Below, in pieces: positions 1 to 64,000 of a stretch of 64,000 bases of DNA. The position numbers were made by a program, and so were the translations under genes. The notes beneath the pieces were generated by a model. That model ran no database searches, was not told the DNA's origin, and worked only from the letters and a program-made list of their open reading frames with translations. The stretch is from Hydractinia symbiolongicarpus (Eukaryota; Cnidaria; Hydrozoa; Anthoathecata; Hydractiniidae), in contig NC_079878.1 of the NCBI RefSeq assembly GCF_029227915.1, positions 26,065,501-26,129,500 of the forward strand. The letters run 5' to 3'. The first letter of the stretch is position 1. The number at the start of each line of letters is the position of its first letter.

Positions 1-2447
1 GTTATACCTATCTTAAATGACTCCTAGAATATGAAAATTGACTATTTTCGAAATGTATAATTATATAAACAATTAATGTATATAAAGATTTGTTAATATC
101 CGATTAAAAATTTGTTGTTTTCCACATGAAAACCTAGCAATGACAATGCTGAAACAGCGTCATTATAAAATCCACTTTATAGAATAAGATTAATCACATC
201 AATAAAGGACGATATTCCACTAAGCATTTGATGCAAACGAAGCGAAATTTCAGTTTGGTACCATTCTGTTCTCGCTCACGAACATAACGTCATGAGGGTG
301 CCGTTGTTATAAATAGACATTGATGTGGTTGCGTGAAGAAATTCGTGATCAATGTTATCCATGCTTAATGTCTCCAATTCTATATTGGTATTCATGTTGT
401 AATAAGTGTTGTCTTTGAAATATGTAAATATTAATACCTTTTAATCAGAAGAAGAATAAAAAAAAAGATTACGCTTTGGTCATCCGTTTTGAAACGTATT
501 GACGTATTGACACATTACTGTCAAAAAATAATCGGACACGCGTGGAGAAAATTTGAGGATTTGAAACTGAGAATAGCTAGTTTCATGCACTCACAATGAG
601 CCTTGTTCTTTTTTTTTTGAATTCTTGGGTTTAAGAAATATTTCACGCTACAATCAGTCTTCTTAATGACAATACATTTTTCCGATCAAAGTATTAAAGT
701 TAAAACAAGAATTTCAACTTTGTCTCTTTTAATATTGTACCTTTAATGTGTCCAATAGTGTTTAACCCCGCAGTAATAATAATTTATTAATTTTCTTCAA
801 CACCTTATTGAAAACCTGAGAATAACTACAAATCTATAACATTCTACACATGTGCGTTGCTTTTGCAAAGACCATTCGAGAAAGGTAACAATATAAAGGC
901 AAAGCAGGAAGGTGATGTGATCAATGAAGGACAAAGAAAATAATTGGAATAAGAATTTGCATAATTGTCAGCAGTAACACAGCTATAACAACCAATAGTA
1001 AGAAAGAAAGAGGTGTCATTAGAAAACACAGAAACTAAACGAATAATGCGCGGCGTTGTCGTTATGGAGTTCGCTTTGTAATCACCACCTCCCTGGTTCA
1101 GACCACCGCGGGCATGTTTAGCAAGTGCCTGCACCACAGCTACGGTTCCAGCCATGTCATGTGATGGTAGGTATTGCCGGTGTATTCCTAATGTATACAT
1201 TAGGTATACACACAGCAAAGGATCCACATGAAAACAATGTTTCAATATTAAAAGAGATAGCAGACAATAAACATGAGAGCTCTTGTGGGCGCAAGCATGT
1301 AACCATTGCATGTTTACGAATTGAGCATCACTACTGCGTACGATTTTATAGATTTGCAGAATCACTCATTTTTACGCCTCTACTGTAGTTATTTTAGTGT
1401 AATACCTCTCTTCAACGACATTTCGCTGAAGAGAGTTCATACAAATCCACAAGATAGCTTTTATAAAAATTAATTCTCAACAAAAGAAGAATTTACTCAC
1501 CAATCTTCTGCGTCATCTCTCTTTGTTAGTAATTAGCATCGATAATTAAAACTTCGCAAAACAGCGCTTAGGTTGCATTATACAAGGCGCCATATAATAA
1601 TTAAAATAAGATTTTCTTGTGTTTTATGTCTTTCTAATAATTACCCGGCTTTGTTATTGCAATAAATGGGATTAATAGTTTATTAAATAAAGGTATTTTA
1701 ATTTTAAAATAAAAAAATTCCGGGAGTCAATGACCCATTAAGGCGATTAAAAAATTTAAAGAAGTAAAAAACAAAGTTGATAGCCGATAAGACTAGTTAG
1801 CAATGACCTTTTATCTGCACCTTTCTTTTTTCTGCTTTTTTAAACATCAATGCAGTATCTGCACGTGAAAAGCATAAAAAGGATGGTCTATTACAAGAAC
1901 TTCAACAGGTTGATGTAGGCTCCTATTTTAACTGGTGCTGTGTAAATCAGATGTTCTTTTTTCACTTTTATCACTATATAGGTATTTGTTTTCATTTATG
2001 AATGCCACCCCGTAGCCACTGGGGAATAAGTAAACATCTTAACCAAATAATAAATAAAACAAAAAATCAGAAGAAGAATGACAAACCTGGCAACCTCGTT
2101 CCCAGTGCCCGTCATCTCTTTCTTTATTGGGACAGCGAGACAAACATAGCACTAGAGGATGCATCTACCATATGAAACCTTATTGGTTAGAATATCTCGC
2201 ATAATTATTGTGCCACAAGCAGACTTTTTTGCTAGGAAATGAATCCGTGATGACAAAGGTGAATGTTGTGTGAAATAAGATGACGGAGAGTTAATGAAAT
2301 GTTTTTGCTACCTTATGTTTTGTCTTGTTAATAAAAATATGCAATATATTTGAGATGACAGGGTTTATGTTGAAATAAGTAAATACCGGGGAAAGTGAAC
2401 AACATCTAGCTAGCTATACTAAACATATGTCAAGATAAAACCAACCA

Positions 2448-2478
<31 letters not shown>

Positions 2479-2737
2479 TGAAATATAATCTTCTTAATGT
2501 GTTATCTCTTCTTCAAAGAAAAGCGCTCAATGCGTTCACAGAGCAAAATATATTAAAATATATTGAAACCATATAAAACCATATAAAATATACATAAATA
2601 TAGTTGAAATATATATGTGGATGTATATATGTAATATAAATACTGAACAATATATAAATATAAATATATATTAAATAGAAATTTAACTATAGAGCTACTA
2701 CAAACTATAAACTGCGTATGCTTATTGAGTATAATCA
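1..2737. other. Non-coding stretch, no gene recognised
   Basis: No reading frame here has recognisable protein features. The two overlapping frames around 844-1388, on opposite strands, show no domain, splice structure or biased composition. A perfect 18-bp palindrome (CCTAATGTATACATTAGG) lies at 1187-1204. A short TA microsatellite lies at about 2451-2478, and the following 2560-2700 is a low-complexity run of ATATAAA-like words. Confidence 0.6.
2451..2478. repeat. (TA)n microsatellite
   Basis: An uninterrupted run of alternating A and T, followed by AT-rich low-complexity sequence up to about 2700. Confidence 0.9.
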
Positions 2738-2875
2738 TCTATATTATAATACCCGTATACGTCTGTCTGTCTGTCACGCAAAATGGTAGCTTAGCTGTGC
2801 AGGTAGCGAGACGCACGTGATGCGATAAAAAATGGACGGACAAACCCGTGGATTTTACCACAGGCTAATGACTAG
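2738..2875 (+). mobile_element. Mini-Helitron (non-autonomous, 138 bp)
   Basis: It begins with TC and ends with CTAG. A hairpin-forming stretch (CCGTGG, short loop, CCACAGG) lies about 10 bases before the end, and the flanking bases are A on the left and T on the right. These are the standard Helitron hallmarks: 5' TC, 3' hairpin plus CTRR, insertion between A and T without target duplication. Just inside the 5' end is a GTCTGTCTGTCTGTCACG motif shared with other copies in the window at 21659, 45601 and, on the minus strand, near 32030. It is too short to code for anything and would need a helicase in trans. Confidence 0.75.
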
Positions 2876-3310
2876 TGTATATAATTCAAACAGGGAACAG
2901 CAATGGCCGTAAAGCTCATCAGTGTCGTCTACCGGTTATACCACTTATTGTTGTGCTACGACTTTTCGCAAGTTCATTTCATCGATTTAACATACGCTTT
3001 TACCCTACTAGTATCAGTTTGTGGTTAGTCTGTATGTTGCATAACTTTTAATATTCCTATTGCAGTTGATAAAAGTCTGAAAAATTGAAATTGGTAAATG
3101 TAGCATGTATAAGTTATTGAATCTCTCTGGTTGCATTACAATTCTTCTCCTAACTGTCACTGGATATGCATACAGTAATTATGCAGGAATTATGTGCTTT
3201 CTTTGACTGTATTGTTATGAAGGGGAGGGGTCTCGAGCATGATGCTTTTCACCTGTAGGTTTATTATACATTTATGATAATTATTTAGCTCGACCCAACT
3301 AGCTACTTGA
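2876..3310. other. Non-coding spacer
   Basis: No reading frame or repeat that I recognise. Confidence 0.5.
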
Positions 3311-3707
3311 AGGGGTTTTCACGAAGCGAATTGTGAATGGCGAATTTAGCGGCGAAATAGCTACGATTTCCACGGGAAACAAAAAAAACATCTAGCGCAT
3401 TTAAAGTGCTAAATCTAAACACTTTTTTGGGTATTAAAAAAAGACAATCATTTTGAATTTTTTTTAGTATACTGAATTTTTCTAAGAATAAACACTAAAG
3501 ATTAACGTTTTGAGTCGGTAAAAGTTTACAGCGAAATATTTCGCTGAAAATAGCAACTTCTTTTTAGCAGCAAATAGAAGTAGAAATGTGTGCAAAGTGC
3601 GTAAAATTTCGCTGTAAAGTAAATTAGAAATTACTGCGTCTGCTCAGATACATTAAGCCGGTGAATTTACCGACCAATTTGCTTCGTGAATCCTCCCTCC
3701 CCCTTTA
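3311..3707. mobile_element. MITE with imperfect terminal inverted repeats
   Basis: The left end (GGGGTTTTCACGAAGCGAAT) and the reverse complement of the right end (GGGAGGATTCACGAAGCAAA) share the core TTCACGAAGC, and similarity continues inward for about 40 bp to GAATTTAGCGGC versus AAATTCACCGGC. The interior is AT-rich, with repeated TTTCGCTG words, and has no reading frame. The superfamily is not clear and the exact borders are uncertain by a few bases. Confidence 0.6.
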
Positions 3708-5173
3708 GTTTAATACTTTTAAAATCGTCCAGGGAAAATAGAGTGGAGATAGAGATAGAGTGTCAGTGTAGGGCCTAGATGCCACAAGATCAATGGTATT
3801 TAGACTAAAACAATTAACCTCAGGAAATTTCTCAGAAGCTATTAATGCGATTTGATCCAATTATTTGACCAATCTGAACACACACTGTAAATAATCTAAT
3901 TCTCTTGAAATACTCACGAATAGATTGTATTCTCCGCTTGACCGGAACGTTCCGTCGCCATATTTTTGCCATTAATCTTGCTGGTTGGCAAGCTAGACAC
4001 TGTAAAACAACCTGTAACTATACTTTTTGTATAAGTCATGTATTTGATTGGGTAAGAATTATTTTATTTTTATTAGCCAGCTAGCTTTAGCTTAATAAAA
4101 GTGTGAAAAGTATTTCTGGCTAGCTACTAATAGAAAGAGATAACACATCTTTTTGGTGTTGGTTTCTGGAATTTGCTCTTTAGAAGCCCCTTCTATCTAT
4201 GTTAAGTTTCCTGAAAAGTTCCTAAAGTTGCTCAAAGCATTTTGTCCAACACGAAGAAAGTGCGGCAAAAATTCTTCTTGTTGTAACGTGATAATCTTCT
4301 GTGATCAAATTCGAATGGATTTTTCACAGTCAAATCTTGACTGTGAAAAATCTTAAAAGTTACAGACAAATGCACTTTAAAATGCAGCCAATGGGCGAAG
4401 ATCAACCAGTGTTTAAAATATACTTATTCGAGACCAGATAAGACAGAAAATTGTAAATAGACGAGTTGTAAATAGACGAGTTCCAATGTTTACATTTTAA
4501 TAGATTTGTGCTAAGAACATTTAATTATGGTAAAAAACTTAGAAACTGTGGCTAGTAGCATGTTTTCACTTATACATCGAATTCGGCGGGGAAGAAACAC
4601 CTTGTACAGACTGATTAGTTCTGTAATGCGATGGGTTTACGTCGATGTAGATATTCTATTCTAGCGTCATAATATAGCGTCAAAATTTTGTATAAGAAAG
4701 CAAACAAAAACATTGAAACATGAGATGGTAGTCAGCTATAACAACTGTTCACTCGCACCCGTGGTTGAGAGTGTTTTAAAATGCAACGAAGTTCCGCGGA
4801 GGTAACAACAAATTTAATTAGGGCGCCGTATCGAGTAATATTCGCGTATCCCTCTATACGGATTTTTTTATGGTTATTTATTTTTATTTTCGAGAATTTT
4901 ATTTATCTGTTGCCTTAATGTGAGTGTTAAAACCGCTTCGGTTTTTTCGTTTATCAAATTAAATTGGGTGAAAATTTTTTTCACAAAATTGACCAATGAA
5001 TAAATATTTTTATGAGAAGTGTTATTTGGTAGATGTTTTTATTGTTGACATTTTAAATGAAAATAAAGGGTTTTTTTTACAGCTGTGCGTCTTTTGAAAA
5101 TTTGATGAGAAAAGACACGTATCCTCCTAACATTACATATTCTACTAACTAAAAATAATTCTCGTTTTTTATT
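3708..5173. other. Non-coding stretch
   Basis: No gene recognised. A 67-codon open frame at 4153-4356 has no recognisable feature and probably arises by chance. The segment ends at the target site of the BEL element. Confidence 0.55.
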
Positions 5174-5178
5174 CAAGT

Positions 5179-5522
5179 TGTCGTGAACTATATCACGAAC
5201 TTATAACATGACGTAATGATAGAAAATTCAATAACATTTATATGAACAGTTTTTTATACGTATTCGGCACAATGAACTCACACTCAGTATGTGACGTCAT
5301 AATATAGATAATAGGTTATTTGTTTATATTGTAAAATAGGAAACTTCTCGAATAGAACATTCGAGAACATTATGCTAGGCATATATATGAGCGTTCGAGT
5401 TCGAGCAAGAGTTAAGTTAACGAGGGAAGAGTTATATGAAGATACGAATGTAATACGAGACGATTTATAAAAAGATATACGAGAAAACAAAACTATCGAA
5501 CTTTATTGAGTCCATCGCAACA
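5179..5522 (+). repeat. 5' LTR of the BEL element
   Basis: 344 bp, TGTCGTGAAC to ATCGCAACA, apparently the same as the 3' LTR. It contains a TATATATGAGC stretch and a short palindromic TCGAATAGAACATTCGA region that may belong to the U3 promoter. The 68-codon minus-strand frame within each LTR appears twice only because the LTR does. Confidence 0.95.
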
Positions 5523-5875
5523 TTTGGTAGCAGAGGGTGGTTGAAGTTCGGATTTTGTTTATATCTACATTTAAATCAAGAAGAAATGTGATTTTGTTCA
5601 CGTTACACAAGTGAAGAAGAGATTTGGTTTGTCTACACTTGAGTAAAAGAGAGATTTGTTTACATATTTCAAAAGCCCTTTACAAGAAGAAACACAGAGA
5701 GAAATATTTGAGTTGAACTAATTAATTATTTATTTGGTCGATCAAACAAGTCAAGAAGAAAAAAGGAAAACTCTAGAAAGATCATCTGTTAAAATAAACA
5801 TTCTAGGAGAAAGAAAAATTTCTTTCTTGAGACGGATTAAAGAATAGAAGAAAATTCTTCTATAGAAGCGTAACC

Positions 5876-8800
5876 ATGACGATAAGGCAAAAGCTTGGGA
5901 TCGCAAAAAAGAAACTTGAGACGAAAATTCTGGAAGTCAACACCTACATTAAAGATGCAAGTAATCAAAACGAAATAGACTTAGTTGCACATATAGATGA
6001 AACGACAGTAAAAATTGAGAATTTCAAGAAACATTTGAATAATTTGGAGAGCTCGATAACAGATAACTCAGAAGAAAACGAGAAATTCTGGAGTGATTAT
6101 GAGACATTTGACGATTTGTTGTCGATGGGAGAAGGGCTCCTTATCAAACTGAATTGTATCAAGCGGCTTTCAGATGAAAAACGAGAAGCTGAAGAACGAG
6201 AAAAACAACGCAAAGCCGACGAGCGAGAAAAAGAAAAGCAACGCGAAGCCGATGAACGAGAAAAAGAAAAGCAACGCGAAGCCGACGAACGAGAAAGAGA
6301 GAAACAAAGAATACATGAGCTGGAGAAATTGAAACTAGGAATGAGCGAAAAGGAGAAAGAGAGACAAGATCAATTGCAACTGGAAAAAATGAAGATCGAT
6401 GCGGATGAAAGAAGATTAAAAATTCAAGCAGATGAATCTGTTGAGAGGGAAAGAATGAACGTTGAGAAAATGAAAGTCGAAACTGAGGAGAAACTTCGTG
6501 TCATCGAGACAGAAAAAATATCTAAAACAAAAGTTGGTGTTCGTTTGCCAAAATTAGAACTAAGAAAATTTGATGGCGATGTCCTTAAATGGAGAGAATT
6601 TTGGGACACATATGAATCTACGATACACAATAACCCAGGGTTACAAGATGTTGACAAATTCAAGTATCTGAAATGCCATCTTTCCGGACCAGCGAGTGAT
6701 CTGATTGCTGGAATTGATATTACAAATACAAACTACGATATTGCAATCAAACTATTGGAGAAACGTTACAGCAGAAATCACGTGATGCGCGAAGCCCACT
6801 ATTCAAAACTTATCACACTTCAATCACCAACCTACAAAACAACGTCACTTAGGGCATTTCATGACGAAGCCGAAAAACACGTACGAGCGTTGGAATCCCT
6901 TGGGACTAACGTCAATACTCCTGAATTATTATATATTTTGAAATCAAAACTTCCACGATCCATTCTGGAAAGACTTCAACAACAAAAAGACAACAATAAG
7001 GAATGGACAATGGAGCTATTTAGAAAAGAGCTTCAAAACTACGTGGCGATGAAAGAAGACACAGAGTACCAATTGCAATTGAGCAAACCACCTTCAGAAG
7101 AAGAACCTCATCGCAAGCACAATAACAATTTCTACAGAGGTGATCTATCAATCTCAACTGGCCATTCACTCCTATCAAATGGGAGACGAAACAATAGACG
7201 AAAGAATACCTGCATTTTCTGCGAAGAAACCCACTGGAGCGACGAATGTCCGAAGTACACCACTATATCAGCCAGAAAAGAAATAATCAAAGGGCGCTGT
7301 TTTTCTTGCTTTAGCCCGAATCACCAATCAAAGGAATGCAAAAAGATGAAATCATGTTATCATTGTGGAGAATCAAGGCGACATCATCGAAGTTTGTGTC
7401 CTCAGAAGTTTCCGTCGAAAGTCGAGTTAAGTAATGAAGGAACGTTGCAACAAAGAGAAAGTGGTTTGATATCCGTTGGAGAGAAGACAGTCATGCAAAC
7501 GGCATTAGTCCAAGCGTCTAATCCTACAAACGCAACATTCATGGAAACAAGAATTTTACTTGACTGTGGTAGCAATCGTACATACATAACAAAGGAACTT
7601 TCAGAGAAATTACAGCTGAAAGAGATTGACAAAGAAACTGTAACTACGTACACTTTTGGCTGCAAGAAACCGAAAAGCTTCTTGTCAACCTTAGTAGAAT
7701 TAAATCTTCAGAAGAATGATGGAAAGCCGTTACTAATCAAAGCACGAGTTGTTCCACATATAACTGGGACGGTTGAAAGAACCCCCATCGACATAACTCG
7801 AAGAAGAAAATTGGAAAGTAATTTTGAGCTATCTGACACCCTACCTACGACCCTACAGACGTCAACCCTTGGCTTACTCATTGGAAATGACCACTATCAT
7901 GACATTGTACTACCAGAAAGGAAGAAAGTCGATAATGGTTTGTGTCTTATCAACTCTTTGTTTGGTTGGATCCTTAGTGGCAGAATTTCAGAGAATGAGA
8001 AGCACACCAGTGATGTGTCTATGTTTGTGATGACAAATACTACAGCTGATCAACCATTTGCAGAGATACAAAAGATGAAACCTCTAGATGAATGCGAAAA
8101 CCTTGAACCTGATATTGAAGCATTATGGAGCTTAGAAACTATTGGTATAGACACCAAGGACAAATCAGAGAGCAACGTATTACAAGCGTTCAAAGAAACA
8201 GTCAAAATGGAAAACGGAAGATATCAAGTTTCATGGCCTTGGAAGGAAGATGAACCTAATTTACCAGATAATTATGAACTATGTAATGGAAGATTAAAGT
8301 CTTTGTATAAGCGTTTGTGTGAGAAACCCCGACTACTTAAAAAGTATGATAAAACTATCAAAGAACAATTAGAAAGGAGCGTCATTGAAAGGGCCCCAAA
8401 AGAATATCAAGGAAGAGTCCACTACATCCCTCACCATGTCGTCGAAAATCCTGAGAAAGATAAGATTCGGATAGTTTATGACGCATCAGCCAAGACGAAA
8501 AAGAGCAACCAGTCCTTAAACGAATGTCTTCATCGAGGACCAGTGATATTAGAAGATCTTGCAGGGCTACTAATGAGGTTCAGAACCAAGAAGATTGGAT
8601 TGATTGCCGACATTGAAAAAGCATTTCTGCAAATTAGTATACAGCCTCAAGATCGCGATGTTACAAGATTCCTATGGCTAAAAGACATCAACCGTCCACC
8701 AACTAAGGCAAATCTTGAAGAATACCGCTTTACCCGAGTACCATTTGGCATCATCTCAAGTCCATTCTTACTCGCAGGAACCGTGCAAAATCATTTGGAA

Positions 8801-9031
8801 CAGAATGGCACACCAGAAGCACTTCAGATAAAGGATGATATCTATGTCGATAACCTTATCACTGGAAAAGACGATCAAGAAGAAGCAAAGTTATTCTATC
8901 ACAAAGCAAAAGAAATCTTTAACGATGCCAACATGAATTTACGAGATTGGAAGTCAAATAGTGAAGAGTTTAATGAAAGTCTACCATTAGAAGATAAAAT
9001 ACTGGAAAAAATACGAAGGTGCTTGGCATGA
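5876..9031 (+). CDS. BEL/Pao gag-pol polyprotein, N-terminal part (gag, protease, reverse transcriptase)
   Basis: The 1051-codon frame opens about 350 bases after the 5' LTR. Residues 1-100 are a helical gag head. Residues about 100-200 are a charged coiled coil made of EREKEKQREADE-type repeats. About 224 onward is the DUF1759 gag region (KLELRKFDGD, KWREFWDTYE). Zinc knuckles follow from about 445 (CIFCEETHWSDEC, then CFSCFSPNHQSKEC and CYHCG). An aspartic protease with LLDCGSNRTYI lies near 560, having C where S or T is usual after the catalytic D. Reverse transcriptase covers about 850-1040 (RIVYDASA, LIADIEKAFLQI, and DDIYVDN in place of YVDD). The frame ends abruptly in the RT-RNase H linker at TGA 9029-9031, just after an A6 run at about 9006-9011. 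The next frame continues the protein family from that same place, so one inserted or deleted base there explains the split. The product would act in cytoplasmic particles and copy the element RNA. Confidence 0.93.
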   Translation: MTIRQKLGIAKKKLETKILEVNTYIKDASNQNEIDLVAHIDETTVKIENFKKHLNNLESSITDNSEENEKFWSDYETFDDLLSMGEGLLIKLNCIKRLSDEKREAEEREKQRKADEREKEKQREADEREKEKQREADEREREKQRIHELEKLKLGMSEKEKERQDQLQLEKMKIDADERRLKIQADESVERERMNVEKMKVETEEKLRVIETEKISKTKVGVRLPKLELRKFDGDVLKWREFWDTYESTIHNNPGLQDVDKFKYLKCHLSGPASDLIAGIDITNTNYDIAIKLLEKRYSRNHVMREAHYSKLITLQSPTYKTTSLRAFHDEAEKHVRALESLGTNVNTPELLYILKSKLPRSILERLQQQKDNNKEWTMELFRKELQNYVAMKEDTEYQLQLSKPPSEEEPHRKHNNNFYRGDLSISTGHSLLSNGRRNNRRKNTCIFCEETHWSDECPKYTTISARKEIIKGRCFSCFSPNHQSKECKKMKSCYHCGESRRHHRSLCPQKFPSKVELSNEGTLQQRESGLISVGEKTVMQTALVQASNPTNATFMETRILLDCGSNRTYITKELSEKLQLKEIDKETVTTYTFGCKKPKSFLSTLVELNLQKNDGKPLLIKARVVPHITGTVERTPIDITRRRKLESNFELSDTLPTTLQTSTLGLLIGNDHYHDIVLPERKKVDNGLCLINSLFGWILSGRISENEKHTSDVSMFVMTNTTADQPFAEIQKMKPLDECENLEPDIEALWSLETIGIDTKDKSESNVLQAFKETVKMENGRYQVSWPWKEDEPNLPDNYELCNGRLKSLYKRLCEKPRLLKKYDKTIKEQLERSVIERAPKEYQGRVHYIPHHVVENPEKDKIRIVYDASAKTKKSNQSLNECLHRGPVILEDLAGLLMRFRTKKIGLIADIEKAFLQISIQPQDRDVTRFLWLKDINRPPTKANLEEYRFTRVPFGIISSPFLLAGTVQNHLEQNGTPEALQIKDDIYVDNLITGKDDQEEAKLFYHKAKEIFNDANMNLRDWKSNSEEFNESLPLEDKILEKIRRCLA

Positions 9032-11583
9032 CTTGGAAATCGAGAAGAGACACCCTGCACATAGCAACACAGCGATTCAACGCTCTAGAGGCAGCTTCAT
9101 CTAAACGACAAGTATTGACTACAATTGCATCTATATTTGACCCACTTGGGTATTTGTCACCAGCAACGATTGAAATGAAATTATTTTTGCAAAGACTTTG
9201 GATACATGGACACAAGTGGGATGACGAGTTAGATAACTCTCTAAAAGACGAATGGAAGGCAATTATTACTAAAACCAAAAACCTTGCAGATATTGCTATA
9301 CCAAGATACGTTGGAAGTGAACATTTAGAGCTAATTTGCTTCTGTGATGCATCCGGAAAAGCTTACGCTACAACAATCTACCTTCGATCAATCAAAGACG
9401 AAAAGACAGTGGTCAACCTAGTATTTGCAAAGTCAAGAGTTGCTCCAAAGAAAGAATTGACTATACCACGTCTTGAACTACTTTCAGTTTTAATTGGATG
9501 TCGAAGCCTTGCGTTTGCTAAACGGCAGTTGAAGATCCAAACAATTAAATGCATCTTGTGGACTGATTCGATGTGTGTACTTTCATGGATCAAGGGCACA
9601 AAAACAAGTTCAGTCTTTGTCAATAACAGAATATCAGAGATCAAACAATTGCCGAACACCACAATCAAATACATCAACACAAAAGAAAACCCAGCAGACC
9701 TACCAACTAGGGGTCTATCGAGTGAAGCCTTATCAAGTTGCAACCTGTGGTGGCATGGTCCAAAATGGCTAACGAAGGATCAAACATTTTGGCCTGACTG
9801 GAATATACCTGAAGTGAATCTTGACGAAGCACCCAAGAAAGACGCATCAAAAACCAATGTTTTGCATGAGTTTGCTGGCGCTGTTCAACAAACAATGAAA
9901 CTACAACTTCAATCACCGTTCATGATTGAAGAAACGAGATACTCATCACTGAAGAAACTGTTACGAGCGACCGCATATGCGAGCAGATTCATTCAGAGCA
10001 CAAAAGGAATCCGACCAGCTAGCAATACCTTAATTGCAAAAGAGATAGAAGAATCCGAAAAGAAATGGATCAAGTACGTACAGAGTAAACATTATGTGAC
10101 AAAGAACAAGAACCTTGTAGAAGAACAAAGAAAATCTCAGCTCAATCCAGCATTAGATGATGAAGATATAGTAAGAGTTCATGGACGATTTGCAAATGCG
10201 GACCTAGAAAAGGACACTTTGACACCCATTTTATTACCAAGAGGAGAACATTTTACCAAGTTAGTGATTGAAGATCAACACAATCAGATCCATCACAGTG
10301 GAACTCCACACACACTTGCTGCAATCCGACAACGTTTTTGGATTCCACAAGGACGAGCTGAAGTCAAATCAATCTTAAGAAAGTGTCTAGTCTGTATCAA
10401 ACATCAAGGTGGACCCTACAGAGTTAAACCAATGGCACCCTGGCCTAAAAGCAAAGTCAACAAATCCAAAGCCTTTATCAACACAGGCCTGGATTACTTT
10501 GGACCACTTTACATAAAACAAGGAAAAGATCAACAGAAGTCCTGGGTATGTTTGTTCACATGCATCACTACTAGAGCACTACATCTAGAGTTAGTAGATG
10601 GAATGTCAGCAGAACATTTTCTACTTGCACTAAGGAGATTTATCGCGAGAAGAGGAAAACCGAACCAGATTGTTTTGGACAATGCATCTCAGTTCAAAGC
10701 TGCAAAAGAAACCATTGATTTGGCCTGGAAGAGCACAATCAATGACCCAACCGTTCACAGTTATCTTGCTAATGAAAGAATCGAATGGTCATTTATCATA
10801 GAACTTTCGCCTTGGATGGGAGGATTTTATGAGCGCCTTGTAGGAACAACGAAAATGGCACTGAAGAAAAGCATCGGTAACCTACGACTAACGAGTACAC
10901 AACTTCAGACAATATTGACCGAGATTGAAGCTACACTAAATTCAAGACCTTTAACCTACCTTGGCGACGATTTAAACGATCAAACTTTCATCACACCAGC
11001 ACATTTTCTGTCTGTAAATTCCAAAACGGGATGCCCTCAATTCGAAAGACAAGAAGATGACGACCCAGACTACAACAATCAACCACTGACTGAAGGCAAA
11101 AAACTGTTAGAGATATGGAAGAAAGGTAACAGACATCTCGATCAATTTTGGAACATATGGAAAAATCACTATTTACTCAGCTTACGAGAAAGAAGCCAAA
11201 CATTCATGAAGCACTCGAAGAAACAGTCATCAAGAGAACCAAAAGTTGGAGACATCGTACTTATCAAAGATTCAACACCACGAGGAACCTGGAGAATCGG
11301 AAGAATTGTGGAGCTTTTGAAAAGCAGAGACAATCAAGAACGAGCAGCAAAAGTCATCCTTCCAAACCAAAACGTCCTACAAAGATCACTCGTTCATCTA
11401 TACCCGCTTGAAACAAACGACGAAGAGACCAGCAACGTTGCAGAACACTCAAAAGAAAATTCCGGCGCTACACCGCTGAACGAACAGGAAAATAATCGCA
11501 GAAGAAATTCGAATTCTCGACCAAAACGAAAAGCAGCAAACGAAGCGAGAGATAGAATCTTAGGACACTCTATACAAGAATGA
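9019..11583 (+). CDS. BEL/Pao pol, C-terminal part (RNase H, integrase)
   Basis: The 854-codon frame overlaps the previous one in another phase. An RNase H region carries CDASG (about residue 108), PRLELLS, LWTDSMCVLSW and NPADLPTRG. The integrase has an H2C2-type zinc-binding part (HHSGTPHTLAAIRQRFW, then CLVC, about 421-460). Its core has FTCITTRALHLEL (about 512), VLDNASQF (about 553) and WMGGFYERLVG (about 600), supplying the DDE triad. A DUF5641-like tail follows from about 743 (VGDIVLIKD, RGTWRIGRIVEL). The listed ATG is probably not a natural start; the segment is most simply the continuation of gag-pol after a one-base frame change. Confidence 0.92.
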   Translation: MLGMTWKSRRDTLHIATQRFNALEAASSKRQVLTTIASIFDPLGYLSPATIEMKLFLQRLWIHGHKWDDELDNSLKDEWKAIITKTKNLADIAIPRYVGSEHLELICFCDASGKAYATTIYLRSIKDEKTVVNLVFAKSRVAPKKELTIPRLELLSVLIGCRSLAFAKRQLKIQTIKCILWTDSMCVLSWIKGTKTSSVFVNNRISEIKQLPNTTIKYINTKENPADLPTRGLSSEALSSCNLWWHGPKWLTKDQTFWPDWNIPEVNLDEAPKKDASKTNVLHEFAGAVQQTMKLQLQSPFMIEETRYSSLKKLLRATAYASRFIQSTKGIRPASNTLIAKEIEESEKKWIKYVQSKHYVTKNKNLVEEQRKSQLNPALDDEDIVRVHGRFANADLEKDTLTPILLPRGEHFTKLVIEDQHNQIHHSGTPHTLAAIRQRFWIPQGRAEVKSILRKCLVCIKHQGGPYRVKPMAPWPKSKVNKSKAFINTGLDYFGPLYIKQGKDQQKSWVCLFTCITTRALHLELVDGMSAEHFLLALRRFIARRGKPNQIVLDNASQFKAAKETIDLAWKSTINDPTVHSYLANERIEWSFIIELSPWMGGFYERLVGTTKMALKKSIGNLRLTSTQLQTILTEIEATLNSRPLTYLGDDLNDQTFITPAHFLSVNSKTGCPQFERQEDDDPDYNNQPLTEGKKLLEIWKKGNRHLDQFWNIWKNHYLLSLRERSQTFMKHSKKQSSREPKVGDIVLIKDSTPRGTWRIGRIVELLKSRDNQERAAKVILPNQNVLQRSLVHLYPLETNDEETSNVAEHSKENSGATPLNEQENNRRRNSNSRPKRKAANEARDRILGHSIQE

Positions 11584-11601
11584 AACCTTTGGTGTTGGGA
11601 G

Positions 11602-11945
11602 TGTCGTGAACTATATCACGAACTTATAACATGACGTAATGATAGAAAATTCAATAACATTTATATGAACAGTTTTTTATACGTATTCGGCACAATGAAC
11701 TCACACTCAGTATGTGACGTCATAATATAGATAATAGGTTATTTGTTTATATTGTAAAATAGGAAACTTCTCGAATAGAACATTCGAGAACATTATGCTA
11801 GGCATATATATGAGCGTTCGAGTTCGAGCAAGAGTTAAGTTAACGAGGGAAGAGTTATATGAAGATACGAATGTAATACGAGACGATTTATAAAAAGATA
11901 TACGAGAAAACAAAACTATCGAACTTTATTGAGTCCATCGCAACA
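11602..11945 (+). repeat. 3' LTR of the BEL element
   Basis: 344-bp repeat of the 5' LTR, followed by the CAAGT target duplication. It supplies the polyadenylation region of the element RNA. Confidence 0.95.
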
Positions 11946-12258
11946 CAAGTTTTTTACTTTTGAAAACAGTATACTAAAATTGGAATTTTAGTTCTAGCCA
12001 AACTTAATGCGTTTTCTAATGACTACTTCAATCTTAAATTTAATTGCTCTGTTATGTAGCTCCCATATATCAAACAAATTTATTTTTGTTTATTCTGTAC
12101 TATCAAACACAGAAATCAAGTTGGTTATAAAAAAACAAGGACAACCTACCACATAAGTCATACGTAGCTAGCCATAACATCACATGTTTTGAAACAAAAA
12201 TTGAGAATTCTGAAATGATTTTCAACTTGCATGTCACAAAACGGATTAACAACAGAAA

Positions 12259-13004
12259 TTAACCCTATTCGGTCCGGGGGGGCGGATTCCGCCCCCCCTG
12301 ACGGTTTTTTTGAAATAACTCCTGTATGCTTTGTTATATGGCTATGATACTTACTGAGTTTCAACATTTATCTATTAGACACCTGCATGCTAAATGTTTA
12401 GGTCCCATACCTTTCAGAGGCTTTGATATTGGCCATTACTCGAAACTACCCCTAAAATCTCTATGAAATCATTATAATGTGGAAAATATAATAACTCCTG
12501 TTAGGATTATCCTTAGAATTTGAAACTTGCAACACAACTTTGTTTCATCAAGAAGAATCATTTTGAATAATTTTGACACGTGACTAATCCGATTTCCCGG
12601 TTTTGTCGGATTTTACCCGAAAATCGAAAAAAAACCGGATTTTTGGGCAATTTTTGGCAATTTTTTATCCGATCCATGTAAAAACCGGAAGATATGTTAA
12701 AAAAGTTTTATTTAGCTTTAAGAAACTTCAAACAGAATGTAAAAATTCGCTCTAGAACAAAAGTAATTATTTTTTAAGCAGATAGTGGCATTTTTAACAA
12801 TTTTCAAGCTTCTGATGACGTCACAGAAAATGTGCTGACGCAAACAAAAATTTAGTGCCGCTATTTTGTTCCTTTTATGACGTACTATAAGTGTGCCAAG
12901 TTTGATTCAATTTGAACAATCCTATGAAAAGTTATTGAGGGGGGGCGGAATCCCCCCCCCCCGGTCATAGTATGTTCGAAAAACCCCGGACCGAATAGGG
13001 TTAA
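12259..13004. mobile_element. piggyBac-type MITE in TTAA
   Basis: The unit is bounded by TTAA at 12259-12262 and 13001-13004. Perfect 17-bp inverted repeats CCCTATTCGGTCCGGGG start immediately inside. TTAA targets and ends starting with CCC are typical of piggyBac elements. Each end also holds a G-run/C-run hairpin around GGCGGATTCCGCC. There is no transposase frame. Related copies or fragments occur at 22039-22342, about 25010-25420, 28984-29763 and, reversed, about 32383-32545. Confidence 0.85.
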
Positions 13005-16000
13005 GTTATGAAAAAGATATTTTGTTGAAAAATTTTTAAAAAGTGCAAACAAAAGAAAAAATGTATATATGTATGCAATATATGACACTCAGAAACACAT
13101 TGAAGTGATAAACAAGCAGATTAACCTTATTAAGCTAGCTGTTACCTAACAACAGAACGTGTAACATGCACAAGCAACAAAGATTGTTAGATGCTTCATA
13201 GAAAATTTTTAAACAAATAAAGTGCGTCTTGAACCAGTAATGGTGAGAGGTACACGTTTGTGTTTTACAAGCATATCCATTTATGGGGTCAGCCATTTAG
13301 AATAGCAAACCATTAGGGCAGCCACAGGGACATTTTGCTTTCAGAAGTTCCTTGATTGTTAGTTTTTAGCAAATAATTATTTTACCAACACTCTTCTGGA
13401 AATGTTAACCACATCTTGGATGATAAAGTACAATATATGTAGATTTGCGGAAGACTTTGGACCATAGTTTAACTGGGAAAGTTGGTAAGTGAAGTATAAG
13501 TGGTTTTATGCCATGATCATTTGTTGCGTAAACAAACTTTATTAAAAGTAAAAAAGCAGAGGTAAACAAAAAATTATTTCGTGGCAGCCAGAAAATAAAT
13601 TTTAAGCTAGAGAAAAAAATTTATAGATTTCTAAATCCTAAAACCTACTAAGTTAACTACTTGGATAACAAATAAATAACTATACTTCACAACTAAGTAT
13701 CTATATATCTTTAGAATTTTCATAGCTGTATGGGGTGAAACTAAGTGGACTTTAGATGTACTCACCAGTATACTTTAAGAATAAGGTCTTTGACTTAAGA
13801 AAACTTAGAATATTTTACGTACTATAGAATTACAACATTTTAGACACTTTGTTTAAACTTCTTTTATCTTAAGAAATATCTGTAATGACCAACAACAATA
13901 TTTTTTTCATGTTTCAAGTCTCTTTTCCAAAACAAACTACGAGTTTCGAACGATAAAGTTTGTTATGATGAGATGGCGCTAAATTTGAATTAATATACAG
14001 ACGAGAAACATATAACAACAAATCGAGCGCGCAATATTGTGGCTTCATTTTTATTCACATATCTCTCTTTACTTTCTTTATCTTTACTCACAAAGTAAAT
14101 ATCAATTTGTTAAGTACGTTCGGTAGCTAGTATAAAGTAATAAAATTATGTTCGTCACATGTTGTTCAACATTTTTTGCTATTTTAATCTTTAACTATTT
14201 CCTGATTCCTTATTTTGACCATATTGACCTGTGACCATCACAATAAGAAGAAATATATTCCATTGTTTTTAAAACTTAGCACTCAAGAAGATGTAAACAA
14301 AACTAACATCAAATTCTTACAACTCTACGAGTATTTTTCATCATAAACTTTTTTTCAGCAGTTCGCCTCTCCTTTAAATAGTTTAGATGCAACAAAATTG
14401 AGTTTAATAAAGTTGATCGGGTATTGTCAGCAATACAAAAGTTTCAGTTTCAGCTAATCATTGTTATCTCGTAGACACCAGATATTGATAAATAGCTAAA
14501 GTGCCTGTCCCACAATGGGATTTTTCACTGATCTTGAGGGCCTTACATCTCTGACATAGGTTGGAACCCCAACTAAGCTAAATTGTTTTGTTGCGAATAT
14601 TATTTCATTTCGAGATTTAACAATGTCTTTCCTGAAACACAAAGCAAAAAAAAAGTGAAAGAGAAGAAATTTTAATTGTCACTTCCAACTATTCAGCCAC
14701 TGCGGCAGTAATTAAAGGTGTTTATTTTGAAATCAGACACTAAAAGATTAGTTGGTTGTTGCTTTTTTTATAGCTTGGGCTGTAAGAGGGCAGAAAGGCG
14801 GGTTTACGAGTAGCACAAGCAAGTCAAAGGAATGTCGAAGCCCAACCCTGTGATCAAATTCAACTGAACAGCACTTAACATTTTTCGATACGCATTGGAT
14901 GTATTAAATTGTATTCTAGTTAAAAAGTCTTTTTTTTTTCAGATCAAAACCACCTATATAAAAAACTTGATGGACAGATTTTAAGCATCAAACACCAAGC
15001 ATCAATACAGAAACATTCAAACGATAATAAATCAATTGGTGAACTGATGAAATTTTAAACTATTGATCTATTGAAGTCATTATATTTGAATCTTAAATTT
15101 TACATAACACAATTTGCATAATGAAATATGCAGAAATTTTGAGGTCAATTTCACAATACCCAGAAAAATTTTGTTTCTTTTTAATAAACCAGCCGTTTCG
15201 GCAGGAAGTTCTACGGCGAATGTTCCATTCTTCAACTAAGGAGTATTTGCGTTAGTTCTCCAATTGTGCTGAAAAAGTCACATTACTAATAATTTTTAAA
15301 AATAAGATAGTCTTGCGCCGTGGGCCGTTTCCTTCGTTACAAATTCCGTATTTGAAAGAATTGCGACGGACCGCTCACCCTGCAAGGCTTTTGGCGCGTA
15401 AGGAGCATTTTTTCAGTTGAAAAAGCCTTGATGGTTTGTTCTATTTAATTGAGGGTGGACAGTTATATCTGAGGAATCATCTACCATGGAAAACAGTGAT
15501 CAATTTGTGTGTAGTGAATATGGTATAGAGGTTTGACAAAACATAAAAATGCCAAAAGCCAAGAGAAAAATAGTGAATCAGCTACTGGAAAGGCGTCTAG
15601 CTCTCTTTCTAAAGAAAAAGAAGTTTCACCTTTTGAAATTACGTGTTATTCTGGTTGAATGTGTCACCTTAGTCATAGAGATAAAATTAATTAATCTCTA
15701 TGCCATAGTGAAAGAAGATATGTGTTTACCTGAGCAGACAAGGCATGCATTCGCAAACATCAACTTTTCTGATAATGCATTAATTCCGCAAAGTCTTTGT
15801 AGTTGTGAAGTTTCAATTGCAGTATAAAACGGTATCGAACTGCTCAAAAGGTGTGGTGCACTGAAACTTTTAAAAAATTCTTTCTGGTTCACCAACGAAT
15901 CTTAACAATTGAAAAAATCAGAGAAATAAAATATTTTTGCGGCACTTTATTTTTGCGGTTGAGCTAAAAAAAATGTTTAAAATTTCTCCATTAAAGTACG

Positions 16001-19000
16001 TTCATAGATTCGATAGATTTTTATATAGGAGCCTAATTTCACAAAATTAAAAACAATAAAAGTAAATATCGCCTAATACATACCCATATATCTAGGCGAT
16101 TGGACATTAGAAATTCTCCTAGTTCCACAGTATAAAGGGAACTGGGTCGAATAATTTCCAACAAGGTGTGCAATTGTTCTCTAATCCTGTAACAATGACA
16201 GCACCATTATCATTGTAATGTTTTCAAAACATTTGTGGCTATAAAAATGGCTGGTTTGACAGTTTTAGTCCATGCCCGCGACAGAGTGTCGAGATGGTTC
16301 ATTGTGTCTTTATTCTTTTCTGCAATGGTGTATGATCAATTAAGTAGAATCTTTCTTGTCTACGTACATTTCCAGCAATCGATCTCACGGAATACTGTGT
16401 TTTGATGGTGCTGTCATTGTAACCTGACTGTTGGATTATCACGACCAATGACGACGACGACGACGATGACGGTGATGATAACAATCCCGATGAAGATGAC
16501 GAAAATGTTGACAATTACGATGACTGGTACATTTAATCTACTTTTTATTTACCATATGTGTTTTCATAGAACAATTTCTTACCAACTTTTAAGACATGCA
16601 ACGAAACAAATCAAGTTTAGAAAGTATACAGAAGCACTCATTAGCAGGTGATGCTCGAAAATTATTAAAAGCTTTCCAATCGTCCCTTTTCAATCTGTTT
16701 GGTTTGCATATTTCCAACAGACTTGTTGTTTGTTTGTCTTTCCCTATATTTTGATTACCTCACATACTTCTTTTACAAAAATTTTATCATATGGTATAGC
16801 CCATTCCATCAAATACCTGTATTACATATACATAAATTTTATAGAAATATTAAAAATTAAACTTAAAATTAGGCATTAGGTCGTTGAAAAACCAACATAA
16901 ATTCCCTTCTTGTACAAATTTCCCGCATCGATATTTCATGCATACTTGTATGCCAGTAAGTATGAGTAACAAAATTACCCTACGGGGGTTCATAGGAAAG
17001 CTGTAGTGTAACCATTTTGGCTCTCAGACAGACGTATGGCGCGTGTTGTGATATACCCTAGTTGTTAACCCGTGGAGAAATCTACGTGCACTATATATCG
17101 CTTTTTGTGTTTCATAAAACGATGTTTTTCTTGCGAACTATACTATTCGGTAAGCCGTGGTCCTTTATATACAGTATTTCGTGCGTCTCGCTGCTGTTGC
17201 ATCATTTTGCGCAAAGACAAATAATCATATAATTATGGATACTATTACATTATTCTAGAGTGACATGCCTGCCCAACTTTGATTGTCAAGTTACAACCTG
17301 GAATTACCCCGTTATAGCAAAAACCAGTTAGCTAGTTTTTTTATTTTGCGGAATAAGTTCTCGTTAAAATTCAGAAATAAATCGTGAGTGACACCAAGAT
17401 GAGCGCTTAGTACAGGTAAACCTTGTTGCACATCCGTGTAGAGAGCTTACATCAGTGCGCTATTTCAAAAACACGTTCAAAACATTCAAGAAAGATCCCG
17501 TTATCACTCCAGCCAGCTAAAACAACCACTCAGCAGTTTTATTTTGTGGATTAAATTTTTGTGAACTTAGGCTGTTGTTTGGGTAAAAAGTAAACCCCAA
17601 ATATCAAAGGTTAATCGAGACTGTTTTACCATTAATGAATTTTAGACTTTTAATAAAGTTTATGTTACAGTAAAAGTTGCATTTAGCAGAAGAAAGATTA
17701 TTGGAAAGTTTTGTTGCATTTGGCTACTTTCACTTACGCTGAGGTAGGTAAAAAAAGCCAAAACCTCAAAGATAAATAATCTTGGCAAGGATAAAAAGCC
17801 ATTGTATCGAACTGAATTGAAGGAATAGTAATAAATAAGGCTAGCTAGCTAACACGGTGCCTTTAGGACGTACCTTTTAAAATCTACGTTCTTAACCCAA
17901 TCCTAAAATTGGTATTTTTAAGATTTGTATATACTTGGCTAACGTAACAATATACTTATCTTAATATGTGAAAACATGCAGAAATCAAATATTATAAAAA
18001 TAAAAAAGACCGCTTTAAACCTTTACACTAAACACGACCGCTTCCCGACATGATTTTGTTTTTAAAAAAAGTCTGGCGTCGTGATTGGTTTGCTACACGC
18101 ACGCAGTAAAAACGCGACGGTCTATTGGCTGACTGACCAAATACTGGTATTATCAATATAGACACATATCAATATGGACATTTGCGTTTTGGTGTATAAA
18201 TATTTATTGTGTCTGTAGAACAATTTTTGTTCTCGCGCACAGATTGATAGAATTAGAGTATTTTTTATATAGACATTAATAGATAAATTTATCTTGTGTC
18301 ACTGAATCGAACTTCAGAAATTTCCACTTTGTCTCGCAATATTTTGCAACTTTACGGTGGAGGTAGATACAAGCAAAGCCAATCAAAAGAAAACACGCAT
18401 ATTTTTGACTACTTATAGAACTTGGAACAGGTTCTGTTGTTTTTTAAATTAAAAAGGTTTAACTAGACATGCAGCTGATTTATTTCATAAAAATGTTCGT
18501 ACTTTTGTTGAATAAGTTCCTAGTTACAAGCTCGTGAGCTTGTATTAAAACGCAAATGTGTCCTACAAGAATGGAAATTTTAGCCTCTCTGAGCACCGAT
18601 ACAAGAGCAGTCGCATGTTCGAATCTCATCTTGGTAACTATTTTTACTTTTTTTTTCTTTTTTCTTTTTTAAAAAGATAAGTGTTCCAAAGCTTTATTCA
18701 GCTAACTGGTAAAGTAAAGGTGTTTCCATGAAAGTTTTTAAAAGTGAATGTAGGCAGAAATAAGGTCTTCCCAAATGCCTGAAAAGTAGTCTGCAAAAAA
18801 TAAAATTTCCACAACAATACGTAAGAGAAAAACGAAGACGCTCCACTATATATAAATAATGACGAGAACGAAATTCTTTTCGCTACGCTAATGACACGCC
18901 AACATAGAGAAATATGATTTCTACTGAATTTCGCAGATTTTAGGTGGGGCTTGTGGTCTTTCTTCTTCCTGTCAGTCAGTTTACCCCAGACTGACCCATC

Positions 19001-20110
19001 GAAAATTGACTTTTTGAGGAATTTTCCGTTCAAAAAGATCTCACGAATCAATTTTGAAAAATAATTGCGTAGTGCGTAACAAATATTATTGCCTATTTGA
19101 ATAGCAAAATATGTCGTGCCTAACTTCGTAAAAAAAACACAATTTGATAGACAGTTTTTTGTAAACTTTATTCGCGAGGTTGTTTGCGTATATCATACGT
19201 CTTGTTTTGTCTAAAATGCTCGTAGTTTTCTTTGGAATGTTCGTAGTTGTCTAATGTGTTCGTATTTTTGTTTTTTTGTTTGCAGTGTTGTGTCACCTTA
19301 GTTTTGTAGCTTTTTCTTGAAACAGATAATGCTTTTTCCAGTTGATTATAATCCCCCACCGGCTTGGCAGCACCAGAATTATCACCAAAAACATATTTGA
19401 CTGTGCAAAAAGTGAAGCCTTTGATCTACTATTTAATACAAGTTGTACCTTAGGTGCTGATGTAACTACTTGTAAAATATAAAGACCAGCGCAGTCGAGC
19501 AATAAACCGAGAGTTTCACAAAACGTAGGAGGCGCTGAAGCGACCTGCGGAGTGCCATTTGACACGGGAGCCAATGATCCACGAGAAATGGCAAGAATAT
19601 GATGCACTTTATTTCAGTTAGGGTTTTCCCAAAAAACACGAGATTTAAAAAATAAATTGCAATAAAAACCAATACAAGATCTTGTTACGCGCTTACATGA
19701 ATGTACTCAGGTTTTATATTTCAAAACAACTGATTCACCCATAAAACTCTAATCTAATAATAAAAATTGGTGGACGCCTATCGTAGTTACGAAGATAAAG
19801 ATAACGAAGAGACATTTCATCATCCCGTTTCCATGTACTCGCGGTTGACAAGTCTTTGTAAGAAGATACTTGAGTTTTTATATAGAATTTTGTTATACTT
19901 TCAGATCTATTGCTAAACAAAATAAACACATAAGTTGACAGGTTTCACTTTATATTTTCACACACGCATTGAGTTCGGTGGCTACTAAGAGCAAACACGC
20001 TGGGAGAAGTGATTGGAGTGGACAGGTATGATACTTTCTTATAAACTCTAAATAATTAACTCTATTAAGTTTTTAAATTTTGCTAAACCTAATTTCTTTT
20101 TCTTTAATAG
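13005..20110. other. Long non-coding stretch
   Basis: No gene recognised. Open frames at 15549-15827, 16299-16514, 18698-19051 and 19168-19672 are short, lack domain features and are not linked by convincing splice sites. A trinucleotide-rich patch (GACGACGACGACGA) lies near 16448. Around 16995-17110 is a Helitron-end-like sequence: CCGTGGAGAAATCTACG next to CTAG and, beyond it, a TCTGTCTGAG motif on the minus strand. Confidence 0.5.
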
Positions 20111-20234
20111 TTGTCGTTCCTTGTAACAGCAGCTTTCATTATCACATCAGCTTTCTTAAAGAAGAGCTTAAACCTATCAGTTATTTATAACGCTGTAGAG
20201 GAAACACACAGAGATACTCTGTTACACGTACAAG
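20111..20234 (+). other. Candidate coding exon with a hydrophobic start
   Basis: An AG acceptor (20109-20110) and a GT donor (20235) bound 124 bases that are open in one frame. The translation starts LSFLVTAAFIITSAFL and continues polar up to VEETHRDTLLHVQ. A preceding donor at 20026 (CAG|GTATGA) could belong to its upstream exon, but no in-frame ATG was found there. It ends in phase 1, like the exons of the arginine-rich gene downstream. It may be a 5' or alternative exon of that gene, part of a separate small secreted-protein gene, or chance. Confidence 0.3.
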
Positions 20235-21172
20235 GTAGACTTTTTTATTTATTTTATAAGTCTCAGTGATTCTTAAACTTAACGGGCTAGGAATGTTTTT
20301 TTTATGAAATGATACTAATCTAAAACACCTGTTCTTATCTACGGGTACGTCACAATCCTGCATGCAAATCGAGAGAAGTGGTGCAAATGGAACACATGAT
20401 TAGAAGTGTACATAAAAATTAGGAGACATAGTGACGCTAATAAAAATTTCATAGATAAGAATGATAAGACTTGCTTGATTAACAATCAACTCTGATAACT
20501 TGCGAGATTTGAGCTTTGCAGTTCTTGTAATTCTTATTAGAAAGAAACTTTAAATCCTATAATTAAGCTAATTTACCCTATATGCGCGAGGGTTCAGAGA
20601 GTGAATAGATTGTTTGAGTGGAGGAGACGAGACACAAAAAAAACTCTAACTTTTCTAAATATATGCTATGAAGCATGAAACATATGATGTTGGAGTCCAG
20701 GCTATTAAAAATCGTCACGTGAATGATGACTGTCAGTAACGATAAATAGTCTAACAATGTAACTTTAATATGCCTTTCACGCAATGGTGCCAAACTCCTA
20801 TGACCGGTTGATATGGTAACAAGGAGAAGTGGACCGCGTGGTGCTAATACCAAGGAACTAATATGCCTTAATTGGTGTGAACTTAAAAGTAAAAAAAATT
20901 GTTCTTTTAATACATTCAAATATAAACAGATTCGTCAAGAGAAAAGGTTGCAACTTTGAATTTTAGCTGCCAAGTTTGTGAAATCAATTAAAAAAAAATA
21001 TGTCTTTGTTTTTGTTTTTAATTTTACTATTTTTTTGATGATGTTTTCATAAAAACATTTTGATTTCATCTTTTAGATGCGATGTTTATCAAAGGATGTT
21101 AGTCCAAATTTGTTCCAAAAAAGGAGAACTTGTCAACGAAGCTTTGAGAAAAATAAATATTTATTTATTTAG

Positions 21173-24100
21173 ATGAGTGTCTTGAAAATTATCGCATTGC
21201 TTTGCGTGGTTACTACGACAACAATAAACTGTAAGTGGTTTGTTTACTTTTTTGACTGTCAATTATTTCTAACCCACCAAAAGCTTTAAGAGCTTGTTGC
21301 AGCATTTTAAAGCTCTTGAAAGCTGTTAGGCATCTTATGCCCAACACAATCTTACAACAGCATTTTTAACTCTTTACAAGGTTACAGCAGAGAATTCAAT
21401 CTACCAAAAGGTTGCAGCAGCAGTCAATGATTGTAAGAGGTTTTTGGAAAATGCGAAATCTGCAAAAAATCGAAATGGCTATTAAAATTTTCACCCTTTT
21501 TCATATTTTTGCCATTGTTTCAGCTTTCCCTTGTTTTTGCTTTACTTTTTGATAGTTGTCCTTTGTTTAAACAGTACGTCGCTTTCTTATGGAGAAAGTA
21601 TTTATTCTCTGCACATTTTGTTTTTGGAATTTCCCGTTTTACGCTTTAAAATTATTTATCTATGTTACGTCTGTCACGCAAAATAGTAACCGCAGTAGCG
21701 AGACATACGAATTGTGGTGAATACAGGACGGGTGAACACGTGGATTTTTCCACGGGTCGCCGACTATGAATGATTAAGGAAGTTGTTAAATATGGCGACT
21801 AATAAAAAGCTACAAAGAACTTAAGAAATGAGAGTACTATTTGTGTGGTGATGCCGGATTTAGTTCAGCAACTTCTTAGTGCATATTAAACAAATATTAG
21901 TATAAGTTTTACAAGTATACATTGTGTAATAGAAGTCTTCTTAGAATGAAATACAAGTAACAAATGTAAACATCCGTCATCTTGAATGTGGAAAATTGTC
22001 TGGAAAATAATTTAATTGTGGTGTGTTTGTCCACTGTACTTTATTCGGTCCGGGGGAAGGAGAATCCGCCCCCTGTTTCTCTTTTTGCGAAGCAATTGAG
22101 CTTCGCGAGCGAAGCGAAATTGTGGATATTTCTGACGTAGTCAACCTGTAAAATTATAATTGTTAATAATGATCACGTTTGCTATACGCGAGGTATACCA
22201 AGAGAATTATTGAGATTCTCAAAATTTCGATAGCAAAAAAATCATATAAAATCAGCGTAAAGAAATAGGACTGATATATTTGCACATAAAGCTAGGGTAT
22301 TTTTTTGCTAATAAAACAAATAAGTTTGGACCGAGGGGTTAAAGTATAAGTCTAGTAAAAAATGCAATAAGTACGGTTCGTACCCCCACCCCGGATTTTG
22401 CCCTCCCCCGTCTTTTGGTCCAGATTATACGTCCGCCAAACTTAAACACACAGAGAGGAATATGCTGTGAACAAGGAACGGTAGTCGGCATATTAGACAC
22501 GTATATTTTGCAGACCCAAAATATGCTTTATTTCTTTGTATTATAGCTAATTATTGTATAAAAAATTAATTAATTATTTTGCAATTTTGCTCCTAATACT
22601 ATTATAGTTGTATTTTAATGAAGCATAATAGTATTAAAACGCTTTTCTTCTTTTGAAAAAATTTAATGCCAGTCCTGTTTCTAATCGACTTTACTTGTGT
22701 ATTTTAAGCTTTTTCGTTGCTCTGCTTTTTCTGCAGATTTGAGTTGGATTGGAAAGCTCCTGTGTAAGCTACCCTTTTCTAAAGAAATATTGAAGTGATT
22801 TGTACAATTATAACGCGCCGAGCTGTGTTTTATTTTATTGTTTCTAAGAAGGTGTAAGAATACAATATTATCAATTTTAATGGTTTTATCCAAATCAAGG
22901 TAAGGCTTAATCACACAAAAGGTAGCTAGCTAGCTAGCTAGCTAGAGCTCTGTTTTGTATAAAAGAATTGAAAGTAATTTGTAGAATACATATTGAGAAG
23001 CTGTATTACTACCTGACTGATAGCCAGATATAGGAAAACCTGTAGCTAGGGCGCAGACAAAACAAATAGATCTGGGTGTGAGAGTGAGCCGACCAACCGT
23101 TTTATATCACATTTTTTTATTTATTATATAAGTAACCTGCTACAGTAATTAAAAAAAATTATCCACTTTTGCTATCAAACCAACAGCAATGTAATTGTTA
23201 ATAGGAATTAGTTGTCCGTACACCCTCCCTGAGAACAAGGTTTAAAACGACATTAAAACTGTCATTTAAACAGAACTCCAAGGATGCCCAAGCCGCTCAC
23301 GTCATCTAAAAGGCGTGGGCATCTTTGAAACTGCTTGTAATATTAGAACGAGGGTGTTGATAAGCTGCATACGGCGTAAAAAGTGCAGGCGTTTTTGGGC
23401 AAGTTTGGCGTTTTGAAAAAAATTCAAGTATTCGCCCGAAAAAAAAACGCCTAGACCATAAAAGAAACATACTATGTGGTAGCAAAGTCCTTAAAAGAAC
23501 TGTTTTTGATAAATAAACTTGATAAATAACTTATATATAAACTTTATTAACTCCTTTCTCTTAAAGCACCTTTTTCCAACTATCTTCCACAAGGTGTGTT
23601 ACAAGGAATTGAATTTTGGGAATGCTCCAGGCAAGTTTGGGAAAGTGCGGGCGGTTTCAAAGACAACCGATAATTTAATTCGAAAAGTTGCCCGAACTCG
23701 CCGTTATATATGTGGGCGTTTGCGGCTTATTGACACCCTTTTATTTTAGAATATTCTCAGGAATAATAGACGAGGAGAAATTACATCACAGTTTCTTTTC
23801 CACCTCGCACGTGTGTTATTTTTGGAAAAATTACCATTTTATTTACCATAAACCATTTGTCAGTCATTTTATTCATCCAACAAATAATCCTATCCAAAGT
23901 GCTATTCTATAGTGATAAATTTAATAATTGACATGATTCAGCATAGTTTTTAAAAGGGTCTGATTTCAAAACATGATTGCCAAAGTTCAGCACTTGTAAT
24001 ATTTTTGTATTTGTGTACTCAGCTTCTAAAACACAGTCAAGAGACATTATAATTCCTTCTGGGTGATTACATTAATGTTGGTTGAAAAAAACCCTGAATG

Positions 24101-27100
24101 ATGAGAAACGTGTGTTTTTGAATGGGTGTAGGACAATAAACTTATTTAATTTCCCTTGGCCTTGCATAAATCAAATCCTGAGAAAATAAACACTTTTAAA
24201 ATGACTTTGTCAGATTTGGAAACTGTTGGTATGGTTGGAACTTTGCATATAAAATTAGTAAAGTTGCCAAATTGTTTAATTTTTTCTATTACACTTTCCA
24301 AATTAGCCTTAATTATTAATGAGATGAAGAACAGCGCTTTCAATTCAATTGACTTGGCCATCCTATAAAGGCACTGGAAACTTCACTATATGAAAATGTT
24401 TTCGTTTTCTTTTAGATTGTGTACAATGGGAGTGAATGGTGTAATCTTCCAATGTGTGTGGTGAAAAGAAGGCGAAACCGTTATTGTTTTCTTCTGTCCA
24501 AAATTGAAGCTATTTAATAAATCTTGATAAAGTTAAAAAAACTGTTTTGATTTGTTTGTTTTTGTTTTAATTTTTTCCTGCGAGTTTTCGAAATTCGTTC
24601 CAGCAGATACTGTGGCTTCTAGTGCCGGTATTTTTATGTGAAAAAAATACTGTTTTGTTGTAAGGTCATCTACGAAACCGTTAACATTAGGACTAACTTC
24701 TGCTGGTTGTACAGCTCAATGTATTACATATCTTTCGGAATACTGCTAAAAGTGTAATTTTGTATTGCGCTCTTTACTTTTATCATTCTGTGGGAAAAGG
24801 CGGTACAAAGTTTTACACACGTTATTCGTTTTTGTTAGTTTCGTGTAATCTAATTTTCTCGCATATTTTGAAAAGAATATCCCACGCACATCAAATACCC
24901 GCGCAGTCTATTCGCAAAAAAAAAACAGCGCCAAAGAAACAAGAATTGCCAGGGACAAAGTATTGGATAGTTTAATGTTGCTTGCAACTTGCGAAATACT
25001 TCCCAACCTTTTTTTTTAATTTGTAGTTTACTACGCTGCATGGTTTTGACACTTACTCAGTTTTTATAATTACCTGTTAAGGCACTTGTATGCAAGTATA
25101 TGCCTTTCAGAGGATGAGATATATTGGCTATTACTCATAACTACCTCAAAAATCTCTATGAAATCCTTGCAATTGGGAAATTATAATGACTTACCAGACT
25201 ACTTAATTTCGTCAAAGGGAATCTTTCTGAGAAATTTCGGTCACGTGATTAATCTCCTTCTTCGATTTTTTCAGATTTTACCCTAAAAATTGGGTAGAAT
25301 CCAAATCATGCGAACTATGTAAAAACCAAAGCATATGGTAAATAACTTTTATTTTGCTGTCAGAAACAAACAGACTGTCAAAATCCGCTACTTAAAAGAA
25401 ATTATTGCGGATAGATTTTTGGCAGAATTTTTTAATGCGAATTTGGGTCACATTGGTCAAAATAAGTTCCGCAAATGTTTCGCTGTTGATAGTAAAAACA
25501 GTTTAAATTAACTTTAATGATGCTATAACTACCGAATTGTTGCAAAGCGTTTCAATGTTTGTATTAAATTATATAAAAAAGTGACACTAATAATGTCCGT
25601 TTTTCTTTAACCACAAGATATTATTTTCGAATTAATAAATTGCCTTTCTACTATGTCTTTTCTGTATAGCTGTAAATGGCACGAAGAAACAAGAAAGTCA
25701 GCATATACTTCGCTCTGAAGATAACATGAACACAAACAATTATCTTCGTATATGGAATAAAGAAAAAAAAAATCTTGAAAAGATTTACGACGGAGGTAAT
25801 CTTTTGCGTTTTCATCTTTTTTATCTTATTTTATCTCACTTTATTTAGTGAAATTTATACCTATTCCGTTATTTTGGTAGAATTAATTTGATGTTGGATA
25901 TTTATATCGCACTGAATTATCCTATAAAGAGAAGGATGGTAGAAACTTTATTTGACAAAAATGACTCTACTGCTATACGAAGGATAATAAGGAAATTATC
26001 CCAGAGCATATAGTGCTATTATTAAAACATGCACTTTAATATACCAATATTATAACACGACTCTGTTGACTTTATTTATATTGACGGAAAGGTTTAAAAA
26101 AGCGACTAACAACAAAATCAATACGCGTTCAATGGGTATAAAGTACATTGCCGGAAACAACGGGAAATGCTGGCGACATTGCACACAGCCTGATGAGAAC
26201 GATTTCGAATAGTTTCGTTTTGAAAATATATTTCACCATCTTGTATTCAAATGACCGATAATTGAAATTACAAGCTCTTTTAGTTAAAAGTCAAAAGCGT
26301 AATCTAGAAAGTCAATGAACTTGGTAAAATGACAAGGCGCTCCTAGGTACTTTTTGGTCCTGTTAACATCAAAAGTTAACAGAACTTAGAAATAAATTAG
26401 GGCAAGAACTGTTTGTAAGATAAATAACACAGTGAAAAAAAGATAATCTTGCGGCATAATATTCTATTTTATTTTTGCAGGTGACGAACACGAATTAGAC
26501 GAAATAGCTTCAGTAAGTCAGCAAGGTAGGTATGCCATGTTTACAAGAAACGAAAAGTTGTAGTTGATGAAACTTTGCGGAAGGAGGTTTGCTTCAAGCT
26601 ACTCATTTGCGACAATAATAACATTAATCCATCGGATCTTAAGTGATTTTTGACTTCAATTTCATGTTTTGCAGAAGTAAGACTGCGAGTTACCCTTTTT
26701 TTTGCAAGTTACGTTTTCCTCGTGAAAAGGTTGCTTAACAGCAAGTATAGAAAATGAAAAAATATCTGAATTTGGACACAAAAGAATTATTATTATTATT
26801 AAAACTTTATCCTCATTATAATCTCGAGGAGAAACCCACTTGAAAATGAAACAAAACTGACCAAATAAACCTTAAAATCAATCGGAAAGTACTAACTTTA
26901 AATTTTTAATGTCATTCAGAGGGCGGATGATTTATAAGGTTTTTGCTAAAGCGTACTACAGAGCAAAATAAATAGGTTAGCAGATATGATTAATTACTAA
27001 GGAACACACGGCTTGATAAATTAGAAAAAACTAAATTGCAATGTCAGTAACGGTGCTTTCAAAGGTCCACAAGTGCCTTATCAATTGTGAAGGTTATATT

Positions 27101-27657
27101 ACAAAATAATTTAAACATATTTTCCTTTAGATCCCAAGCCCATAGTTGGAGCACTAGTGGCGGTTGCTGGACGTTATTTGCTTAAACGTGTTATCAAATA
27201 TGCTGTGCGTCGATTACGCAGAAGAAGATATTACTCCAGACGCAGGCGTGTAACACGTACTTATCCATATTACTACCGCCGAAGAAGTATTTATTACCGA
27301 CGACGAGGTAGCTACAACCGGCGACGAACCAGCTTTCAACGAAGAAGAAGAAGCTATTACAGAAGACGAATCAGCAATTACCGACGTCGAAGTACTCGAA
27401 GACGAAGTATCTCCTATCGGCGACGAAGTCTCTATTACCGACGAAGAAGTAGCTCTTATCGACGACGAAGGAGCTCTTATCGGCGACGAAGAAGCTCTTA
27501 TCGGCGACGAAGAAGCTCCTATCGGCGACGAAGCAGATCCTATCGGCGACGTAGTAGCTCCTATCGGCGACGTAGTAACTCCTATCGGCGACGAAGTAGC
27601 TCCTATCGGCGACGAAGTAGCTTCTATCGGCGAAGAAGTATCTCCTATAGGCGATAA
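21173..27657 (+). CDS. Spliced gene for a secreted arginine/tyrosine/serine-rich protein (candidate cationic effector)
   Basis: Four exons join into one 251-residue frame: 21173-21230, 25670-25795, 26481-25525+1000 (that is 26481-26525), and 27131-27657. All three introns have GT-AG ends and phase 1. Exon 1 encodes a signal peptide (MSVLKIIALLCVVTTTTIN). Exon 2 is a polar spacer. Exon 3 is short and acidic (DEHELDEIASVSQQ). Exon 4 opens with PKPIVGALVAVAGRYLLKRV, which can form an amphipathic cationic helix, and then runs into about 140 residues of Y/R/S heptads (YRRRSSS type). Hydra arminins have the same order (signal peptide, anionic pro-part, cationic C-terminus) but are far shorter; I see no sequence-level proof of homology. 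Alternatives are a capsule or extracellular-matrix protein, or a secreted DNA/anion-binding protein. The ATG sits directly after a TTTATTTATTTAG acceptor. AATAAA at about 27855 is a plausible poly(A) signal. Confidence 0.75.
21659..21767 (+). mobile_element. Mini-Helitron in intron 1 of the arginine-rich gene
   Basis: It begins TCTATGTTACGTCTGTCACG after an A. It ends with the hairpin CACGTGGATTTTTCCACG followed by CGACTA and then T. The expected final G of CTAG is missing, so the last base has mutated or the end is variant. The interior matches the 2738-2875 copy (CACGCAAAAT, GTAGCGAGAC). Confidence 0.65.
22039..22342. mobile_element. Short, decayed relative of the piggyBac-type MITE
   Basis: The left end reads TTATTCGGTCCGGGGGAAGG with a GGAGAATCCGCCCCC hairpin. 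The right end reads GGACCGAGGGG followed by TTAA. Ends match the 12259-13004 element but the interior differs and is shorter. It lies in intron 1 of the arginine-rich gene. Confidence 0.6.
22922..22946. repeat. (TAGC)n microsatellite
   Basis: Six consecutive units of a self-complementary tetranucleotide inside intron 1. Confidence 0.85.
25010..25420. mobile_element. Internal fragment of the piggyBac-type MITE family
   Basis: The order of words CTGCATGGTTTTGACACTTACT, GGCACTTGTATG, CCTTTCAGAGG, CTCTATGAAATC and TCAGATTTTACCC follows the interior of the 12259-13004 and 28984-29763 copies, but no terminal inverted repeats remain. It is located in intron 1, just upstream of exon 2. Confidence 0.6.
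27250..27657 (+). repeat. 21-bp coding repeat array (YRRRSxS heptads)
   Basis: Within exon 4 the DNA is built from units such as AGTAGCTCCTATCGGCGACG. The last ones are nearly exact 21-bp copies and the first ones more divergent, as expected for an array grown by slippage or unequal exchange at its 3' side. The complementary strand is also open across 27214-27723 and would give a Ser/Pro/Ile-rich repeat; that is a by-product of the repeat unit. Confidence 0.85.
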
Positions 27658-28983
27658 AGCGGCTATTATTGGCGACAAAGCATTTACAGTAGACGATGAA
27701 ATGAGATCCAGCCGACGATACACTTTTTCATTTATGATTAAACACCTGATTACACTGTTACATTTCTAGCTTAGATTTTCTAATTTTTTTAATTTCCTAA
27801 GACGTTTTTATGCCTTTCATTCTTCTCGAGTTAATTTTGCCTGTCATGCGTATAAATAAATTTTGTTCAAAGTTGATTAAAGTTTGATACACAGAAGCAA
27901 TAACGTAACTAGTTTTTTTAAAACAATGATTTTTCTCGTTCTATTTCCAACTTTATTGTTGTTTTAATTATGTAAAAATATAGGTTCATGGGAATGTTTT
28001 TTAAATTAAAATTTTTAAAATCGACAAAAAATTCATTAAGAACTAGTGAGTGACCCGTAGATTAACCCGTAATTTAAATATCAAATTTCGTGTGTTGTGT
28101 GAAGAGACAGAGAGACGATTTGTATCGAGATGGATCTGAAAGACGATTATCATGAGGATGGATGTGAAAATTAAAGTGTTGAAAGACTGTTTTAGTTGTC
28201 ACAGATTACTTGAGTGGCGGTCTGTTTGTTCATTACCGCTTAATTAGAGATGGCATAGTTAAAGCGTGAGAAGTTATGTCTTGGAGTGTAAGAACAGTAG
28301 TTTGAGCTTATTACCACGTTATTTAAAACATAAAACTAGCGAAACATTACAGCATTAATGATAGAAAGAATTTTCGCATTGATGTATCCCGAACTAACAG
28401 TGTATAAGATAGCTGTTTGCTAGGAAAGTTTTTTCTTTGTGATACGCCTTGCAGAAATATTTTTTTTCTATCTTTAAAATTACGGTTTTCCTGCATCATT
28501 AGGGTCGGCAATATAATGTAATAACACGAAGTTGGAATAACCATATCTTATTCTGATATAGTGTTTTCATTCTGCTAGCCAGGGTTGGTAGCAAGACGAA
28601 ATGTTCTGTTGATGGCACTAGGCATGGTTTAAGCAAGTCAAAGAGAATAGAAAGTTGTCAAAGGTTCTCACACGTCCCCACAGTACAAACTTTCTATTGC
28701 GGTTAGGAACGCTTTTCTTTAAGCATGTCTGTATTTTTTTACGTAAGCATATGTAAAGTAAAATGTGCATTCACAAAATAGCGATTAAGGACTAGGGCTT
28801 GTCTATCTCAGTACAAAATCACACTACTTTTTTAATGAAGAGCATAAAAAAATAAATGCACTAGAGATCTGGTTTTTCAAGTTCGCAATTTTGATCCAAG
28901 CTTTTTTGTTCTTACTCAACAATCTCGCTGTTGGGTTTTACGACGACGAAGGGAGGGGAGAGAGAGGGGGAGAGGGGAGAGGT
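27658..28983. other. 3' region of the arginine-rich gene and non-coding spacer
   Basis: Contains the likely 3' UTR with AATAAA near 27855. Beyond that I see no gene. A purine-rich GA/GGGA tract lies at about 28948-28983. Confidence 0.5.
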
Positions 28984-29763
28984 AACCTTGCTATCCTGCA
29001 TGGTTATGATACTTACTGAGTTTTTATATTTACCTATTAGGCACTTGTATGCCAAATAATCAGGTCTCATACTTCTCCGAACTTTAGATATCGACTTGTT
29101 TCCGTAGTGTTATTATTGCTTACAGTGCTCCTTTGATATGGGATATTATACAGCTCGCTCATATATGGACCAAACCTCTAAAAATCTCTATGAAATTCTG
29201 TTAATCGAAAAAATATAAAACTTTCGTTAGGATTATCCTTGGTAATTAAAACTTACAAAACAACTTTATTACGTCGAGGGAAATCTTTTTTAGAATTTTA
29301 TTTATGATCAATCCGATTATCTGATATTTCGGATTTTACAACGGAAAACGGATTTTTAGAGAATTTTTGGCCTTTATTTATGCGAAGTATGTAACAAGCC
29401 AAAATTATGTTGAATAGTTTTTATTCGGCTGTCAGAAACTTTAAGTAGAATGTAAAAATTCGCTCTTGGACGTAATGAATTGAATTTTAAATAGAAAGTG
29501 CTATATCAGACAACTTTCAAGCTTCCGATGACGTAACAGAAAAAGTGTTAACATAAGCAAATATGTATTACTGCCATTTTGTTTCTTTCATGACATAATA
29601 TAGAATTAAATTTGAATCAATTTGAACAATTCTGTCAAGAGTTACAGAGGGGCGGTGGATTCCCCAGTCATGGTATAATCGAAATACCCCCGACTGAATA
29701 TGGAGGGGCGGTGGATTTCCCAGTCATGGTATAATCGAAATACCCCCGACTGAATAAGGTTAA
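28984..29763. mobile_element. piggyBac-type MITE copy with duplicated right end
   Basis: Same interior word order as 12259-13004 (CCTGCATGGTTATGATACTT, CTCTATGAAAT, GATGACGTAACAGAAAA). The right end CCCCGACTGAATAAGG abuts TTAA (29760-29763). The last 56 bp are present twice in tandem (29647-29702 and 29703-29758), ending both times with CCCCCGACTGAATA. The left inverted repeat is lost in a GA-rich tract. Confidence 0.65.
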
Positions 29764-30615
29764 GTTAATTAGTGTAGCAGCCAAAAGATGACGCTTATTA
29801 AACGCCGCCGCCATATTGAAAAAAGATTTCACCCAGTTGACATACGTTCTCTACGTAACATATGAAAACAAAGCTCTACCTTCATGTCAACAACGTACGT
29901 TTCTTCCAATTTGCTTAATAACTCACAAGATATTTAGGGGATAGAGCGGGTTAAATAAACGGAAAGTAAAGTAAAATGAAAGTTTTATTTTTTAAATCAA
30001 TCAGTAATTTATGGAGCAAGTAAATACGGTTAATTTTCTTTTTGGTTATGACGCGGTGACATATCTTATTTAAAGCATGAACCCCTTAAAATTCTTTAAG
30101 CAACATATAAATTTAGGAGAGATATATTAAGGTTATGCAATCATACCAAGCTTGTTCAAGCATTGTCCAAGGTTCCTTTTGTTTTGCCAATATATTTTGA
30201 TGTAGCAAACAGGACAATTAGACACTCGTAAGCAACAGAAGATTTTTACAAATAGAGCAATGTGTTCGTAATTAGCTCACATCACATGTGGGAGAAATGA
30301 TTTGATACGTCATGCTTTCGTTCTCAAGTTACAAAAGACTTTGTTTGTTTGTGGTGTTTGTTTAGTTTTTTTACGTTCAGTGAATATTTAAAGTTTTGTT
30401 TTCAAGACAACTATTTGATAATATTTAGGAAGTCATTTAGTACGTGATCAAAATGACGGTAAAACATTGATATAATTTTAGAAAGATCCTATTTAATCTG
30501 TATGCAATAAATATAGGGGTGGCAAGTAGAGTTCCCGCAGTCAGCATATGTCCGCCACATAAATTCCTCTGTATTGGGTTGTGATTCAAAAAACTTGACT
30601 TTATTTCATTTTTAG
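29764..30615. other. Non-coding or undetected 5' part of the next gene
   Basis: The gene ending at 31026 must have upstream exons, but none could be identified here with confidence. Confidence 0.4.
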
Positions 30616-31026
30616 AATAACACAGTTGCAATTCCAAAGAAGCAGCTATTTGAGAAGGTAAGGATTATTTTTAAAATTTTGAAATTCTCATTCGTCACTT
30701 GCAATGTCAACGGTGTTGCTAAATGCAAAAAATAAAAAAACTTTATTCTAGTAAAGGGTACGACGGTATTGTAATTCTAACTACTTGCAAGATTTTAGAC
30801 ATATATTTGGTGCCTTTTACAACTTCCTTTTTGGTTGTTTGACCAGGATTTGAGTTGAAAGGTTTAGTTTTTAAAATATGGTTCTATTTAGGCTGTCGTG
30901 GTCCAACCTGGCGGAGTCTATGTAAACGTCAAAGGAGATACTTGTTTGGCATTCTCAGTTGCGTTACTGATGGCTGTTGTGGCAATGTGGGCAATTTGGG
31001 TAGCTAATAGAAAATGTTATTTTTGA
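30616..31026 (+). CDS. 3' exons of a small single-pass membrane protein (5' part not found)
   Basis: Two exons share one frame: 30616-30657 (preceded by TTTTTAG, followed by GTAAGG) and 30892-31026 (preceded by ATTTAG), stop TGA 31024-31026. The first gives NNTVAIPKKQLFEK. The second gives a short stretch with VVVQPGGVYVNVKGD, then a hydrophobic segment of about 20 residues (LAFSVALLMAVVAMWAIWVA) and a basic/Cys end NRKCYF. That fits a C-terminal transmembrane anchor with a very short tail. AATAAA at 31048-31053 is a good poly(A) signal. The family is not recognised. The first exon is in phase 0, so it does not splice in frame to the phase-1 exons of the arginine-rich gene. Confidence 0.5.
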
Positions 31027-31919
31027 TCGACAACGTAGTAACATTAAAATAAAAGACTAAATTACCACACGTTTTAAATACTTGGTGATGATTGGTTTAG
31101 GTATACACGTTACCCACGAAATAAGACAAAGTGTTAATCTTTTGTATAGTTTTGACAGATAAAGCCCTTGATACTGTCGTGTTTTAAAATGGTACTTAAA
31201 CAATACTTAAAGTCGATTTAGTTTTTGAAGGTTAGAATTTGCATTTAAATTTATTTAAAAATTGCACTTTCCGAAGGAGAGAATTTAAACAACTGTTATG
31301 ATTCATATTTTACAGTTAAAATATTCACATTGAAAAATATAAATGGGTTTTAGTATACGCGTTGAGTTATGTAGTTTAATTTATGTATCCAAATTTTATG
31401 ATAAACTTTCAGCTGCCGTTGCAATAAAACGACTTCTTTTTCTGGTGTTCTTATTTCAAAGAAAATGACAGTTATCAGTGCTGTAGAAAGCACCTTCTGT
31501 TTTGAGAAGGTCTAAATATAGCGTCTCTGTAAAAGCATAATATGATTTTATCCTTTAGCAGCACCGCTAATTGCCGAAAAACAAATTAAAGTCCCATTGA
31601 AATATAAAATCGGTGAAACAGATTGGTTTAAATGAGCGAGTAAACGATTTTGTAAAGTCATTTTGTTTGGGGGAAGAGGTTGAATTCATTCTACTCTTAG
31701 CAACATTGTTTTTGTCCTTCACTAGATCATAAATATGTTAGCATTATAAAAAAATAGTTATTAAACCCCGTAGAAGAATCCACTGACAGGTTTGTTGATA
31801 ATTTCTTTAAGAACGCTAAAAAAACGTTTTAAACGAAATCCCGTTATTTTATTTTATATTGGATGTATTATGGACGCTTTTAAAGAAAGCTTCTGAAAAT
31901 ATAATCTACTTTGCCTGTT

Positions 31920-31923
<4 letters not shown>

Positions 31924-32011
<88 letters not shown>
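31924..32011. repeat. (CAGA)n microsatellite at a Helitron end
   Basis: About 22 uninterrupted tetranucleotides. On the minus strand it is TGTC repeated, immediately inside a Helitron-like 5' end (TCTCTATAATAATAC at about 32017-32031). That end normally carries three or four GTCT units. Confidence 0.95.
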
Positions 32012-32018
<7 letters not shown>

Positions 32019-32062
32019 ATTATTATAGAGACTAGTTATTTAAACCCGTGGAAAAATCCACC
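32012..32062 (-). mobile_element. Head-to-tail junction of two Helitron-like ends
   Basis: On the minus strand a 3' end (hairpin GTGGATTTTTCCAC, then CTAG at 32035-32032) is followed at once by a 5' end TCTCTATAATAATACAGAGA. Similar junctions lie near 17060 and 43415. The extent of either element cannot be set from the sequence alone. Confidence 0.5.
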
Positions 32063-33778
32063 TAAATCTAATGTGCTTCTTATTACAAAAAGGTTTGTTG
32101 ACAATTTAGTTAAGAAAGCTAAAAAAAACATTTTAGCTAAACAAAGTCCGGTGAAGATGTCTACTCATGTATGCTTTTTATCGTGAAAGCATTTTCATTA
32201 AAAAGTCATAAACAGTTAATTAAAACTGTTGAACGAAATGAACCACAACAATAACAACGTTGATGCCCGTGACTTTGCTCGTACAATAATTGATAACAAA
32301 GCACTCGTCACATGACATGTGCAATAAAATTCCCAACTAATGAAATCACTTTATTTTATCACATGATTTGTTCTAGCCAATTAACATATTTTCCGGTGCA
32401 TACATAATTGCAAAACATTGCGTGGAAATCCGGATTTTCAGGTAAAATCTGAAAAATCGGAAATTCGAAAACATACAAAAAAATTCTACTTGATAAAACA
32501 AAGTTGTGTTATAAGTTTCAAGTTCAGAGGATAGTCTTCGGGTTAAGCCCTCCGATCTAGCAGTACTTTTTCCTGAGTCTAGCCAAGAATGCGCCAAACT
32601 GCAAACAAACATCACAGAAATGTTGATTATTTGACTGGATATATTTAATACTTCCTGGAACTGTTTATTCCAGTCAGTAAATGAATAAGTCTAAATAATT
32701 TTAAAAAGATTAACCGCCAGGGGTCGAAGCTCAAGGACTGCCTTCCGGTGAACCGGCTTTGCTTTAACACACCACTATTAACGATATTCCTAGGGTTGTA
32801 CGTTGGGTAGCGGTCTGATTGAATAGGTTAAAAGCCACTAGAATTCCAATTTTTACTTCTCCAGTGCAACCGACTTGGCCCGCTAGCTGATAATTGCGAG
32901 AAGAAAAATAGCTAGCTAAAAAGACATATATGTAGTTCAGTTTGATCTACATTTTTTCAGTATATATTATATAACGTTGAATGTGGAATGGATATTTGGA
33001 CATTTAGCTAAACCAAACCACAGTGAATTAAGCGCCCGCATCCGGGATAAATCCAAATTAGGCATCGCTCTTGTTAAAATAGCTGAAAAAATACTTGGGT
33101 AGTACGGTCTAGAGAAGAGCTCTGTTGCCATGCCAGCGGCAAAGCTCTGTTACTTATTGTTACTTATTCGTGTGTGTTCGTACGTACTACTGGAGATACA
33201 AGTGAGCAGCAAAACTTAAAATTCAAGAAAAGTTAATCTGCTGTGCTAGTGTCCTTTTTATTTTTTTCACTGTGGTAATAATCCAAGCCGTTAACGCGCT
33301 GAAGAAGTGAAAACAGATCCAAAAAAGCCTTTATCGCGCGTTGAGGAAGTGAAAACAGTTTCAAAAGTAAATTTCATTGACTTCCAACGGTGTTAGTGCG
33401 TTTGTGTTTTAACAGTTGCGTCCCAAAGATTCCTACTAACAGGAATTTAGCAATAATCTTCCGATATTACTGGGTTACATCGGTTTTACCATTAAAACAA
33501 TTGGCCTTTGGACGCGAGTTAGATGCGTTTGATTTTTTGGTTAAATAATGTGATAAATGAGGTATTTTAGCTGCGAGAAATGAAGTTACATCTCTTTTTT
33601 TTGAACTTTGGGGCAATAAATATAACTGACTTGGCTCTGAAAGCAGCCTGCCCGCTATGCTAGCGCTTTATTCAAAAATTGAGACGGAATAACCATTTTT
33701 TACTCTAATAGCAATGGAAACGGGGTGGGAACGAGTGAAAGCAGTTTCAAAACTAAATTTTATTAATATTTTCACTAA

Positions 33779-34320
33779 GTTTACTCTACAGGTACTTTTT
33801 GTGTATACATTCAAATACACCTGCCGCGTCTAAAACTTACGGAAATCCGAGTATTTGGCATTTCCGACGATTAGGTTGCTTTCATTTCGTGTCTGATCAA
33901 GATAGATATTGTTTTTGGAATCTCATGCTTTGTACTAGTAAAACGCAAGTCAAAAATCGATCTAGAGGTGAGTTTTCTACGCGGGTATTCTCTTTGTATA
34001 CATTCAAATAAACTGCCGGGTCCGGGATTTACACGAATCCGCGTATTTCTTGTTTCCGTCGGTTAAACTGCTTTCATTCGGCGTCTGATCAAAACTGATA
34101 TCATTTGTAAAAAATGTAAGTCTCATGCTTGCAGTGAAAACTGAATTTCAAAACCCGATCGGGAAGTGAGTTTACTCCGCGGCTACATTCAAATATACCG
34201 CTGTTTCGGGACGGGAATCCGACAATTTTCTATTTCCAGCGATTAATTGCTTCACTTGGTGACTGATCAATAATGATCGCCAGTGATTTAACACTTGCGT
34301 ATTGGTTGAAATTTTTTTTC
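33779..34320. repeat. Three degenerate tandem repeats of about 190 bp
   Basis: Each unit contains TACATTCAAATA, then a CGGG-rich GCCGGGTCCGGGATTTACACG-like block, TTTCCGACGATTA, CTTTCATT and GTCTGATCAA. Starts are about 193 bp apart (TGTATACATTC at 33802 and 33995), with a third unit about 185 bp later. The 33290-33480 region has similar but weaker words. No coding potential. Confidence 0.65.
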
Positions 34321-34387
34321 TCATTAAAATATCTTTATTGTATTGTTGTATATTCCTGAAAACAAACGAGGTTTTGTTGGTTATAAG

Positions 34388-34503
34388 TGTCATATTGCCA
34401 ACCTGGTGCATACCAAGTGGCCAACTTGGCATGCACACTATGAACAATAAGAGCAAACTTTTGTAAATATTGAGTTAGAGAAGATTACGCTCTGAATACA
34501 AAA
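34388..34503 (+). repeat. 5' LTR of the gypsy element
   Basis: 116 bp, about four substitutions relative to the 3' LTR; ends directly before the primer-binding site. Confidence 0.9.
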
Positions 34504-34539
34504 CTGGCGACGAGTATTCAAGAAGTAATAATTTACATT

Positions 34540-34770
34540 ATGGCAGTTGCTAATCTAACTATTCCTAATTTTCCACAATTCGATACCAACGACGTTACCA
34601 CAATCGCAACAAGATGGCAAAAATATAAAAAAGATTCAAGAATTTATGTGTGGCGCTCAATGTTGACAATGATAAGCAAAAACTGGCTATGTTATTGAAT
34701 TATGTTGAGGAAGAATTATACGATATTTACGACAGTTTATTAGTTCCTGGCACCGATGAAACACTAGATA
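34540..34770 (+). pseudogene. gypsy gag, 5' fragment
   Basis: Starts with ATG at 34540 (MAVANLTIPNFPQFDTND). One frameshift near 34640 moves the family match to another frame (LCVALNVDNDKQKLAMLLNY, then VEEELYDIYDSL). The fragment stops at the TA target of the nested transposon, and gag resumes in frame at 37295, so the insertion itself did not delete any gag sequence. Confidence 0.8.
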
Positions 34771-37294
34771 CTCGGGCAACTTACGGAACGTCTGGGATTT
34801 GTTAAATTCATCGGCGCACTTTAAGGGTACTAGTCACAATAACAGATGAATGTCCAATAGTTAACATGACTTTAGGGCTTCCTGAAAAAAGGTGTTTTAA
34901 ATGTAAATTAAATATTATGACGTCACAGCCTCGATTTGAAGGTTTTTGAACAATTCTCTTTTCGCGAATATCTCGAAAAATATAAATACGACAATCTTTG
35001 AACGGCTTTTTTACCGTTCGTAATCATTTTGTGGATGAATTACGTCAACAAAATATGTCGTAAGTCCTACGCGCATAGTGCGATCATGCTTTTCCGTCAC
35101 TTTCACAAAAATATTTGTCAGAAATAGAATGTGTCGGCAAAAATTCACGGTTTTGACATTATTGCCGTGCCTGCGTCGGAACTTTTCCGTGATGCCAGCA
35201 GATGTAAAACGCGCGGGAGAATTTCTAATAGAAATGGCGGATATTTTTAATGCGCCTTTATGCGAGGAGAGGTTTTACGTGAGATCCAGAGTGTAAGTTA
35301 CCACCATGAAGGTGTCAGATACAATGCCTTCATTTCTATGTTCCCTTCTTGTGTAAACTTGAAGAAATCTCACTTTAACAGGAAGGCTAAAGAGCTTGTT
35401 TCCTTTGTTAGAAAAAGAAAATGCATGGCAATATCAGGGTGAAGTACTTAAAGGACTATTCCAGAGATGTTTGGAACAAATTCAGCAATGTAGAAAAAAA
35501 TACACACACAATCATAATTGTGAAGAATGGTTCTTTTTTACTACTAGAGGAAAAAATACGTTTCCCTACTGCAACTGGACGCCGAAATAAAAAATATAAA
35601 ACATCAAAAAAAGTTTTCTTGGACATAACAAACACATTAGACAGTATTACAAATACAGCTATCAATACAAACACATCGTTAAATAAAAATATGTCTATAA
35701 ACACACCAATTGTGTGCAAGCAAAATACACCAGAAGCAGTGAACATAAATACACCTTTAAATACAAACAAGTCAATAGATATAAAGACACCCATCAGGAC
35801 AGAATTGGTGAGTGCTAACACCTAATAAAATGAACACACCTAAGAATAATGAAAAAACAGGAGACAGCTCTTTCACCATCTCATTTGAAATACAGTCAAC
35901 AAAAAATGACATGAAATATATGAAAATTAATGCAGAAGGAGCACTTAAATCAATAAATTCGAAGTGGGATAGCATATATGACACACTAAAGTCCTCACAT
36001 TTAATTAGATCTGTAAATTTAGTTGAGGCCAAGTCTGATTTGCAGAAAAAAAAGGAATTAGACAGCGGAACAGCAGAATAAAAAAGTCCTTGGAAAGCAA
36101 ATGTTACGGAAGTGGCAAGGCAATGGAAACTGTTTTCAGGATCAGACAGTCTGCATCTTCATACAGAAAATCACGATCAATCCAGTATTTTGAGATAAAG
36201 GATGAAGCTCTCCAGAGAATCATAGGTAATCATTACTCATTCCTTTTCTTTCTCTTTCATATCAAATTTTCTTTGTAAAAACTAATTATTTATATTCACA
36301 TTTTTAGGAAAAAAACATCAATGTGGAGAAGTAGATGCAGCACTAGGTAAAAAGAAGCGGCATAGCCCAGACCCTAATAAAATAAATTTTGATAAAGCTG
36401 CGTTATTGGAAGAAGTAAATAACATGGAAAAAGGATCCAAGGTATATATGTGCATGCAATTGTGTACTTTTCCAGGAAGAAATTTTTTAATTTGATTAAT
36501 AAAATTTATTTATATACAATAATTATAAAAGAAGATTTGCACTGGAAATGTTTTTTTACGTTTTTGCAGTTTTAATCATTCAGTACAGCAAAGATAAGCT
36601 CATGTAAATGGTCCTTGTGCCGTCAATTATGCAGCCATTATGAATTTCAAAGTTCGAGAAGAATTAGAGCATGATAAAGCCGCATGAAGTGAGGTAGCTC
36701 AAAATTTGAAAGTTTATTTACAATTTTTTGCTGTACTAAACTTTTCTGTAAAAAACGAATGTTATTTTCTTAAATACTTATATGAATAGAACTTAATTAG
36801 GTAGCATCATTAAAACGTCGGAGGGAACCTTTAATGTATTTACTTACTGGCTATACTTAATCTAAGAGAATACTAGCTAAATTGCTTTTCTAATTAAGCT
36901 ACTCTTTTTGTACAGAGGTGGGACTTGCACCCACAACTATTTTAGCTAGCTAATCCGCTGTGATCTATGACATTTCCAGGTATTCTTATTTAAATATATA
37001 TATAATTTTAATTATGCTTTTACTAGTAGTTTAAATATATATCAGTAATAATTTAACAAACCTTGATTTTCTGTGTAATCACTACGGGTACCTTGGTCAA
37101 CATCACTTTCCTGAAGATGGCGGCGCCTTCCTTCACAAACTTAAAAAATTGGCTCATCATCGATGTAGTCATACACAAAAACACCACGTCAAAACAAACA
37201 CGTCAGATAGCAAAACGCGGTATAAAATTGTGAAAAACGCGTTATATACGTGCTTTACCCGAAATAATTCCAGACGTTCCGTAAGTTGCCCGAG
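34771..37294 (+). mobile_element. Unclassified DNA transposon nested in gypsy gag
   Basis: Perfect inverted repeats of at least 24 bp (starting CTCGGGCAACTTACGGAACG) lie at 34771 and, reversed, up to 37294. They are bordered by TA on both sides (34769-34770, 37295-37296), compatible with a TA target duplication. Removing the unit with one TA restores the gag frame, which sets both borders precisely. The interior carries broken or spliced coding pieces (35078-36441) that I cannot place in a known transposase family. Superfamily unknown; it could be non-autonomous. Confidence 0.85.
35078..36441 (+). pseudogene. Coding pieces of unknown type in the nested transposon
   Basis: Open pieces occur in changing frames at 35078-35296, 35260-35442, 35421-35825, 35812-36081 and 36090-36225. 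One part is a low-complexity NTPLNTN-type region (about 35630-35820). A clear intron runs 36226-36307 (G|GTAATC ... TTTTTAG|GA). After it the exon 36308-36441 reads HQCGEVDAALGKKKRHSPDP followed by INFDKAALLEEVNNMEKGSK, up to a GTATAT donor. No DDE motif or zinc finger is visible. It might be a transposase N-terminal DNA-binding part or a captured host gene. Confidence 0.45.
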
Positions 37295-38045
37295 TAACGC
37301 ATTTGAACTATTTGACACACATTTCAACCCGAAAACAAACGTAAACTATGAAATTTATATATATAGGTCAATGACACAGCGTGAAGAAGAAACCATCCAA
37401 CAATATTTTATCAGACTGAAGCAACAAGCCCAAAAATGTGAAGTTGGAGCAGCACTCGATGCCGAGCTAAAACGTCGACTCGAACTCTTAACGACAAGTA
37501 ACAAACTGAGAAGATACTCATTCAGAAATCCTACATTAACTCTAGCGCAGTTCCTAGTTTACGCAAAAACATTGGAAGGCACAAACACCCAAGCTATTTT
37601 AGTGGAAAAAAGCGACCAAAGGGATATTACACAAATCAAACAAGAAGAACTCAACCGCATCGACCAATCAAAGGAAACCACACCGGGTAAAAAAAACTTT
37701 AATCTGCATAGACAATCTTCAAAAGTATGCTTTTACTGCGGTGGCGAATATCCACACCAAATTAAATGCCTAGCAACTAGTAAAACCTGTAATAATTGCC
37801 ACAAAATTGGACATTTTGCGAGAGTGTGTCGTTCCACAAGCGCAAGCTCGTGCCGCAGCTATTCTAGACGCAACCCCAGGCCACTAAACAACGTCGATGT
37901 CGATACGTCCGACGAAGAGCAAGTCGCGCGGTTGTTTTCAATCCACTATCCTGTTTTCAGCATTGCCAAGTTTCATCGCCGTGTAAAAATCGAAAAAATT
38001 CCTGTCAGTTTAACGCTATCAATAGACAGTTCAACGGAAAGTTGA
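37295..38045 (+). pseudogene. gypsy gag, 3' part with zinc knuckles
   Basis: After the nested transposon the frame reads through FDTHFNPKTNVNYEIYIYRS and EEETIQQYFIRLKQQAQKC, typical of retrotransposon gag. Two zinc-knuckle-like motifs follow (CFYCGGEYPHQIKC and CNNCHKIGHFARVC), then a stop at 38043-38045. The segment between the knuckles and the stop should lead into the protease; only a damaged IDSSTES remains where D-S/T-G would be expected. Confidence 0.85.
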
Positions 38046-38076
38046 GACTGAGAAAAACAGATACGAGAATTATCAC

Positions 38077-41000
38077 ATGGAAGAACCATTAATATCGCTA
38101 AAAGGGGTTGTCACGATGTTAGTGGAATCAGGTCGAAAATTTCTAACAAGAGATTTTTATGTTGTTGACACTCATCACAGAAATTTATTATCAGGCGAAA
38201 GTGCGCTCAGTTTGCATTTAATCCAGTTGCCACCCGTTGCAAACATCAAAGAAATTCAGCACATTTCAAAAGATCAAAAGCCACCTGAGAATGTACCGAA
38301 GCGTCTGCAATCTCCAGTACAGCAGTATCAGGACACCCTATTTAGCGGCAAAATAGGCCAACTCAAAGATCAAAAAGTGAAATTTCACATTAACAAAAAC
38401 GTATTCCCAGTCGATCAGAGAGAAAGAAGAATTTCATTCGCCCTACGTAAGAAAGTTCAACAAGAAATTGAACGAATCGAAGAGTTAGACATCATAGAAA
38501 ACGTAACTGGCAAACCCACCCCATGGTTGAGCCAGTTAGTAGTAGTACCGAAAGCCAATACCAGCGAGGTTAGGCTATGACTAGATATGCGAAATGCTGA
38601 TACCGCGATAACCCGCACAAGATACCCTACACCGACGGTCGATAATTTGCTCGTACAGCTTGAAAGAGCCACATGTTTTACCAAGCTAGACATGAATGCA
38701 GCGTTTCATCAGCTGACCATAAATGAAGACTCGAGATACATCACCTTATTTTAAACAGAAGACAAAAACAAAAGATACAAACGACTCATGTTCGGCGCCA
38801 ATTCAGCATCAGAAGAGCTTCAACATGCCCTGCGTATAATTCTATCTGACTTAAAAGGAGTCGCCAACATTGCTGATGAAATGATCGTTTTCGGAACAAA
38901 CATTTAAGAACACTACAGCAATTTAAAAGCCGTTCTAGATAGATTAACAGCTAAGGGTTTAACTTTAAACTTACAAAAATGTATTTTTTCGAAAGAAAAT
39001 ATTGAATTATACGGCTTTATTTTAATGCGAATGGCATGAAGCCCAGTTCCTAAGGTAGATTCCCTTCAAAACTTCAAAAGACCCAAGAATCAAAGATCCG
39101 TACGCAGCTTTCTTGGATTATGCAATTACCTGAAACGTTTTATTCCACACTTTAGCACAAAAACTCACCCGTTAAGAAAATTGCTCAAACAAAACGCCGA
39201 ATTTATTTGGACTGAAGACTACGAAAGCTCATTCCAGGCTCTCAAAAGCGCCATCACAACCGACTCGTGTGTAACTTATTTCGATAATGAAAAAGAAACT
39301 ATTATTTATTGCGATGCAACCAAAGTGGGAGTTTCAGCAATTTTATTACAAAAAACGCCTGGGCACAAAGATGCTAAAGTTATCAGCTATTCATTAAGAT
39401 CACTCACGGAAACAAAACAAAAATATTCGCAAATGGAGCGCGAATGTCTCAGTATCAAATATGCATGTGAACGCAATCGCCTTTACCTGCTGGGGAGAAA
39501 ATTCGTTATCTACAACGATCCTAAACCGATTGTAACCTTACTACAAAACCGCTGTCCACTCTACCACTACGCATCGAAAGCATGTTTCTGAGTATCCAAG
39601 GTTACCATTTCAATTTAAAATACGTCAAGAGCGAAGACAACATCTCTGATTATTGTAGCCGTCACCCTGTCTCAAAAAGTCTTCCGTCCGAAAAGAATGA
39701 GAGATACGTAAACTTTATCTCCGATATATCCACACCCAACGCGATCACTCTGGATCTAATAAAAACCGAAACCGAGAAAGACAAATTCTTGCAATGCCTG
39801 ATGACCTTAGTTTTAAAAGGTAACTGGCATATTTTAAACGAAATTGATAAACATCCGCATCTTAAAAACGTCAACTCCACCCACCTGAAGTTGTTTAGCA
39901 AATTCAAACAAGAACTGACAGTCACCGCTGACTGAAAGGTTATACTAAAGGGCTCCCGTGTTGTACTGCCTGCTTCTTCACACAAAATCTCAGTTATGCT
40001 CGCTCACTCCGGGCACCAGGGTCTAACCAAAACTAAAGCCCTAATGCGATCGAAAGTATACTTTATAGGTATGGACGAACTTATCGAAACGAGAATAACA
40101 AACTGCATCGCATACCAAGCCACAACATCAGCAGGAAATAAGAGCCCGTAAAACCAACACCCATACATCCCACCCTTGGCATACCGTACACGTGGACTTT
40201 CTAGGCCCACCTCCCAACGGATACTATATTTTAGTCTTTATGGATTGGAAATCGAAATTCCCAGAAATCGGGTTTCTAAAAAGCACCAATTCTGCAGCCG
40301 TCATTAAACTTTTCGAAAGAATAGTTAGCCTATTTGGCTATCCGAACAAACTAGTTAGTGACAACGGACCACCATTCAAATCTTTTGAAATCTGTAAATA
40401 CATGAAAAAAAAGGAATTATGCATCGCAGGATCATACTGGCCTCAAGCCAACGGTCAGATCGAACGCTTTATGGGAGCACTGGCAAACAGTCTCAGAAAA
40501 GCCTCCATTGAAAACCGAGACTGGCAAATTGCATGCTACAACTTCCTGCTATCTTATCGTACTACACCTCACAGTACAACCAATGCCGCTCCGGCGGACC
40601 TGATTTTCAATCGTAAAATCAAAACGACTTTACCTGACTGGACAAATCACGTTGACGTAAACACTGATGATTTATCTACTGACCACATCCACAAATCGCA
40701 ACGCATGTTTAACGAAGGTACACAAACGAGGCGGGAAAATACCTTCAAAATCGGCGACCAGGTACTAGTACGACTGCCCTACCGAGATAAATTTAGAACA
40801 AAATTCGATCCGCATCCATACATCATCATACAAAAAAACCACTCCATGATCACCGCAACCGCTGCCGACAACTCTCATACTATCACACGAAATAGCACAC
40901 ACTTTAAACCATTGCCCAAAACGGCACCACTACCACATTTCCAACAAAGAGGAGCAGATATCGAGGAAAAAGACGAAAACAATGAAGAAGAACAACCAAG

Positions 41001-41100
41001 CGGAAGCAGCCACACAAACGAACCCACCGTCATCTCACGCCCTCGAAAACAATACCCTAAGAGACGCATGAGACCAATAGAACAATGGAGAAAATACTAG
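38077..41100 (+). pseudogene. gypsy pol remnant (RT, RNase H, integrase)
   Basis: One frame runs 38077-39591 but is cut by in-frame stops at 38578, near 38752, 38905 and 39037. RT motifs are recognisable (KPTPWLSQLVVVPK, FTKLDMNAAFHQL, SFLGLCNYLKRFIPHFS). The YxDD active site is replaced by IADEMIVFG, so it cannot polymerise. RNase H starts near 39300 (IIYCDATKVGVSAILLQ). After a frame change near 39590 the integrase zinc region reads HSGHQGLTKTKALM with NCIAYQ (a cysteine lost). The integrase core at 40192-41100 is intact: VDFLGP (at its start), LVSDNGPPF and GQIERFMG, with a GPY/F-like tail. Confidence 0.9.
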
Positions 41101-41155
41101 CAGTAGATTTAGTTAACAGAACTGCACATGACATATAAATGAAGAAAGGGGGAGA

Positions 41156-41271
41156 TGTCATATTGCCAACCTGGTGCATACCAAGTGGCCAACTTGGTAT
41201 GCACACTATGAACAACAAGAGCACATTTTTGTAAATATTGAGTTAGAGAAGATTACGCTCTGAATACAAAA
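41156..41271 (+). repeat. 3' LTR of the gypsy element
   Basis: 116 bp, preceded by a purine tract and followed by the ATAAG duplication. Confidence 0.9.
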
Positions 41272-41276
41272 ATAAG

Positions 41277-41611
41277 AGTCATTTGGATCAATAGAGTCTA
41301 AGAAAAAAGTTAAAATGCGTTATATAGTAATAAGTATAACTAGTTATTGAAGAATCAACACCATTTTTTGGTTTATTTACCTTTGCAAATTGTCATAATT
41401 TTTACATTACTATTGTTTCTTTTTATGTATCTTAATAAACATAAATAACTACCTAGCTATACCCAATTTAACTATATTTAACTGGGTGTCCTAGCTACTG
41501 TAGCTAATGCTAGCTTCAAACTCCATTAGCTAGTTAACCTATGAGTTATGCTATTCCCCCTTTTTAGCTATTTATAGCTACCTTAGTCACGCTTAGGGAT
41601 GGTTTTTGAGC
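41277..41611. other. Non-coding spacer
   Basis: Nothing recognised except clusters of GCTAGCTA words. Confidence 0.5.
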
Positions 41612-41818
41612 ACAATGATAAACCAGTTACGTCGTAAAATTTAAATTCTAGAGGTTTTGAACCTCTAAAGAATATGCTCACATAAAAGAACACAATTTTT
41701 CCTTTTTCCAAGGAGATAATTGGCACAAAAATTGAACAAACAAACAGAGATAGCAGGAGAGGACTTCTGTAAAGGGTACAAGGGTTTCGAATCAGAATCC
41801 TGAACCAAGGTACCCAAA

Positions 41819-41877
41819 ATGTCTACTGAGTCACCTCAAAAGAGTTCTGCAAACAGTCTTCAGGAGGAACTAGACAT
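41819..41877 (-). other. Structured element in the LINE 3' region (copy 1)
   Basis: ATGTCTA and TAGACAT pair around an inner CTG-CAAA-CAG hairpin and an ACCTC/GAG arm. The same layout with a compensating change is present in copy 2 at 53943-54005. Confidence 0.55.
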
Positions 41878-41928
41878 TTCCTTCATTCATAACTTTTCAT
41901 CTGTCCTACTCTGTACAATCTTGTGTAA

Positions 41929-42140
41929 CTGGGGTAAGAAGTAGAGTCCTCACTCTCCAAGATAAGACCAGTGCATAAGACCAATATTTTGTGTTTTTTG
42001 AGTGAGGTAATAAGTGGAGTCGTCACTCTCCAAAGATAGGACCTGGTACAGTCAAACCCCTTGCTGGCGTAATTTTTTTTGGTTTTCGCTTTTATTTTGA
42101 CCGGGGTAATAAGTGGAGTTGTCACTCTCCAAAGACAAGA
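41929..42140. repeat. Three tandem hairpin units in the LINE 3' region (copy 1)
   Basis: Units near 41933, 42005 and 42104 contain GGGGTAATAAGTGGAG-like sequence and GTCACTCTCCAAAGAC. TGGAG and CTCCA can pair around a TCGTCA loop. The same units occur three times in copy 2. Confidence 0.75.
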
Positions 42141-42231
42141 CTACAAAAAAAAATAATAATGATAATAAAAAATTAAGAATAATCAAACCCCCTTGCTGAC
42201 ATAAGCCGGAAGTTGTGGTGCCGACTGCAAT

Positions 42232-42738
42232 TTACCTAACTTCTTCAGGGAAAAGGATGTAAGGTTGTACACCATTAAGCAAGCTTTGTTTGCAAGGGAC
42301 CACTGGGCTGTCGTTGCAATGAAACCACCTACCATGCACTTGGTTATAAGCAACAGTAGTGTAATGGCCATTGTTCTAATTTTCAGAGTGGTTAATTACA
42401 GCCCTTAAGTTGTAGTGCTTGCGACAAGAGACTTCACTGTCTACAGTGATAGGTATAGCAGCGGTGCCCGGGTAAGATGTGACAGGAGAGCAAACCTTAG
42501 ACACAAGACCTTTGTTATAGGCAAAGCGCTTTAATTGCAGAACCAAAATTGAACTGCACTCTGCGACCTGTTTTTCAACTGTTGCATTTTGATAACTATT
42601 GCAGTAGTGACAGAAGTACGAGTTAACACCCGACAATTCTTCGCTCTCCAAAAAGTTATCTATTGAAGATTGTACAGTCGATGTCAAGGGCAGTTGAAAA
42701 AATGGACTTACTTGCTCAGAGGTGCTAATATCATTAAA
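42232..42738 (-). pseudogene. USP (ubiquitin-specific protease) domain fragment, LINE copy 1
   Basis: On the minus strand the protein reads ESEELSGVNSYFCHYCNSY (finger with CxxC), ILVLQLKRFAYNKGLVSKV (the LQLKRF box) and RAVINHSEN. One TAG (42376-42378) follows, then the frame goes straight on with NNGHYTTVAYNQVHGRWFHC and NDSPVV...PYILFPEEVR to a TAA at 42232-42234. NGHY is the catalytic-His box and GRWFHCND the following Asp/Asn box of USP (peptidase C19) enzymes. The Cys box is missing because of the truncation. Apart from the single stop the C-terminal half is well kept, so this copy was functional in sequence until recently or the domain was under selection in the source element. Confidence 0.85.
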
Positions 42739-42952
42739 CCAGAAAAAAAAAATTTCAGAAATTTGTATACCTGCTGTTACTTTTATCTTATAGATCTTGA
42801 AGTGCTGATCAAGAAAATATATAGGATCATGTATCTTAGACAAACGGTTGCAGAGATATTAGGGTTTAAAGGTTTTTTGATGACGTTATAATGTTATTTG
42901 GCTTCAAAGTTTTAAGTGCGCTGTAATTGCTTTACTAATTTAATATAGGACA
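42739..42952. other. Non-coding, related to the neighbouring Helitron interior
   Basis: GCTGATCAAGAAAATATATA and CTTCAAAGTTTTAAGTGCGC here recur in slightly changed form at 43018-43265, so an element or its fragment is partly duplicated. Confidence 0.5.
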
Positions 42953-43414
42953 CTAGTCGATAAAGCCCGTGGAACATCCACTGAGGCAGGATAAAAATGA
43001 AAAAGAAGCGTCATTTGATGCTGATCAAGAAAATGTATATGATCATGTGCTTTTCATGAGCGGTTAATGAGATATTAGAGTACCAACCCGTCCAGTCCGA
43101 AACAGATTTGGGGACCTAGGTTTAGGAAACTTACCCAAATTGGTCCCAAGTGGTCCCTAGTTACGCACGCGGTGAAAAATCATTGACGTCACCAACTCGT
43201 TTCCAAGTTATTTAGCCTCAAAGTTTTAGGTGCACTGTAATGGCTTCATTAATTTAATATAGGATATTGACGTTAAAGTTGTGTTATTTTCGTCGCGCCG
43301 TAACGTCTGAATATTTACCATATTAGACATGCATTTTTCGGCAACATCAAAGGAAAATGAAGACATCCACTTTGCCTGTCACAGAGACACGGTACTGGCG
43401 TATTAATATATAGA
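42953..43414 (-). mobile_element. Non-autonomous Helitron (462 bp, minus strand)
   Basis: On the minus strand it begins TCTATATATTAATACGCCAG after an A. It ends with CAGTGGATGTTCCACGGG (hairpin) and CTAG before a T. It is inserted right at the end of an older Helitron-like 3' end (CCACGGGCCTTATCGACTA, 43415-43435), giving a head-to-tail arrangement. Confidence 0.65.
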
Positions 43415-43917
43415 TAGTCGATAAGGCCCGTGGAAAAATCCACTTAGGCAAAAGCCCAATGAATAAATAGATTGCTTTAGATGCTTTGCTGACCTCAGCA
43501 GTGCATATACAAAAAAATCTTACACCAAATATCAGATATCAAATAGCATTAAATCCTCCACACAAATCTTACACAAAATAAAAAAAAGAACAGCATGCAA
43601 GGTGCAAAATCTAGTTGATAAAAAGTTACAACATACCTTATCGGTAAAAAAAGTCGGCAAAAAGTGACCAAATTTTGGCTAGGTGACTAAATTTTTTAGC
43701 GACCAATTTTTTTACCGACATTTTTTTTTGCCGACCGAAAATTTTTACCGACTTTTTTTTTACCGACTAGTAATATTTGCCGATTTTTTGAATTACTTTT
43801 TAACCTCCAATTTTTTAGTTTTTTGACTTTCCAAAGTGATTCCAGGGATTCTAATCAAATTTAGACTTTGTCGTTTTATGAAGCCTCATCCGTAATATTA
43901 TACGGAGTATACACCAA

Positions 43918-43935
43918 ATAGCGGAGCTCCGCTAT
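43918..43935. repeat. 18-bp perfect palindrome
   Basis: ATAGCGGAGCTCCGCTAT, lying just before a possible small inverted-repeat unit (43948-44093, ends TATACACTAA / TTAGTGTATA) inside the left arm of the pogo-like element. Confidence 0.6.
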
Positions 43936-44269
43936 ATTATGTCTTTGTATACACTAAGTTTGAACCAATTGAACCAATAGCTTTCTCTTAAACCCACGTG
44001 AGATGATAAAAGCAAATAATTTCTCGGTTAATGATTGGTTCAATTATTTATGACCATAATTGGTGGAGAGCTTTTTCACAGAGTTAGTGTATAATGATCC
44101 TGTAAAACCAAACCTGGTAAAGGAGAAAGAAAATTAAAGAAGTTCTTTTGAATTCCTACTGTTTAATTTAATGCTAACAATGGTATCTTTGTAATATAAA
44201 CATCAAAAACAACATAATCAACAACAACAAACTGTTCATACAAATAGCAGAGAAAAATAAGTAAATATT

Positions 44270-45600
44270 TTAACAACGAAAAGGGTTTTCAATTCTTTCC
44301 AAGACAGCATTAGCAGATTCCACTGCTTCTGTTATACCAGCAGCTTTGAAGCCATTTAATATCATTTTATCTTGAGCACATAAGAATTCATAAAGTTTTG
44401 AAATCCATTTAGCATGCATCACCTTTAATTCGGTTAGATTAAGCGACACTTTAATATCTGCAGGTCTTATGCCTTTCTCTAACTGCTGGGAAACTTGATG
44501 AAAAAACCATTCATTGTAACAATTGGAAATGAACGATTTTGCTGGCTTGTTCAAGGTTATATCCAGTGGTTGAAACTTATTTGTTAGGTTGTGGGGCACT
44601 ATTATAACTCTGCAAGAATTCTTTCGCCACAGTTGAAGAACAGTTTCGTTATCCTGCCCCTTGAATGTATCCATGATTATTAACGATAGTTGCTCCTTTG
44701 GATAATTCAGATTTACTTTGACTTTATCCAGGTACGGAAAAATAATATCTTCAAATAGCTCCATTGATTTTTCAGTATTTGACCAATGATTGCTGGAAAA
44801 TGTAACATTAAAGCCAGTTGGAAAATCAAACTTTGGGAGGCATCTTTTTGTTTTGCCTTCATAGATAAGTTAAATCGGGAGAAACTTACCAGTCATGCTG
44901 ATAACAAAAGTAGCTGTTATTTGCCTCTTATCATCGATGCCTTTAATTGGAACAGTTTTTGCTCCTTTTGGATTGAAAGTGTATTTTCCAGGAGACACAT
45001 AAGATAAAGGAGTTTGGTCCAAATTTAATATAAGATCCTTAGGAATATCATCGTCGCTGACAACAGCGGAAATTTGTCGTTGAAATGTGAGCTTTTCTTC
45101 AAGTAAAAATTGTTCACTTGGCTCGATTTTGCCGGTCGTTCCTTTTCGTTTAGACCATGCCATTGATTTCAATACATTTCTAGCCCAGCCTCCTGTAAGT
45201 ACAATATGACCACCGAATTCTTTAAGTTTTGATGGACAGTTTGCCTTGACGACTCCATTACCAATTGCTATAACCATTTTTCTTGAAATAGCACCTCCAG
45301 CCAGACGTACTCCAGTTATCACATCTCTCACTTTAAGCATAAGTTCGTCTGGTAAGAGGTTTGGCCTACCTTTCTTCTCGTGTACAGTAGATGAAACAGA
45401 GTGATTTTTGTTCTTCTGAATCTTTTTTTTCCAATTATTCACTGACGTTCGGAAGAAAGTATATTTTGGATACTTTTTCTTGAATTTCTCCAGTGCCGAT
45501 TTGGTGCCATTCAAAAGAGCGTATTCTCCAACTTCATTCTTTATGTTGCTTGGAACTGATGAGTATTTCTTTTTGTTTTTTGGTTGAACAAACGCTTTCA
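44270..45600 (-). pseudogene. pogo-like DDD transposase, main part
   Basis: The frame continues from the N-terminal piece at 52275-52419 and runs to a stop at 44270-44272. After a Lys-rich region comes a GRPNLLPDELMLKVRDVI segment typical of the helix-turn-helix area before the catalytic core in pogo/Tigger/jerky proteins. Catalytic aspartates lie in LILNLDQTPLSYV, LSLIIMDTFKGQ and NKFQPLDITLNK, with 35 residues between the second and third. One in-frame TAA (44870-44872) sits between LPI and LIYEGKT, where family members have glutamine, so a single base change explains it. With the N-terminal piece the protein is about 491 residues. It is broken by this stop and by the Helitron. Confidence 0.85.
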
Positions 45601-45751
45601 TCTCTTATAATAATACGCTAAGTGTGTCTGTCTGTCACTTTTGCAAACACGATATTTTTTACCACCCGAATGCGCGAGTTTTTCGAGTTTTTTTGTTTTG
45701 TTTACATTTGTCTCGCAGCCGTTAGAAACCACGTGATAGAAAATAAGCAGT

Positions 45752-45988
45752 ATGATTCGTTCAAATACGTACTTTCGAACGGGACGGCATTCGAATAGAA
45801 AGTTTCCTTGGCGTAAAAACAAACAAACAAAAAAATTGTTTTTAAAGTTCTCGCGACAAAAGACGAACTTAAAAAACTTAAAAAATTTAGAAGAGAAAGA
45901 AAAAGGCGAATTAACAAAAAAAAACCGTGAGCAAATAAAAAGAACAACAAATAATACAGTTAATGAGAAGTGTAAAGGGGATTTACAG
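45752..45988 (+). other. Possible first exon of an unknown gene in the Helitron
   Basis: The frame MIRSNTYFRTGRHSNRKFPW continues Lys/Asn-rich and meets a good donor (CAG|GTAAAG) at 45989. No domain is recognised. It could be the remnant start of the Helitron protein or a captured host exon. Confidence 0.3.
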
Positions 45989-46836
45989 GTAAAGTTTTAA
46001 ATACTCTCTCCTCTTTCACTGTTGTGTTAATAGATAGGGTAGCTAATACATCTTTGTTTTCAAATATAAAAATATAAAAATGTTGATGGTATTTTTTAAA
46101 ATACAGAGAACAAATCACATTTTAATAAATATAGCTACAGCACATCAGCTAGCTTTCAAGTTAACTATGAGTTTTACTTTTACTACGTTAAGAAATATCC
46201 TATTCAGGCGGAAATGTAGGTGCGCATAAATAAAAGTGAAATAAAAAGAGAAGGGAAATGTTTCTTATACTTTCGTTTTCTGATTTGTTTATAACAACAA
46301 AGCTAGCATAATTGTATCCCCAGGTGCGTAACTAATCTGCGTGTTTAATTATTTAAAATGCTACACAAATGTGTTGAGCACATGGATCGTTGTTTACAGT
46401 GTTGTATAAAAAGTTTAGTTAAAAGCTAAAGATTTCAGTCATAGTTAGTTAGTTAAGAAAAAGAAAGGAAAGAAGTAGCCATAGTTGTAGCCATAGTTGT
46501 AGATAAAGACAGCAAAATATCAGTTTATCTACATTTTTTAGCAGTCTAACTAGCTTCTTTACATCACTACTCACGTCATCCTTATCTGTTTGCCTGCCAC
46601 AAGACTGTTACAAATGTGTGAAAAGAAGCCTGTCTAGCTAAAGTATCCTATATATATACCTAAGTTAAAAGAGTTTCTCTTTCTATTATGGTTTTTAGTA
46701 TAGATACAAGACCAAAACAAAGGTTATCAGAATCTATATAACTTGGAACATAGAAACTGCGAGTAAGAAATTCTATAGTTCTTAAATTTGAACAAGTTAG
46801 CTTCATTAATAATTATACATATATATAGATCATTTT

Positions 46837-49387
46837 CTGAATCCTAATTCCAGATGTATGGAAGATGGTGTTTGCACAAAAAGTTTTCCAAAGAACTTTT
46901 TAGCATCTACGGTAGCTGAAGTCAACGGATATCCATTATATAGACGTCGTGATAATGGTATACATATCAATGTCAATAATGTTGACGTAGATAATCGCTG
47001 GATTGTTCCATATAATCCATGGCTTTCCAAGAAATACAATGCACATATAAACTTGGAGGCGTGCATGTCTGTTAAATCTGTTAAATACCTCTATAAATAT
47101 ATTTATAAAGGTCATGATTGTGCCAACATTGAGATCAATGAACGTATTGATCATGATGAGGTGCAGACATTTTTAGATGCACGGTATGTCAGTGCACCGG
47201 AAGCCATATGGCGTCTTTTTGAATTTACCATGCACCAACAATCTCATGTTGTCCATAGATTGCCAGTGCACTTGCCAAAAAACCATATTGTTTATTTTCA
47301 GCAAGGACAGGCTGAAGAGGCTCTGGACAGAGCTGCAGATCAGGCTACAAAATTAACAGCTTGGTTTGTGTTAAATGCAGAGAATCATGATGCTCGCCAA
47401 TATATGTATCCAGACATTCCTCTTCATTTTGTTTTTAATAAGAACAAAGTTTGGAAACCAAGACAACGCGGTCATGGTAAAATTGTGTCCAGAATGTATA
47501 GTGTGAGTCCTCGCACAGGTGAGCTTTTTTATTTACGTATGTTGCTATTGCATACACCTGGTGCAACTTCTTTTGAAGATTTACGAACTGTCAATGGCAA
47601 TGTTGCTGAAACATTTCGTGACGCCTGTTTATTGCGTGGTCTCCTGCAAGATGATACTGAATGGAACAATACTTTGCAGGAAGCTGTTAACTTTCAGATG
47701 CCTCGACAATTAAGGCAACTGTTTGCTGTGATACTTACTCACTGCGAACCTTCTGATCCTTTTACTTTGTGGACAAGGTACAAGGATGCAATGTATGAAG
47801 ATTATATTCGCCAAATGAATGAGGAACATGCTGAGTACAGGCTGCTTCAAGATATTAATTCTGTACTTAGGCAATTTGGTAAATCTCTTACTGATTATAA
47901 TCTTCCTCATTTAGATGAATTACCCCCAGCTGAAAACATTGATGTAGCTATGGAGGCTGAAAGAGCTTCTCAACTAAGGGCTCAACTTACTGACGAACAG
48001 ACTGCACTGGCTAATGCAGTCATAGAAGCTGTTGTAAATGTTGCTAACAATGCAGCCCAAAACAACCGTCTGTTTTATTTAGAAGGTGCTGGTGGTAGTG
48101 GTAAAACCTTTACTTATAATTACCGTATTTCTGAACTTACAGGTAGGGGTTTTCAAGTTGGAACTGCTGCATTTACTGGCATAGCAGCAACACTTTTGAA
48201 AAAGGGTACCACCATTCATAGACTATTCCGGTTACCTGTTCCTATTGTAGAGAACAGTACATGCAAGATAACCCCGGTTTCTGCTTATGCTGCAGAATTG
48301 CGACAAAAGAGTCTATTTTTACTTGATGAAGCTTCCATGATTCCTAAGCATGCTTTTCATGCAATAGATCGTCTTCTACAAGATATTTGTAATAATGAGC
48401 TTCCATTTGGAGGTAAAGTTGTTCTTTTAGGTGGTAATTTTTCACAGTTACTGCCTGTTGTCAGAAAAGGAAAACCAACTGAAATTGTGGACATGTGTTT
48501 AAAAAGTTCTCCATTATGGCACTTGGTTAAAGAATTTCGATTACATCGAAACATGAGAACAAGGCCAGGAGAACAACAATTTGCTGCATGGCTTCTGCAA
48601 CTTGGGAAAGGTGTTTTACCTGTTCGGGAGCAAGAACCTTTCCAAGGCGCAATTGAAGTGCCATCCCAATGTGTGATACAAAATGAATGTATTGTTGATA
48701 CTTTGTTTAGGAATCTTTCACCGGAAATTATGGCATCATCTGTGGTACTAACACCCACAAATGATGACTCACTAACCATTAATGATCAGGTGTTGGCGCT
48801 GTTGCCTGGTGAAGAAAAAGTTTATTTTAGCGCAGATGATGTTGTGTGTGATGAGGAGGAGGAACGGAATCAATATCCGGTAGAATTTTTAAATAGTATC
48901 ACACCTTCAGGTATGCCTCCTCATTGCCTTAAATTAAAAACTGGTGCCATTGTTATGTTATTAAGAAACATAAACATGAATAATGGTTTATGTAATGGCA
49001 CTCGACTAATTATAAGACGTCTTCATGACAACTGTGTCGATGCTGAAGTACTCACTGGCAATGCCATTGGAGATAGGGTACTTATTCCAAGGGTGCAACT
49101 TGCACCTTCGGATGCAGGTATGCCTTTTGTTTTACGTCGCAGACAGCTTCCACTAAGGCTGTCTGTCTTATGCTATGACAATAAACAAGGCACAAGGTCA
49201 AACCTTTGAAAAGGTTGGAATATTGTTGCGCAGGCCATGTTTTTCTCATGGTCAGCTGTATGTTGCTTTTTCTAGAGCAAGAGCATTTGGTGATGTTCGA
49301 GTAAGTGTTGTTCCCTCATCCAGGCAAGGGCTTTTTAATAGGGAATGTTATACTCAAAATGTGGTTTACCGTCAGGTTCTTACATAA
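46837..49387 (+). pseudogene. Helitron helicase (PIF1-like), Rep part missing, frameshifted
   Basis: Similarity starts at LNPNSRCMEDG, followed by VCTKSFPKNF, which in intact Helitron proteins comes after the Rep domain. The frame runs to 49209. Helicase motifs are present: Walker A LEGAGGSGKTFTYN (about residue 409 counted from 46858), LFLLDEASMI (Walker B), GGKVVLLGGNFSQ and FRLHRNMRTR. A one-base change near 49165 moves the final motifs to the frame 49175-49387, with [15 protein letters not shown] and [12 protein letters not shown], typical PIF1/RecD C-terminal motifs. The product would unwind DNA at the replication fork of rolling-circle transposition, but without Rep it cannot nick. Confidence 0.92.
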
Positions 49388-52030
49388 TTTATTGAACAAT
49401 TGTGTTGTAGTATATGTAATGCAAATATAAAGTAAACAAAATAGATAATTTGCTCTTTATATCTATTCGCCGTGTTGTGCGAAATGTACTGCCAACATGA
49501 GAGTAGCGTGCACTGTTGATGGGGGTAAATGTTCCTATTCGGTGCACCCATGTCTTATACATTTATAAGGCTCATCAGAATAATTAGGGTTCAGCAGTAT
49601 CCTAAAGTCAGGGGGGGAGGTTTTTATCTGATAAGAAAAGTCTTGGAAAACAAAATAATATCTTTTGACTGTACTGAACAGGATGGTAATTTCGTATTCA
49701 CATTTAAAAACAGTGAATTTGGGAAGAGTGCTACAACCCTTACAAAAAGCTGATGATACTACTTTTTTGCGGATATTTATTTTGGCTTTTTCAAATTTAT
49801 TGTATGCAAAAAATATGTTGTGAATCCTAAAAGTACAGTATTGATACATTTTATTTAAATGTTGTGTTGCACATGCATCTCTTTTTCTTTAGGTGAAGTG
49901 CAAAGTCCTATGGCTTACCTTCGCGTGGTGCACTTTGTTAAGTGATTAGCATATGAACGTATAAATTTAAAAATGATTTATTGTAAACTAAGGACTAAGA
50001 AAAGAAATTTGCAACATAAATTATTTCTAAGTCCGCTTTCTCATATATTCTGCAACATCAATTATTGCGGTTTAAGGCTGTGCAAAATTTTGTGCAGTAT
50101 TTTTAATTAAACTAGCTGTAAATCTTTATATATCAGAACAAACAAAAAACACTTAGAAACACTTAGAAAATTTGAAATGATTGAAATGATTGTGGCTTTA
50201 CTGATTTTTTGCACCTTTTGAACGTGAGGAAACATTAAAATCAGGTGTTCTAACAACTTTAAAAATAATATCAGCGTTTATTTCAGGGTGTTAAACGGGA
50301 GTAAAAACTCGATCTTTAAATTGAATTTTAAACTCAATCTTATAAAATAAAAAATATGAGGTAAAAAAATCCTTATTTGATTAAATTTTTAAAGTAAGAA
50401 GTCTGTAAAAATAGATAAAAAAAAAACATACAGATACGAAAAAGGTTGAAGATGGATAAACAGAATAGGGTTAAGTCAAACTTTAACTATACGTCTGGGT
50501 TTAATTCAACTGAAATTCATTAACAAAAAAACCGATTGAAGTTTTTAGGATGGAATTTTTTAATATATTTTTTCCTTCCAGATTATTATAACAGAAATAT
50601 TTTAGATGACACAGAAAAACAAGTAGAAAAAAAGAAAGAAGGTACGGATATGTTCATAATAAATAGTGTCTATTTTTATTATTTTTATAACATATTCCAT
50701 TTTGTTTTATCTTTTTTTAGTTTTGACGTATACAGCTTACGTGGCTTATAGAAAGCAAAATCCTGGCCCCCTGTCCAATAAATCATTTAAGTGGTGGAGA
50801 GCACATGGGGGTCAGGATTTACCCAATTTTTCGTGGAAAAAAAACACCTAAGACAAAAGCACAAACATCAACACACATACGCTGTTCAAAATCAGTACAA
50901 CAACTGCACCATTACAAACAACAATTATTATTATTAAGTTTTTAAATTATTATTATTTTAAATTATTAGATTTTATGTTCGTGTATGTGTTTAGTTTTTT
51001 TACTCTGAGGTATCTGATAATACCACAACGGCAATTAGTTATTCTATTTGGCATTATTATTTATATCTAAGCAATGTTTACAAACACTGACTTTGTAAAA
51101 AATGTTTATTCAATTATTCCATTATTTCACCCTGTACGATAATTATTGATCATTGTATACTCTACTTTTATCAATTTCATGCATGTGCTATTATTCAGTT
51201 TTTTTGTAATCGATACCTCAGAGGTTCGTTTTTTTGTTTGTCTGTTGAGTGGTTTATTTTAATGATAATTTATTTTTAATATAGTAATTATAATAGTTAT
51301 TTATAATAGTTATTTTGATAACAAAAAAAAGATTAATCCAACCAATGTTTTATGGTACATCTTTTTTTATAAGAACACTTAAAGAAGGCCTTTCAACTTT
51401 TCAAATTGTTCTTAAATTGGTCGTAATTTTCCTCTGATTTTGTCATTTTTTGTGTAAGTGTAAAGGAGCATTTCCGTACTTCGTGATATTGTCAAAGACT
51501 TAAATGTTCTTAACATGTTCTAAACTTTTGGGCCTCTGAAGCCATATGTTCAAACATTTTGTTCTTATAAAAACTGTTAATGTTATCTATATTATGTAGT
51601 CAAACATTAAAATACATTTAGTTCACTTCAACATTCACTGGTATTGGGGGCTCACAAGCTACTGGAATTGGTCATATTGCCCAAAACTTACCTTATTAAC
51701 TCTCTCTAGTACAAAAGCACACTACGTACTTTTCTTTTTCTTTTTTAGGTTGAAGCGCAAAGCCCCATGACTTGCCTTCCCGTGGCGCGCTTCGTTAGGT
51801 GGATTATTTTCTTTTTAAGGAGATAATTCATGAACTAAAAGTCAGGGCATGCCATGTTAAAATTGCATCACATATTTTTGGTATTGAAAAGACTCAAGAA
51901 GCATCAACTGCAGGTAACTTACTTATCAATATATTAATATTATACGGTCTGTATGTAACCATTGAATTATCTTTTTACAGGAAACAAAAATATTAAAATA
52001 TTATCATCATAATTTATTATTTTTTAGGTT
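49388..52030 (+). other. Helitron 3' part with exon-like fragments
   Basis: Several stretches have splice borders. 49893-49944 and 51750-51800 both follow a TTTCTTT..AG acceptor and encode related peptides (EVQSPMAYLRVVHFVK and EAQSPMTCLPVARFVR). 50580-50641 runs acceptor to donor. 50722-50848 ends in NKSFKWWRAHGGQDLPNF. 51826-51915 encodes EIIHELKVRACHVKIASHIF up to a GTAACT donor. No single gene could be assembled. Helitrons often pick up host gene pieces, which would explain these. Confidence 0.4.
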
Positions 52031-52274
52031 TATGGAGGTTTATGGAAAACAAAATCCCAAGTTTTCTTTTTTGTAACATTATCGTTTTCGTAAGTTATCC
52101 TTATTTTTACTGCTTTTTTGTCATTTTTCCACAGGCCTTTACAACTATCAAAAACGCATTCAATTTTTACGTAGATAAACAGGACACTGCTGACGTCATC
52201 AAAATTCCTAAAATCTTCTAATTTTTTATTGTTCTTCTGCCTGAGTGGATTTTTCCACGGGCCTAATCGACTAG

Positions 52275-52419
52275 TCTCTTTATTAATCGCGTTGATTTCT
52301 GCTCCATTAACAGTGCCAGATGCAGAAGTTAAAAACGTTGGTACTTTCTCAGGAGATTTCCCATTACAGCTTCTCGATGAAGATTTATAAAAATCTCTCA
52401 AATCTCGTACTTTAGCCAT
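52275..52419 (-). pseudogene. pogo-like transposase, N-terminal piece beyond the Helitron
   Basis: ATG at 52419 opens MAKVRDLRDFYKSSSRS and runs 48 codons plus one base to the Helitron border. That base together with 45600 and 45599 forms the next codon, so the frame is exactly continuous with the main part. The start lies 242 bases from the likely start of the divergent HIRAN-like gene, leaving a shared promoter space. Confidence 0.8.
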
Positions 52420-52661
52420 TGTTGCTATTCTTTTTTATCAATGTTTTGATTGATAAAGTGATGAAACAGAAAAGTTACATAATTTGATTTAAGTCCCTCC
52501 TTCGCTCCTTGATCGTCTTTTATTTTTTTAACGTAACAACAAAGGTGGAGAGCAACTTATTATGTCACGATATATTTCGAAAGCATTCGAATGTTCGAAC
52601 GTGTTTTTTTTTCACTCATTTTTTTCACAAGGCAAGTTCGTTGATTCATGTTCGTAGAAAT

Positions 52662-53279
52662 ATGCCTTCATTCGACAGAAAGATTGCAGCCAGAGGTTAT
52701 CATGCTTACAAGAACACAACGTGGAAAAATGCTGAAGCAGGTCAAAAAGTCCAAGTACAAATTGAGACTAACAAATCGTCCAAAGAATGTGATCCTTATG
52801 CATGTGCCATTAAAATAAAGAATAATTTCTTTGACAACTGGATGACTGTTGGGCACATTCCAAGGGAAATTTCACGCCACTGTTTTTATTTCATCAAAGA
52901 AGGTGGAAGTATTTCTGGTCAATTGCTCTCCACCAACTACAAAGTGTCCCCGATCCCTGCAGGAGGACTTGAAGTACCGCTTCTACTTACTTTTACAGTG
53001 AAAGAAGACAGAATTTTTTTTCTAATGAAAGACTTTATCAACAACCTATACGACTATGATTACACTGGAGAGAAGGAAGACAAAAAAAACGACGGAAGTG
53101 ATGACGACGGCGAGAGTGACGACGACGAAATTGATATTGTTATTAACAATGATAAGGCAGAAGGGAGTGTTGAAAAAGAGAAAAATGATGAAAATGAAGA
53201 AGATAATGCGAAGGAGCCGGGAGATGTCCAAAATATTATTGATAAAATCATTAATAAAGATGTTATTGAAATAGATTAG
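52662..53279 (+). CDS. HIRAN-like acidic protein of the pogo-like transposon
   Basis: The ATG at 52662 (MPSFDRKIAARGYHAY) gives 205 residues; an in-frame upstream ATG at 52509 would add a Phe-rich stretch without domain features, so I prefer the inner one. Residues about 10-120 read RGYHAYKNTTW, DPYACAIKI, WMTVGHIPREISRHC, FYFIKEGGSISG and GGLEVPLLLTFTV. The order (aromatic start, D-x-x-A-x-x-I, VGHIPRE-, then a hydrophobic strand) resembles HIRAN domains, which bind 3' ends of single-stranded DNA in HLTF and Rad5. The rest (about 130-205) is Asp/Glu/Asn/Lys-rich. It is intact, lies inside the inverted repeats, and is divergent from the transposase. The domain assignment comes from pattern only. 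Confidence 0.7.
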   Translation: MPSFDRKIAARGYHAYKNTTWKNAEAGQKVQVQIETNKSSKECDPYACAIKIKNNFFDNWMTVGHIPREISRHCFYFIKEGGSISGQLLSTNYKVSPIPAGGLEVPLLLTFTVKEDRIFFLMKDFINNLYDYDYTGEKEDKKNDGSDDDGESDDDEIDIVINNDKAEGSVEKEKNDENEEDNAKEPGDVQNIIDKIINKDVIEID

Positions 53280-53429
53280 ATTGTTGTAAAATCTTTGTTC
53301 TCTTTTAATTCAGTCGGCAATAAGTGACCAATATTAAAAAAATTAACCGGTAAAAAGTGACTAATTTTTGCTAAGTGACTAACTTTTTTGCCGACTTTTT
53401 TTTACACCGACTTTTTTTTACCGATAAGG
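53280..53429. repeat. Right terminal region of the pogo-like transposon
   Basis: Contains two GTGACTAAYTTTTT words and three ACCGAC/GCCGAC boxes, and ends with the inverted repeat TTACCGATAAGG before TA. It mirrors 43636-43790 at the other end. Confidence 0.75.
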
Positions 53430-53431
53430 TA

Positions 53432-53726
53432 GACACTCACAACATCAACACTCACAACACCATCTAAGCCGACACAAAGAATACCGACAGTTACAACACC
53501 CACAGTCACAACACGGATAATAACAATGTTAGAAATAACGCATCTCAAATATGTACATCTTATAAGTGATTATGTTGAAAACCCTCAGTATTTTATTCTG
53601 AAATGTCAAAAAGCAGGCCTGCAAAGAGTTAGCACAAATCAACAAAAATAAGTTCTTTACACATTTTAAATATTTTCTTTCCCTTAAAAGCTTAAAATAA
53701 TTTACAAAGAGGTGGCAAGCCACCGC
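53432..53726. other. Non-coding spacer
   Basis: Short TCACAACACC-type repeats near 53435-53520; otherwise nothing recognised. Confidence 0.5.
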
Positions 53727-53942
53727 AATGATAAACTCAACCTGTTAGGTCTTTGGAAACAAGCTAGAGGTTGTACTCCTCTAGAGAATATGCCTCTAAA
53801 AGCACAAATCTCCCTTTTTACAAGGAATTAAAAAAAATATAAAAAAATAAAATAAAAAGGACGCAACACATTTGAAAAGATGAACAGAACTTTAACCAAG
53901 GGCAGGTAGGTTTCGACCCATATTTCTGAACCTAAGTACCCT

Positions 53943-54005
53943 GGATGTCTAGCTGGGTCACCTCGAAGAGGTCCGCGGACGGTCATCAGCAGAAACTAGA
54001 CATCC
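53943..54005 (-). other. Structured element in the LINE 3' region (copy 2)
   Basis: GGATGTCTAG (53943-53952) and CTAGACATCC (53996-54005) are perfectly complementary. Between them lie a CCG-CGGA-CGG hairpin and an ACCTC-GAA-GAGGT hairpin. Copy 1 has CTG-CAAA-CAG in place of the first hairpin, a compensating base-pair change. On the element strand a CTGATGA (copy 2) or CTGAAGA (copy 1) follows the first helix. Confidence 0.6.
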
Positions 54006-54064
54006 CTATCTTCCTAAAATTAACTTTGACCACTTTCTGTTCAACTGTGCTATTCTTTGTTTTT

Positions 54065-54310
54065 AACTCAGGTAATACGTGGAGTGGTTACTCTCCAAAG
54101 ACAAGATCATGTGTGATCAAACCCACCTGCTAATATTTTTTTATTTTATTAATTTATTTTTTGTTTAACTGGGGTAATAAGTGGAGTCGTCACTCTCCAA
54201 AGACAAGACCTAGTATGATCAAACCCACTTGCTAACTTAATTTTTATTTGATTTTGTTTTATTTTTGACTGGGGTAATAAGTGGAGTCGTCACTCTCCAA
54301 AGACAAGACT
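54065..54310. repeat. Three tandem hairpin units in the LINE 3' region (copy 2)
   Basis: Units of about 101 bp near 54068, 54169 and 54270, each with GTGGAGTCGTCACTCTCCAA (first unit slightly changed), AAGACAAGA and a CAAACCCACTTGCT-like end. Copy 1 has the same three. Confidence 0.8.
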
Positions 54311-54466
54311 GATTGTAGTCAAGCCCCCTTGCTGACTCATTCCGGTTAAAATATTTTTATCTCGGCTCTTCTAAAAAGAAAACATATGACTCGTGACTGT
54401 TAATAAGGCGGTCATCACAGAAAATTACTGCTTCATCGTTGCAATGTATCCACCTGTGGGCTATTA

Positions 54467-57400
54467 TCAACCGCAATGGTTGATAATAACCCTTAATTGA
54501 AAATTTTTACGAAATTTCACTTCTCCATCTACGGTGAAAGGTATGGAAAGGGTACCAGGGTAAGCAGTAATACGAGAGGCAATTTTTGACACAAGGCCGT
54601 TGGCACTGGCAAAACGTTTTAGCTGTAAAATGAGATGGGAACCGCACGACACTACCTCTTTTTCAACTAGAGCAGTTTGATGAGCGTTGCAAATATGACA
54701 GAAGTAGGCGTTGGTGTCTGACAACTCCTCGCTTTCGAAGAAATTATCTAAGGAAGATTGTAACGTAGGGTGCAGAGAAAGTTGGATGCATGGTGCTATA
54801 ACTTCTGAGGAGCTGGTAATATGAAATGAATTGCAAGTGGTTGATGTCTTGTTGTCAATACTAAAAAGACTTCCAAGAAATGGAAAGTCTAATGACAGAC
54901 CAGGTAGGAGATATTCAAGTACCTCGGGGACGTCGTGCTGAGCAAAGATATTAAATGCACTTCCCTTCGCAGCTGAGATATGATGTTTCATAGCACGCAA
55001 AAAATGGGAGGGATCAACTGGACTTCTAGAAACAGCCAAACTTTGAAGAACACCTACAAATGCTTCGCCAAACTTTGAGGTTGTTTTGCTGACAGAAATG
55101 GCTTCTTTAACTTTTGGAAAGTTATAAAAACATTGTAAGATGGAGTTTGCATAACATGTGTTTCCCAAGTCTTTTAGACCGCTATTCCTAAAATCAGGGC
55201 TAGATGGCAATGCGACTGTTGTTTTGGACGACCTTGTAGCAAGTTTTTCGGGTTTTTTGATTTTACAAGGTTTTGTGTGATTTGCGGAAGATTTCTCAGG
55301 GGTTTTTGATTTTTTACATTCCATATTTGTAACAGAAGAAACTTCAGGAATGATTGGGGCCTTTTCAGGCTCAAACCAAGTGGTAGAATTTCGAGACATC
55401 CAGATGTAAAAAGAAGCACTCATGGAGGTAAAAGTTAGGGATTTTAATAGGGAACGTAAAGGCTTGTTAGGGAAACCAACGCGACGAAAACAGGTCCTTA
55501 CTGATACTGAACAGAAACCCCTTGCACCCACCTCAATGGCAGAGAAATGCACGATCCATCCATTGTTTTTCATAGCATAACAAAGTGAAGAATATTTGCT
55601 AAGCTTTCGTTTGTGCCAATATTCCGTGTTCTCTTCACATGGACAAGTCAGTTCTAACATAATTACAGTTTTGGAAGAACTACATATTAATAACACGTCT
55701 GGGCGTAGTTGTGTTATTGCAATGTATGGTGGAACAACTAAAACGGAATCTAAATCTTACAGTATTTTCCAATCGGAAGCAAGGTGAAGAAGGCCTGGAC
55801 ACTTTGTATGCCTCTTCCTAGATGGTGATTGACCGGCCGGAATGAAATTAATTTTGTTGCACTTGGAAACCTTAAGAGGTTCATATGATACCAAAAACTC
55901 TTTTAATGCCTTAACCAAAACTATTAAAACCGAGTCATGACGGTATGTGTATCTACCCTGCGTAAGGGAGGGCCTACAGGCACCCAATATGTGAGAGACA
56001 TTTGAGGATGGTTTCTTGCACAGAATGCAACTTTTGTCTTTCTCAATTCTCCATCTCACAAGATTGGTTGGAGAGGGAAGGGTGTCGTAGGTTGCCCCTA
56101 TACAAAAGGAAGTTAGAAATTGTGGCAGTGAAAGAATTGTTCTCCAAGATAAATCATTTTTCACATAAGAGCACCATTTCGTCCAATTGCCTTGCAAATG
56201 CAACTGTACAGCTCTGGCATGGTAATATCTTCTTCATTTTCTTCAATGATTTGGAAACAAGCTTTCGGTAAGCATAAGTGCCTTTTGGTGGTATATTCTT
56301 GTGGTCTAAGAGCCCTAAGCCAGCTCGCCCAGTCTGATGCAAACGTAAAATCCTTTTGAAATTTAGCTGACTATCCGCCGAAAGTACTACCTCACTAACT
56401 TTCCAATTTCCAGCTTTCAAATCTGGTACGCACTTAGACACACAAGGGTCGACAGAATCTCTTAGTAACAGATGTCCACTGATTTTGGCAGATTTGAGAA
56501 CAGATGCAAGACCTTTCAGGGGAAGAGGACAAGGCGATGTCGAGGAATATAAGGAAATGTTGGAAATTGAATGATGTAGTTTTAACCATTTTCTAATGAA
56601 AACAGAAAATCTTTGCTCTAGTTTTGTGATAGTAGATAGAGAAACTTCATAAATTAATAATGGCCAGCGGATTCTGGGAATTAACAGATGGTGTAAGAAC
56701 CAAACCTTATGGACCCCTTTATGAAAGGACCTGTCTATAGCCATAAGTTTGTCTTCGGCATCATTTAGAAATTTTTGTATTGCAGCAGAATCAGACAAGG
56801 ATGAGTTTATTGTTCTGCCTAAAAACGTAATTGGATTAGAATGAATGGATGGAATTTTCTCGCTGCCAACTGTAAACGGTGAACTTTGGACGACTTTTCC
56901 CTTATCAATAACAATGCTGCGTGATTTAGAAGGCCTAAACGACATGCCTAAACGACATGCCTACCCAATCAAGAGCTATTGTACACCTGTTTAATAAATT
57001 TCGAGTACTTGGAATTGACGTGGACATTAAGAACATATCATCCATAAAAGCTTTTATTGGGGGTTGGTCTGGGATTTTGTTTTTATTACCTTCAGCATCA
57101 ATAAGGCCGGGGGTAACACACACATACTCAAAAATAACGTTTATAGCTGCAAGAAATAGTATAATGGGAAGTGTCAGCCGATAAAGATTCTCCTACAGTG
57201 TTGATGCCAACTGGAAGGAGCAGAAGCCGAAAAAGACTTACTCCACAGGCTGTCGTAGTATAGCTGTATGAGCCTTATCTATGATTCTGGTACGCCATAG
57301 CGTCTGAGAGCCATAAAAATCAGCTTGTGCGGAACTGAAGGGTACGCATTAGCAATATCAAGCCAAATGGCTGAAAGTGAAGAATGTTGTGCCTTCGCCT

Positions 57401-57926
57401 TCTTAAGTGTGGACCAAACAATAGACATGTGTTCCCAGCAACCCGGAACTTTTTCCATACAACCTTTTTGAATGGAAGTATTAATGAAGTTGTTTTTCTT
57501 TATAATATGCGATTCTAACCGCTTGGAAATCAAACTAAAAAAGAGCTTTCCTTCAACATTCAGAAGAGCTATGGGGCGAAAATCCTTTATGTTGGAAGGA
57601 CAAGGTGTGTTGTTTTTAGGTATATAAACTTCTGATGCACTTCTCCATTGCACAGGAATAAAAGACTTCTTTAGACAAGCTTGAAAAATGTTACACAGAA
57701 ACGATGCAATATGAGGACAATTCTTATATACTGTGTAAGGAATTTGGTTCAGCCTAGGAGAAGAAGTATTTCTACGAGAAAGTAGGACAGCTTGGAAATC
57801 CTTGAACTTTAGCTTGGAAGATTCGAAAGGTGAGACTAGATTTTGTGGTGAAGGCAATCCAGGGAGATCTGAAAGAGGTATATGGCGTGAGGGATCGTTC
57901 AAGGTTGAATGTTTGTGTGAATCCAT
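54467..57926 (-). pseudogene. RT - RLE endonuclease - USP polyprotein of the LINE (copy 2)
   Basis: Minus strand. 57926-57279: RT N-terminal motifs (KDFRPIALLNVEGKLFFSLI, IQKGCMEKVPGCWEH, SAIWLDIANAYPSVPHKLIF). 57123-56935: the RT active site as KAFMDDMFLMS, followed by a 14-bp duplication that shifts the frame. 56945-56154: thumb and linker (ITFLGRTINSSL). 56203-55757: zinc motif CILCKKPSSNVSHILGAC then GRYTYRHDSVLIVLV. After one in-frame TAA come LRPDVLLICSSSKTVIMLEL, TCPCEEN, KYSSL and IEVGARGF, the RPD/ELT endonuclease signature of R4/NeSL/Hero-type LINEs. The same frame (55696-54467) continues into a Ser/Lys-rich linker and a USP domain: Cys box GLKDLGNTCYANSILQCFY, QHDVPEVLEYLL, CHICNAHQTALVEKEV and LILQLKRFA, ending RVIINHCG. 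Stops follow, and the His box is GGY instead of GHY. Confidence 0.88.
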
Positions 57927-57960
57927 TTCGTCCTGGGCAACTGCAAGTTTTATTGAACAT

Positions 57961-59298
57961 TTGGGATCTAAAATATTTTTTCTAGCCTGATAAGGATTCT
58001 TAGAAAAAGCCCCGCGTGCATTCGAGATTTTTCAACGTCTTTTCCTATTCCGTTCACCTCTTCGAAGTAACCTTAACTTGGCCATTATATCCTCTCCCGC
58101 AAAGTTACACAAAATGTAAAAATCAACCAGTTAAAAACACAAAATTTCTTTTTTAGTATGATGATCCATAATGCAAATTACCAACAATTTTAAACCTAAA
58201 TGTCAAAAAATCAATAAGCAAAGAATAAACTTGAATCAACAAACATTGTATATATACGGTTCATAAACAAACGTTTACACAAAATGTAAAACAGATCGAT
58301 TGTTGAGAAACACATCTAAATCAACAAAATAAGTTCATTCAGCATGTCGTATATTGACATTACCCATTAATCTTCCACAAAAAGGTTATGAACCACATTA
58401 AAATTTAAAAAAATCAGTGATTTCAGTGCATGCAGTCCACCCGTTTAGATTACAAAATATAAAAAACAAAAACACTTTCAGTCAGAACATTAAGTAATTT
58501 TCTTATCATCAGCAAACATTTATCCCTACAAAATTTTGTAAAATTTCAAGAAAAACAAAAACGTGAAAGCATGGAATTTTCTTCCACCAAAAATGAAATC
58601 ACATACAGTTAGTTCTCCCCAACAATAGTTTATATTACGAAATATAAGACATCAGCTTATACAACAGCTTACAGTGAAGTCTGATTCTACCAAAAACTTC
58701 CACAAAATTTTAAAAAAACAGCATTTTGCAACACCACGGCTAGTTTTCCACTAATAAACAAAATCGTGTAGCAAAACAAAACAGAGGGTGTGATATGATT
58801 CCAAATTCTTTCTTGAAGTATCTTTCCTCATGACACATTTACATTATGTTTAGATAAGTATAACATAGTAAATAAAGTAGGTTATATATTTTGTAAACTG
58901 AGTTGAATTTTAAACCAAGTTGACCAAAAGTCAAGTTGTTTCAAAGCAAGTATTCATGCGCGTATTATAGTAAACCAAGTTAACTATTTCGAGTTATTAT
59001 TTATTTTATAAAACTAAGTTGACCGCATGCATCAATTTAACTCGCTCCATTGTTCTTAGCAAAGTTCCCGATCTATTAAAGTCTGGATAATGAGGTAACA
59101 GACTAAATTGTGTTCATAATAGGGTTAGGTGTTTGATGAGACATTTCGCATCAAGCTAGAATATATGTACAAGGATTTTACATTTCAAGTACAAAATGAG
59201 TGTGTTGTGGCTGAAATTCTTTCAACAAACTCACCGTCCCTGTAGACAAGATACTTCAGTGCAGCTTGCTGTATTGTAAACCTTTTTCATTAAGTAAT
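57961..59298. other. AT-rich non-coding stretch
   Basis: No gene recognised. The word ACAAAATGTAAAA recurs with variation (near 58107, 58279 and 58455), and AAACCAAGTTGAC or close variants occur three times between 58910 and 59035. It may be an unrecognised 5' part of the LINE or older repeats. Confidence 0.5.
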
Positions 59299-59802
59299 AG
59301 ACCTATTTCTGTGTGACGTCACATTGTTGTCATTACCAGGCCTCAACGCGGACTGGAGTCAAAACAAACCGCGATTTGCTGTGAAATGCATAAATAATTG
59401 CTTCTTCCTTGTTCTCAGATATACTGAAATAAATAACAAGCTTGTTTTCCCTCTGACTTGTATCTTCTATAATAAATCTAATGTTTTGATTCTGTTTTTT
59501 TTCAACTGGATTGTAAAGACGAAGGTTTCAGAAAAATATAAAAACAATCATTATGGCTACGTATAACAATATCATTTTCTCTTTATAGGATCTTTTGATT
59601 GGTTGCAACGAAAAGGTGTGGGGTATCGAGTCAAACATGATTGCGATTTTTTTTTTCTAGGAACCAATCATTTTCCACTTCAAAGTTGAATGTGCACGTG
59701 AGTCTAAAAAATGCTCACGTTTTTCAAAAAAACAACAACTATGTTTCTAGAAGCAAAAAAAAGAAGAAAATTCCCGCCTTTTGGATTAGAGTGTGATTGA
59801 AG

Positions 59803-61811
59803 ATGGTTGAAATATGGAAAGAAGAATCCCCGTATTTTAAAACACTAATCTTAGAAGAAGATCGTTTGCATTTTAAAAAAAAATTGACACTCGAAAATGA
59901 GGTTCTTTTAGAAGACCCTTTCAACATAGAGGAGGGTAACTGGACCACTGATGTTAAACAGCTGCCTGATGTTTGTTACCCTGATATTTGGAACTATCTC
60001 ATTGAAACGTCAAGTGAATTCACAAAAGACAAAATGAAAGCTTACAAATCCCTTGAATCGTACAACTTTTTTGTTTCGGGACACGTACATCAAGTTTATA
60101 TTCACAAGATTGAACACCAAAATTTTTCTTTTGTCAAAACTAAAGTTTTACCCAGTCAACGACAAGGCCAGAAAGAAGTTCTCTATGAAGTTTGGGTTTG
60201 CATACACAAAAGTGGATGGATATTAAGTGCCAATTGTACTTGTATGTCGGGGTAAGAAACATAAGATAAAAAATGATTTGTATTGCTCATATTGCTCATT
60301 TCTTTCACTATTAAATAGAATGTTTAAAAACATAAAAATTAAAACTAATTAATCAGAGTAAGGTATTATATCATACATATATATCCTAACAAATAAGAAG
60401 TAAAAATTTTTATACTTTCAGGCTCGGTTCAGCTTGCAGTCACACTGGGGCATTACTATTCAAATTGCAAGCATGCACTCAGTTTGAGCTCAACAAAGAG
60501 GATGCTTGTACTAGTAAGCTGTGTGAATGGAACAAGGCAAGAAAGCGTGCCCATCCTGCACCCTTACATAAAATCAATTTTAAACGTCCCAAGAAGAACG
60601 AGATATTACCTAAAATTGCCAGCCCATTCAAAGGAACTCTTGAAGGATTTAGTCGTGCAGATCCTGTTAAATTTTGTCATGACTCCCAAATTACAATATT
60701 AAAAGAACTAAAGCAAATAACTCCTAATGCAGCAGTTCTAACATGTATCAGTCTCAAACTTCGTGATGACCCTAGTTCAGGTGAAGATACAGATACTGCA
60801 TATGAAACTGAAGAAAATACTGTGCCTAAACTGTTAACCAGCTTTTTTGACCCATGTAGTGTGAACTACAGTGAACAAAAGATTTCACAAGTTTGTGATA
60901 AACTTTACAAAAATTACAAAGGACAAACAGATCAAAAACAATATGATAATTTAACTAAAATAACTAAAGACCAAAGCCAATCAAATAAATGGATGCTTTA
61001 TCGTGCTGGAAGAATCACTTCATCCAACTGCAAGAAAGCATATACATGTAATATTCAAAAACCAGCAATTTCAACAATAAAATCTATCATGCAATACAAT
61101 GAAAATATTTCAACTCCATGAATGAAATATGGTAAAGAATCAGAGCCAAAAGCCTTCAAAAGTTTTAATGAAATGATGAAAACTAAGCATGAAAATTTTA
61201 CAGTGGATATTACTGGTCTTCATATCAATGAAAAATATCACCATATTGAAGCAAGTCCTGATGGCCTCACGTTTTGTAAATGCCATGGAAAAGGACTACT
61301 AGAAATCAAATGTCCCTTCAATTTTCAGCATGGCTAAGAAAACTATAAGACCCATAAAAACTGTCCAATAACAAATTATGACAAAATGAAGGAAACCCAT
61401 GAATATTACTTTCAAATGCAACTCCAAATGTTGGTGACAGAAAGGAATTATTGCTACTTTTTTGTTTGGTCCAAAAAAAATTTTATATCAATATGTGTTG
61501 ATAAAAATGAATTATTTTGTGAATCACTAAGAGCAAAAATTGACAGCGTGTTTTTCAAAATTATACTTCCAGAGCTAGTATCACGTAAAAATGACCAAGC
61601 AAACGATGAGTCTCAAAAGCTGTATTGTTATTGCAAACGTCCCTGTTTTAAGCCAATGATCGCTTGTGATAATGCTGAATGTAAAATTACATGGTTTCAC
61701 TATGCATGTGTCAACGTACTCAGGACACCTCAAGTAAATAAACAATGGTTTTGTCCTGATTGTGTAGGACCAAAAGGCAAAAAGATTACCAAAAATAAAC
61801 AAAGTAAATGA
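59803..61811 (+). pseudogene. SWIM - YqaJ nuclease - PHD protein of the ISL2EU-like transposon
   Basis: Exon 1 is 59803-60251 and exon 2 starts at 60422 (GT-AG intron inside the SWIM zinc finger). The joined finger reads CTCMSG then LGSACSHTGALLF, a CxCxnCxH pattern. In exon 2 the YqaJ-type nuclease has YRAGRITSSNCKKAY, KYGKESEPKAFKSF, HIEASPDGL, GLLEIKCPF (D and ExK of the PD-(D/E)XK fold) and YFQMQLQMLV. A PHD finger follows (CYCKRPCFKPMIACDNAEC, WFHYACV, WFCPDC). Two in-frame stops, TGA 61119-61121 and TAA 61335-61337, break an otherwise continuous frame. The protein would process DNA ends during transposition and perhaps read histone marks; this role is inferred. Confidence 0.85.
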
Positions 61812-62053
61812 AGGAGAGTAGATTTTGGTGATATTCTTAGGAAAAGCTCTGACCATGTTTACATATTTAAATTACTGTATATACGTTTTATTAAATATAA
61901 AAGTAGACTTTTGTGATTATCCATGCCGTATTATCAATATGTAATATTCTTTAATATTGAAACTTAAAAAAAAAAAACTATCAAATAAACAAATACCAAT
62001 GAAATGCTTATGGAAAATCTTGATTACTTTCACAAAAGAAGATACTAAAATTA
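61812..62053. other. Intergenic space between the convergent transposon genes
   Basis: AT-rich, with a poly(A)-like run at about 61969; likely holds the polyadenylation signals of both genes. Confidence 0.5.
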
Positions 62054-63518
62054 TTATGCCACTATTTTTGGACTCACATTAACCAATCCAGCTACACAAA
62101 CCATAATATCATCCAGTAGATCAACTTGAGTTAGCGGTATCAGCGTATTCAAGATATTAAATTTTCTCATTCTCCCTATAACTCTTTCAATGTGAATACG
62201 CACATTGGCGATTTGACGACTGTGGTCAACCTCTCCACCTGACAACTGTGATTTCCCCTTGGTAAATGAAGGAATCTCTAATATACCACCCATTGTAGCT
62301 ACTTCCTCCATAACAGTAAAACCTCCATCAGCCAAAACCTGGTCCCCATGTTCAATCAAATCAAGAAACCCACATTTTACGGTTATCTCCTTGTCTGAAA
62401 CTCGACCACCCCATCCTCCAGACATAAAAGTGACAGCTCCAGTTGGTGAGCAAGCAACAAGATATTTTATGGTGTTGTGATTTTTATAGTTAGACCATGT
62501 TTGTGCTCTTGCATTTAATCCCAAAGGACGTTCTGTAAAAATCTCAGTGCAGTCGATAATACACACACATCTGGTATACTTTTTGCGAAAGCATTCAGGT
62601 AAATTCTTCCGAAGAGCTTCTTTTTCAGGCCATGAAAAAAAATTGTTCAACATAAACTTTGAAAAAACAGGCAACAATGTGCGAAGGATTTTAGATACCA
62701 CAGATTCAGCAACTTTGAACCTGTATGCCAAATCTTTATTTTTGATACCAAGTCTCAACTTCATCAAAACCAGTAGGAGGTGATCTTCAGATTGCAACTT
62801 TTTTGAAATTATAGGTAACTTCGAATGCTTGAAAAGCAATTGAAATATGTCTCTTATAATGCCAGTATAAAAGAGGTGTTTTTTGGGATTGGACTTTATA
62901 CTTTCATAACCAAACGATTCAGATTTTAATTTCTTGAGTTTCTTTTTCAAATTTCGATTATTTTGGGTCAATCTAATTGAGTCATTGTGGCATTGAATGA
63001 TGAGTTTCTTCTTTGAATCCACGTCTGCTTGAACTGTTTTCATTTCTTTGCGTACCTTTTCCAGTTGAGCAGCTAAGTCATTGGTCTTGCTTTTTTCTAG
63101 TTCAAATAAATTTTTAAAATCAACAAAATCAGGTTCAACAGCATCAATAAATTCATTCTCATTCTGGAGTGTGCTGCTAGTAGAAGAAGTGGATTCTTTA
63201 ACTTCGCGACGTTTAGAGATACGTTCAAATCTTTTTTTTTTTCTGATGGAATGTTCTTTCATTGGATTCCAAATGAAAGAATCGTGTTGGAATATAATCT
63301 GGATCAAGTTTATTTTCAGATTTTTTGCCAGAAATAAAGTGTTCACTACACAACCTAGCATTGTTGATTTGAAGTTCGTGCCAATCTTTTCTTCCAACTG
63401 CTGCTATCCATTTCTGCCTTCTTTCAGGATTTGAAGGTGGAGGAATTCGATAAAAATGTAAGCTACTTTCCTCAGTTTTTCTATTCGTACATCCTACAGC
63501 ACAACAGGTACTAGGCAT
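62054..63518 (-). pseudogene. THAP - coiled coil - DDE transposase of the ISL2EU-like transposon
   Basis: ATG at 63518 starts MPSTCCAVGCTNRK. The THAP zinc finger (CxxxxC ... LCSEHF, then YIPTRFF in place of the AVPTIF motif) ends near 63270. An A11 run (T11 at 63231-63241 on the plus strand) then coincides with a switch of frame: the THAP frame stops at 63225 while the transposase frame 63397-62054 takes over with KKKRFERISKRREV. A coiled coil (about 63130-62930) and a DDE_4-type core follow: CVCIIDCTEIFTERPLGL, GGWGGRVSDKEIT, VLADGGFTVMEEVA and RIHIERVIGRMRKF. That gives the D, D and E of the family, although after the second D the sequence is GGF instead of the usual RGF. A one-base error or mutation in the homopolymer explains the split. 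Confidence 0.87.
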
Positions 63519-63883
63519 CTTCGATATAATCTCCAAAAATATAAATATTTTCTTTCTCTCTTGCCCAGTCAGCACAGTTTTCAAGCCAAAACAGCAACCA
63601 AAATGGCCGCGATCCACTTTGTTTTGACTCCAGTGATTTACGCATGCGCATTGCGTAGCCAAAAAACATAAACAAATGACGTCACGCGAATCCGTCTAAT
63701 CGAATAATTTACCAATATACATTTGTTTAAAGTAAAACTATAGAATTGCAAATATATATAGATCTGAGATTTGGGTAAAAAGTCCTTATATTCTCTGGTT
63801 AATGTCACTAAAGACAACCGCACAAACAAAAGGAGAATTTGGAGGGAAATGGAGTTATCCTTTTTTCAACATAATAAGTTTAC

Positions 63884-64000
63884 CTTACGTCTGACAGTCT
63901 TTTCAGCCATCTCTTTAATTTTATTTTCTGCGTTAAGGTCAGAATAAGTTCTACTAGCCTCCTGCTTAGCTCCCTTTTTCTTTTGACTACGTTTTTTGTT
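63884..64000 (-). other. Possible exon of an unknown gene at the window edge
   Basis: The minus strand is open from the window end for 39 codons (KKRSQKKKGAKQEASRTYSD, then KIKEMAEKTVRRK) and reaches a CGTAAG|GTAAAC donor at 63884. Composition is Lys/Glu-rich, helical and plausible for protein, but if unspliced it stops 18 bases later. The gene lies mostly outside the window. Confidence 0.35.

What the first reader, a model, noticed from the sequence alone, without database searches (positions are those of the whole stretch)
54467..57926. An RLE-type LINE whose polyprotein ends in a ubiquitin-specific protease (USP) domain
The minus-strand frame that carries the RPD/ELT endonuclease signature runs without interruption into GNTCYANSILQCFY and other USP boxes. 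Deubiquitinase-like or SUMO-protease domains are known in some LINEs (Ulp1-type in NeSL, OTU-type in others), but a USP (C19) domain after the endonuclease is, to my knowledge, not a standard architecture. It could protect the element protein from degradation or act on ubiquitinated chromatin at the target.
Basis: partly seen in the sequence, partly recalled or inferred. Interest (0 to 1): 0.87.

Follow-up and report, generated by a model that had tools for sequence, protein, structure and literature searches.

The report
Jumping gene carrying a ubiquitin-removing enzyme
A family of genome-copying DNA elements, seen here in a colonial relative of jellyfish, carries at the end of its one protein an enzyme domain of the kind that strips ubiquitin tags from other proteins, and has kept its key parts through very long evolution, which suggests that these elements interfere with the host's protein-tagging system.

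The parts
53694..58095 (-). whole LINE copy, 5'-truncated at 58095, 3' end at 53694
   Evidence: blastn against 20 genome stretches, mostly 90-97% identity: matches stop at 58095 in the three stretches that reach that far (L048, L051, L060) and at 53694 in 10 of the 20 (3' end)
57282..58031 (-). reverse transcriptase, first part (RVT_1)
   Evidence: Pfam PF00078 E 9.5e-8
56950..57192 (-). reverse transcriptase, part with the FMDD catalytic motif, other frame
   Evidence: ORF; tblastn with P0066 and P0060
56229..56948 (-). RT thumb / connector, third frame
   Evidence: tblastn with P0060, P0066 and others
55760..56224 (-). CCHC zinc knuckle (zf-RVT-like) and RHD motif
   Evidence: PF13966 24 bits, below its cut-off of 27.5; CCHC and RHD columns invariant in A1, 32 relatives
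55376..55756 (-). restriction-like endonuclease core, RPD..ELT
   Evidence: residues 1-127 of the 429-aa frame; P-D and E columns invariant in A1 and A2; the RLE part of the relative P0129 aligns to the end of R2 structures
55187..55375 (-). linker between RLE and USP, low conservation
   Evidence: 27-37% aa identity between families A and B against 63-66% in RLE
54470..55186 (-). USP domain with Cys box GNTCYANS, truncated before the catalytic His
   Evidence: Pfam UCH E 8.9e-17; alignment A2
54369..54455 (-). C-terminal remnant of the USP domain in another frame
   Evidence: tblastn with P0001, P0004, P0005 and P0106
54051..54337 (-). 3' UTR tandem repeat, period about 100 bp
   Evidence: TRF 54056-54337; blastn
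41622..42735 (-). second, more strongly 5'-truncated copy: USP tail (42726-42238) plus 3' UTR with the same repeat
   Evidence: tblastn with P0001 E 2e-36, blastn 86% to the repeat; interval; Pfam UCH 22.7 bits, just below its cut-off of 23.9

Best explanation
It is a decayed copy of a large lineage of RLE-type LINEs that captured a ubiquitin-specific protease once, at the C-terminus right after the endonuclease, and kept it as a catalytically competent domain. Intact members encode a single protein: RT, thumb, CCHC zinc knuckle, RLE, linker, USP. RT and RLE would carry out target-primed reverse transcription as in R2. The USP is most likely an accessory deubiquitinase working in cis on ubiquitin put on the element's own protein/RNP by the host, thus raising its half-life or nuclear dose; action on ubiquitin at the insertion site is the main rival. 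Shown: anatomy, single frames, conserved triad and zinc site, USP fold of a model, clustering in one clade. Inferred: single capture from a cell, losses rather than regains, catalytic activity, ubiquitin as substrate, the cis-protective role.
Against: No enzymatic or expression data. dN/dS among 28 young copies is only mildly below 1 (USP 0.68, 95% 0.54-0.91; linker 0.78, 0.50-1.29; RLE 0.91, 0.70-1.19), as expected when most differences arose after insertion. The third triad residue is Asn in 75, Asp in 19 and Ser in 3 of 97. Parsimony needs 8 changes between USP and no USP on the 163-row tree and cannot tell gain from loss; I ascribe the single-row ones to truncated models, which was not checked one by one. 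Whether element USPs are one clade among cellular USPs was not tested (one cellular row only). Nothing here separates protection of the element's own protein from other ubiquitin targets.
Confidence: 0.6

Rival explanations
1. The USP is an active deubiquitinase but its target is at the insertion site: ubiquitinated histones (H2A/H2B) or repair factors such as PCNA or FANCD2, so that nicked target DNA and cDNA flaps escape chromatin barriers or repair.
For: It is fused directly after the endonuclease, so it would be delivered to the nick. Structures of USP1 on FANCD2-ubiquitin and of SAGA Ubp8 are among the 50 matches listed (ranks 18 and 48), but behind other USPs, so they do not point to a substrate.
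Against: No substrate signal in sequence; absent from nested groups that otherwise look complete.
Confidence: 0.25
2. The USP is a processing protease that frees parts of the element's own protein, as viral polyprotein proteases do.
For: Cysteine-protease fold at the end of a long single protein.
Against: USPs cut after the Gly-Gly end of ubiquitin-like folds (recalled); none of six full-length relatives scanned showed a ubiquitin-like Pfam domain, and a search for LxGG in five relatives gave one hit each in three (N-terminal region, zinc-knuckle region, USP) and none in two, with no recurrent place.
Confidence: 0.07
3. The domain is a ubiquitin-binding module without catalysis.
For: Asn or Ser stands in place of Asp at the third triad site in 78 of 97.
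Against: Cys in 97 of 97 and His in 95 of 97; Asn is an accepted third residue in family C19 (recalled).
Confidence: 0.06
4. A host USP gene or pseudogene lies next to, or was joined by chance to, this one LINE copy.
For: Automatic gene models call such fragments host USPs: P0003 '17-like protein 6', P0012 '51-like'.
Against: Same fusion at the same place in many diverged families, in full-length single frames, and in 5'-truncated copies that share the 3' UTR and one 3' end.
Confidence: 0.01

Closest known systems
[quoted passage not shown]
   Same: RLE-type LINE with RT, zinc finger and RLE in one protein; some carry a cysteine protease of the ubiquitin-like-protein system (PMC4640811, passages and section 9); here all nine Ulp1-bearing rows fall in the sister clade of the USP clade
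   Different: protease is Ulp1 (C48) and N-terminal (P0197 residues 222-388), not USP (C19) and C-terminal; no USP detected in the 57 rows of the sister clade, 4 of unknown state
R2 (Bombyx, Taeniopygia, Platysternon)
   Different: about 18% identity; R2 ends after the RLE (recalled) and inserts in 28S rRNA genes (PMC4640811 passage); copies here have diverse 3' flanks
HERO LINEs
   Same: RLE-type clade with many non-specific families (PMC4640811 passage), as the diverse flanks suggest here
   Different: no HERO reference sequence was at hand, so relationship not tested; no USP is described for it in the passages read
Cellular USPs (USP2, USP8, USP15, USP36, USP21, USP46)
   Same: full catalytic fold, Cys-His-Asn/Asp, zinc-binding CxxC pairs
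   Different: fused to RT-RLE; compact (about 290 residues); mostly Asn as third triad residue

Membership tests
RLE-type non-LTR retrotransposon (LINE) | reverse transcriptase of LINE type | tested here: met
   RVT_1 in the window and in all six relatives scanned; RT-RLE model of P0129 best matches R2 and L1 ORF2p
RLE-type non-LTR retrotransposon (LINE) | C-terminal CCHC zinc knuckle, RHD motif and K/RPD..D/E endonuclease (motif names recalled) | tested here: met
   invariant C879, C882, H891, C896, R908, H909, P988, D989, E1004 in A1, 32 rows; the Pfam zf-RVT matches themselves are below cut-off
RLE-type non-LTR retrotransposon (LINE) | 5'-truncated copies with a common 3' end | tested here: met
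   20 stretches from the genome, varied 5' limits, shared 3' limit in at least half
USP / peptidase family C19 | UCH profile above its cut-off | tested here: met
   62 bits against 23.9 in the window; 125.6 bits in P0106
USP / peptidase family C19 | Cys, His and Asp/Asn catalytic residues | tested here: met
   92 of 97 complete domains. Not met by the window copy, which lost the His box
USP / peptidase family C19 | cleaves ubiquitin | not testable with these tools
   needs an enzyme assay
NeSL clade | N-terminal Ulp1-like protease (in nematode NeSL and one Utopia family; not all Utopia have it) | tested here: not met
   no PF02902 in the four USP-type full-length relatives scanned; Ulp1 rows lie outside the USP clade
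NeSL clade | RT phylogeny with NeSL reference elements | tested here: inconclusive
   no named NeSL sequence was available; Ulp1-bearing rows used as stand-ins are in the sister clade
HERO / R4 / CRE clades | RT phylogeny with reference elements | not tested
   reference sequences not at hand
R2 clade | RT phylogeny inside R2 | tested here: inconclusive
   one R2 stretch (9nl3) was set as outgroup and lies on a very long branch; the 3' flanks differ from copy to copy, so no single target is seen

The most novel reading that the evidence does not exclude
A distinct, ancient clade of LINEs is defined by a built-in, active deubiquitinase that was captured once and is delivered with the endonuclease to the target nick, where it erases ubiquitin from chromatin or repair factors so that reverse transcription and second-strand synthesis can finish; LINEs would thus have evolved, twice and at opposite ends of the protein, control over ubiquitin-family tags (Ulp1 N-terminal in NeSL, USP C-terminal here).
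Probability: 0.25. Interest if true: 0.85.

Novelty: new variant of a known kind. Interest (0 to 1): 0.72.

Why it matters
That host ubiquitin ligases limit LINE proteins and LINE integration is suspected (recalled, from no call); LINEs that carry their own ubiquitin-specific protease would make this directly testable: one catalytic residue separates a tagging-resistant element from a sensitive one, in an animal (Hydractinia, a laboratory model by recall) whose genome holds stop-free copies. The natural series (USP clade, USP-less relatives nested in it, Ulp1-bearing relatives) is a ready-made comparison of how mobile elements deal with host tagging. It also warns annotators: fragments of these elements are listed as host USP genes (P0003, P0012).

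Tried and rejected
Chance fusion or host pseudogene: rejected. Polyprotein self-cleavage: no ubiquitin-like Pfam domain in six relatives and no recurrent LxGG motif in five. Single-site target specificity: 3' flanks of the copies are diverse; most begin with C, often CT, just after the shared end ..AAATTATTTT, which could be element or target and was left open. Viral contigs: 20 stretches matched a pattern, none encodes a relative. Prokaryotic contigs: 13 loci; one matches query residues 55-346, the RLE side, in a MAG (L001), the other 12 match only the USP region and were not pursued. Single rows without USP next to USP rows (such as P0129, P0168, P0173, P0184, P0109) were treated as likely truncated models, not as losses; this was judged from where they end, not checked on DNA. 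Rows dropped: P0212 (chimeric gene model) from the trees; rows with under 660 or under 740 residues in the RT-RLE part; rows without a complete USP; rows of unknown state and near relatives (58% identity or more); segmental duplicates L034 and L039. Protein lists were capped at 120 rows (144 and 203 hits) and ranked by similarity to USP elements, so USP rows are over-sampled. Two AlphaFold models only, of relatives, not of the window copy.

Papers: full-text searches for a LINE with a USP or deubiquitinase found none: 0 papers hold all terms; 3 papers, listing only, off topic. They demanded all terms together and so are blunt. Searches were background (listings only, apart from PMC4640811). 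Subscription journals are mostly outside this library, and Repbase was not searched, so absence from print is not shown. PMC4640811: passages and section 9 read.

Full report
WHAT IS IN THE WINDOW. The frame 55756-54470 on the minus strand is open for 429 codons. It begins inside a restriction-like endonuclease (RPD..ELT) and ends in a ubiquitin-specific protease domain (Pfam UCH, E 8.9e-17, residues 193-429). Upstream on the same strand lie the zinc knuckle, thumb and reverse transcriptase of the same element, in other frames because of stops and frameshifts. Comparison with 20 genome stretches, mostly at 90-97% identity, sets the limits of the copy at 58095 (5', truncated; three stretches reach that far) and 53694 (3'; 10 of 20), wider than the finding's coordinates. 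The 3' UTR holds a ~100-bp tandem repeat. The USP of this copy is not functional: about 37 bp are missing between 54471 and 54458 and with them the catalytic-His box; the remaining C-terminus is found in another frame. A second copy at about 42735-41622 begins inside the USP and has the same 3' UTR repeat.

WHICH GENOME. The window is therefore almost certainly from this hydrozoan. Its assembly has 480.9 Mb in 76 contigs.

THE FUSION IS A PROPERTY OF THE FAMILY. In the same genome the 429-aa protein gives 111 matches (98 of 1,372 first-look candidates scored). Among 20 fetched stretches, five (L045, L047, L048, L051, L052) hold RLE, Cys box and His box in one frame. Related families in this genome are intact: a search with the relative P0113 (listed with RVT_1 and UCH; 35 of 3,585 candidates scored, 39 matches) gives nine stop-free matches that cover it nearly end to end, in frames of 1,345-1,426 aa, and three more with one stop. 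Copies are 5'-truncated at varied points and share one 3' end, as expected of a LINE. Outside this genome, a read-through of the broken window protein finds 144 proteins; of the 120 listed, 57 carry both RVT_1 and UCH in the precomputed Pfam column. In the four USP-type full-length proteins scanned the order is RT, zinc knuckle (below cut-off), UCH at the end; a USP-less relative stops after the RLE, and an Ulp1-bearing relative has its protease near the N-terminus.

SELECTION. Among 28 copies of the window's family (the window copy included) dN/dS is 0.91 (RLE, 0.70-1.19), 0.78 (linker, 0.50-1.29) and 0.68 (USP, 0.54-0.91): mostly post-insertion drift, with the USP just below 1. Between this family and a second one (L063, L064) RLE has dN/dS 0.13-0.17 and the USP dN 0.36-0.40 with synonymous sites saturated. 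So both domains were constrained in the source lineages, the USP less tightly.

HISTORY. In the first RT-RLE tree (99 rows) and in a larger one (163 rows plus R2) the USP rows fall together: the smallest clade with all 70 USP rows has 97 rows (70 USP, 22 without, 5 unknown; SH-aLRT 99), and in its sister of 57 rows no USP was detected (44 without, 9 Ulp1, 4 unknown). A thinned tree with a mixture model gives the same (29 rows, 25 USP and 4 without, SH-aLRT 99; sister 17 rows without USP). Inside the USP clade one nested group of 14 rows and one of 4 (3 without USP, 1 unknown) lack it, which reads as loss. Parsimony counts 8 changes between USP and no USP; it cannot tell gain from loss, and several changes rest on single rows that look truncated. 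Patristic distances of USP and RT-RLE over 50 rows correlate at 0.88 (0 of 2,000 shuffles), slope 1.6. The simplest account is one capture, long co-inheritance and at least two losses. Named rows without USP are fish, scallops and lancelets.

HOW IT PROBABLY WORKS. RT and RLE should act as in R2: nick, prime, copy. The USP sits after the endonuclease on a variable linker. Because it is conserved in its catalytic parts, faster evolving than RT-RLE and missing from nested groups without visible damage to the rest, I take it for an accessory activity directed at the host: removal of ubiquitin from the element's own protein and RNP (most likely), or from chromatin and repair proteins at the insertion. 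Catalysis, substrate and effect on transposition are inferences.

COMPARISON. RLE LINEs with a protease of the ubiquitin-like system are known: nematode NeSL and one Utopia family have an N-terminal Ulp1-like domain (PMC4640811). Here the protease family (USP, C19) and its place (C-terminal) differ, and the Ulp1 rows are in the sister clade. Seven full-text searches for a LINE with a USP gave nothing relevant; the library lacks most subscription papers, and Repbase was not searched. I file it as a new variant of a known kind.

Noticed in passing
L018/L047, L036/L062 and one junction in L042 (3' flanks): The DNA just downstream of these copies reads, by eye, as the USP-coding part of other such elements (nested insertions).
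   Followed up: no
3' junctions of copies in G000: After the shared end ..AAATTATTTT most flanks start with C, often CT; either the last bases of the element or a short target preference. The window copy differs (AAG).
   Followed up: partly
P0012, P0003: Gene models of Hydractinia named as host ubiquitin hydrolases are pieces of these elements; P0012 begins with a stretch that resembles, by eye, the antisense reading of a USP tail (window 42205-42408, + strand).
   Followed up: partly
window 59797-61811, + strand: Open frames beside the element, two of them with weak matches to an alkaline-exonuclease profile (E 0.002) and a PHD finger (E 0.002), both below cut-off; possibly another mobile gene.
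   Followed up: no
P0154, P0157, P0170: About 690-840 residues follow the RLE motif in these relatives instead of the usual 420 or so; the extra stretch may hold another domain.
   Followed up: no
window 27401-27654 and 6199-6307: Tandem repeats with periods of 21 and 33 bp (multiples of three), possibly in coding sequence.
   Followed up: no
L002-L013: Contigs filed under bacterial MAGs, some of intracellular groups (Dependentiae, Holosporaceae, Amoebophilaceae), match the USP part of the query but not the RLE part.
   Followed up: no
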